48,612 nucleotides of DNA from an uncultured Candidatus Altimarinota bacterium (GTDB taxonomy: Bacteria > Patescibacteriota > Gracilibacteria > BD1-5 > UBA6164), in NCBI GenBank assembly GCA_913055215.1, contig CAJXJP010000004.1, positions 1 to 48,612 of the forward strand, written 5' to 3'. Made by a program: the position numbers and the translations under genes. Below, piece after piece: positions 1 through 48,612 of this stretch (positions are counted from its first letter, which is position 1; each line of letters begins with the position of its first letter). A model generated the notes under the pieces. It was not told the origin of the DNA. It did not search any database and was given only the letters and a program-made list of their open reading frames with translations.

Positions 1-723
1 TATACTATAGGGAAGAAAAATCAGCTATATATATTTATTATTTTTGTATTTATGGATAATTTATTTTTTTCAATATTTGGTGTAATAGTGTTTATATTTT
101 TTCTATTTTCAGGAATTACTAATTATTTACCTTATGCAAGTATTGGAATTTTGAGAGATTCTTGAGCAGATAAAGAGGTTTACTTTGTTGGAGTATTTTT
201 TATCTATGTTATTTTCTCTTTATTATTGGTCTATTTATGAAGAAAATTAAGAATTAAAAAAGGGCTCGATCCTATAGATTTATGAGAAAAAGCAAAATAT
301 TTGTGATTGTTTTTTCATTTAATTCCTGTGTTAAATCTCGTATATCCATTTTTATTGGGATTATCTGATGAGAAACTTCGTAAACAAATCAAGTATATGT
401 TACTAGGGCTCTTTATTTGCATGAGTTATATGCAATACAGGTTTTTTATGAATGCAGGAGGAGAATTTTGATTAGGAATATTATATTTTTTCCCAATGGC
501 ATTACTTGCTCTTTTTTTGGCAAAATTTAAAAAATCAGTTTTTGAAGTTTGTAGATATACAATGATTTTAATATTGTTATTTATATTGCTGACACAACCT
601 CTATATAAAACTATATTTTCAAATTATGAAAATATTTGTAATGCAAAAGTAGTAAATTTCTCGAGTGATGAGACTTGTTTTAAGATTTTTGAAAATCATA
701 ATGAATTTCCAGATTTTTATTAA
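1..723 (+). CDS. Multi-pass membrane protein, 5' end outside window
   Basis: The reading frame is open from the first base to TAA at 721-723, so the start lies upstream. The visible 240 residues hold about five or six hydrophobic segments (around residues 10-28, 30-45, 62-80, 100-118, 130-150 and 165-205) separated by short basic loops, which indicates an integral membrane protein. In-frame TGA codons (for example in the segments reading LRDSG, YLGRK and DLGEKAK) sit inside the frame, so the gene follows the UGA=Gly code. The C-terminal 35 residues are polar and include three Cys. I recognise no family. It is followed by a hairpin terminator at 771-793. Confidence 0.7.
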
Positions 724-770
724 TAGAGACCTATTAAAAAATAAATTAATTATGTAAAGAAATATAAAAA

Positions 771-793
771 AACAGCCGTTGGCTGTTTTTTTT
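771..793. terminator. Bidirectional intrinsic terminator
   Basis: Stem AACAGCC / GGCTGTT with loop GTT, flanked by A and T runs on both sides. It ends the membrane-protein gene on the plus strand and the convergent gene whose stop codon overlaps it at 792-794. Confidence 0.8.
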
Positions 794-1352
794 ATTCTCA
801 CATAACTAACATTTCTAATTCAGAAATATCAATTCATTTATCCTTTGCCTCCGTTAAACTCGTCATAATGTTATCATAATCATAGCCGGCATGTCATTCT
901 GCATCCATGTAATCTTTTATTTTTCTATACAGTTTTGCGTGGTGAATTTCATTTTTTAATACATTTAGAATTTCAGATAATTCTGATATATTCTCATAAT
1001 CTGCTTGTAATTCTTGAAAATTTAATTTTAATGATGCTGTTTCATAAAGCGTCGAATCAAAAATATCATTTTTATAAGTATTTTTGATTTCAGCAATTTT
1101 TGTTCTGACCTTTGATGAAAAGATCCCCGCACGAAATTCATATATTTGTTGTTCAAATGAATCGACCTTCATTCACAGAGATTTTGCTTTCTCTAATTTA
1201 TTAAAAATATCAATAAATTTGTTTGACGAAATAAGATTACTTTCTGGTAATTCTGTAATTAAACGTGAAATTTCATCGATAAGTTCGTAAGAATAATCTC
1301 ACATCGCTTCAATATCCATTTTTAGTTTAAATTTTTGTTTTTTTTCTTCCAT
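792..1352 (-). CDS. Hypothetical helical protein, 186 aa
   Basis: Read with UGA as glycine, one frame runs from ATG at 1352 to TAA at 792-794. TGA codons occur near residues 18 and 60, at GHAGYDY in the C-terminal part, and in the last residues. The protein is soluble, rich in Glu, Lys, Ile and Leu, and looks almost entirely alpha-helical; there is no signal peptide or membrane segment. The start is chosen as the first ATG after an A/T-rich leader; there is no SD, as is usual in this window. Its stop overlaps the shared terminator. I recognise no family and assign no function. Confidence 0.7.
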
Positions 1353-1406
1353 ATGAAATTTTGTTAATAGTTTTACAAATTTTATCATACAATTCATAAA
1401 AAAGCA

Positions 1407-1432
1407 AAGAAGCAGCTATTAAGCTGCTTCTT
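1407..1432 (-). terminator. Terminator hairpin of the basic orphan gene
   Basis: Eleven-base-pair stem AAGAAGCAGCT / AGCTGCTTCTT with loop ATTA. The stop codon of the gene at 1419 lies in the loop. A T-rich stretch follows on the minus strand. Confidence 0.65.
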
Positions 1433-1760
1433 GAGTTATCACCCGTTGATTCATTTTAGATATTTTACTATCTAGAAGAACCAGCGGTGATTTTAATTTT
1501 TTTAACAGTTTGATTCGCTCTTCTGTTAAATGTATAACAGAAGCGACAAATGCTTTATTTTGGTATTTGTCGTGAATCATATTTGACAGTTTTAATGTCA
1601 TTTTCGGCGTTGCTGTGCGATAAATTTTGTTTTTTTTCTTTCTCGAACTCAATATTCTTATTGATTTCTCGATTTTTCTGAGCTGATTTTTCTTCTTGCG
1701 AAGATATTTTCTTTCAAACTCTAACTCTTCATCTAATAATTCTTGAGTATGAATCTCCAT
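1419..1760 (-). CDS. Orphan basic coiled-coil protein, SD-preceded, no UGA
   Basis: This 113-residue protein begins at ATG 1760, chosen because AGGGAG lies 7 nt upstream (complement of 1768-1773); an in-frame upstream extension to 1805 is rejected. It is extremely rich in Lys, Arg and Glu, has no Gly, Cys or Trp, and residues about 10-55 look like a charged coiled coil. There is no membrane segment. It stands alone between native genes, has a hairpin at its end, and belongs to the group of five SD-bearing genes here that contain no UGA codon. Arg codons are mixed (AGA and CGC). The basic charge would suit nucleic-acid binding, but that is a guess; I recognise no family. Confidence 0.65.
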   Translation of the reverse strand: MEIHTQELLDEELEFERKYLRKKKNQLRKIEKSIRILSSRKKKNKIYRTATPKMTLKLSNMIHDKYQNKAFVASVIHLTEERIKLLKKLKSPLVLLDSKISKMNQRVITQEAA

Positions 1761-1931
1761 GTTTATACTCCCTTTTATGTTTGAGTTATATATAAAATAT
1801 ATCAAAATATGAATATTGCAATATTATTTCCGTTTTTTAATAATTTTTGATTTTTTTTATATTTTTCTTAAGATTTACTTAAGAATAGAAACTATTATCT
1901 AGTTATATATTTAACAATTAAAATAAAAATT

Positions 1932-2849
1932 ATGACAAAATTCGATTATGATTTAGTAATTATAGGAGCTTGAAGTGCTGGATACCCAACTGGAATGTAC
2001 GCAAGCCGTTATAAAATTAAAAACCTAATTATTTGAGGTCAACCAGGAGGAGCTTTAGCTACTTCACATAAAGTTGAAAACTACCCTGGAACTATTTCAG
2101 CTTCAGGAAAAGAGATTATGGATAATTTTAAAGATCACGCAGTTGGTGCAGGATCTGAAATTTTGGAAGAAATGGTAACTGAGTTAACAAAGCATGATAC
2201 GCATTTTCATATTAAAACATCTTCAGGAAAAGAATTTACATCAAAATATGTAGTTCTCGCAACTGGAAATAATTATAGACATCTCGGAGCAAAAGGTGAA
2301 GAAGAAATGCTTGGAAAATGAGTTTCTTACTGTGCTACTTGTGATGGAATGTTCTTTAAAGGAAGAGATGTAGTTTTAGTTGGTGGATGAAACACTGCCC
2401 TAACAGAAGCTTTATATCTAGCTGAAATTTGTAATAAAGTGTATATCGTTCACAGAAGAGATACATTCAGAGCAGAAGATATTTGGGTTGAACAAGCTAA
2501 AAAAATTGAAAATATTGAATTTGTACTCAACGAAGAAGTTGATGAAATTTCAGGAAAATTCTTTGTAGAAGAAGTGAAATTAAAATCTGGAAAAGTATTA
2601 AAAGCTGATGGGATTTTTGTCGCCGTTGGTTCTGATGCAAATACAACACTAGTAGATCATATGAATCCAGAAAAAGATGATGAAGGATGTTTAGTAGTTG
2701 ATGCAAGACAAGAAACTACTATTCCAGGGTTGTTTGCTGCTGGGGACGTTACTACGAACTCAAACAAGTTTAAACAAACAATTATGTCTGCTGCTGAAGG
2801 ATGTTTAGCTGCTGATTCAATTCACGAAGAAATATTAAGAGGAGAGTAA
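1932..2849 (+). CDS. trxB: Thioredoxin reductase
   Basis: This 305-residue FAD/NADPH enzyme reduces thioredoxin in the cytoplasm. The N-terminal FAD loop reads IGAGSAGYPTGM (residues 11-22), with the second Gly of the motif encoded by TGA. The redox-active pair is CATC (C134, C137), followed by DG. The NADPH-binding loop VGGGNTA again uses TGA, then HRRD, and the C-terminal FAD motif is GLFAAGDVT. Length is normal for the family (about 305-320). The start is ATG 1932 after an A-rich leader without SD; a CTTAAG inverted repeat lies upstream near 1870-1885. Only the UGA=Gly reading gives a full-length protein. Confidence 0.95.
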
Positions 2850-2889
2850 AATCTCTTCTTTTTTTATTATCATCGTTTCATAGCTAGTT

Positions 2890-3007
2890 AGAATCCATCA
2901 GACCTTCGGCCAGCTTCCTTTATAAAAGAAAGCCATGAGAAGTAGTTTTAACTTTTTTCTGAGCTCCTTCCTTTGTCAAAGGAAGGTCCCGAAGGGGGAT
3001 GGATTCT
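2890..3007. repeat. Hairpin-rich MITE/REP-like element, copy 1
   Basis: This 118-bp segment between trxB and eno has perfect 10-bp inverted ends (AGAATCCATC at 2890-2899, GATGGATTCT at 2998-3007). Inside are GACCTTCGGCC, then CTTCC/AAAG arms, an AT-rich centre, the hairpin CTTCCTTTGTCAAAGGAAG, and TCCCGAAGGGGGA. GC content is well above the surroundings. Related elements occur at 4459-4590 and 11406-11528. No ORF lies inside. Confidence 0.7.
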
Positions 3008-3127
3008 GGAAATGTGATTCTATTTTCTTTCGTCAGAAGAGTAAAGCAGTTACGAAAAATAGAGCTCTCAAAAAAAAGCTATAAAACGTTTGTTTTATAA
3101 CTTTTTTATTTTTGGTTAAATTTTTTC

Positions 3128-4381
3128 TTATTTTCCGTATTGAGCAGCATCTCCAAGAGCTTCTTCAATTCTGATTAATTGGTTATATTTTGCAATTCTA
3201 TCAGTTCTTGAAAGAGAACCAGTTTTGATGTACCCAGTATTTAAAGCAACTACTAAGTCAGCAATAAATGTATCTTCAGTTTCACCAGATCTGTGAGAAA
3301 CTACAGAGTTCATTCCAGCTTCCGTTGCCATGTTAATAGCATCGATAGTTTCAGAAACTGAACCAATTTGATTTAGTTTAATAAGAATAGAGTTCCCTGC
3401 TTTTTGATCAATCCCCATTTGTAATCTTTCAATGTTTGTAACATATAGATCATCACCAACAATCATACATTTTTCACCAATTCTTGTAGTCATCTCTGTC
3501 CATCCAGCAAAGTCATCTTCTTCCAGACCATCTTCGATAGAAATAATTGGGAAATCAGCAACTAATTCTTCATAGAAATCAATCATTTGAGTTGAAGTAA
3601 GTTTTTTACATTCACCAGCAAGATTATACATTCCGTCTTCGAAGAATTCAGAAGCAGCACAATCTAAAGCTAATTTAATTTGATCCGTGTTGTATCCAGC
3701 TTTTTCGATAGCTTCAACAATAACTTCAAGAGCTTCTCTGTTTGAACCTAAGTTTGGAGCGTATCCACCTTCGTCCCCTACAGAAGTAGCCATTCCTCTT
3801 GTTTGAAGAAGTTTTTTCAGGTTGTGGAAAACTTCCGCCCCCATTTGAACTGCTTCTTTGATTGATTTTGCTCCAACTGGAACAATCATAAATTCTTGAA
3901 TATCAACAGTATTATCTGCGTGTGAACCACCGTTAATAATGTTCATCATTGGGAAAGGAAGAACTTTTCCTTCACCTTTTGTAATATATTTCCAAACTGG
4001 AGTATTTTCAGAATTTGCAGCAGCAACTACAAATGCCATAGAAACACCTAAAATAGCGTTTGCCCCTAAATTTGATTTATTTTTTGTTCCGTCTAATGCT
4101 AATAAAGCTGCATCTAAAGCTCTATAATCAGCAAATTCTTTTCCTGTAATTTCTTCAACAATTTGATTATTTACATTTGAAACGGCTTTTAAAACACCTT
4201 TTCCTAGAAATCTTGATGTATCTCCATCTCTTAATTCTAACGCTTCGTGCACACCTGTAGATGCTCCAGAAGGTACAATAGCTCTCCCCATTACTCCGTT
4301 TGTAGTTACTTCAACTTCAACAGTAGGATTCCCTCTTGAATCAATTACTTCTCTAGCAAATACTTTATCTATTTTATACAT
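3128..4381 (-). CDS. eno: Enolase
   Basis: Enolase (2-phosphoglycerate to phosphoenolpyruvate, cytoplasmic glycolysis), 417 residues, full length. Signatures include the N-terminal [17 protein letters not shown], the metal/substrate segment [17 protein letters not shown], the GDDLYVTN loop and the C-terminal [15 protein letters not shown]. The start ATG 4381 has no SD. No UGA occurs in the whole gene although it is glycine-rich; arginines are nearly all AGA. It is therefore a native gene that avoids the recoded codon, as expected of a highly expressed gene. It lies downstream of gpmI in the same direction, separated by a hairpin repeat, so the two successive glycolytic steps are neighbours. 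Confidence 0.97.
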
Positions 4382-4458
4382 AAAGACTAAATTTTAATGA
4401 TATAAATACATACTTTCTTTTATTGGGTGAAATATAAGAAATATCCCATGAATTTTTA

Positions 4459-4590
4459 ATATCCCTTCCGACCTACGGCCACCTTCCCTTCATCCGAAGA
4501 GAAGGAATAGTATTTTTATTTTTCTGTTAATCTTTTACTTCTTCCTTTTCCAAAGGAAGTGCCTGAAACGAAGTGAAAGGCGATGGATTA
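4459..4590. repeat. Hairpin-rich MITE/REP-like element, copy 2
   Basis: Located between gpmI and eno. It starts with ATCCCTTCCGACCTACGGCC and a CCTTCCCTT.../GAAGAGAAGG arm, has an AT-rich centre, then CTTCCTTTTCCAAAGGAAG and GCCTGAAACGAAGTGAAAGGC, ending in GATGGATT. The arrangement and several short blocks match copy 1. Confidence 0.65.
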
Positions 4591-4615
4591 GAACCGAATG
4601 ACACCTGCTTTAGAA

Positions 4616-6124
4616 TTATTTTCCTAACAAATTAACCCCGGTCATTTCAGATGGAATTTCTATTCCCATATTTGCGAGAATAGTTGGAGCTAGGTCTTCT
4701 AATCCTCCTTCTTCTTCGATTTCACAAACTTTTCAATTAGATACATACCAACAAGGAACTGGAAGTGTTGTATGAGCTGTTTTTGGTGACTCAGCAGTTC
4801 ACATTTCTTCACAGTTTCAATGATCTGCTGTAATGAGAAGATCTATATCATTTTCTTTTGCATGAGCGATTATTTCTAAGACAACTTCATCCAGCGTTTC
4901 TACTGCTTTTATAGCAGCTGGAAGTGATCCTGTATGCCCTACCATGTCTCAGTTTGCAAAATTCACAACCGTAAAATCATTTTCAGCTGATTTTTCTAAA
5001 AATACATCTCTAATTTCGTATGCACTCATTGCTGGATCTAAATCATACGTTGCTACTTTATGCGATGGACATAATTCCCAAGATTCTCCAGTATAGGCTT
5101 CATGTTTTCATCAGTTGAAAAATTTTGTAACGTGAGCAAATTTTTCAGTTTCTGCTAAGTGCATTTGCTGTAATCAAGCATTTGAAATAACTTCTGCCAA
5201 TACATTTTTTGGAGTATCTGTCCCAACAAAAACATTTTCTGAATATTCAGGATAATAATTTGTCATCGTCGAGAAATAAAGATTTTTGATTTTTTCTCTT
5301 TGAAATCCGTCGAAATTTACATCAGTAAAAGCTTGCGTCATTTGTCTTGCTCTATCTGAACGATAGTTTAAGAAGAAAACTGCATCATTTTCAGAAATGG
5401 TTTTCCCTTTTTCAAATAATACTGGCTCTACAAATTCATCGTATTTTTCTGAATCGTATGAATCTTCAATATATTGAGTTACTGATTTATCAGTTTGAGA
5501 ATTTTCTGATGTAATAGTTGAGTATACTTTTTCGATTCTTTCCCAGTTATTGTCTCTATCCATTGCAAAATATCTTCATGAAACACTCGAAATAGTTACA
5601 TTTTTATATGCTTCTAAGAATTTTTCTAATTCCTGAGATAATTCTAAAGCTGAATTATAAGCGATATCTCTTCCATCTAAAAATAAATGAAGTGAAATTG
5701 AAATATTTGATGGAATAATTTTTATCATTTCTAAAAGTTGATCCCCATGAGCATGAACTCACCCTGGACCAAAAAGTTGAAATAAATGAAGAGTAGAATT
5801 ATTTTTTTCTACATGTGAAATACCATTTTGAAAAGATTCAATATTTTTAAATTCATTTTCAGAAAATAATTTTTCTATTTTTGGTAATGATTGAAGCAAA
5901 ATTCTTCATGAACCAATAGTTAAATGTCCAACCTCAGAATTTCAAATTTGTCCATCTGGAAGTCATACAAATTCTCATGAAGCACCGAGTTCTGAATATG
6001 GTGCTGCGAACATTTTATCAAATGTTGGAGTTTGAGCTTGTACAATACTATTTTCATCTAATGTATCGAAATTAATTCAAAAACCATCTAATATAATTAA
6101 AGCCGTTTTTTGTATTTTTCCCAT
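4616..6124 (-). CDS. gpmI: 2,3-bisphosphoglycerate-independent phosphoglycerate mutase
   Basis: Interconverts 3- and 2-phosphoglycerate in glycolysis, using two metal ions and a phosphoserine. The 502-residue length is typical. Visible motifs are LDGFG (metal Asp13), GNSEVGH with nucleophile Ser63, [27 protein letters not shown] and, towards the C-terminus, AMSAYEIRD and VNFANXD-type metal motifs before the end at GVNLLGK. Many of the conserved glycines, including those of LDGFG, GNSEVGH and TIGSGR, are encoded by TGA. The start is ATG 6124 without SD. It precedes eno on the same strand. Confidence 0.95.
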
Positions 6125-6240
6125 ATATAGTGTTTCAATAATTTTTAAAAGCACAGTTTATTGAAAATCAATATTTTTACAAAGGAAAAATTATTTTTTT
6201 AATTTACAACAATCAATAGATGTTTAAAAATAATTTTCAC

Positions 6241-6273
6241 AAAAAAAAGAGCATAATTTTTGCTCTTTTTTTA
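6241..6273 (-). terminator. Terminator between murF-like gene and gpmI
   Basis: Stem AAAAAAGAGCA / TGCTCTTTTTTT with a six-base loop; on the minus strand it ends in a long T run about 100 nt downstream of the murF-like stop codon. Confidence 0.65.
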
Positions 6274-6322
6274 AACAATCTGCACACCATCAATAGATTG
6301 TTTTGTCTCCTTACGAGAGACA
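6273..6322. other. Two small hairpins in the gap upstream of gpmI
   Basis: AAACAATCT / AGATTGTTT forms a perfect 9-bp stem (6273-6303) followed directly by TGTCTC / GAGACA (6304-6322). They lie between the murF-like stop and the terminator, so they would be in the murF-like 3' UTR, or antisense to it. No known RNA family is recognised. Confidence 0.35.
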
Positions 6323-6373
6323 CAGATATAGTAACATTATAAAATTTTGTTGTCAAAAACTTTATAATTATTC

Positions 6374-7654
6374 TTAGCTTTTGAAAAATTTATTTTTCTT
6401 TTTTATCCAATCATCTGACTGTCTTACTAGATTTGATGCTTCAGATTTATTTTCTAAAACTTCTTTTAATGCTTCTTCCGTAAATATAGTATTTTGACTT
6501 CATTTAAATAAAATTAAATATTTATCTTTTGAAGTTTCAAGATAGCTTTTAACATACTTTCATGCTTCATTTGATTTGAGAAATGTGTTTATTTCCCCTG
6601 AATACCTGTTAACTTTTAATGATTCACATAAATACTTCATTTCTGGTCAAACGGTAACCACAGAGTCAGAATGTTTTACAAAATCTAGCAACCCTTCATG
6701 ACGGTCTTTTGAAATATTTCATAATTCTCTCATATCTCATAGAACAAGCATAACTTTTCTGTCAGGATAGACCTCATCACGCAGTTTATAAGTATTTTCA
6801 ATCATTTGAGTCATACTTGCAGGCGCAGCATTATAAGAAGAATCAATTAATAATGACTTATGAATTCATGAAAATGTTTGAAAACGACCCGGCTGATTTT
6901 GTAATGAAAACTTATAAGTATTTTCTGTTAAATCTCATCATAGATCTTTAAATATTTGTAACCCGAGTGCAACATAAACAAGGTTTTCAATTCAAAATAA
7001 ATTCACTGAAATTTCTTTTTCATCAAAAACAAATGAAGATAAAATTTGTGAATTATTTGCAGAAAGCTTTACATTATTTACTTGAGGGAAAAATTGTTTT
7101 TCTTGATTAAATTCAGAAAATATTTTTTCTAAATATTCATCATTTTCTCATAAATAAATCTTCTTTTTTGCTACTTCTAATAGAATTTTTTTCTCAATTC
7201 AAATTTCTTCTTTTGTATTAAAAAATTCTCAATGGACTAAATCTAAACGCGTAAACATCGCATAATCAGGCTCTATAATACTTGTTAAATATTTCATATC
7301 ACCTGGCGCATCAATCCCATATTCTAAGAAAATAATATCATATGGATTTTTTCCAAATAATACTTTTTTTATAATAATAACAATATTTTTTAATAATGAT
7401 GAAAATCCTGGTGTGTATTCCGTAATTTCAAATACAGAAAATACTAATCCGAGTTCTGAGTTGAAATTTTTTGGAGATGTGGAAATTCTTTTCTCAGGTG
7501 ATAATTTTTGAAGGACTTGAGTTACAATCATTCTTCCACTTGTCTTCCCTACACTCCCTGTAATTCAAAGGACAATTGGTTCATGTTTTTTAATATATGT
7601 TTTTGCACAAATTCTTAGAAATTTGTAAATAGTTTGTAAAATAATCTGTTTCAT
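6374..7654 (-). CDS. Mur ligase (MurF-like), short N-terminus
   Basis: ATP-dependent Mur ligase, 426 residues, most like UDP-MurNAc-tripeptide--D-Ala-D-Ala ligase, the last cytoplasmic step of peptidoglycan-precursor synthesis. The P-loop is GITGSVGKTS at residues 30-39, followed by SPKNFNSE, EYGIDAPGDMKYL, a FFNTKEEIGIEK segment and the C-terminal LGDMRELG. In standard MurF a separate UDP-binding domain of about 80-100 residues precedes the P-loop; here only 29 residues do, so that domain is missing or replaced. Several glycines including that of VLGITGS are TGA. The start ATG 7654 has no SD. MurF is the best guess, but another Mur-ligase branch is possible. Confidence 0.8.
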
Positions 7655-7712
7655 AAAGGCGGATTAAAAATATTTTTTTTAGTATAATCAAAAATAATTT
7701 TTCCCCAACAAA

Positions 7713-7735
7713 AAAGGTCGGCTTTGCCGACCTTT
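7713..7735 (-). terminator. Terminator of orphan gene 7745-8170
   Basis: GC-rich stem AAGGTCGGC / GCCGACCTT with loop TTT, starting 9 nt after the TAA stop and followed by a T run on the minus strand. It also separates the orphan gene from the murF-like gene. Confidence 0.85.
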
Positions 7736-7744
7736 CAATATAGA

Positions 7745-8170
7745 TTAAGCTCCTAGTAGCACTTGGCTATAGAGCAAATCAAACCGTTCCTTTTTTGCTT
7801 CTTGGTCATCTGAATAGACGACTCTGACTTTTTTTGATTCAAAAGTTTTTGAATCGCGGTGCATATAAAACAATTCAAATGAATGTAGATTATCTATATT
7901 CTCGTCTAACTCAGACGCCTGAGAAAGAAGGTTGAATATAAAGCGTTTTTTTGCGCAGTCAGATATATCTTGCAAACTTAGCCAGCTACGAGATTCTCCC
8001 TTTTCAGAACCAGGCTTAAATAAATAAGCATTCTGATCTGGAGCGAGACACAAGCGAACTTGAGTAAGATAAAACTCAAATAATTCTGTAATTGCAAGCT
8101 TTTGTTCAGCTGGCAATAAATTATTATTTTCAACGAGTTTTAGTACTGCATTACCTGTAGAGTCGGTCAT
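7745..8170 (-). CDS. Orphan soluble protein, SD-preceded, no UGA
   Basis: A 141-residue soluble protein of unknown family, starting at ATG 8170 with AGGGG (complement of 8177-8181) 6 nt upstream. It contains no in-frame UGA; all its glycines are GGN. Five of six arginines are CGN and one is AGA, whereas native genes here prefer AGA. It is mixed helical, with a conspicuous Tyr/Phe/Leu-rich segment (residues about 27-50) and a charged C-terminal third. It has its own GC-rich terminator and sits alone between native genes, next to the similar orphan at 8357-8818. The SD and codon use suggest recent acquisition; function unknown. Confidence 0.7.
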   Translation of the reverse strand: MTDSTGNAVLKLVENNNLLPAEQKLAITELFEFYLTQVRLCLAPDQNAYLFKPGSEKGESRSWLSLQDISDCAKKRFIFNLLSQASELDENIDNLHSFELFYMHRDSKTFESKKVRVVYSDDQEAKKERFDLLYSQVLLGA

Positions 8171-8317
8171 ATTATACCCCTTTTTTTATAATAGTTGACC
8201 AAAAAGTAATTATATAATAACACAATTATATGAGTTCTCAAAATAATATGATAACCATTACTATTATGGTAATAATATACTTTATATTTATCTCGAAGAT
8301 TTTATTATTTAAAAATA

Positions 8318-8340
8318 AAAAAAACCAGCAAATGCTAGTT
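8318..8340 (-). terminator. Terminator after orphan gene 8357-8818
   Basis: Stem AACTAGC / GCTGGTT (one G-T pair), loop ATTT, then eight T on the minus strand. It starts 17 nt after the TGA codon at 8357-8359, which supports TGA as the intended stop. Confidence 0.7.
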
Positions 8341-8356
8341 TTTTTAAGATGATAAA

Positions 8357-8818
8357 TCAAACAGGATGCACACATAAATCTAACAAACTAATAAGTTTTT
8401 TAGGATCAATATGTTCATCATTCAAAAATGTTGAAATTTGTAGTTGAGCTTCTTTTTTATCAGAAACTAATTTATCATGTATTTGTGTTGAATAAAAGAC
8501 CTTCAACATTAACTGATCAGTTAATGTTTTTGAGTTACACATCGACAACATAGAGTTTGTAACACAGGCAATCAAAAACTTTTCGCGTAGCTCAGATGAT
8601 ATAGTACAAAGCCCATCTTTCACGATAAATTCTTTATGCTCTTCATACTCTGTGAGATGCAGGTAATGGATACCATTCCCTAATTGCAATGTTAATTTAT
8701 TCATCAACATTTCAAAACATCTACCGATATATATGTGATATTCTACAAAATTTAAATTTACCTTCTGTAAAATATTGTTTATCTCATGTTCAGAGAAAAC
8801 ACATGATTTATTATCCAA
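8357..8818 (-). CDS. Orphan protein ending in TGA before a terminator
   Basis: A 153-residue protein of unknown family. I choose TTG at 8818 as start because AGGGG (complement of 8826-8830) lies 7 nt upstream; the TTG at 8824 would be only 1 nt from it. There are no in-frame UGA codons and all glycines are GGN. The frame ends in TGA at 8357-8359. If UGA were glycine, 16 more residues would be added through the terminator to TAA at 8309. It is soluble with several Cys (near residues 6, 34, 80, 92 and 150) and mainly helical. A promoter (TTGAAA, 16 nt, TATAGT) overlaps the nrdB terminator upstream. Probably a standard-code import. Confidence 0.65.
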   Translation of the reverse strand: MDNKSCVFSEHEINNILQKVNLNFVEYHIYIGRCFEMLMNKLTLQLGNGIHYLHLTEYEEHKEFIVKDGLCTISSELREKFLIACVTNSMLSMCNSKTLTDQLMLKVFYSTQIHDKLVSDKKEAQLQISTFLNDEHIDPKKLISLLDLCVHPV

Positions 8819-8850
8819 AACCAATCCCCTTTTTTTATGTACGTAAAAAT

Positions 8851-8878
8851 ACTATACAATAAAAAAAACTATTTTCAA
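8851..8878 (-). promoter_or_regulatory. Promoter of orphan gene 8357-8818
   Basis: On the minus strand TTGAAA (8873-8878) is followed after 16 nt by TATAGT (8851-8856). The -35 hexamer lies inside the nrdB terminator stem, so terminator and promoter are nested. Confidence 0.5.
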
Positions 8879-8900
8879 GTAATTTGAAAATAGTTTTTTT
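8863..8900 (-). terminator. nrdB terminator
   Basis: Long stem AAAAAAACTATTTTCAA / TTGAAAATAGTTTTTTT with loop GTAAT beginning 2 nt after the nrdB stop codon. Confidence 0.8.
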
Positions 8901-8901
8901 A

Positions 8902-9939
8902 TTAGAAGTCCCAAGAACCGTTCATTGCACTTGATTGTGCATAGTTTGTAACTGTTGATTCAAAGAAATTCCCTTTTTCCCCGTTATTATCTTGAAGTCT
9001 ATCTAGATGTTTATAAGGATTTGCTGTAACATCTTCATATAATGGTTTTAATCCAATCATACTCAGTCTTTCATTTGCTAACCATTTTGTATAGTTTTCA
9101 ATATTAGAATGACTCATTCCAATAATATTTGTTCCAAGTATATGTTTTGACCATTTTATTTCTTGATCTACTGCAACACCCATCATTTCATAAATCATTG
9201 CTTCATTATAAACATCTGGAAATTCAACTTTTATTTCTTTAATAATATTCGCAAAAATAGTTACATGAGTTAATTCATCTCTTCTAATATAGTTAATCAT
9301 TCTATCTGTAGCAACCATTTTTCCTTGATCAGCTAAAGTATCAAAGAATGCAAAACCATTATAGAAATAAATACTTTCAAGTAAGAAATTTCCAATTACT
9401 CCTCTAAAGAAATTTTTATCATTTGGATTATCAACAAATTCTTGATAAATATTCCCAATAAATTCATTTCTTTCTAATAAATGTTTATCATTTTTCCAGA
9501 AATAATAAATATCATCTCTATCTTGTGAATCAACAACTGTTTCTAAAATAACTGCATACGATTGTGAATGAATTGCTTCTTGATATGCTTGAATCGATAA
9601 AATCAAGTTTACTTCAGGAGCAGTAATATAGTCATTAAAGTTTGGTAGATTTACTGTTTGAATAGAATCTAAGAAAATTAAAAAAGATAAAATCCCTTTA
9701 TATGCTCTTTGTTCTTCTTCTGATAAGTTTTTTAGTTGTACTGCATCTTCTCAAAGCCCAGAAACTTTTTCTGGAAGCCAAAAATTCCCTACCATTACTT
9801 GATATAAATTTTTTGCCCAGTTATATTTCGTAGCGTTTAATTGGAATAATCCAGTAGAATTCCCTTTAATAATAGTTCTTGATGCAACATCATCATTTCC
9901 CTCTGGGTTAAAAATCAAATTTGCTTTCATTTCAGCCAT
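8902..9939 (-). CDS. nrdB: Class I ribonucleotide reductase small subunit
   Basis: Ferritin-like radical subunit, 345 residues, partner of the NrdA encoded at 15512-18124; it supplies the radical for deoxyribonucleotide synthesis. By alignment from memory to E. coli R2, the metal ligands are D91 (LDSIQ), E121 and H124 (EAIH), a Glu in LLESIYFY, and Glu/His in RRDELTHV. The radical tyrosine corresponds to Y128 in HSQSY, so this is a tyrosyl-radical type. One glycine (residue 63) is TGA. I choose ATG 9939 (MAEMKANL) over TTG 9948. It lies 22 bp downstream of nrdR in the same direction and has its own terminator. Confidence 0.93.
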
Positions 9940-9961
9940 AACAGTCAAATTATTGAGTAAA

Positions 9962-10408
9962 TTATTTTTCTAGGTTTTTTTGAATAAATTCTGCAAAATC
10001 TTTTGCAGATTCAAAGTTTAAATGAACCGAAGCATAACGAATATATGCAACTTCATCTACATGAGCTAGTACTTCTAACACATCTTTTCAAACTTGTTTT
10101 GAAGTTACTTCTCATTTACTTCCCCATTTAAATTCTAGTTTACGAATAATATCGTTAATTATTCATACACTCATATTCCTCTTATTTACAGCTTTCAATA
10201 TAGAATCTTCTAATTTTTCTCTATTATATTTTTCAATTCTTTTTCATGATTTTTCAACCACAAGTGTCATAATTTCCATTTTTTCAAATGTTGTAAAACG
10301 ATTACGACAATTTTCACATTCTCTTCTTCTACGAATGGTTTTTCCATCATCTGAGGCTCTCGAATCAATTACTTTTGTATTCGGATTTCAACAGTTAATA
10401 CAATACAT
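9962..10408 (-). CDS. nrdR: Transcriptional repressor NrdR
   Basis: NrdR senses dATP/ATP through an ATP-cone and represses ribonucleotide reductase genes by binding paired NrdR boxes. The 148-residue protein has the N-terminal zinc ribbon with C3, C6, C31 and C34 ([22 protein letters not shown]), then RFTTFEKME and an ATP-cone to about residue 135. The glycine after C6 is TGA. It is 22 bp upstream of nrdB and lies in the nrd cluster; clear tandem NrdR boxes stand before nrdD at 13770-13818. The start ATG 10408 has no SD. Confidence 0.95.
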
Positions 10409-10440
10409 ACTTTTTTCTTTAATAACTAAACGAAAAAACT

Positions 10441-10461
10441 AAAAACTAGTATATAGTTTTT
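10441..10461 (-). terminator. Weak terminator after nrdG
   Basis: AAAAACTA / TAGTTTTT inverted repeat with a five-base loop overlapping the nrdG stop codon. It is AT-only apart from two C/G pairs, so it may only partly stop transcription into nrdR-nrdB. Confidence 0.4.
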
Positions 10462-11161
10462 ATGTTCTTATTCAAATATTTTTCACATAAGGTTGAAGTC
10501 TGGTTTTCATATGCAATAATTCTGCTTCAGTAAAACCTTCTCATTCAAAATTTTTATCTAATGTTTTTCCTGGGCGAAAGTTTTGTAAATAATAATTTTT
10601 TGCTCAATAAATATTTTTTCATATTTCAATTATATTTTCCAAACTATGAAACTTTTTTATAACCGTTGTACGAAATTCATAATCTATTTTTCCCTCTAAC
10701 AGTGTAGCTAGAGATTCTTTATATGGATTTTCTGACTCTTGCGTTCAGGTGATTTCTGAAAATTTCCCTAAAGGATTTTTTATATCCATAGCAACATAAT
10801 CCAGAAGATTATCTTCAATAAGTTTTTGCAATATTTCAGGATTTCTTCCGTTTGTATCAAGTTTTACATAAAATCACATATCTTTAACCTTTTTACAAAA
10901 TGAGTACAGATCTTTTTGCAGAGTTGGTTCCCCTCAACAAATAGACACTCATTCTAATAATCATTTTCTTGATTCTAAAAAATGAAAAAAGGCTTGTTCC
11001 GAAATAAGATTTCACATCTGTTTTTTTACTCACTCTGGTAAAACAAAGTCTGGATTGTGACAAAAAGAACACCTCATATTGCATCACAAAGTGAATACAA
11101 CACAAGATGTCTTCCCGGGAAAATCAAGCATTGAAAATTTTTGAATTCCTGATAACAACAT
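10460..11161 (-). CDS. nrdG: Anaerobic ribonucleotide reductase activase (radical SAM)
   Basis: A 233-residue radical-SAM enzyme that installs the glycyl radical on NrdD. The [4Fe-4S] motif is CNMRCSFC (C27, C31, C34), preceded by MLDFPGKTSCVVFTLG, as in the NrdG2-type family. The SAM-binding GGE is CGGEP (first Gly is TGA), followed by KLDTNGRNP and AMDIKNP. By my reading 12 of 19 glycines are TGA, so this gene uses the recoded codon heavily. The start ATG 11161 is 12 nt after the stop of the glycyl-radical domain gene. Order nrdD - radical domain - nrdG suggests one operon. Confidence 0.93.
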
Positions 11162-11172
11162 ATTATTTATGT

Positions 11173-11367
11173 TTAACAACTAAATTCTTCATTAAAACTC
11201 GCATTTTCTGTTTTGTCTGTTTTAAAATAATTTCTTGAATAAAATTCTGCTTTTTTCCCCGTATTAAAACTTGTTACTGGCCTATGGTATCACATCACAC
11301 GAGTATAAATTTCACATTTTGTTCTTTCTACTGTTTTCCCTTCTTTATTTATAAATACAGCTGTCAT
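11173..11367 (-). CDS. nrdD: Separate NrdD glycyl-radical domain, 64 aa
   Basis: This small protein matches the C-terminal glycyl-radical tail of class III ribonucleotide reductase: KCEIYTRVMGYHRPVTSFN, then GKKAEFYSR. The radical glycine of RVMGY is residue 26, encoded by TGA at 11290-11292. The neighbouring large NrdD (11533-13737) ends right after its zinc motif and lacks this tail, so the two together make up one enzyme. The start ATG 11367 is in the same reading frame as the large gene; between them are TAA at 11533-11535 and a cluster of GC-rich hairpins. Small autonomous proteins with this motif exist elsewhere, as far as I recall, so the split may be functional and old. Confidence 0.85.
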
Positions 11368-11405
11368 AATTAAAAAATTATAAATTAAAATTATTATTGA
11401 AATTT

Positions 11406-11528
11406 TTCCTTCTCTTAGAATTAAGGGAAGGTGGTCGAAGACCGGATGGGATATTATCTGGTTTTACCTATAAATACCCCTATCCCCGCTATCGCGGTAC
11501 TTTCCCCTTCTCAAGGTGGAAAAGGAGT
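11406..11528. repeat. Hairpin-rich element inside the split nrdD
   Basis: A string of GC-rich hairpins: CCTTCTCTTA/TTAAGGGAAGG, GGTCGAAGACC followed by GGATGGGAT, an AT-rich spacer, CCCCTATCCCCG with CCGCTATCGCGG, and TTTCCCCTTCTCAAGGTGGAAA. The block from 11423 to 11452 resembles the start of copy 2 (4461-4492) in reverse complement. It lies exactly between the two NrdD coding parts. Confidence 0.6.
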
Positions 11529-11532
11529 AATA

Positions 11533-13737
11533 TTATATTTTTGTCTCACTGACTGCTTTCATTTTATCAGCATCATCTGTATATTTTTCTCTTAGTTCAT
11601 TATCGAATTTTTCTCATTCATATCAGATTTCAGAGTCACATTTTGGACAATAATCGTGTTCTCATTGAATATATCCATGTTTTTTACAAATTGAGAATGT
11701 CGGACTAATAGTAATATATGGAAGTTGATAATTTGATAATACGGTTTTTACAAAGTTTTTACATGCATCAGAATCTTTGAGTCTTTCCCCCATATACATA
11801 TGAAGAACCGTTCCTCATGTATATTTACATTGAAGGTCATTTTGTTTTTCTAATGCCTCAAATGGATCATCAGAATAGCCAACCGGTAATTGTGTAGAAT
11901 TTGTATAATACGGTGCTTCTTCTGTACCAGATTGAATAATATCTGGCATTTGTTTTTTATCTTCACGTGCAAATCTATATGTAGTTCATTCTGCTGGAGT
12001 TGCTTCCAGATTATATAAATTTCCAGTTTCTTCTTGGAAATCTTTTAAAATATCTCTCATATAATCTAATACTTCTGTTGCAAATTGTTTTCACCATGCA
12101 GTGGAAATATCTTCACGCCCGTTAGTAAAGTTTAGAATTGCTTCATTCATCCCATTAATCCCAATAGTTGAGAAATGATTTCTAAACGATGGTAAATATC
12201 TTTTTGTATATGGGTATAAGCCATTATCAAGCCATTGTGTAATTGTTTTTCTTTTAAGTTCAAGTGATGTTTTTGCTTGTTCCATCAAGTAAGCAATTTG
12301 TTTTTTAAATGCTTCTTCATTTCCATCTTGGTTATAACCAATTCTTGCAAGATTTAGAGTTACTACCCCGATAGAACCCGTCATTTCAGAAGAACCAAAG
12401 AGTCCTCAACCTCTTTTTTCAAGTTGTGTTAGGTCGAGTTGTAAACGACAACACATCGAACGAACAGCTCCTGGTTTGTATGCATCTGGATTTTCTACAT
12501 TTTCATAGGTTCCATCATCTTTTTCTACTCTTTTAAACTGACTTCAGACAAAGTTTTGGAAATATGGAAGTCCATATTTTGCTGTCATTTCAAAAAGTGA
12601 ATCAATATCTGGGTCATTCCATGGGAAATCTGGAGTAATGTTGTATGTAGGAATTGGGAAGGTAAATACACGTCATTTATTATCCCCTTTTACATAAACA
12701 TCAATCAACGCTCTGTTGATAATTTTCATTTCATCTTCCAATTCACCATATTTCTTTTTGTAGTAACCATTATCAATTCCTCCTAAAAATAATGCTTTTT
12801 CTTTCAAGTCTTCTGGACACGTCCAATCAAGAGTAATGTTTGTAAATGGTGTTTGTGTCCCCCAACGACTTGGTACATTTAAACCAAAAATGAAATTTTG
12901 CATTTGTTGATATACATATTTATAGGTTTTACTATAAATAAATTGTTCTCTTTGATGTTCATTTGGAAATTGTGCTCCGCAATCAATTAATTCTTGTTCG
13001 ATTCCTTCTTTAAATTTATGAACAAATGGTGCTAAGTATGTATCAAATGATGAAAATGCTTGAGCTCATGCCCATTCGTTTTGAAGTGTTCAAAGAAAAT
13101 TAATCATTTGATTCACTGCAGCTTGAAGATTATTTGCTGGTGCTGAATCAATTCTATTATCACAACCATTAAAACCTTCTTCTAGTAAGCCTCTTAAACT
13201 CCAACCGGCACAATATCCACAAAACATATCTAAATCATGGATATGCATATCTCAGTTCCTATGTAAGTTTCCAATTTCAGCAGGATAAATATGTGACAAC
13301 CAATAGTTTGCTGTAACTTTACCAGAAACATTTAGAATTAAACCCCCGAGAGAATAACCAGAGTTTGCATTTGCATTAACTCTCCAATCTGAACGGTCTA
13401 AATATTCATCCATAGTTCCCGCAACTTCGATAACAACATTTTTATCAGATCTTGCTTCATTTCTTTTTTGTCTATATAAAATGAAACTTTTTGCCACAGA
13501 ATCATGCCCTGCTTTGATTAAAATTTCTTCCACAGCATCTTGTAGTATTTCAACACTTGGAATAGATGTTCCAACTTTTGATTCTACAAGTGCCACAATT
13601 GTGTTTGTCATTGAAGAAACATCTTCAAATCTATCTCCGCCAACTGATTGAATCGCTTTCTCTAAGACCTTCTCTATTTTCATTTTGTCGAATGTCACAA
13701 TAGCCCCATTTCTTTTTTTTACCTTATAGATAGCCAT
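11533..13737 (-). CDS. nrdD: Anaerobic ribonucleotide reductase, catalytic part
   Basis: Class III ribonucleoside-triphosphate reductase, 734 residues. It starts with an ATP-cone (residues 1-95: YKVKKRNGAIVTFDKMKIEKV), followed by the barrel: HIHDLDMFCGYCAGWS, NVPSRWGTQTPFTN, SMCCRLQLD, GSIGVVTLNLARIG, FSTIGINGMNEA. Near the C-terminus is the zinc-type CKKHGY...CPKC motif. It stops about 30 residues later, before the glycyl-radical loop, which is encoded separately at 11173-11367. Several glycines are TGA. The start ATG 13737 has no SD. Two NrdR boxes overlap its promoter. Confidence 0.95.
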
Positions 13738-13769
13738 AAAATCAATAGTTACTTAAATTAAAAAACTGA

Positions 13770-13826
13770 TTAGCACATATAGTGTTCATCTATTTCTAAA
13801 TATAACAATATATGGTGTTTTTCCAA
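13770..13826 (-). promoter_or_regulatory. nrdD promoter with tandem NrdR boxes
   Basis: Two matches to the NrdR consensus ACACWATATATWGTGT: TTAGCACATATAGTGT at 13770-13785 (11 of 16) and TAACAATATATGGTGT at 13803-13818 (13 of 16). Their centres are 33 bp apart, about three helical turns, the usual spacing. The second box lies between a minus-strand -35 TTGGAA (13821-13826) and -10 TATATT (13799-13804; 16-nt spacer), and the first lies just after the expected start point. NrdR, encoded at 9962-10408, would block this promoter. Confidence 0.75.
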
Positions 13827-13932
13827 GTAAAAAAGTATTGACTTTTTATGAAAATATTTCGGTTTTTCCCAATATCTTGTATGTAATGCCAAAACAAAAT
13901 ACAATATGTATTTTTATATTTTTTTATACAGA

Positions 13933-13962
13933 AAAACGACCCCAATATATTGGGGTCGTTTT
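13933..13962. terminator. Perfect 30-bp palindrome, terminator-like
   Basis: AAAACGACCCCAATA followed by its exact reverse complement, with A/T runs on both sides. It could be a bidirectional terminator or a binding site; the nearest gene it could serve is not obvious. Confidence 0.5.
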
Positions 13963-14055
13963 ATATACATATACAAGATTAAAAATATTCTCCTTGTTAT
14001 TCTAAAAATATTTCATACTATATATCTACCTGGGCAAGGTGTCATGTAAATGACG

Positions 14056-14092
14056 AAAAGACCCATACTACAGTCCGTAGTATGGGTCTTTT
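14056..14092. terminator. Strong bidirectional terminator
   Basis: Sixteen-base-pair perfect stem AAAAGACCCATACTAC / GTAGTATGGGTCTTTT with loop AGTCC. It begins 17 nt after the stop of the small membrane-protein gene at 14109. Confidence 0.75.
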
Positions 14093-14108
14093 CATTTCAG
14101 TGATTTTC

Positions 14109-14375
14109 CTAGCACAATAACATAGTTGTCCATGACACAAATGATCATAGCACAAATCAAACAAATAAGTTTCAAAATAACCAAAGCGTTTTATTTACAA
14201 ATCCTGATTCTTTTTTAATTACTAAAATTATGTATTTATACAAAAAATATATAAACTGAATAACCCATATTCAATATACTGCTAAAGAAATTTCTGTCAT
14301 ATAACTTCCTCCTGAACAAGCATATGTAAAACTCGGCATTAAAAGAAGGATTGAAAATATAAATAATTTTTGCAT
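14109..14375 (-). CDS. Small secreted/membrane protein, 88 aa
   Basis: Starts at ATG 14375 and ends at TAG. Residues 1-19 form a signal-like segment (MQKLFIFSILLLMPSFTYA) followed directly by CSGGS, a weak lipobox (T-Y-A-C). Two further hydrophobic stretches follow (about residues 28-52 and 64-88). Glycines in YGIWVI and in the last segment (FGNLFVGFVLGS) are TGA, so it is a native-code gene. A strong terminator follows. No family recognised; it may be a lipoprotein or a two-helix membrane protein. Confidence 0.65.
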
Positions 14376-14444
14376 AGTTATTTGTTATGTAATATTTTTA
14401 AATTTATCCATTATTTACTTGCTAACTTTAAATTAAAAACCTGT

Positions 14445-14762
14445 TTATTTTAAATTTTTATTCACCCAAACTCAAATATCAGCTAATAACGGAGACAGTT
14501 TTTTTCCTGTATCTGTTAATGTATATGTAACTTTTGGTGGGATTGTCGGATAGACACTTCTGTTAATAATACCATTTTTTTCTAAATTTCTTAATTCATG
14601 CGTCAATACTTTCTGACTAATTGAAGGAATACGCCTAAGAAAATCTCATGTTCTTATTCATCAATCTTGCAAGTGCCATAAAATTATTACTGCCCATTTA
14701 CTTCAAATCACATTTAACAAGGATTGAACTGGACAAAATTTAATTTTCTTAAAATTACTCAT
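14445..14762 (-). CDS. HxlR-family transcriptional regulator
   Basis: A 105-residue winged-helix protein of the HxlR/MarR-like type. Visible hallmarks are CPVQSLLNVIGSKWAVIILWHL (residues about 10-31), the recognition region RRIPSISQKVLTHELRNLEKNG and the wing PPKVTYTLTDTGKKL. TGA supplies glycines in IGSKW, QDGGIRTGD and ADIGVW. It is divergent from the cysteine hydrolase gene at 14895, with 132 bp between their starts, so it probably regulates that gene and itself; Cys10 might be a redox sensor as in related regulators (inference). Confidence 0.92.
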
Positions 14763-14818
14763 TCTTATAAATAAACTATTATTACATAAATGTTAGTATA
14801 AAACTTTTATATCCCTAC

Positions 14819-14875
14819 TTGAATTATACTCTAAGTTAGATATATTCAAAAATTAGTTGCAAGCAACTAATTTTT
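14819..14875 (+). promoter_or_regulatory. Promoter and inverted-repeat operator before hydrolase gene
   Basis: TTGAAT (14819-14824), 16 nt, TATATT (14841-14846). Directly after it is the inverted repeat AAAATTAGTTGC-AA-GCAACTAATTTT (14849-14874), which covers the expected transcription start. The position fits an operator for the divergent HxlR regulator; as RNA it would also form a terminator-like hairpin with a T run. Confidence 0.55.
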
Positions 14876-14894
14876 TATACTTAATAGAAAAATT

Positions 14895-15449
14895 ATGAAG
14901 AATACTGCCTTAATTTTAGTTGATTTTCAAAACGATTATTATGATGATTTCAAGGGCTCGAGATTTCCTTTAAAAGATTTTCGAGAAAAAACAATAAAAG
15001 CTCGAAAAGTATTAGATGCTTTTAGACAGAAGAATATACCTATTTATCATATAAAACATGAAAATCTTTCAAAAAATTCAAAATTTTTTTCTTATGAATC
15101 TATGTGAACAAACTTTGATTCTTTACTTGAACCTAAAAAAAATGAATATATTATAACAAAAAGATATGCAAATAGTTTTAGAGATACGAACTTAAAAGAA
15201 CTATTAAATAATCAAAAAATAGATAATTTAATAATAATGTGAGCGATGAGTCATATGTGTATAGATTCTACAACAAGAGCTGCTTACGATTATTGATTTC
15301 ATTGCACTGTTCTTGAAGATATTTGTGCCACACATGATATAGAATCATGTTGACAATTCATAGATCATAAAAAAGTCCATGCTGCTTTTATGCATGCTTT
15401 AAATTTTAGTTTCGCTGAAATAACAACTAGCGAAAAAATATTAAATTAA
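14895..15449 (+). CDS. Cysteine hydrolase, isochorismatase family
   Basis: A 184-residue alpha/beta hydrolase of the nicotinamidase/isochorismatase superfamily. The N-terminal ILVDFQNDYYDD carries the catalytic Asp (D10); the Lys is probably that of ITKRYANSF; the nucleophile is C122 in SHMCIDSTTRAAYDYG. Nicotinamidase cannot be told from other members: the substrate is not evident. Glycines in YESMG, IMGAM, YDYGF and ESCGQF are TGA. It is divergently transcribed from an HxlR regulator and ends at a bidirectional terminator shared with nrdA. Confidence 0.88.
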
Positions 15450-15470
15450 TATAATTATCAATTTTACGTC

Positions 15471-15502
15471 AAAAAACTTCTCAATAAATTGAGAAGTTTT
15501 TT
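15471..15502. terminator. Bidirectional terminator, hydrolase/nrdA
   Basis: AAAAAACTTCTCAAT / ATTGAGAAGTTTTTT, between the converging stop codons at 15449 and 15512. Confidence 0.8.
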
Positions 15503-15511
15503 AATTCTTAA

Positions 15512-18124
15512 TTACCCACTACAACTTGCACATTCTTTTACTTCAAGAGACATAGATCTCACGTAGTAAACAGTTTTAATCCCTTGTTTCCAAGACTTCA
15601 TGTAGTATCTGTATAGGTCAGCTGGAGATGTTTGTTGTGGGTTGATAATCCATTCGAACGAAGCCGATTGGTCAATCCATTTGTAAACTACCGACATCAT
15701 ATCGATAACATCTTCCATATCCATGTTTACGTATTCTTTATAGTACCAGAAGTTTTCTTTTGTTAAGTTTGGAGCAACTACAACAGAAGGCGCAACTGAG
15801 TTTGTTTCTACAAAGTATTTTTTATAAATAGGAAGCATCGCAGCTGTTGTCCCAACTACTCCTGCTGTAGAAGTGTTTGGAGCTGGTGCTAAGTGGTAAG
15901 CAAAACGCATACCGTCTTTTTTAATATTTTTGATTAATTTAGACCATTTATCTCACATTGCTGAATTTTCTTGGAACCATTTTTCATCTTTTCCAAGAAT
16001 AATCCCTTTTGACCATTCTGATCATTCGTAAATTTCATAAGTTCCTTTTTCAGCAGCAAGTTCGTTTGAAGATTTGAATGTATGATATGCAAATAATTCC
16101 ATAACTTCATCCATTTTTTCTCTTGCTTCAACAGAATCGTAAGCAAGATGATTTACTGCTAAATATTCAGCTACTCATAGGAAACCTACTCATACTGATC
16201 TATATTTTTTTGCTGTAAGCTCTGCTTCTTTGATTGGATAATAGTTTAGATCAATTACATTATCTAATATTCTCATCACAACTGGAGTAACTTCTTCGAT
16301 ATCTTTTGGAGTATTTACTTTGGCAACATTAAGAGATGCTAAGTTACATACTACTGAATCACCTGGTTGATATTTAATAACAATTTGTCCGTCTTCAATA
16401 GCTTCTTCAACATATTTTGAAGCAGAAGTATTTTGACAGATTTCAGTACATAATTGTGTAGAATAAATATTCCCCGCGTGTTTATTTGGGTTCAATTTAT
16501 TTACTGTATCTCTATAGAAAACGTATGGCATACCTGTTTCTACTGTAGATTTCATGAATTTTTTGAATAAGTCTTTTGCTTTAACTTTTTCGTTTAATTT
16601 TAGTTTTGGATTATTTTCACATTCTAAGTAGAACGCTTCAAATTCTTCAGAAAAACAATCTTGAATTTGTTTTCCAGTCAGATCACGAACTTCTTTTGGA
16701 TCCATCAGTGTCCAATCTCCATCTGACTCAACTCTTTTCATGAATAAGTCTGGAATTGAAACAGCTGGGAATACATCAAATGCTTTTCTTCTGATATCAC
16801 CAGTTTCAGTTTGTAAGTCTAGGAAATCATAGATATCTCTATGCCACATATCAAGTGTAACTGAAATAGCTCACGCTCTTGCACCAAGTTGATTTACCGC
16901 GATTGCTGTATCGTTAATAACTTTAATCCAAGGATTGACTCATCCTGATACTCCTTGAACTCCTCTAATTGTTCCACCTCTTGAACGGATATTCCCAAGA
17001 TACACACCAATACCTCCACCAAATTTAGAAATTTGAGCCATATTTTCAACATTGTGATAGATTCCTCTTAGGTCATCATCTACGTTTAATTTAAAACATG
17101 AAGATAATTGATGATAATTTGTTCTAGAATTTAGAAGAGTTGGCGTAGGAAGTGAGATTTTCCCTGTTGCACAATATTCATAAATTTTGAATGCTGTTTC
17201 TAATCTTTTTTCTTCAGGTTCTGGAATAGCTAAGAATAAAGCTGCACTCATGTACATTTCTTGAGGTAATTCTTTGACTACTTTATTAGGATTTAACAGA
17301 TATCTTTTATTATACATCATCATAGTTGTATAATTGTAACTTAGATCTGTTTCTTTATTTAATTTTTTCCCGGCAGCAAGAATATCTTCTTTTGAATAAT
17401 AATTATAAAAATCTTTATAATATAATCCTCTTTCGATATATTCATCAAATAATTTAACATACGCTTTTGGTTCATAGATTTTTTTAATATCCATTCCTCT
17501 ATTATTTGACGCTTGTTTATATAAATCAATAAGAGCTAATCTCCCTGCGATATATTGCCAAGAAGTATTTTCAACAGAAATCAGGTCAACTGCAGATTTG
17601 ATCATCATTTTTAAAATATCGTCAGTTTTCATGTTTTCTACAACATATTTTTTCAAACTATCTGATAATTCTTCAAATTTACAAGTTCTTGCTAAACCAT
17701 AACTTACTCTTTTGTAAGTTTCTTTTACTTTATAAATATCAAATGCTTCTTTTGAACCATCTTTTTTTACAATTTTTAATGTATTTGATTCGATTTTCTT
17801 TTCGAGTTTTTCTTTTCTTTTTTCTCTCTTTTTTCTTCTTTCATCTCTATATAAGATAAAATGTTTTGCAACATCATAGAGCTTCATATCCATTAGTTCA
17901 ATTTCTACGGCATCTTGGATTTGTTCAATCGATGGAATATTATCGTGTTCTGATGCTAACGCTTGTGCTTCAAGCTTAATCAACATTTTATCACAAACTT
18001 CCTCTACAAGATTTAAGTCCCCAGTTTGAACAGACTCAACAGCCTTTTCGATTACTCTTTCAATTCTAGTTCTATCAAAAGGAACTAGTTCCCCTTCTCT
18101 TGTTTTAATAACTTTTAAGACCAT
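15512..18124 (-). CDS. nrdA: Class I ribonucleotide reductase large subunit
   Basis: Catalytic subunit for reduction of ribonucleoside diphosphates, 870 residues. Two ATP-cone regions lie at the N-terminus (about 1-95 and 112-205), then the ten-stranded barrel: SSCFKLNVDDDLRG, FGGGIGVYLGNIRS, STQLCTEICQN, VCNLASLN and AGVVGTTAAMLPIY. It ends in the redox pair CASC (KECASCSG). Cys of SSC and NLASLN and Cys/Glu of LCTE are present; the usual Asn two residues before the latter Cys is Gln here. TGA glycines occur at VQGVSGGVNP and in VGVGFLG. The start ATG 18124 has no SD. nrdB is 5.6 kb downstream on the same strand. Confidence 0.95.
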
Positions 18125-18425
18125 AGTAAATTGTTAGTGTTAATACCTGTTTAAATCTATTCATTTTTGAAGAAATCGCTACAAATATTTATACAAATTT
18201 TGCACTTTCTGTTAAAAACTCAAAAGCAATTTGAAGCTAAAGAGAATTTTTCTCATTTTAGAATAAAATTATCATATATATATAAAATTTTCTCTTGACT
18301 CAAGACTTAATTAACTTTCTAGAAGCATAGGTATTGACAGAACTTCAGTCTATTATGAATAATATTTTGACATACTATTTTTATAATCTATAATTAATTC
18401 ACTATTATGGCTAGGAGAAATATAA
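18125..18425. other. Intergenic gap before the orphan gene at 18426
   Basis: Between the divergent nrdA and orphan genes. The right half holds two TTGACA hexamers and an SD belonging to the orphan gene. The left half must hold the nrdA promoter, but I see no clear hexamers or NrdR box there. Confidence 0.5.
18334..18417 (+). promoter_or_regulatory. Consensus promoters and SD of orphan gene 18426
   Basis: TTGACA at 18367-18372, a 16-nt spacer and TATAAT at 18389-18394, both hexamers perfect sigma70 consensus. Another TTGACA lies at 18334-18339. An AGGAG SD at 18413-18417 stands 8 nt before the ATG. Such a complete set of signals is exceptional in this window. Confidence 0.7.
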
Positions 18426-19025
18426 ATGAATAATTATCAAAGTCTCTTTGGTGAAAAATTTATTGAGATCCGTTCAGATATTCCAGAAAATACAAAAATA
18501 ATTGAAAATCGAATTCTTATCCGAGCGGTTACCATGTGTAGTACTGTTGTTTTAGAATTACAGAATCAATATTCTGACTGTAATACTGCAGAGGCGTTGA
18601 AAATAAACACCCTACTATCTGAATTGCATCGAAATAATTCATTAACAAAAACATTTAATCCTGGACGAATGGAATTTTTTGTTTCACTTACACAGCGAGC
18701 AGGAAATTATGTTGGTTTTGATATTTGTACCAATGAGCAAGAAACTCTCGAGTATCTCTGTTTAGCTGGTGGACGAACTCAAACCATGAAAACGATTGAG
18801 AAATATCATCAATCAACAAACTATAACAAGTTCAAAAAAGCCTATCATCGTGCTACTATAAATGAAGCTGCTGTTTTAATAATGGCAAGCGACAATAGTA
18901 TCACTGATGAAGAAGCTGAAAATAAAGCCGAAAGCAGCATTTACCAATTCAATGAAATCGCTTTTCATGGATGGGATAATCGTCTCTTTCTGGAAAAAAT
19001 ACTCAATTGTCATGAACAACATTGA
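18426..19025 (+). CDS. Orphan 199-aa protein ending in TGA, standard-code-like
   Basis: Unknown soluble protein of 199 residues with mixed helices, beginning MNNYQSLFGEKF. It has a perfect consensus promoter, an AGGAG SD at 8 nt spacing and no in-frame UGA. All seven glycines are GGN and all nine arginines CGN, against the AGA preference of native genes. The frame ends at TGA 19023-19025; the bidirectional terminator begins 8 nt later, and rmuC converges from 19063. Read as glycine, the UGA would add 35 residues through the terminator into rmuC antisense, ending at 19128-19130. I therefore annotate TGA as the evolved stop. Likely acquired from a standard-code donor; no family recognised. Confidence 0.7.
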   Translation: MNNYQSLFGEKFIEIRSDIPENTKIIENRILIRAVTMCSTVVLELQNQYSDCNTAEALKINTLLSELHRNNSLTKTFNPGRMEFFVSLTQRAGNYVGFDICTNEQETLEYLCLAGGRTQTMKTIEKYHQSTNYNKFKKAYHRATINEAAVLIMASDNSITDEEAENKAESSIYQFNEIAFHGWDNRLFLEKILNCHEQH

Positions 19026-19033
19026 GCAAATAA

Positions 19034-19059
19034 AAAAATCCTGTGTACGCAGGATTTTT
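19034..19059. terminator. Bidirectional terminator, orphan gene/rmuC
   Basis: AAAAATCCTG / CAGGATTTTT with a six-base loop, packed between the TGA at 19025 and the rmuC stop at 19063. Confidence 0.85.
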
Positions 19060-19062
19060 GTT

Positions 19063-20118
19063 TTATTGATTTATTTCAGGTTTATCGAGTGCGAGATTTT
19101 GGAATTCTCCTCAAGCTTCACCTTCTGTAATTTTTAATACATCCTTATCTATTAGTGCAAATTTTTTATTTACTTCATTGTAATGAGAAACTGTAGTTCA
19201 GAGGCTTTTTCACATTTTTTCAAGATAGATTTCATAGGCTTCTAGATGTTTCCCTAGTTTTCAAACTTGTTTTTGAATATCTTTTGCCGCTTCTTCTATT
19301 TGTAGAGCTCTGAGTCATTGCATTACTGTTTGCAAGTATGCATAAAAACTGGTTGGACTGACGATAATAACCTTCTTTTCCTTAAATGCATATTCTATTA
19401 AATCTCATGATGAAAGTGTTCAAACTTTGTTTACGAGTAAGTCATAATACATTCATTCACTTGGTAAAAACATAAATGCAAATTCCATCGTTCCCTCTTC
19501 TGGGTGAATATATTTACTGGTTTCATCAATTCTTTTTTTCAGATCATTACGAAATTCTTTTTCATATATTTCCTTTTCAGTTTTTGTTTCTGCTTCTAGG
19601 ATTCTATTATAATTTTCAAGAGAAAATTTCGAGTCTATTGGAATAATTTTATCTTTTACAAAAATCACAGCGTCAACTATTTCTCCATTTTTAAATCAAT
19701 ATTGAAGTTTATAGTTTTCTGGAGGCATGATATTTTTTAAGGTATTTTCTAAAAAATATTCTCATAAAACTCCTCTTTGTTTCGGATTTTTTAAAATATT
19801 TTCTAATCCTTCAAGTTGTCCTCAAATATCTTTAATTTGTTTATTTGTTTCTTCCAATGAAGATAATTTTTTTGTAATTTCTTCTATTTTTTTTGTCGAT
19901 TCTGAAGAAATTTTTGAATTTGTCGCAAAATTTCTCTGCATATTGTTATTTGATTCTCATAATTTGAGTTCAATCATTTTATTCATATGCAAAATTTGAT
20001 CTTGTAACATTTTTAATTCTCAAGAATTTGATTTTGATTCTGTTTTTCTTGAAAGAAGGTAAAAAATAACTCCTATCAAAAAAGTAACCAAGATAATTAA
20101 TTTTACTTCTAAGGACAT
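19063..20118 (-). CDS. rmuC: DNA recombination protein RmuC
   Basis: RmuC-family protein, 351 residues, associated with limiting DNA inversions/recombination; probably nuclease-related. One N-terminal membrane anchor (VKLIILVTFLIGVIFYLL, residues 4-21), then a coiled coil to about residue 95, then the RmuC domain: GVLGEYFLENTLKNI, IDSKFSLENY, KYIHPEEGTMEFAFMFLPSEG and VSPTSFYAYLQTV. Several glycines (KLGESN, GLRALQ context) are TGA. The start ATG 20118 lacks SD. ruvA lies just upstream on the same strand with 54 bp between, forming a recombination pair. Confidence 0.92.
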
Positions 20119-20172
20119 ATCTAAACTTTTTTATAAATAAATTTTTAAAATTTTATTATTTTTTCGCAATAA

Positions 20173-20766
20173 TTAACTTAACTCACGTATTACAAATGGA
20201 ATAATAGTTCCTGCATCTGCATATTCTTCTGGAAGGTTTTTCAAAATTCATTCAACTTGTTTTGAATCATATCCCATATTCACTAAAGTATCAAGAATAG
20301 ATTGAAATAAATTTTGTTCGATTGTTACCTTTCAATTTTGTTTTTCCTCAGTTTGAGTTACTGAAATTCAGAAGTCTTTATCTTTCATTTCAATGACAAT
20401 TTTTTCTGCCATTTTTTTTCAAATTCATTTTACCGATTCAATAGTTTTATTATCTTGATCAGCTAATGCTTGTACCAATCTATCTAAGCCAAGAGAAAGT
20501 ATTTGCATAGCAACCTTTCCTCAGATTCCAGAAATCTTAATTAATTCTGTAAAAACTTTTTTTTCAGATTTTTCTAAAAAACCAAATAAACTTTGATTAT
20601 TTTCAGTAATATGCTGATAAATATACATTTTAACATTTTCTTCCAATGCTAATCTTGTATATGTTCCTTCGTGTATTCCAACTCCGTAACCAACTCATCA
20701 TGATGTAAGAATAGTCATTTCATGAAAATCTAAATCAAGCACACTTCCTTCTAGGTATTGAATCAT
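20173..20766 (-). CDS. ruvA: Holliday junction branch-migration subunit RuvA
   Basis: RuvA binds four-way junctions and loads the RuvB motor. The 197-residue protein has the N-terminal OB-like domain (MIQYLEGSVLDLD; SGGVGYGV), helix-hairpin-helix motifs ELIKISGIGGKVAMQIL and SVKGIGKKMAEKIV, and a C-terminal three-helix domain (LVNMGYDSKQVEGIL) that contacts RuvB. Several glycines in the HhH loops are TGA. The start ATG 20766 lacks SD. ruvB is not in the window; rmuC follows. Confidence 0.95.
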
Positions 20767-20814
20767 ATTTGAAAAATATTAAAATATTATACTCAAAGTA
20801 TATAAAATATATAT

Positions 20815-20851
20815 AAAAAAGTCAAAAAGCTTTTCGCTTTTTGACTTTTTT
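20815..20851. terminator. Terminator after pilin-like gene
   Basis: AAAAAAGTCAAAAAGC / GCTTTTTGACTTTTTT with loop TTTTC; 8 nt after the stop at 20859. Confidence 0.85.
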
Positions 20852-20858
20852 CTCATTT

Positions 20859-21596
20859 TTAATTTTCAGATACTGTTTTTGTTGGATCCTCACAAGAAAC
20901 TCCTCCAGTATCCTTAGTTCTACAATATTTTCATCCTGAAGCCTTTAGTTGCCCAAGAATAGGAGCTAAACTTCCAGTTGAAACTTTTTCTGAATATGTT
21001 AAATGTGCAATATATTCAGTTCATGCAGGAAGTGCAGCAACATCTAATGGATTACTTATTCATGTTATTTCTTGAATTGGTTTATTGAGATCTAAATCTG
21101 CCGCTCCTGTAAGAACACCCAATTTTCTTCCTGTTGGATATGCAAATCTAATATCATAATCCGTTGCGAAAGAATCAGATATAGTTTCCAATGCAACTGG
21201 TGTACTTGGTTTTTCTTCTAAAAGTGTTAAAAGTTGATAATATTTCTTATTACTTGTCATATAATATGTGAAATATTTTCAATCTCCTGGATCAGTTCAT
21301 TCTTTTGAATATTGAATTGTATCTAATATATCTTGTCCTAAAACTCATTGATACGCTAACACTGTCGCACCTGACATAATTTTAATCGCTTCATCAGGTA
21401 CTGGCAATCTTCTATTTGCTGAATACATTGTTAACCCGTTACTCATCCCTTCTAATTGTGCTTTTCTATTTGTATCTCTCACTCAAGTGATGTATGAACT
21501 ATAACTCACAAATCACACAGCAGAAAGAATTGATAATATAGTTACTACTACCAATAATTCTACTAATGTAAATGCTGATTTTTTGAAAATTTTCAT
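20859..21596 (-). CDS. Type IV pilin-like protein, 245 aa
   Basis: The N-terminus MKIFKKSAFTLVELLVVVTILS is a prepilin signal: short basic leader, cleavage before Phe, Glu at +5 and one hydrophobic helix. Cleavage would be after Ala rather than the usual Gly. The rest is a periplasmic/surface head containing TGA glycines (for example in SGATVLAYQGVLGQD, EGTDPGDWKYF) and a possible disulfide pair (KYCRTKDTGGVSCED). It differs from the three pilins at 38.6-40.6 kb and may be a minor pilin or a pseudopilin. Divergent from secA. Confidence 0.85.
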
Positions 21597-21798
21597 TATT
21601 TTTTCTTAAAATTAATCTCTTGACAAATTGTATAAAGAAACCCGAAAAAAACAATCAATTTTGCTTGACCTAAGATATATGTGTTTTTTGATTTACAAAT
21701 AATGTTGCTTATGGCAAAGTGAACGAAAAACTTTTTTTGAAAATCTGTTTTTTTGAATATAATCTCTTGGTTTTAAATTGTTATATAAGAAAGAAACT

Positions 21799-24432
21799 AT
21801 GATAGATCAAATAATAAAGTCAATTTTTGGTGACCCTAGCGAAAAGAGAGTGAAAGAAATTTCAAAAATTATATCAAATATTCATCAAGCAGAAGTTCAG
21901 TTTGAAAACTATACTCTTGATGACGTAAAAATGAAAACTGCTGAATTTAAAAGCATGTTTGAATGACTAGATTTTCAAAATGCAGAAGATTCTGCAAAAA
22001 TTTCTAGTATTTTAGAAGACATCAAAGTTGATGCTTTTGCATTAGTAAAAACAACTTGTAAACTTATTTCTGGACAAACATTTGAATTATCAGATGGGAG
22101 AAGTGTTACATGGAACATGATTCCATACGATGTTCAACTTATTGGTGGACTGTCGATTCATTCAGGATCAATTTCAGAAATGAAAACTGGTGAAGGGAAA
22201 ACATTAGTAGCAACACTTCCTTCATATTTAAATGCCCTAACAGGAAACACAGTTCATGTTGTAACTGTAAATGATTACCTAGCAAAAAGAGATTCTGAAG
22301 AAATGGGAATTCTTTATAATGCCCTTGGTTTAACTGTAGGTATGGTTTATAGCAATCAAGCAAAAGAAGAAAAAAAATCAGCATATGACTCAGATATCGT
22401 CTATGCAACAAATAATGAACTTGGGTTTGATTACCTAAGAGATAACATGGTTGTTAAAAGTGAAAATAAAGTTCAATCAAAATTATTTTTTGCTGTTATT
22501 GATGAAGTAGATTCAATTCTTGTTGATGAAGCAAGAACTCCTTTGATTATTTCAATGCCAGACAACGAACCGACAAGTAAATATGAAAAATTTGCTGTTT
22601 TAGCAAAAAATTTAGAAAAAGGACAAGATTATAAAGTAGATGAAAAACAAAAAACTGCTACTCTAACAGAAGCAGGGATTGAAAAAATCGAAAAACTTCT
22701 ACATATTGATAATATCTATGTTTCTGCTCATTATAATGATCTACATCACATAGAAAATTCTCTAAAAGCAATGGCTGTTTACCATAAAGATAAAGATTAC
22801 CTAGTAAATGGTGATGATGTTATGATTATCGATGAACATACTGGGAGAGTATTAGCCGGAAGAAGATATTCTGAAGGATTACACCAAGCAATCGAAGCAA
22901 AAGAATGAGTACAAATTCAACAAGAATCAAAAACTCTTGCTTCAATTACATTTCAAAATTATTTTAGAATGTATTGGAAACTTGCTGGGATGACTGGTAC
23001 TGCAAAAACAGAAGAAGAAGAATTTTATAAAGTATATGGTTTAGAAACTCTTGTTATTCCTACAAACAAACCTATTGCTAGAAAAGATGAAAAAGATTTA
23101 CTTTTTAAAAACGAAAAAGGTAAATTTGATTATGTAGTAGATCTTATTAAAGAATTACATGAATCTGGACAACCAATTTTAGTTGGGACTGTTTCAGTAG
23201 AAAAATCAGAATATTTAAGTGAAAGATTAAAAAAAGAAAATGTTCCACATAAAGTTCTTAATGCAAAACACCACGAACAAGAAGCTGAAATTGTAGCTGA
23301 AGCTGGTCAAAAATGAGCAATTACTATTGCAACAAACATGGCAGGGAGAGGGACAGATATTAAGCTTGGTGAAGGAGTTTGCGAACTTGGAGGTCTTATT
23401 ATTCTTGGAACTGAAAAACATGAAACAAGAAGAATCGATAACCAACTAAGAGGTCGTGCATGAAGACAAGGTGATCCTGGAATGACGCAATTCCTTATTT
23501 CACCAAACGATGAAATTATGAGAATATTTGGTGGTGATAAAATTTTCGGAGTATTTAATTCTCCAATGTTTGATTCCCTTCCAGATAATGAACCACTGAG
23601 TCAAAGTTCAATGCTTACAAGAAAAGTTGAAGGCGTTCAAAAACAAGTTGAAGGACATAACTTTGATGTTAGAAAACATATTTTAGAATATGATGATGTT
23701 ATCAATAAACACAGAGGAATTATATATCAAAAAAGAAATAAAATTCTAAATAGTGAAAATATTGATGAAGATGTACATGCTTTAATTATTTCTCAAATTA
23801 CAGAATTTGTATTAGCAGAAGTTACTAGAGCTGGTGAGGATCTCAATAAAGAAAAACTCATTAAAAAAGTGAATACTTTTGTCGGAAAACAAATTATTGA
23901 TGACACCATTGAACATGATGATATTTTCGGTATTGAAGATACTCAAAAACTTGCAGAATATATTGCAAAAATTGCTTCTGATGAATTATACACAGTTAAA
24001 GAACAAGCTGCAGACAAAGAAGAATTCTATGAATTAGAAAGAAGAATTATGCTTCAGTCAATTGATGAATTATGGATGAGACATATTGATTCAATGAGTA
24101 GATTAAGAGAAGAAGTAGCCTTTGAAGGTTATGCTCAAAAAAATCCACTTGTTGTATATAAAGAAAAAGCGTACTTAAAATTTACAAATCTCATGCATGA
24201 GTTAGAATATAAAGTATTAAAAGCAATGTTCTCAGTAAAAGCTGTTTCTGAAGTTGAAGCAGTTGAATTAAATCAATCAGACTTCCAAGACAACGAAAAA
24301 GAATTGGAAAATCTTCTTGATAACTTCAATGCTCCTGCTCAAAAAGCACAATGACAATCAAATCCTCTTTTTGCTCAACCAAGTCAAGCTCCTAAAAATA
24401 AAGGTGCTGATGAAACAAGAATGAGAGTATAA
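21799..24432 (+). CDS. secA: Preprotein translocase ATPase SecA
   Basis: Motor of Sec export, 877 residues. Walker [15 protein letters not shown] begins at residue 128; then [12 protein letters not shown], the DEVD-like [17 protein letters not shown], the preprotein cross-linking domain, [26 protein letters not shown] and the arginine-finger region LRGRAGRQGDPG (one Gly is TGA). The scaffold and wing domains follow to about residue 820. The C-terminal zinc-binding tail (CxCxnCC) is missing: the protein ends [12 protein letters not shown] choose ATG 21799 over the TTG at 21778. A strong terminator follows. Confidence 0.96.
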
Positions 24433-24438
24433 AAAATA

Positions 24439-24470
24439 AAAAACTAGAAAAATTAATTTTTCTAGTTTTT
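24439..24470. terminator. secA terminator
   Basis: AAAAACTAGAAAAATT / AATTTTTCTAGTTTTT, 6 nt after the secA stop. Confidence 0.8.
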
Positions 24471-24579
24471 TATTTTCCAATTATTTTTTGAATTCGTCAA
24501 AGTATTTTTTTGGGTTTTTTCGCAAAAGTATGGTACTATACTAAGGAATAACAAAATTAATTATTAAACCTAAATATTT

Positions 24580-27519
24580 ATGTTTGATCCATCGAAACTC
24601 GACTTAGAAATAGACGATGAAAACAAAAATACTTCTGAAGAAACTAATTCTCCAGAAGAAGCTTCAAATTCAGCTACTGCAAAGGATAATATTGCAGAGA
24701 AAAAAGAAATAATAATTGAAGAAAAAGAAGAAATTAAAGAAACTCCTAATCCAGAAGTTGAAACTATTGATCCCCTATCAAGTATTCCCTCACCAGAAAA
24801 AACTGAAAATTTAGTTGAGGATATTCTTATTACTTTGCCACCAAAAGAAGCAAAAAATGAAGATAAAGAATACGGTAGAGACAACGAACATAGTTATGAT
24901 AAAAAAGATATCTTAGCTCAAGTCGAAGCTGAAGAAATCAATAAGGTTACAGAAGAACAAAAAGTAATATTCGATATAAATATCACTAAAATAGAAGATC
25001 TCCTTAATCCACTTCAAGAAAAAGAATATGATTTTGTAACGGTCGAACCAAACGAAGACTTAGTAAAAATTATTTATAGAAAAGATAAAGTTATTGTAGA
25101 GGAAAAAAATATTAAATATCCTACTTATAGCCAACTTCTTTTAAAAATTAAAAGTGCTGGAAAATTAAAAATCGAAGAAACTTCAAAATCCCAAGAAGGT
25201 AAAACTGAAATAAATTTACAAAAAAAAGTATTTCAACTGCTTATAAAAACTGCAGCGAGTGATTTTTGAGAAAAAATATTCTTAAAAATTGTTGAAAAAA
25301 AATGAGTAACCGCAAAAAAAGAAAAAAAAGCAATTTCTTTCTGACAAATATTTGGATTCCTTTGAGCTGGGCTTATTAGTGTTTTAGTTATTGGTGGAGC
25401 ATTTTTATGATTTGTTTTACTTAATGCAAATAATGTTGCTGATCTAACATTTTTTCAAAACTTATGAATCGATGTAGGAAGCATCAAAGATTTTGTTTGA
25501 AATTTGGTAAATGTTGTCTTTGCTTCGATTTTGTTTATCGAAGTTGTATTTCTGATGACTTTCACGTTTAAAGCTGTTTTAACAAAAAAAGAATATAAAC
25601 AAAAGAAAATTGGACGTATCGTTCTCTCTGTATTTTTTCTTATTTTGATGCTTATATCAGCATTTTTATGGCTTACTCTCAGTAAGAAAATCAATACCTT
25701 AAAATGATTAAATTACTGAAAAATTGAGTATTTTGATAATTCGAAATATCTGAGTCCTCTCTTTGGAGAATCTGGGTCAATAATTAATCCTAAAGCTAAA
25801 TTAATCTGACCAATCACTGTTCGTTTTAATATCGAACAATTTATGAAAAAATTAAAAGAAGATCAATGATTTAAACCTTCAACTATTATCTGGGAATTTG
25901 ATTGAGAAGAAATTGAAAAACCAGCAGAAGAATATGGGTTTATCAAAGAATTTAATGAAAAAGGTCTTCACGAGATTAAAATTAAAATTTCATGAACAAA
26001 TATAAACGATGAAGCAGAAGTCATTGAAAAAGTAATCGCAAATTTTGATATTGCACATATGGTAAATATTAAAGAAAACCCTATTTCTAATGGTTGAAGT
26101 ATTTTTGATTTTGATGCTTCTCAATTAAAAAACTTAGGGAAAATTAAATGGTATTACCTCCCTTCTCTTGATGGAAAAACACAATCAGAACAAAATGAAT
26201 TAATGAGTAAAGCTCTTTCAAAAGAAGTTTTACAATCATATTTATTTACAAGTAAACCTATTTTTGATAAAGAATCTCTTCTTGCAATGAAAATAGTAAA
26301 TAGTAAAGAAGAAGAAAAATCAGATTTTGACAAGATTTTCATACTACAAAAAGATGTAGCAGAATGAGCTACTGCTTCGATTGAAGCAAAACAATCAATT
26401 ATTAATGAATTAGAATATACATTTACGGCAAAAGACATTGAAACAATGCTCGGAAACGGATATGTTGAATCATTCAAATGGATTATAGATGAAACAGAAG
26501 ACATTCTTACCGCTGATCAAAGCGAATTAGAAAAATCTTCAAAATACGTTCATGAATTTAAAAGTTATGGGAAACATGATATAAGCCTATATATTACAGA
26601 TTCTCGTGGGAATACAGAAAAAATTACTTCAACCATTGATATTCCAAAAAGATTAAAATTAAAGAATAATTTATCTTTTTCAGTAAACAATGAAACTTTT
26701 GAAGAAGTGAGATACGAAGAAAAAGTACATGAATATTTTATCGATGAAATTTGAGTTCCAACAAGCTTAAAAATTGATGCAAAAAAAATTCGTAGTTCTA
26801 ACCTTCTATATCGTCTTTCACAAGTAACTTGGGATATAGATTCAGATGGTGATATTGATAAAAAATGAAAAGATACTGAAATCGAACTCAATAAAGAAGG
26901 TAATCATATCGTTACTGTAAACTATAGATTTGAGCACAGAAGAATTTCAGATGATAAAATCGATATTCAAGAAAAAATCTATATAGAATGAATAAAAAAA
27001 GAGGCTCAAATGAGATTTGAAATAACAAAAGAAAGTAATTATGCCCCGGTCATAGTAGGTTTTGATGCTTCAAAATCACAAGTTAAAAATGAAGATATTG
27101 TAAAATTTGTTTGGGATTACTGAGATGGAACACCAATCGATCAAAGAGATGCTGTTGTTCCTGGTCATAAATATAATAAACCTGGAGAATATTTAGTAAA
27201 AGTAACTGCGGTTACTGAAAGTGGGAAAAAATATTCTGCACAAAAAAAATTAATTCTCAACCCAAAACCGCAAACAGCAACTATTACCACAAGCTTGAAA
27301 AAAGCAAGCACTGGCCAATGAATAGATTTCTTCTCAACAGAGTCTGAATGAAATATTGTTGCATACTATTGGGAATTTGGAGATGGATCAATTTCGACAA
27401 AAGCAAATCCAACTCATTATTATCAAAAATCATGAGAATATGAAGTTAAACTTCGCTTAGATTTCGCAAATAATAATATTATTACTGATAAAATGAAAAT
27501 TAATATTATTGAAGATTAA
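24580..27519 (+). CDS. PKD-domain membrane protein, 979 aa
   Basis: Layout: an acidic, low-complexity N-terminus (1-135), a folded part to about 235, two or three membrane helices (about 255-285, 308-335 and 345-368), then a long extracytoplasmic region. Two PKD domains stand at the C-terminus, with VWDYGDGTPIDQRD and YYWEFGDGSIST as core motifs and HKYNKPGEYLVKV and HYYQKSGEYEVKL as closing strands; earlier IIWEFDGEE and VTWDIDSDGDID look like degenerate repeats of the same fold, the latter with a Ca-like Asp cluster. Many glycines are TGA. Probably a cell-surface or adhesion/scaffold protein (inference). Stands alone between secA and htpG. Confidence 0.85.
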
Positions 27520-27526
27520 TATAAAC

Positions 27527-27559
27527 AAAAAAAGAACCGACACAGTCGGTTCTTTTTTT
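27527..27559. terminator. Bidirectional terminator, PKD gene/htpG
   Basis: AAAAAGAACCGAC / GTCGGTTCTTTTT with loop ACA, between converging stops at 27519 and 27561. Confidence 0.9.
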
Positions 27560-27560
27560 A

Positions 27561-29450
27561 TTATTTAATATATTCTCCTGCAAATTTATTAAGTGTGTTA
27601 ATAAATTCTGGCATATTATCAATTTCTCCTCATTCTAATAAAACTGCTTGATTATAAGCATATTTCATCATTTCAGATAATTTTTCTGATTTTAAATCTT
27701 TTGTAAATTCACTTTTCATTGCTGAAACAAGAGAGTTATTTGGATTTAATTCAAGAATTCTTTTTTGAGTTGGAACTTCTTGTCACATAGCTTTCATCAT
27801 TTTTTCCATTTGTGGATCAATTCCATTTGTTGGAGTTTTTAATGCTCCAAGCGCTGAACCAAGATTTTCGTTTAATTCGACTTTTTCAATAATATCTGAT
27901 CCAATGGTATTTTTAGATAATTCTAAGAAATCTGAAAAATCTTTTTTTAATTCTTCCTCTTTTTTTGTTTCTTCTTCTGTTTTTTCTTTTAACTTTACTT
28001 CATCTGAAGTTGCTGAAACCATTTTATGTCCTGCAAACTCATTTAAAACTTGAAGAACAAAATGATCTACTGGTTCAGTGAATAATAAAACGTCTACATT
28101 ATTTTCTTTGAATTGAGCCAAGTATGGACTAGCTAAAACTTCCGCTTTTGATTTCCCTGCGATAAAGTAGATTTCTTTTTTTTCTTTATCCGCTAATTGT
28201 TCGATATATTCATCTAAAGAAAGTGTTTTTCCGTCCAATGTGTCAAATTTTACTAATCCTGCAATTTCTTCTCTGTTTTCTGATTCATAGTAAATTCCTT
28301 CTTTTATAAGGTTTGAATAATTTTTTAAGAAAACATCATAATTCTCAGAATTATTTTTCATATTTTTCTTTAACTCTGCAATAACCTTCTTCACTAAACC
28401 TTTTTTAATTTTTTCTAGTGTTGTATGTGATTGTAGCAGCTCTCTAGAAACATTTAGAGGAATATCTGATGTTTCTACTACCCCGTGTAAAAATCTCATC
28501 CAAACTGGAAATAAATCTTTACAGTTTTCAAGAATAAGTACATTTTTCACATAAAGTTTTGGTCCAAATTCTTTATTTGGATCATCCATATTCACAAACA
28601 TATTTTTTTCTTTTGGAATATAGAGCAGTGATTTATAACTTACAATTCATTCAACATTATTATGAATATGACTTAATGGTTCTTTAAAATCCATTGAAAG
28701 AGTTTTATAAAACTCAGTATATTCTTCTTTAGAAACAGAAGTTTTTGACTTAGTCCAAATAGATTTCATATCATTTAATTGTTCTATTTTCGATCCAGTT
28801 ACTTTTCCTTCCTCATCTTTTTCTTCTACTTCCATAGAAATTGGTAATGCAACGTAGTTTGAATATTTTTTAATTAATTCACGAATTTTCCATTCTTGGA
28901 TAAGTTCAACATTTGCTTCATCAATAAATAGTGTGAGTTTTGTCCCTCTTGTCGTTTTTGTTCCTTCTGATACTTCATATGCTGATTTTCCATCAGAAAC
29001 CCATTTAAATGATTTTTCAGAATCATTTGATTTTGTTTCAACTTCAACTTTATCAGCTACCATAAATGCAGAATAAAACCCTACACCAAATTGACCAATA
29101 AGGTTATTATCAGCATTTTCTTTCGCTTTTTGAAGTTTTTCAATAAAATCTTTTGTTCCAGATTTTGCGATAGTACCTAAGTTTTTATGTAATTCATCTT
29201 CTGTCATACCAACACCATTATCTTCTATAACAAGAGTGTTGTTTTCTTCATTTCTTTCTAATTTAATTGAGAATTCAGAATCTTCTCATAAATAATTCGT
29301 ATCTGTAAGCGATTTTATTCTTGCTTTATCAATCGCATCATTTGCATTAGAAATCAATTCTCTTAAGAAAATTTCTTTATTAGAATAAATCGAATGTGTT
29401 AATAATTCTAATACTTTTCCAGTTTCTGCTTCAAAATTATGAGTTGTCAT
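27561..29450 (-). CDS. htpG: Molecular chaperone HtpG (Hsp90)
   Basis: ATP-dependent chaperone, 629 residues, full length. GHKL ATPase motifs: [54 protein letters not shown] and [10 protein letters not shown]. The middle domain contains [15 protein letters not shown] and the C-terminal dimer domain ends EYIK. The family usually has SNASDA where this has SNANDA. TGA is rare in it, as in the other abundant proteins here. The start ATG 29450 has no SD. Confidence 0.96.
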
Positions 29451-29563
29451 ATTTTTTTGCATTAAAAATTAAATTTGTTTTGTTTTTAAATAAGCACCTA
29501 AATATATTAGGTGCTAAAATAATACATTTTTTTCTGAATTTTGCAAAATATTTTAAAAAAAGA

Positions 29564-29590
29564 AAAGAGGCTGAATTTTTCAGCCTCTTT
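29564..29590 (-). terminator. Terminator of orphan membrane gene
   Basis: AAAGAGGCTG / CAGCCTCTTT with loop of seven, 8 nt after the TAA at 29599, followed by T-rich DNA on the minus strand. Confidence 0.8.
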
Positions 29591-29598
29591 AATTAGAT

Positions 29599-30021
29599 TT
29601 ACATATCTAATACGAGTCTATTGTCGACTACCCTATCCATATAATTCCAAAATCCCGATTTCCACATAAAGTAAAAATATGCATTTAAGATGAATACAGT
29701 AGCAAAAATACCAATATTTAAATCTCCTTTATTTCCCTCAACAAGTAAAACAATAATTGAAAGTATTGCGTTAAACCCAATCAAGTATCGTTGCGTTTTC
29801 CAAAAAAAGACATATTCCAAACTTCTAAATCGACAGTAAACAAAAAACTTACTGTCCATCAGGAAAATTCCCAGAAAAAATCCTAAATATAAACATGCAA
29901 ATGTGACAGATTCCCAAGGATACATAATTAGATTTATTATAGCTGCAGATAGCGCTATAAATGTAATTTTTCTAGTTTTCCGAAGCCATTTTACATCTTC
30001 ATCCGTTACAACTTTATGCAT
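29599..30021 (-). CDS. Orphan four-helix membrane protein, SD-preceded, no UGA
   Basis: 140 residues with four hydrophobic helices (about 19-37, 39-57, 80-97 and 103-121) and a basic N-terminus (WLRKTRK). The start ATG 30021 has AAGGA 6 nt upstream (complement of 30028-30032). It has no in-frame UGA; all seven glycines are GGN, unlike the native membrane proteins of this window, which use TGA freely. Arginine codons are mixed (AGA, AGG, CGA, CGG). A TTGACT hexamer near 30076-30081 could be its promoter. Own terminator. No family recognised. Confidence 0.7.
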   Translation of the reverse strand: MHKVVTDEDVKWLRKTRKITFIALSAAIINLIMYPWESVTFACLYLGFFLGIFLMDSKFFVYCRFRSLEYVFFWKTQRYLIGFNAILSIIVLLVEGNKGDLNIGIFATVFILNAYFYFMWKSGFWNYMDRVVDNRLVLDM

Positions 30022-30160
30022 ACCTTTTCCTTTTTTTATAAGACATACTATAATAAAGTAGTATATTTTTTATAATAGTCAAATATTAACTTAAGAATTA
30101 ATGAAGATTTTCTTTAGATAGAACTATATAATGTAAATATTACTTTTTAATGCAAAAATC

Positions 30161-30367
30161 ATGAAAGTACTCCATATGATTAGTTTTATACTCTTGGCTA
30201 TAGGTTGACTGAATTGGTGACTTGTAGGAATATTTGACTTCAATCTTGTTACATTCCTTTTTTGAGAAATGAGCATGTTAAGTAAAATTGTCTATATTCT
30301 TGTTTGAGCATCTGCAGTTTTTGAAATTATTTTTCATCCCATGATCTGCAAAGCGTGTAAAAAATAA
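30161..30367 (+). CDS. DUF378-like small membrane protein
   Basis: 68 residues, two membrane helices, with the family pattern LLAIGGLNWGLVGIFDFNLV followed by LSKIVYILVGASAVFEI. The function of the family is not known. Glycines in GGLN, FGEM and LVGAS are TGA. It ends in CKACKK, a cysteine pair at the cytoplasmic or outer face. ATG 30161 is preceded by A-rich DNA without SD. Its 3' end meets a bidirectional terminator. Confidence 0.8.
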
Positions 30368-30394
30368 AAACTCTCGTAAAACGAGAGTTTTTTT
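30366..30394. terminator. Bidirectional terminator
   Basis: AAAAACTCTCGT / ACGAGAGTTTTT with loop AAA (30366-30392), at the shared end of the DUF378-like gene and the gene that stops at 30393. Confidence 0.85.
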
Positions 30395-31094
30395 AATATT
30401 CAATTATCAGTTCTGATGTGTTTCATGAAAAACCAATTTGTTCTCCATTATATTTCAATAGTTTTGCAAAAGTTAGCGGTAATATTTTTTCTGTTACAAC
30501 ACATTCTGAAAGAAATTTTTCAACTTCTTCCGTTTTATCTTCTATATAAATCCCTGCCATACTTCCCCTGTTTATTGCCTTGAACATAGATTTTACTTGT
30601 CCTGATTCACGAACTGGCGGATTGAAAAATATTTTTTTTCACATTCTTTTATAATCGCTCCCCTTCCACATAATATTTTCAATTTTAACTGACACCGTCA
30701 CAAGTGCTTCTGCAAAATTTGGAACATAACAATTTACATCATCTCTCATATATCAAAGAGAGTCATAATATCTTTCCAACATATCAATTTCTTCTCAAAG
30801 TGTAATTCCAACAATATGTATTTTTTTATTATTATTTATAGCATTTTCAAATAATTCTGTGAAAATTTCTAATTCATCTTTTGGAGAATAAACATTTGAA
30901 TACATTGCAGGCTTATTAACTAATTTATCTGCAATTTCATCATTTTTTCTTGGCTCTAATAAGTCTGACATAAAAATAACTTCAACATCATAATTTGAAT
31001 CGTAGTCAAAATTTAGATAATCAAATGAGAATTTTGCATCAAATACATCTGTATTTTCTATATTTACAATTTTGTCTTTATAAACTTTTTTCAT
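30393..31094 (-). CDS. Hypothetical protein, 233 aa
   Basis: Soluble protein starting at ATG 31094 and ending in TAA. Acidic N-terminal half (FDYDSNYDVEVIFMSDLLEPR) followed by IHIVGITLGEEIDMLERYYDSLG, where the first Gly after ITL is TGA, and RMGKKIFFNPP. Strand-helix alternation suggests an alpha/beta fold. No motif I can name. A hairpin at 31138-31167 stands upstream and ends the preceding HD gene, so this gene probably has its own promoter. Confidence 0.65.
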
Positions 31095-31137
31095 AATTTT
31101 TCTATTTATATAATTTTATCTAGACTACAAAAAAAAC

Positions 31138-31167
31138 AAAAAGCTGCAAATCTTTTACAGCTTTTTT
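31138..31167 (-). terminator. Terminator of the HD hydrolase gene
   Basis: AAAAAGCTG / CAGCTTTTT with an 11-base loop, directly after the stop codon at 31170. Confidence 0.7.
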
Positions 31168-31169
31168 AT

Positions 31170-32300
31170 TTAAACAAACAATTTTCTTTCTTCATCAAAT
31201 TGATCCATTCAAAATTTCACAATGTAATCAGTTGAGTATAATCCAAAATTATTTACTTTTTTCTTTATATCCAAATAAACTGGTTTGAAGTGTAAATTTC
31301 AATAATTTACTTCTATTTTTGCTTCAAATAGAGCACTTATAATATCAGCATATTTTGCAGTTTTCCCATACTCATCGTCAAATGGTTCGAGCATATATTT
31401 AAACATTTCTTGTTTATAATTTTCAGAAACATAACAGAAAAGATAATCATCCATCATTTGAAGTTCTACTTTTTCTAGTATTTCAACAAAACCTGGAATC
31501 GCTCTTTTCGTTGGAGTAATAAAGTCTCAAGTAATTGCTTCTGGAATATCGTGATAAATGGAACGTAGTAATAATTCTTCTACATCCAGATTTGATCCAT
31601 TTATATTTTCTAGCGTTCAAATAATGTATGAAATAAACGTCACATACACTAAATGAGCCATAACAGAAATTGGAAAATCTCTTTTATCCTGATTCCATCT
31701 CATAGATTGTGATAATCCACGAATATGAAGTAAATATTTTTTATAGCCTCCATTATCTAACAGCTCTTTCAAAGAACCTAGCTCTCACGCTTGTTCATTC
31801 AGCTCTGATTGCATTTCAACAAGAATATTCTCATACACCTCAGTGTAAACTCTATGATTCATTGAGCACTCGATATAACCTGCATATTTTTTTGCGGCTA
31901 ATATTATTTTATTTTCTAATGATTTTGTATTTTCGTTCAAAGTTACTTTAATATCTTTTTTTAATTCTTCAGATCATTCTAATTCAAATATTTTTCATAA
32001 TGCTTTTTCTTCGAGTTGTGCAAAAATTTCCGAGTCCAAAGATGTAATATAATCTCTAGTTCCTGAATTAATATCAGAGAGAACGAGACGATTTAATGAT
32101 GAGAAAATGATTTTTTTAATTAAAAATAATTTATCAATTTTTGCTCATTTTTCTTCTTCTAAATGAGATAAAAATAGTGCTACATGTAAAACAAATCCGA
32201 TATTATCCATCATAGAAACATCTTCCACTCTTGGGAAATTATTCCATCTTTTCATTGTTAATCCACGAGATAACATTAAATTTAAAAGTGTTCAAACCAT
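31170..32300 (-). CDS. HD-domain hydrolase, 376 aa
   Basis: The C-terminal half is an HD phosphohydrolase of the YfbR/5'-nucleotidase type: GLSQSMRWNQDKRDFPISVMAHL gives the first His ligand, RSIYHDIPEAITGD holds the H250-D251 pair, followed by TPTKRAIPGF. Such enzymes dephosphorylate deoxynucleoside monophosphates; substrate is not established here. The N-terminal 180 residues form a second helical half that looks like a degenerate copy. Glycines in MVGTLL and TGD are TGA. The start ATG 32300 lies 43 bp after the EamA stop. Confidence 0.8.
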
Positions 32301-32342
32301 AATATTTTTTAAAAGAATTAAGGATACCAAAGTATAGTTTTT

Positions 32343-33203
32343 TTAGACAAAAAGTAAAATACTTACAATGGTTAATATAAATGCTACCACTTTTTTTACC
32401 GTAATTTTTTCTTTATAGAAAATAACCGACAAAATAATTGGAATAAACAATGAATACGAAATAATTTTATAAACTATTGCTACATCCCCTTGTTGAAAAG
32501 CCAATGTATTAAACAATGCCGAACAATAAAAAAATATTCCATTTATCATCAAAAATAAAATTTCTTTTTTATTGGTAACTTTCCATATTTTTTTGCCTTC
32601 TTTTTGTTGCAATCTCATAATTATCATTCCAACAAATCATTGAACAACAAACAATGACGCAATATTATGCCCCGAAACTACAAAACTTTTAGAGAGTAAT
32701 TGAGCAACGGTAATTAAAACAACTCCGAACAAAATATAATAAATTCATTTTACAAAATCACTTTTTGATTCTTTTTTTTCTTTTTTTTCTAACAATAAGA
32801 AAAATATTAAGAATCATAAAAATATTCACACATATTCTTGCAAAGAGATAACTTCACTAAATAATATTTGTCCAAATATTAGTAATAAAATTGATGAAAA
32901 AATTCTATAATTAATGAAATACGTTGAAGAATCTACATATTTTAAACACTTAATTCTTGATTGCAAAATTGCAATATAAACACCTGTAATCATAGCGCCA
33001 TACATAAAAACCTCTAGCGTCATCTCAAAAGATTCTTGCAAAACTATCAAGCTAGAAATTCAAAAAAAGGCTAAAGAAAAGTAACTGTAGAACAAAAAAC
33101 TATCCGCTGATAATGTTTTTTGTTCTGCTACAACTTTTTGAAAAAATCAGGCAAAACCAATAAAAACTGTTGCAATCAATGCATATATCATCCATAAATC
33201 CAT
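32343..33203 (-). CDS. EamA/DMT-type transporter, copy 1
   Basis: 286 residues with about ten membrane helices arranged as two EamA-like halves, as in drug/metabolite exporters. Conserved-looking parts include MDLWMIYALIATVFIGFAGFFQKV and the C-terminal YKIISYSLFIPIILSVIFYKEKIT. Clearly homologous to the next gene (33280-34152), and both share an identical 44-bp leader. Several glycines are TGA. The substrate cannot be told. It is the distal copy, downstream of copy 2. Confidence 0.85.
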
Positions 33204-33244
33204 AAAAAAACTCTGTTAAAATTAATTAACAGAGAGTATAAGAA
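33201..33244 (-). repeat. Identical 44-bp leader, copy 1, terminator-like hairpin
   Basis: Minus-strand TATACT is followed by the stem CTCTGTTAA / TTAACAGAG (33211-33234), seven T, then the ATG of the transporter gene. The 44 bp are identical to 34150-34193. Confidence 0.75.
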
Positions 33245-33279
33245 TTTTTTTAATACAATGAAATAAAAGTATCTAATAC

Positions 33280-34152
33280 TTAAACAAAAAGTCAGACACT
33301 TATTATAGTTAACACAAAGGCTAATATTTTTTTCCATGTTATTGATTCTTTATAAAAAATCATTGAAAGTATGATTGTAATAAATAATGAATATGAAAAA
33401 ACCTTATAAACAATCGAAACATCTCCACCCGATGAAAGAGCCTTAAGATTTCAAAAAACTCATGTAGTAAACACTGAAATTAACACAACATAAGTTCAAA
33501 AATCTTTTATGTTTTTTATTTTTAGTAATTCGGTCATATCTTTTTTCTTATCTCTCAATAATGTTGTGAAAATTATCCCTGATAATCCCGAATAAAAGAT
33601 ATAACTTCAAATATGTAAATCATGAAGTACTAGATATTTTTGTACAATCCAACATACCACTGCTAAAATAGTACAAATTCATAAATAACCATATCATTTT
33701 TTTGTATTTCATATTTTTTTATTATCAGTATTTTTTTCTAAAAGAAGATAAAAAATTACAAATCCTAAAAATATACCGATATATTCTTGTAGGTTAATAT
33801 GCTCGCTAAATATAACTTGTCATAAAATGAGCAAAATCGATGAGGTAAAGATTCTATAATTAATAAAATAACTTGATGTTGTTATGTAGCTTAAACTTTT
33901 TAAACGCGCTTTCAACGTAATAACATATAAAAAATTAAGTAAAAAAGCTGGAAATATTACTGATAAATTAAATTGTAAAGTATCTCATGAAAACAACATA
34001 ATTCCTCCTGTCAATATAACCATTGAAACATAAGCATATAATAAAAACCCATCCCTATGGATTGTTTTACTTTCAACTTCTACTTTTTGTAAAAATCAAA
34101 ATATTCCACTTGAAACAGTAGCAATCATTGCAAAAAACAACCAATCTTCCAT
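33280..34152 (-). CDS. EamA/DMT-type transporter, copy 2
   Basis: 290 residues, about ten helices, paralogue of the downstream gene: both begin with a W-rich helix, share YFINYRIF, a QEYxGIFLGFxIF-LLLEK block in the middle and a VYKVFSYSLFITIILSMIFYKE end. Rich in TGA glycines. The segments between helices have diverged, so the duplication is not recent although the leader is identical. Substrate unknown. Confidence 0.85.
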
Positions 34153-34193
34153 AAAAAAACTCTGTTAAAATTAATTAACAGAGAGTATAAGAA
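34150..34193 (-). repeat. Identical 44-bp leader, copy 2, terminator-like hairpin
   Basis: Same sequence as 33201-33244, with the hairpin at 34160-34183 and a seven-T tract ending at the ATG (34152). It follows the stop of the rnhB-queH gene by about 20 bp, so it could also serve as that gene's terminator. Confidence 0.75.
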
Positions 34194-34211
34194 AATCTTT
34201 TGTAATTGAAA

Positions 34212-35453
34212 CTATTTCTTGTTTTCCTTTAACTTATCAAGAAATTGTTGTTTTCCTCCAGGGAAAGTATCAGAATAAATACACCCACAATAATTTTGCC
34301 TATAAATATCATGTTTTTTCGTATACTCAACAGATCTTTCGAATCATTTATTTTTACGAAAAGCTATTTTAAAAAATTCTAATTTATCTTGTAGCGATTC
34401 TTTTGTTTTTGGGTCTATCGTTTCCTGAATTGACCATTTTTCTCATAAGTTAAACATTTTATCCAGATCTTTATGAGGAGAAGTATTGAGCGTTGAAGTC
34501 CAATACTGTATTCATAATTTACGAGCTTCTAGTGCTGATCTTTCTAGACGCATATCGTAACAAGCGGTACATTTATCTCATTTTTCTGGAGTATGTTCAA
34601 GTCATTGAATTTTTTTAAAGAAATTTCAAACATCATATTCTCAAATAATATATTCTACTCATTCTATTTCACACACTTTTTTAAACGCTTCTACTCTTTT
34701 ATCATGTTCAGGTTTTGGTTGAATATTTGGATCATACCAAAAACACACTACATCGTATTCTTTTTTTAAATCCATAATTGGCACCGTCGCATCTGGACCG
34801 CAACAAATATGAAGTAATAGTTTTTCTTTTTTTTCAATTGTCGCTTTAATTGGCTTATAACTGACTCTATGAATTCCTGTTACTTTTGACTTATCTGTTA
34901 AATATTCTCTATGTTTTTTTGTCCCGTATCATTTATGATTTTCAAGTCACATATCTGGGTACAAAGAAGAGTATGTAACTATTAATTTATCCCTAAAAAC
35001 CTTTGCAATAATTGATGCTGCTCAGATTTCAACAATTTTTCCATCTCAACCAATTATAAAAATCGGTTGTTTTTTTAATTCTTCAAATTCATAATTATCA
35101 TTTCCATCAATCATAACTGTAGAAATATTTTCCACATCTATTTTTCTTTTTATTTCGATTAAAGCCCTTCTCATGGCTTCCCTATTCGCTTGCTTGATAT
35201 TAATTTCATCGATTATGAAATTATCAGCTATTCAAACTCCAAAAAATACTTGAGGATTTTCTCCTAAGCTCATTTGTATTAATTCTTCGTATAAAATTTC
35301 TCTTTTTTTCTCAGTTAATTTTTTACTATCATTTACTCTCGAAAGGAATGATTTTTCAGGCATATTTTCTGGATTGAAAGATAGAGCACAAGCAACAACT
35401 GGTCCTATCCAAGGTCATCTTCCAGCTTCGTCAATTCAAATTTTTATTTTCAT
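34212..35453 (-). CDS. RNase HII - QueH fusion protein
   Basis: 413 residues, two enzymes in one frame. N-terminal RNase HII (residues 1-205): GIDEAGRGPWIGPVVA with D8 and E9, RVNDSKKLTEKKRE, TVMIDGND, SAASIIAKVFRDK and a HKGYGTKKH-type segment. It removes RNA from RNA-DNA hybrids. C-terminal QueH/DUF208 epoxyqueuosine reductase (210-413): LLLHICCGPDA with C217-C218, KCTACYDMRL and YCGCIYSDTFPGG; it completes queuosine in tRNA. The frame is continuous across the joint (PIKATIEKKEKLLLHICC) with no stop or start. It ends in TAG. Convergent or divergent neighbours give no further hint; a tRNA methylthiotransferase gene starts divergently 82 bp away. Confidence 0.9.
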
Positions 35454-35534
35454 TACTTTTTCGCTTTCATTATTTAAATTTTCCTTATAATAACTGCATC
35501 ATTAAATTAAACAAGTAAAATTTTATCACAAATC

Positions 35535-36821
35535 ATGGAATATAAAATCTTTGGATGTAAAGTAAATAAATATTACACTGACGAATGGCTCAATTCAGAA
35601 TATCTTTCAGACAAAAAAGGTATTTTTATTGCGTCATGTGTTGTAACTGACAATGCAAAAAGAAAATGGATTAAATTCGTAAAAGATACGGCAAAAACTC
35701 TTTCAGACGAACAAAAAATATACGTAAGTGGCTGTTGAGCATTCAAAAAAGGTGAAGCTCAAGATGATTTTTTTGATATTTATCCAGAAATTGATTTTCT
35801 TCGTGGAAAAGTAGAAATTCTTTGAGAAAAACCTGAAGAGCTAAAAAAAGAAATTACTAATTCAAAAGAAGAAAGAAATAAAAAACTTTCTGATATAAAA
35901 AATAAACTTTCGAAAATTCCACAAATTTATACAAAAAAATTCCTTCTCGTACAATGAGGTTGTGATAGCTTTTGTACTTTTTGTCTCACTGTTCAAAAAA
36001 GATGAAAACATTATTTTAGAGACAAAGATGATATTGTTGAAGAAATTTTAGAATTTGAAGCCGCTGGATGAAAAGAAGTGGTACTGACTTGAGTAAACCT
36101 TTCTGCTTGGGGATTAGAACATACAAACGATATTTGAAACTCACGCTTTGCTGAATTAATAGAATACATATTACAAAAAACTGAAATTCCTCGTTTAAGA
36201 ATCAGCTCAATGTGACCTGAATTCATAGATGATAAATGTTTAGAAGTTTTTAAAAATACAAGAATTTATCCTCATTTTCACTATTCAGTACAAGCTGGAT
36301 CAAGCAAAACTCTCAAAGTTATGCACAGACATTATGATGGCGAATATATGAGAAACTTATTAGAAAAAACTAAAAACCTCACAAGAGAAGATTGAGTCGA
36401 AGTAAGTATCGGAGCTGATTTAATCGTTGGTTTTCCTGGAGAATCACATGAAGATTTTATGGATACATTTAACCTTGTGAAAGATGGACTTATTACAAAA
36501 GTTCATGCATTTCCTTTTTCTGCTCATCATATGTGAGAATGAGTTCCTGCTTGAAAATTTCCAAATCAAGTAAATGATAAAGAAAAAAAAGAAAGAATGT
36601 GGGAATTATCAAATATATCAGATCACGTGAGAGATGACTTTATTGATAGAAATATTTGAAAGGAATTTGAAGTACTTATTGAAGTTGTAAAAGAGGAGGA
36701 AAATTGAAAAATTAAATGGAAAGGTTGGACTCAAAATTATATTGAGGCGGACCAAGACACGTTTGAAATCACATCTGGAAATATTGTCAGAAATCAAATC
36801 GTAAAATGAATTTTAAAATAA
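35535..36821 (+). CDS. mtaB: tRNA methylthiotransferase, MtaB/MiaB family
   Basis: 428-residue radical-SAM enzyme that adds a methylthio group to a modified adenosine at position 37 of tRNA. N-terminal UPF0004 domain with three cluster cysteines (FGCKVNKY, IASCVVTD, VSGCGAF), then the radical-SAM motif CDSFCTFC (C143, C147, C150), GGKEVVLTGVNLSAWG, RISSMGPEF, HFHYSVQAGS and VGFPGES, and a C-terminal TRAM-like stretch. The GVNLS pattern favours MtaB (t6A) over MiaB. Many glycines are TGA. A queuosine enzyme lies next door, so tRNA-modifying genes are grouped here. Confidence 0.88.
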
Positions 36822-36834
36822 TAAATATATTACT

Positions 36835-37281
36835 ATGTTCTATATTGTCCTCATTTCATCAATTTTTATTGATTTTGTTACAAAATATGCCGCATATACA
36901 AATTTAAATGAAAAAGTATCAATTTTATGAAATTTTTTCTTTTTAAAGTATGCAGAAAATCCTGGAATTGCTTTTTCTATTGAAATACCAACTCTATTAT
37001 TAAAAGTAATGACAATAGTTTTGATAATCACTATTTTCTATTATTATAGACAAGAAAATAAAACACTTTCAAAAAAAGATTCACTTATACATAATACTGC
37101 ATTTTGACTTATTCTTGGAGGAGCTATCGCAAATGGTTATGAAAGAATTTTTCATGAGAAAGTAATTGATTTTATTTGAGTCCAAGGCTTCGCAATTTTT
37201 AATATGGCTGATGCCTTTATAACGATTGGTGCTATTATTTATCTTTATATGATTTTTATTGCAAAAAAAATTAATTTTTAA
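36835..37281 (+). CDS. lspA: Lipoprotein signal peptidase, catalytic Asp replaced by Glu
   Basis: 148-residue membrane aspartyl protease that cleaves lipoprotein signal peptides. Four helices; conserved blocks KYAENPGIAFSI, GGAIANGYERI and FAIFNMADAFI. The second catalytic Asp is D126 (FNMAD). The first, normally in GNxxDR, is Glu here (E103, codon GAA). Start at ATG 36835, 13 bp after the mtaB-like gene; 10 bp before the next gene, so they are probably cotranscribed. Confidence 0.9.
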
Positions 37282-37291
37282 ATTTAAAAAT

Positions 37292-38041
37292 ATGTCATTT
37301 TGACCAAAAGAAATAACTTTTTCAGAAATATGAATTAATTCTCTCGGGAGTTTTATTGCAGGACTTATTTGAAGTATTCTTATTGTAGTAATTACATTTA
37401 TGTTAGGTGATATAATCAATGTAGCTGCAGATTTGAAAAATTCTTGAAATTGATTTGAAACAAATGCAATTTTTCCACTAGCCCTTTCCTTTGTTACACT
37501 CATTGGAACTACAGTAACTGTTATTCTAACATATATAATGTTGAATTTAACTAACTCTGAACGCTATAAAAGAAATATTGTCATATTTAGTCAAATTGCA
37601 TTTTTTATAGTTCTAAGTTATATTTTCTTTGCTCCTGTTTACGTATATGTATGACTTGAAAATTATAATAATACATTATATATTTTTCTCATTCATGTTC
37701 TCACTCTCAGTTTTTGAACAAGTCTCATATTAGAAATTTTAAACAATTATCGTTATATACTTACTGGATTTTACGGAAGTTTTATTGCATTGTTCATTAC
37801 TTCAATTATTAGTTTTTCTATTTTCTTATCATTCGATTCAGGAACAGCAAAACTTATAGCCCTTACCCTTCTATTACCACTCATTAATTTTTTAATTACA
37901 TTCTTTAAACAATTATTTGAATTTATGTATTTTCATTATTATAAATACACAAATAATGATGGCTTATGAGATATTTTCTACCAAATAGAAATGGAAGAAA
38001 AAGAAGCCTTACTCGAAGAAGAAGAAAAAAATAGCATATAA
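37292..38041 (+). CDS. Polytopic membrane protein, 249 aa
   Basis: About six membrane helices (approx. 17-40, 60-85, 105-125, 128-150, 155-180, 185-210) with a charged C-terminal tail (EMEEKEALLEEEEKN). Begins MSFGPKEITFSEIGINSLG, with TGA glycines. Located 10 bp after lspA and 23 bp before the AMMECR1 gene, in an apparent operon. No family recognised. Confidence 0.75.
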
Positions 38042-38064
38042 AATATATTTTAAATTTATCTTTC

Positions 38065-38595
38065 ATGATTTCAATCGTCCAACAAACAATCGAGTTTTAT
38101 CAAAAAAACAAAAAAGCTCCTGCTCTGAGTGATTTACAAATTGATAATCCTTCTCAAACAAGCGAACGTGGAACTTGTTTTGTAACATTATATAAAAATT
38201 GAGAAATCTGTGGTTCTGCTTGAAATATTGAAAAAATAAAAAATTCTATTTTATGAGAATTAATCGAAAACACTATTTGAGCAATTGAAGACCCTAGATT
38301 CCCAGAAACAAAAAAAACAAATGGTTCTGAAATAAAAATTAGAGTTGATACAATCACTCAAAGATCTGTTTTACAAGACAATAGCTTAATGAACTTAGAT
38401 CCAAGCAAACAATGAGTATTGGCAATAAAAAAAGATTATTCTGCCATGGCTACAGTTCTACCAAATATTCATCCTTCACTTTTGACTGGCTCAGATTTTT
38501 CACCAGTTCTCGCTTCAAAATTTTCAATTAAAAAATTTATTGAATCAGAATATATTCTTTATTCTCTTGAAACAATCGTAGATAGAAATTTTTAA
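38065..38595 (+). CDS. AMMECR1-domain protein
   Basis: 176 residues. Matches the AMMECR1 fold pattern: SERGTCFVTLYKNGEICGSAGNI, then a helix with NTIGAIEDPRFPE and the strand EIKIRVDTIT. Usual members read LRGCIG where this one reads ICGSAG. Function of the family is not settled. TGA glycines occur at KNGE, SAGN and ILGE. It ends the operon mtaB-like, lspA, membrane protein, AMMECR1, before a terminator. Confidence 0.8.
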
Positions 38596-38600
38596 AAATA

Positions 38601-38631
38601 AAAAAAAGAAACACAAAGTGTTTCTTTTTTT
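38601..38631. terminator. Bidirectional terminator
   Basis: AAAAAAAGAAACAC / GTGTTTCTTTTTTT with loop AAA between the converging AMMECR1 and pilin genes. Confidence 0.85.
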
Positions 38632-38646
38632 GTTTCTAATCAGAGA

Positions 38647-39240
38647 TTAATTAATTTCCGCATAAACTGAATGTTTTGCATCTGCAGTTTCACTAGATAA
38701 ATCACCCCATCCCGATTTAGTTTGTAGAGTTCAATAATCTGTTGTTCCATCTGGCTCAATAGTTCAAAGATCACCCCAGTCAGCATTTGCTTTTTTATAA
38801 GTTTCTACATTCGAGACAAGTATATAACCTCATTGAGGGATTCCTGATTTAACTAGCGCTGAATAACCAAAAGCTGCATCAACTCAACATCCTCAAGATC
38901 TATTTGTTGCTTGTGGATCTACAGGAGATGTTCCTCATTTTAATAATTCTCAGATTGCAGGTGAAACAACACCAGCTGAACTACTAAAACAAGCTGTCCC
39001 TGCAGCTGTATTTTCGTTTGTTGCATGATTTGGAGATAATGGAAACTTTCCTTCATCAGAGTAATATGTTTCTAATACAGCAGTAATATTTTTTAAACTC
39101 GATACTCTCCCTGCATCTCTTGATCTTGCTTGTGCTCCTGTTAATTGAGGAACTAAAGTTACAGCTAAAACACTAATAATTGCGATTACAATCATTAATT
39201 CAATAAGTGTAAAACCTTTTTTTGTTTTTAATAATCTCAT
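38647..39240 (-). CDS. Type IV pilin, tandem copy 1
   Basis: 197 residues. Leader and helix MRLLKTKKGFTLIELMIVIAI are a classic prepilin signal cleaved between Gly and Phe with Glu5. The first ~60 residues are almost identical to those of the next two genes; the head then differs and contains two Cys pairs. TGA glycines lie in the head (for example EGTSPVDP-like repeats). It probably forms a pilus or pseudopilus fibre; the peptidase is not in this window. Confidence 0.92.
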
Positions 39241-39340
39241 AAAAATTATTTAGTTAATAAAAAAAACTATAGTTAAAATATGCTTATCATACTTTAATAT
39301 AGTCCTATTTTATATTTTTTTTCACAATCTGTCAAAATTT

Positions 39341-39373
39341 AAAAAAAGAAAAGCTCTTGCTTTTCTTTTTTTT
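39341..39373 (-). terminator. Pilin copy 2 terminator
   Basis: AAAAAAGAAAAGC / GCTTTTCTTTTTT with loop TCTT, overlapping the gene's stop codon. Confidence 0.8.
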
Positions 39374-39942
39374 TAATTTGTTTCTACATAAACAGAATCT
39401 TTTGCTCCACCAGAAGTTGTAGCCTCAGCTGCTAATGATATCCCAACTTTATTAGCTAAGTCTCAGTGTTTTGTTGCAGCACTTATAGTACTCCAATTAG
39501 AGTTAGCTTTTTTATATGTTTCTACATTTGCAACAATTAAGTATGAAGCATTTGTAATTCCTGATTTTTCTAGCACCTTATAACCAAATGATGCATTTGT
39601 ACCACATCCACCTGCTGTATTAGTTGCTTGTGGATCAACCGGAGATGTTCCTCATTTTAATAATTCAGATAAAGCCGTATTAACTTTACCATTTCCATCA
39701 CTAAAACATCCATTTGCAGAAGCTCCATCTAATGGAGATAATGGAAATTGTCATTCATCAGAATAGTATGTTTCTAGTACTGCTGTAATATTTTTTAAAC
39801 TTGATACTCTCCCCGCATCTCTTGATCTTGCTTGTGCTCCTGTTAATTGAGGAACTAAAGTTACTGCGAGAACACTAATAATTGCAATTACAATCATTAA
39901 TTCGATTAAAGTGAACCCTTTTTTTGTGTTTTGTCTTCTCAT
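39373..39942 (-). CDS. Type IV pilin, tandem copy 2
   Basis: 189 residues. Same prepilin start (MRRQNTKKGFTLIELMIVIAI) and the same stalk (SVLAVTLVPQLTGAQARSRDAGRVSSLKNI...). The head differs from copy 1, with about half its residues conserved (SPVDPQATN, YKVLEKSGI-like, NVETYKKAN). Ends SVYVETN. Its own terminator and leader make each copy an independent unit. Confidence 0.92.
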
Positions 39943-40042
39943 ATAAAACTTATAATGAATAAAATTATTCTACAAAGCAATATTACTTTATATACAGACA
40001 TATTGTATTATTTTTTTATATATATGTCAAAAGAATAATTAG

Positions 40043-40077
40043 AAAAAAAAGAAAAGCTTATGCTTTTCTTTTTTTTT
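40043..40077 (-). terminator. Pilin copy 3 terminator
   Basis: Long A run, GAAAAGC / GCTTTTC stem and T run, very similar to the terminator of copy 2. Confidence 0.8.
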
Positions 40078-40645
40078 AATTTGTTTCAACATACACTGAG
40101 TTTTTTGCTCCTGCATTTTCTTGTGCTCTTGTGAATGAAATTCATGTTTTACCAGAAAGTTGGCTATGCATAGTTGCTGATTTTATTGTACTCCAATCAG
40201 CATTAGCTTTTTTATAGGTTTCAACATTAGCAACTATTATATATGAAGCATTTGAAATTCCTGATTTTTCTAATACCTTATAGCCAAATGATGCATTGGA
40301 CATACATTCTCCTGCTTTATTTGTTGCCTGTGGATCAATTGGTGAAGTACCTCCTTTAAATAATTCTTTTAGAGAATCATTTACTGATCCATCAGTTTTA
40401 CTAAAACAATTGTTTGCTGTAGTTTCTCATTTAACTGGAATAAGAGGAAATTGCCCTTCGTCAGAATAATATGTTTCTAATACAGCAGTAATATTTTTTA
40501 AACTCGATACTCTCCCTGCATCTCTTGCTCTTGCTTGTGCTCAAGTTAATTGAGGTACTAAAGTCACAGCCAAGACACTAATAATTGCAATTACAATCAT
40601 AAGCTCAATTAAAGTAAAACCCTTTTGTGTATTTTTTATTCTCAT
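40076..40645 (-). CDS. Type IV pilin, tandem copy 3
   Basis: 189 residues. MRIKNTQKGFTLIELMIVIAI, then the shared stalk with LTGAQARARDAG, where copies 1 and 2 have ARSRDAG; the Gly of LTG is TGA here but GGA in the others. The head is closest to copy 2 (SPIDPQATN, FGYKVLEKSGI, IVANVETYKKANADW) and ends KNSVYVETN. Confidence 0.92.
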
Positions 40646-40816
40646 ATAAAAGTTACAATTAATATAAAATATAATTTTGAAAATCTAATTATTTTCAACA
40701 TTTTGTATTCTATATTTTTTTTACCGATATGTCAAAGAATAATAAATATTTTATAACAAATAATTTATTATTGATTTTTTTTATTAGCTATAAAACTTTT
40801 GAACAAAAAAAAGATG

Positions 40817-41026
40817 CTAATCTTTATAATGGATAGCATCAACAGGGCAAGCTCAAATAGCATCGTTTACATTATCTGTTTCTTGTACTCAAGGAGAAGC
40901 AAACGCTAGTCCATCGTCATCAAGATCAAATACTTCTCAACAAATAGCAACACAAGCTCCACATCAAATACAATTTTCATTTACATATACGTCTCCAGAG
41001 TTTGGATTTTGATCTGAATTAGTCAT
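40817..41026 (-). CDS. [4Fe-4S] ferredoxin, 69 aa
   Basis: Small electron carrier. The cluster motif is CIGCGACVAIC, and a fourth ligand lies in GACPVDAI, as in single-cluster ferredoxins. The glycine after the first cluster Ile is TGA, and CPEVF of relatives reads CGEVF here, again through TGA. Acidic linker VFDLDDDG. It might feed NrdG, MtaB or other radical-SAM enzymes of this region (inference). Start ATG 41026, end TAG. Confidence 0.92.
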
Positions 41027-41365
41027 TATTTCTCTCTATTAATATCTAAGTTATCAAGATTATAACCGAAATAAAAAAAACACAACTGAAATGTTATGCT
41101 TTTTGTAATCCATTTTATGGTCAGTTGAAATTTTTTGAATTCCTTCCGTTATTAGGAATTTAGAGAAACCTATTATTCTTCAGAAAGAATGAACCCTCAT
41201 TCGAATAAAAAGTTAGAATTTCTCCGGTTTTTTTTCATTTGTAAGGAAAAAAATTGTTCCAACATGCCACCTATAAAACAGATACATATATTCTAATTAT
41301 TTTGTATAATTTAGCAAAACTATTATACTATTTTATATATAAATTATTCCCTATTTTACAAATCC
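41027..41365. other. Gap with possible structured RNA
   Basis: Between ferredoxin and ybeY, with no credible ORF. On the plus strand, hairpin AATTCCT/AGGAATT (41138-41160), GAGAAA...TTTCTC (41163-41224), and the inner hairpin ATTCTT/AAGAAT (41175-41190) are followed by CCGG and nine T, like the end of an RNA. It may be a small RNA or, in the other direction, a long ferredoxin leader. No known family recognised. Confidence 0.35.
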
Positions 41366-41806
41366 ATGTTTCAATATAATTTGATAGAAAAGCCAAAATT
41401 TGCATTTAAAACTGAAGTTATTGACTCTATATTTAAAAATATTTCTAATATAGTTCCTGAAACTCAATTATGAACACTTAATATCGTCTTTGTTGACGAA
41501 GATAGTATACAAAAATTGAACAATGACTATAGGCAAAAAGATTCAGTAACAGATGTGTTAAGTTTCCATTATTATGAAGATTTTAGTGATTTAGAGGCCG
41601 AAGAAACAGCTGGTGAAGTTATTCTTTGTGAAAGTAAAATCTACAGCCAGTGAGAGGAATTTTGACTTTGACCTGAAAAAGAATTTTATAAATTAGTTAT
41701 CCATTCTGTTTTGCATATTTTATGATACGATCATGAGGCAGACGATGAATATAAAATTATGCAAGGTTTAGAGGATGAGATTTGGCATAAAGTATTTGAA
41801 AAATAA
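41366..41806 (+). CDS. ybeY: Endoribonuclease YbeY
   Basis: 146-residue metal-dependent RNase involved in 16S rRNA 3'-end maturation and ribosome quality control. Motifs: VTDVLSFHYY, a TAGEVILC segment and the zinc site HSVLHILGYDHE (H113, H117, H123). TGA encodes Gly in HILGYDH and in QGEEFGLGPE. The start ATG 41366 has no SD; the secretion-type operon follows 52 bp downstream. Confidence 0.95.
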
Positions 41807-41858
41807 AAGAAAATCTTTATTATATATTCGATTAAATACTTATTCTTAACGTATTTCT

Positions 41859-42275
41859 ATGCAATACAAAATTCCTGTACAAATAGAAAATGAAGATCCT
41901 ATAATTTGACCTCTCAGTTTGAGGCAACTTGCAATCATAATGGTTGGGTCAGGAATCGCATATTCTTTATTTAAATGACTAGAGCCTACACTTTGAAGTG
42001 AAATTGCGGCAGCCCCGTCTATTGTAATACTTACTCTTGCTTTTGCTATCGCCATATTTAAACATTCTGAAATGACTTTTGTGCCATTTGTTCTTGCTCT
42101 CACTCGTTTTCATACAAATAACAAAGAAAGAAAATGGGTAAAATGAGTTGATTCAATGCAACCTTTAGATATAGGTTATGTAACAAATAGTTTACAAAAA
42201 AGAGAAGCTGAAGTAGATTTACAATGAAAAATGGACAAAATCAAAGACCTTCAAGATAATATTAATAAAATTTAA
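41859..42275 (+). CDS. PrgI-family (VirB3-like) membrane protein
   Basis: 138 residues. MQYKIPVQIENEDPIIGPLSLRQL followed by two hydrophobic helices (about 24-42 and 47-68) and a charged tail is the PrgI pattern of Gram-positive/CPR type IV secretion-like systems. TGA glycines at IIGPL, LFKGL and others. It is the first gene of a compact run of eight genes on the plus strand; the next starts 16 bp later. Confidence 0.85.
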
Positions 42276-42291
42276 TTTTTAATCATACAAC

Positions 42292-43008
42292 GTGTCAGTA
42301 AAAACAAAAAATAAAGACATTGCTGAAGTATCAACAGCGAGATATCTCCCATTTTCTCAAATTCGTGAAAATGTTGTAATAATGAAAGATGGTTCTGCTC
42401 GTATGATTATGAAATGTAGTACTATCAATTTTCTACTAAAAAATAGCGACGAACAAGATTCTATTATCATAAGTTTTCAAAGATTTTTGAATTCCCTTGA
42501 TTTTCCAATTCAAATATTAGTAAGATCTACAAAATTAGATATTGATTGATATTTATGAAAATTGAATGATAAAGCAATTAAACAAAAGAATCCCCTTCTT
42601 CAAAATCAAACTTACGAATATATTGAATATTTAAGAAAATTGATTGAAGTTGCACAAATAATGAAAAAAGATTTCTATGTCGTTATTCCTTTTGACCAAG
42701 AAGATAACGCAAGTGTAAAAGATGATTCTCTTATCGGAAGTTTTAAATGATTCTGGAGTAATGTTTTTGAAAATCATGTAGATTCAGCAAAAATTAAAAG
42801 CCAAATTAGAAACTTTCAAAAAATGAAAAAAGGATTAGTTTCACGTTCAAACAGTGTAAAAACTGGTTTAGAAAATATTTGAATCCATGCAAATCCTATT
42901 AGCAAACAAGATTTGATTAAGTTTTATACAGACTATTACAACCCTAGTCTCAATAACTCAAATCTTATTCGTTCAAATTCAGAAGATTTCGATTTTGTAC
43001 CTCATTAA
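42292..43008 (+). CDS. TraC-like type IV secretion protein
   Basis: 238 residues, GTG start at 42292 (no closer ATG). STARYLPFSQIRENVVIMKDGSARMIMKCSTINF matches the N-terminal part of VirB4/TraC proteins (TraC-like domain). There is no Walker A, so this is the stand-alone domain seen next to PrgI, not the ATPase; no VirB4 ATPase is in the window. TGA glycines in DGYLGKLND and FKGFW. Confidence 0.75.
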
Positions 43009-43025
43009 TAAATAATTTTACAATT

Positions 43026-43397
43026 ATGAAAAAAATATTTTATTCAATTCTTTCATATCTGTTACTTACAGAAATGGCTTTTGCTGACAATACTGGTGTA
43101 CTCTGAGATTTTAAAGGAAGTGCAGAAGAAACTGAAAAAGCATTAAATAATGGAAATATTCACTTAGATGATATTCCAAATATTATTCAATCTGCTATAA
43201 ATTTCTTCATGGGAATAGCTGGTACGGTTGCTGTAATTTTTGTTATTATCGGGGCATATCAAATTTTATTTGGTTCTATTTCTCAAGATAAAACAAAATG
43301 AAGAAATACAATCATATACGCTCTTACTGGTTTTGCTCTTGCATCTCTTAGTTGGTTTATTATCCGTACTATTATTGATAATTTATCTACAATTTAA
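43026..43397 (+). CDS. VirB2/TrbC-like pilin subunit
   Basis: 123 residues: signal peptide (MKKIFYSILSYLLLTEMAFA), acidic segment, then two helices (about 65-85 and 95-115) separated by a short basic loop (SQDKTKGRN), the layout of VirB2-type pilins. TGA at VLGDF and TKGRN. 17 bp after the TraC-like gene. Confidence 0.8.
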
Positions 43398-43416
43398 TTC
43401 ATAAATATCATTTAAC

Positions 43417-43878
43417 ATGAATCAAAGTTTATATAATTGGACATTTGATGATACAAAAAACAGATCTACTCTTTGGTATATTATAGCTCTGTCGATTGTG
43501 ATTTGATTTACTATTTGGTGATTTTTCACAAAACAATATTGAATGAGTTTCTTGATGTTACTTGTTGCATGAGTATTTTTCTTTGTTGAAAACAATGCTG
43601 ATGATATTATTGGTGTTGATATTACAGAATTATGAATAAAAATATGAGATAATTTTTATGATTATTCTACTCTCGATTGATATTCTTTTATTTATAGTGG
43701 TGATGAAGCGATTATATTAAGACTCTCAACAAATAAAACTGGTATTAAACGTTTAGATTTAAAAATAAATAGTTGAATTGCTATACATTTAAAAGAAATA
43801 TTACCAAATTATATTGAAGCTAAAGATAATCAAGAATTATCGATGTCTGAAAAAATTATTAATCTATTACAATTATAA
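43417..43878 (+). CDS. Unknown two-helix membrane protein of secretion operon
   Basis: 153 residues: two helices near residues 20-40 and 43-58, then a soluble domain of about 95 residues. Many TGA glycines. No family recognised; position suggests a part of the PrgI/VirB2 system. Confidence 0.7.
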
Positions 43879-43887
43879 TTTCTATTT

Positions 43888-44292
43888 ATGAAAATTATTT
43901 TCTCAATTCTCATTAATGCCTGAATTTTATGGGCAATGTGGTTTTTCCTACAATGAGATCCAACAAAAGGTCTTCCAGATTGAGTAATCATCTCTCCTCT
44001 TGGATTTGATATGTGGCAAACATTATTACTTGGATGAGTAATTCTCTGAATAATGAATGTAACGATTCGTCCTATTATTAAAATTTTAGCACTTCCTTTC
44101 TTTTTAGTATTTTGGGGATTTGTCGTGTTCTTAATTAATGGTGTAATGTTATATCTATTTAATTATATTATTAATCAAATACTGAACATTCCAGGCATGA
44201 GTTACCAAATTGATGGGACTGTTAATTTTATAATTGCTGTTGCAATTTTTACTATTTTGAATATGTTTTATTCATTCTTATTTAATAAATAA
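43888..44292 (+). CDS. Four-helix membrane protein, phage-holin-superfamily-IV-like
   Basis: 134 residues with four helices. The segment NVTIRPIIKILALPFFLVF, then INGVMLYLFNY, matches the membrane family named mycobacterial four-TMS phage holin (superfamily IV), widespread in bacterial chromosomes without a phage. 10 bp after the previous gene. Glycines in NAGIL, QGDP and others are TGA. Confidence 0.75.
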
Positions 44293-44298
44293 TACAAA

Positions 44299-44517
44299 AT
44301 GACTGATATTCTAATCTTCGTTGAAATTATTCTTGCTGTACTTATTATTTTTGTAGTACTTATTCAAAACAAAAATGTATCATTAAATCTTAGCTCTATG
44401 AGTGGTGGAATGGCTGAAATTACAAAAAGAGGTCCTGAAAAAATTCTTCACAATGCTACTATTATTATCGGAACTTTGTTTGTTATCAACTCAGTTGTTC
44501 TTTTCCTTATTGGATAA
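44299..44517 (+). CDS. secG: Preprotein translocase subunit SecG
   Basis: 72 residues, two helices: ILIFVEIILAVLIIFVVLIQ and ATIIIGTLFVINSVVLFLIG, separated by SSMSGGMAEITKRGPEKIL, the SecG loop. Only 7 bp after the previous gene, without SD. Embedded in an operon with secretion-type genes and a solute-binding protein. Confidence 0.9.
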   Translation: MTDILIFVEIILAVLIIFVVLIQNKNVSLNLSSMSGGMAEITKRGPEKILHNATIIIGTLFVINSVVLFLIG

Positions 44518-44536
44518 TAAAAAATAAGACTTTGAT

Positions 44537-46777
44537 ATGTTACAAGATAAAATATTTAAACTAAAGAAATACTTATTCTTCATAAGTATTCTCTTTTTTG
44601 TGTCTACGTTTTCTCATCTATGTTATGTATACTTATATAACGACTCTTCTTTAGAAGCAGTAGAGTGAGGAACAATTTCTGAAGCACTTATTGGAACAGC
44701 TCCTAGCTTAAATCCCCTAAAGCCTTTAGAGTGAAATAACAAATATATGATGGAGTTGCTTTATAGATCTCTTCTTCAATATAATGTTAAAACTCAAAAA
44801 ATTGAATCTGATATCGCTAGCTGTGATCTCAGTAATTTGAGAACTGTTCAATGTATACTAGAACCAAATGTAAAATGGTCAAATGGTGAATTTATTACAG
44901 TAGATGATATATATGCTACGTATAATCTCCTACAAAACAGTGATATTAATCCTATTATTTGATCACTTCTTGGAACAACAACAATTACAAAAGCTGAAAA
45001 TGCTATTGTTTTTAAAAATGATAAAAAAGATATAAATTTTGTAAATACATTTTTTCAACCAATCATTCCGAAATCTGTAATAGAAACTTTATGAGAAGAT
45101 GAATTAAAATGAGATTTTTCAATAATCGATCAAATTTATTCAGGGAAATTTAAAATTACAAATATAGACCAAAATTTTAGTCTTGGAATTACTAAATTTG
45201 TTTTACAAAAAAATAATCATTATTTTAATAATGATATAATGTTTGACCAATTTGTAATTAAGTTATTTTCAGATCAACATAGTTTTTTACAAAACAAACA
45301 TACAGTAAATATTTTTAATGATAGGTCTCATTTTATATGAACGAGTGTTCCGAGATTTCAAAATTTGGACTATACGCTTCCTCAACATGTTTCGTTATAT
45401 ATAAACAAAGAAACTATCAATAAGAATAGCCTGAGATGATTCATATTTGAAAAAATTAACAGAGAAAATCTTATTAAAATATTATGAGATTCATTTGTAA
45501 AACCTGTATATAATCCATATTTGAATGAAACAAATATAGATAAAATGCCAGAAAAAAAGAATTATGATGAGCTGATTGCAAGTTTAGGTTATTATAAAAA
45601 AGCGAAACTTATTCAAGATTTGATACCTTCAACAAAAGAAACTGTTAATTATTCTGAAGAAGCAACTACATTTTCTTGATCAATAAGCGAAGATGATAAA
45701 TCAAAACTGAGTATTGATAAATTTCAAAAAGATTCTGAAATTGTCTATTCTCCTGATTATGTTGATAAATATAATTTTATCAGTAGTGGTGATATTTTAA
45801 TAAAATGAAAAGTCACAAATGCTACTGATGCTGTTATTATTAATGATTATCAACTCAAATGATTTTCAGCAGGAAACAAAACATTTAATTACCGTTTGAG
45901 AGAATCATACGGCACATTAAAAGAATGAGTAAATACTTATAAGATTTACTTTAAAAAATGAGAAACAAAAGAACTTGTTGAAGAAATAACTTTCATTTAT
46001 CATAAAAATAAAACTCAGTTAACAAAAGCAAAACAAAATTTTATATATTCTCTTCATGAAGCAGAATTTAAAAAATCTCAAGAAGCTAAAATAACAGAAG
46101 AAAGAAATAAACCTAATACAGTTGATCTCATTAAAGAAGAAAAGCTGAAAAAACTTTCTGAATTAGATGAAACATATTATTATAACGAAAATCTAGAAAG
46201 ATTTACATTAAAATTGAGCTATATTTCGACAGAAACTGATTTAGAAAAAACAGCCATTTATATAAAAGATTCTCTAAAAGAAATTTGATTAGATGTTGCC
46301 CTACAACCAGAATCAATAAATAGCTTATCTAAGTCGATTTCAAATAAAAAATCTTATGATTTACTGCTAACTGGAGTAAACTTATGATATTTTCCAAGTA
46401 ATATTTTCCCTTATTTTCACTCGAGTCAGGTAAAAAATGGATATAACTTTTCTTCTCTAAAGAAAACGAGTTTAGACATTTTATTAGAAGAGCTAAAATC
46501 AGATATTCTTAATCCTGAAAAAGAAACAGAAATTAAAAACAAGATACTTTCTATACTCAAAGAGGAACAAGTGGTTAAATCACTTTATACACCTAAAATT
46601 AACTTATTGGTAGATAAAACTATCAACACTTCCCTTCTCCCTAGCGAATTACCAAATAAAGAACTTCGTTCAAATATTTTGTATAATTCGTATATAAGAG
46701 AAAAGAAAACAATTAATTTTGATAATAAATCTCCTCTCAGTTTTTTAAAATATTTATTCAACAAAATAAATGACTAA
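44537..46777 (+). CDS. ABC-type solute-binding protein family 5, 746 aa
   Basis: N-terminal membrane anchor (KKYLFFISILFFVSTFSHLCYVYLY, residues 11-35), then GGTISEALIGTAPSLNPL, LLYRSLLQYN, LEPNVKWSNGEFITVDDIYATYNLL: the oligopeptide-binding (SBP_bac_5) fold. A charged central insertion (about 370-560), with a coiled-coil part rich in KEEKLKK, separates it from a C-terminal lobe (LKEIGLDVALQPESINSL; YDLLLTGVNLGYF). Larger than usual. No ABC permease or ATPase is near, so uptake is unproven. Many TGA glycines. Confidence 0.85.
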
Positions 46778-47678
46778 CGTCTTAAAAGAAAAGATAATTA
46801 TTCCATCATGGGAATTGATTAGACAAGACTCTACTATAAAGAAGTTCTATCTATTTCCATGAATTCTTTCAATAATATTTCTTACATTTCTCCTTGTATA
46901 TCAAGTAATTTATACATATGTTGAAATATTTGAAAAAAAGAAAGAGGCCTTGGTTTTAATATTACAATTTTTCCATTCTAATTATATTATAGAATGCGCC
47001 ATAGTTTGAGTAATATTTTTAATAATATATTTTCTTCTTACTCCAATATTTGAGTGAGCACTCATAAAGTATATTGAAAATAAAAGCAAGTGAGAAGAAA
47101 TGTCATCTTCAGATGCATTTTGACTTGGCTTATATAAATTTTTTCCACTATTTGAATATAATAATATATTCAGTGAATTTAAATTCATAAGTGTCCTAAA
47201 CTTCTATCTATTTAGTATTCGTTTTGTTTGAATTGAATACATATCAACTTTAAGTTACATTTTCATAGTAGTTTTGATATTTTCAGTAATTATAAATATA
47301 CTCTTTGCTTATTCAAAATACTTTATCGTCATTGAAAACAAAAAGGTATTTGAATCAATCTGATTATCATCTAAGGTTACTATCTTAAATTTAAAACATA
47401 CTATAAAATTATATTTTTTGATGTTTTTCTTAAATATAAGAGTAATTTTTAATTTTTTAATCTTTTTGAGTTTTCCAATTATAATGGCAATATCAATCTG
47501 ATTAATAACTTCAAAAATTTATTTAGCAATTGCTATTAGTCTATTATCAATCATATTTATATTTTTCATAATAATACTTTGATATTTAACTGCCGTATTA
47601 GACATTTTAAAAACATCTATATGGTTTTATGCATATAAAGAGTGAAAAACTAAATTAGAGCAAGTAAAAGAGAATTAA
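46770..47678 (+). CDS. Six-helix membrane protein
   Basis: 302 residues, starts at ATG 46770 overlapping the end of the previous gene by 8 bp (translational coupling). About six helices; last residues polar and basic. TGA glycines in FPGILS, IVGVIF, EGALIK and FGLGL. The hydrophobic, aromatic-rich helices resemble no family I recognise. Last gene of the operon. Confidence 0.75.
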
Positions 47679-47702
47679 ACAATATGTTTAATTCTCTTTT
47701 TT
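47669..47702. terminator. Bidirectional terminator
   Basis: AGAGAATTAAAC / GTTTAATTCTCT with loop AATAT, containing the TAA stop of the last operon gene; T run follows. Confidence 0.85.
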
Positions 47703-48472
47703 TAACGGAAATTTTTAAAATGTTTCGTATAGTATGATTTAACAAAATCAAGATTTTGAACTACTCTTTCTTCATTCCCTGCTCCAAGTTCATTTGGTTT
47801 TACTTTTAATGTTATAAAACCATTATAACCTGTAGTTTTCAGTTTCATAAAGAAACTCTCAAGTGGTAAATATGATATTCATCCTCCAGCAGTACCAGGA
47901 AGAATTCAAGTATGTGCTCACCTCTTGTCAGATAAGAATATATTTTTCATACTACTTCATAGCATTTTTTGTGCTTTGAGTATATCCATTCATGATTCTG
48001 AAGATACAGACGACAGATCTAATGCTGTATCTCAAGTAACTTTTTTGATTTCATATAATGTAGAATTTTTATACTTGGGTATTACAAAATATATGAAATC
48101 ACTTTCAACATTTTTGATAGCAACAGATAAATGTGTATCTCTTTTCACTTTTGATAAATATCTAGAATACCAATTAAGATTTTTATCTGTGTGATATGGT
48201 GGTGAAAATGTCACAACTTGAGATTTTAATTTATTTGCAATTGAAATAATTTGATCAACACGTTTTTCATTCATTCAACGTGATGGAGCTGTAATTGATA
48301 AAACAGGTACATCAAAGCTATCACTTAAATACTTTATATAATCTTCATCCCAAAGATCATAATTAGACCTAGTAAGAGATAAATCTATACCATCAAATCA
48401 TGATTTTTTAGCAAAATCGAATATTCTGTGTAATCCGTATCATTGTAATGACGAAGTTGAGAGTAATAACAC
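47702..48472 (-). CDS. Sugar-phosphate-isomerase-like TIM barrel protein
   Basis: 256 residues, xylose-isomerase-like/AP-endonuclease-2 fold: LLLSTSSLQGYGLHRIFDFAKKSGFDGIDL forms the first strand and loop, SITAPSRGMNEK, VVTFSPPYH and ending GFITLKVKPNEL. Glycines of LQGYG, KSGFDG and PSRG are TGA. Start GTG 48472 is chosen because strand 1 follows at once; an in-frame ATG at 48541 would add a hydrophobic 23-residue extension. Function (epimerase, isomerase or nuclease) is open. Confidence 0.8.
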
Positions 48473-48597
48473 GTGTAATATGTTAGTTTGTATAATATTT
48501 ATAATTCTAACACAAAAGGATAAGAAATACAAAAAAAACATATAAATAAGCTTGCGTATCAATCCATTTAATTATTAATAAAGAAAAGAGAGAGGAA

Positions 48598-48612
48598 ATG
48601 AATAACAAGCTA
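48598..48612 (+). CDS. Possible start of another SD-bearing gene
   Basis: At the window end, GAGAGAGGAAATG is followed by AAC AAG CTA. The purine-rich stretch is close to the ATG (2-3 nt), so the start is uncertain. Only five codons are visible. Confidence 0.2.

Follow-up and report, generated by a model that had tools for sequence, protein, structure and literature searches.

A conserved fusion of RNase HII and QueH in a TGA-recoded lineage of Patescibacteria

INTRODUCTION

RNase HII (rnhB; PF01351) carries out the first step of ribonucleotide excision repair, while QueH (DUF208; PF02677) converts epoxyqueuosine in tRNA to queuosine by reduction. Here we describe a gene in which the two are joined in a single polypeptide. 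It was found in a 48,612-nt stretch of contig CAJXJP010000004.1 (hereafter the window) from an uncultured Candidatus Altimarinota bacterium. The host lineage consists of tiny bacteria in which the stop codon TGA is decoded as glycine. Such recoding in Gracilibacteria/BD1-5 has already been published (e.g. PMC4032931), and the window agrees with it.

The protein resembles RNase HII in having the whole domain with its four acidic residues, the GRG motif and the tyrosine of HKGYG, and differs from it in carrying a complete QueH domain as a C-terminal extension. Likewise, it shares with QueH (e.g. PDB 7lc5) the whole domain and the CC, CxxC and CGC cysteines, and differs in having an RNase HII domain at the N-terminus. 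A NadD-like-QueH fusion in a sister family is similar in that a related QueH forms the C-terminal half behind a short joint; there, however, the N-terminal enzyme is unrelated and RNase HII is a separate gene. In the literature searched, which was mainly open-access, no report of QueH together with RNase HII was found, nor one of RNase HII together with Patescibacteria. As far as we have searched, the architecture is unreported; neither activity is new.

A SINGLE RECODED FRAME ENCODES BOTH DOMAINS

Under the standard code (table 11) the fusion stretch is broken by many stops, while NCBI table 25 gives a single frame of 413 residues (Table 1). This result confirms the uninterrupted frame described in a first-pass annotation, with the addition that it is open only when TGA is read as glycine. 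The coordinates of that annotation were also correct, the gene lying on the minus strand (35453..34212). Several of the in-frame TGA codons encode glycines that do not vary in the GRG, GGD and GYG motifs, and most of the window's other genes likewise stay open only with TGA as a sense codon.

Table 1. Features of the fusion gene, its neighbours and related loci
Feature	Position	Strand	Remarks
RNase HII-QueH fusion gene	34212..35453	-	413 codons + TAA; table 25; 15 TGA = Gly
RNase HII domain	34854..35441	-	residues 5-200; D8, E9, D116, D137; GRG 11-13; Y176
Joint	34821..34853	-	residues 201-211
QueH domain	34269..34820	-	residues 212-395; C217 C218, D221, C295, C298, C389, C391
MtaB/MiaB-like radical SAM methylthiotransferase	35535..36821	+	divergent, 81 bp from fusion
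lspA (signal peptidase II)	36835..37281	+	conserved alongside MtaB-like gene
Uncharacterised 233-aa protein	30393..31094	-	
NadD-like-QueH fusion loci, sister family			L083, L085, L087, L088, L130-L133

Residues 5-200 match Pfam PF01351 with 117.7 bits (cut-off 25.8; E 8.2e-34), and this half also matches NCBIfam NF000595 with 174.2 bits (cut-off 167). It can be aligned to PDB entries 3o3g, 2etj and 7uwe, which we take to be the enzymes of Thermotoga maritima (3o3g, 2etj) and E. coli (7uwe). Residues 212-395 match PF02677 with 181.5 bits (cut-off 23.5; E 2e-53), and PDB 7lc5, presumably T. maritima QueH, is matched with E 4.8e-27. The Asp after CCxP is common to the fusion and T. maritima QueH, while PDB chain 9dco has Asn at this position.

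The residues singled out in the first-pass annotation, namely D8, E9 and D116 (the D of IDG) in RNase HII and C217-C218, C295/C298 (KCTAC) and C389/C391 (YCGC) in QueH, are all present and show no variation among the 48 fused homologues; the cysteines are those expected for the QueH metal centre. Beyond that list, D137 completes the acidic set of RNase HII; this residue, Y176 of HKGYG and G11-R12-G13 are also kept in 48/48. All 24 residue positions checked are identical across the 48 proteins. The first-pass description of both joined domains as intact is borne out.

An assembly error at the joint, a concern of the same annotation, is contradicted by the occurrence of the same joint in independent genomes, one of which is a single 1.34-Mb contig. 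The presence of the full-length fusion in 48 genomes rules out such an artefact. The fusion is real and its architecture is conserved. Across the joint, the HR..CC spacing is 22 in 43 of 43 close homologues. In a control, 246 of 391 stretches of 22 residues were free of indels, and NadD-QueH joints are also near constant in length; the invariant length was consequently rejected as a sign of coupling between the halves. AlphaFold2 prediction from five sequences gave a model of low confidence (mean pLDDT 61.9, pTM 0.43), with the joint below 50.

DISTRIBUTION OF THE FUSION

In the order (77 genomes) the queries were the complete fusion protein and QueH; the class (353 genomes) was searched with QueH, and the phylum (380 genomes) with both queries. 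Full-length fusions were recovered from 48 genomes overall, which answers the question of whether other genomes carry them. The fusion is present in 40 of the 48 genomes of the window's family, in two genomes of the sister family f155 (G392 and G397), in five genomes of f157, a second TGA-recoded family in which the remaining two QueH genes stand alone, and in one genome of another order of the same class (G595), which is without sign of recoding. Among named genomes, a scan found four loci with the fusion, under the names Candidatus Gracilibacteria or Patescibacteria. The match in G436 lies at a contig end and is confined to the first 17 residues, and searches with the whole fusion and with QueH gave no match in G418 and G434.

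Separate genes in close relatives had been named as a possible objection to the fusion. This holds in so far as five genomes of the same family (G414, G416, G417, G444 and G453) have an RNase HII of the fused type without QueH; these five, however, also lack QueA. G400 of the sister family likewise has such an RNase HII alone. All six unfused genes end at the joint and are followed by unrelated genes, and no QueH remnant was seen downstream of them. In trees, these six RNase HII proteins group with the fused ones. The RNase HII gene of G444 lies at the same locus as the window's fusion, since it adjoins the same divergent MtaB-like gene and lspA, so the QueH half would have been lost, or never joined, at a shared locus. 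Because several of the unfused proteins nest among fused ones in the trees, their placement favours loss of QueH over its never having been joined.

QUEUOSINE PATHWAY GENES AND OTHER QueH PARTNERS

The window's genome encodes a single RNase HII and a single QueH, both of them in the fusion gene, and also RNase HI. The upstream queuosine steps are represented by TGT on contig C11 and QueA on contig C41. A look for QueG or QueH elsewhere in the genome, as proposed in the first-pass annotation, revealed no second QueH, and QueG is absent from all genomes of the order (0/77), the same search detecting QueG in 7 control genomes.

We also compared the occurrence of QueH and QueA. Both genes, QueH only, QueA only and neither were found in 50, 1, 10 and 16 genomes of the order (Fisher p 6e-9) and in 40, 0, 2 and 6 genomes of the family (p 2e-6), although these values ignore relatedness and the genomes are not independent. 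All 6 family genomes without QueA lack the QueH half, which 40 of the 42 with QueA possess. Judging from these counts, the QueH half is dropped along with loss of the queuosine pathway (QueA). The QueH-only genome is G389 (L085, L110), which is 93% complete and has a NadD-fused QueH with no QueA detected.

At 8 loci in the other f155 genomes, QueH is the C-terminal half behind a NadD-like nucleotidyltransferase, and a separate RNase HII gene was seen in several of these genomes. The QueH partner differs between G396 and G397, which are assigned to the same genus. Two further loci in family f146 (L174 and L175, in G339 and G357) have QueH C-terminal to a WecA-like glycosyl-1-phosphate transferase. 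This partner, of the WecA/MraY type, is a membrane enzyme. A quick tree places the NadD-fused QueH proteins as one clade inside the RNase HII-fused QueH group; the alternative tree with them outside that group was not rejected. QueH is best read as a fusion-prone C-terminal module that appears to have been joined to at least three different hosts. The NadD half of L132 contains ~130 extra residues that by eye resemble a DUF559-type endonuclease domain, a candidate assignment.

TETHERING, COUPLING AND ORIGIN

The product is probably a bifunctional polypeptide whose halves are tethered but act independently. We infer both activities, and their independence, from the intact domains, the conserved fusion, the sole copies, the presence of TGT and QueA, the co-loss of QueH with QueA and the alternative partners. 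The N-terminal half is predicted to be an ordinary RNase HII that cuts 5' of ribonucleotides embedded in DNA. Once TGT had inserted the base and QueA had added the epoxycyclopentane moiety, the C-terminal half, predicted to be an ordinary QueH, would convert epoxyqueuosine to queuosine at position 34 of tRNAs with GUN anticodons. Not everything fits this reading equally well. The stability of the fusion over most of a family is not necessarily predicted by neutral joining, f157 repeats the pair in the same order with a different linker, and the pairing with QueA has exceptions in the order, with QueH lacking a detected QueA in G389 and QueA lacking QueH in 10 genomes.

Functional coupling, in which the RNase HII half would be a tRNA scaffold or queuosine synthesis and ribonucleotide repair would be co-regulated via the shared protein, could also explain why the fusion is stably kept in 40 of the family's 48 genomes and why f157 shows this domain order again. 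We consider it unlikely. Other QueH partners have no nucleic-acid role, one of them being a membrane enzyme, and the constant length of the joint is unremarkable against the control. A ‘Rosetta stone’ fusion would be expected to be specific for its partner and to gain or lose its halves jointly, but QueH has NadD-like and WecA-like fusion partners too, and it is lost with QueA while RNase HII stays. Tethering without coupling is favoured because we know of no step linking ribonucleotide excision repair with epoxyqueuosine reduction and because partners are exchanged, a membrane protein included. On these grounds the coupling of tRNA modification to nucleic-acid handling proposed in the first-pass annotation is unsupported, and its other proposal, compact genome economy, fits best. 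It is quite unlikely that the pair was joined repeatedly and selected, with the nucleic-acid-binding half aiding tRNA capture or tying queuosine to repair in these host-dependent bacteria. The idea that the gene yields two proteins by internal initiation, frameshifting or cleavage, and hence no functional fusion, is hardly credible. The window's joint does contain an in-frame A AAA AAA heptamer, but few relatives keep it at that position; in-frame heptamers occur in 20/48 fusions, their places varying in DNA that is AT-rich, and the joint of the window's gene has no ATG, GTG or TTG start codon. Frameshifting and internal initiation at the joint were rejected as not conserved.

As to the origin of the tethered halves, a copy of queH was likely joined by chance to the 3' end of rnhB, and the joined gene would have been kept with each half useful and separate expression not needed. 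Alternatively, the TGA stop of rnhB could have become glycine, so that the ribosome read on into queH. TGA does encode glycine in most fused genomes, but most fusions have no glycine at the joint, and G595 shares the joint with no TGA codons in the gene or in long neighbouring frames. Recoding was therefore not needed for the join, and these two observations disfavour readthrough as the origin. It is very unlikely, even though an ancient event with later loss of the glycine and transfer to G595 is conceivable. The trees place G595 within the fused clade on a long branch, and transfer is therefore possible; its fusion (L202) may have crossed a genetic-code boundary. Placing every fused RNase HII domain in one clade was not rejected (p 0.90 in the quick tree; AU p 0.38 in the careful tree). 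For QueH, the corresponding grouping of all proteins fused to RNase HII was weakly rejected (p 0.015), but not when f157 was left out (p 0.083). If independent, the f157 fusion would hint at an advantage of the pairing, although the test does not reject a single origin (AU p 0.38).

That QueH behaves as a C-terminal module on unrelated housekeeping enzymes in Patescibacteria warns against deriving function from fusion in reduced genomes. The lineage also provides a clean comparative system, with one family in which the fusion is intact or trimmed alongside QueA loss and a sister family with a different partner.

GENES NEXT TO THE FUSION

The divergent MtaB-like neighbour noted in the first-pass annotation is real. 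Its best NCBIfam match is MtaB, with 257 bits, below the cut-off of 357. As evidence for a functional link it is weak, because it lies beside the fusion in only part of the lineage and an MtaB-like enzyme modifies another tRNA position than queuosine. The gene for the 233-aa protein is directly or nearly directly downstream of the fusion, or near it, in about 20 relatives; in the window it is displaced from the fusion by EamA, EamA and YfbR-like genes. This protein has no Pfam match and weak NCBIfam matches to dihydroorotase-type amidohydrolases. The two EamA transporters between the fusion and this usual downstream neighbour (32343-34152, minus strand) are in tandem and mutually similar. Elsewhere in the window, three tandem genes on the minus strand (38647-40645) have near-identical prepilin-type N-termini (KGFTLIELMIVIAIISVLAVTLVPQLTGAQAR...) and diverging C-termini.
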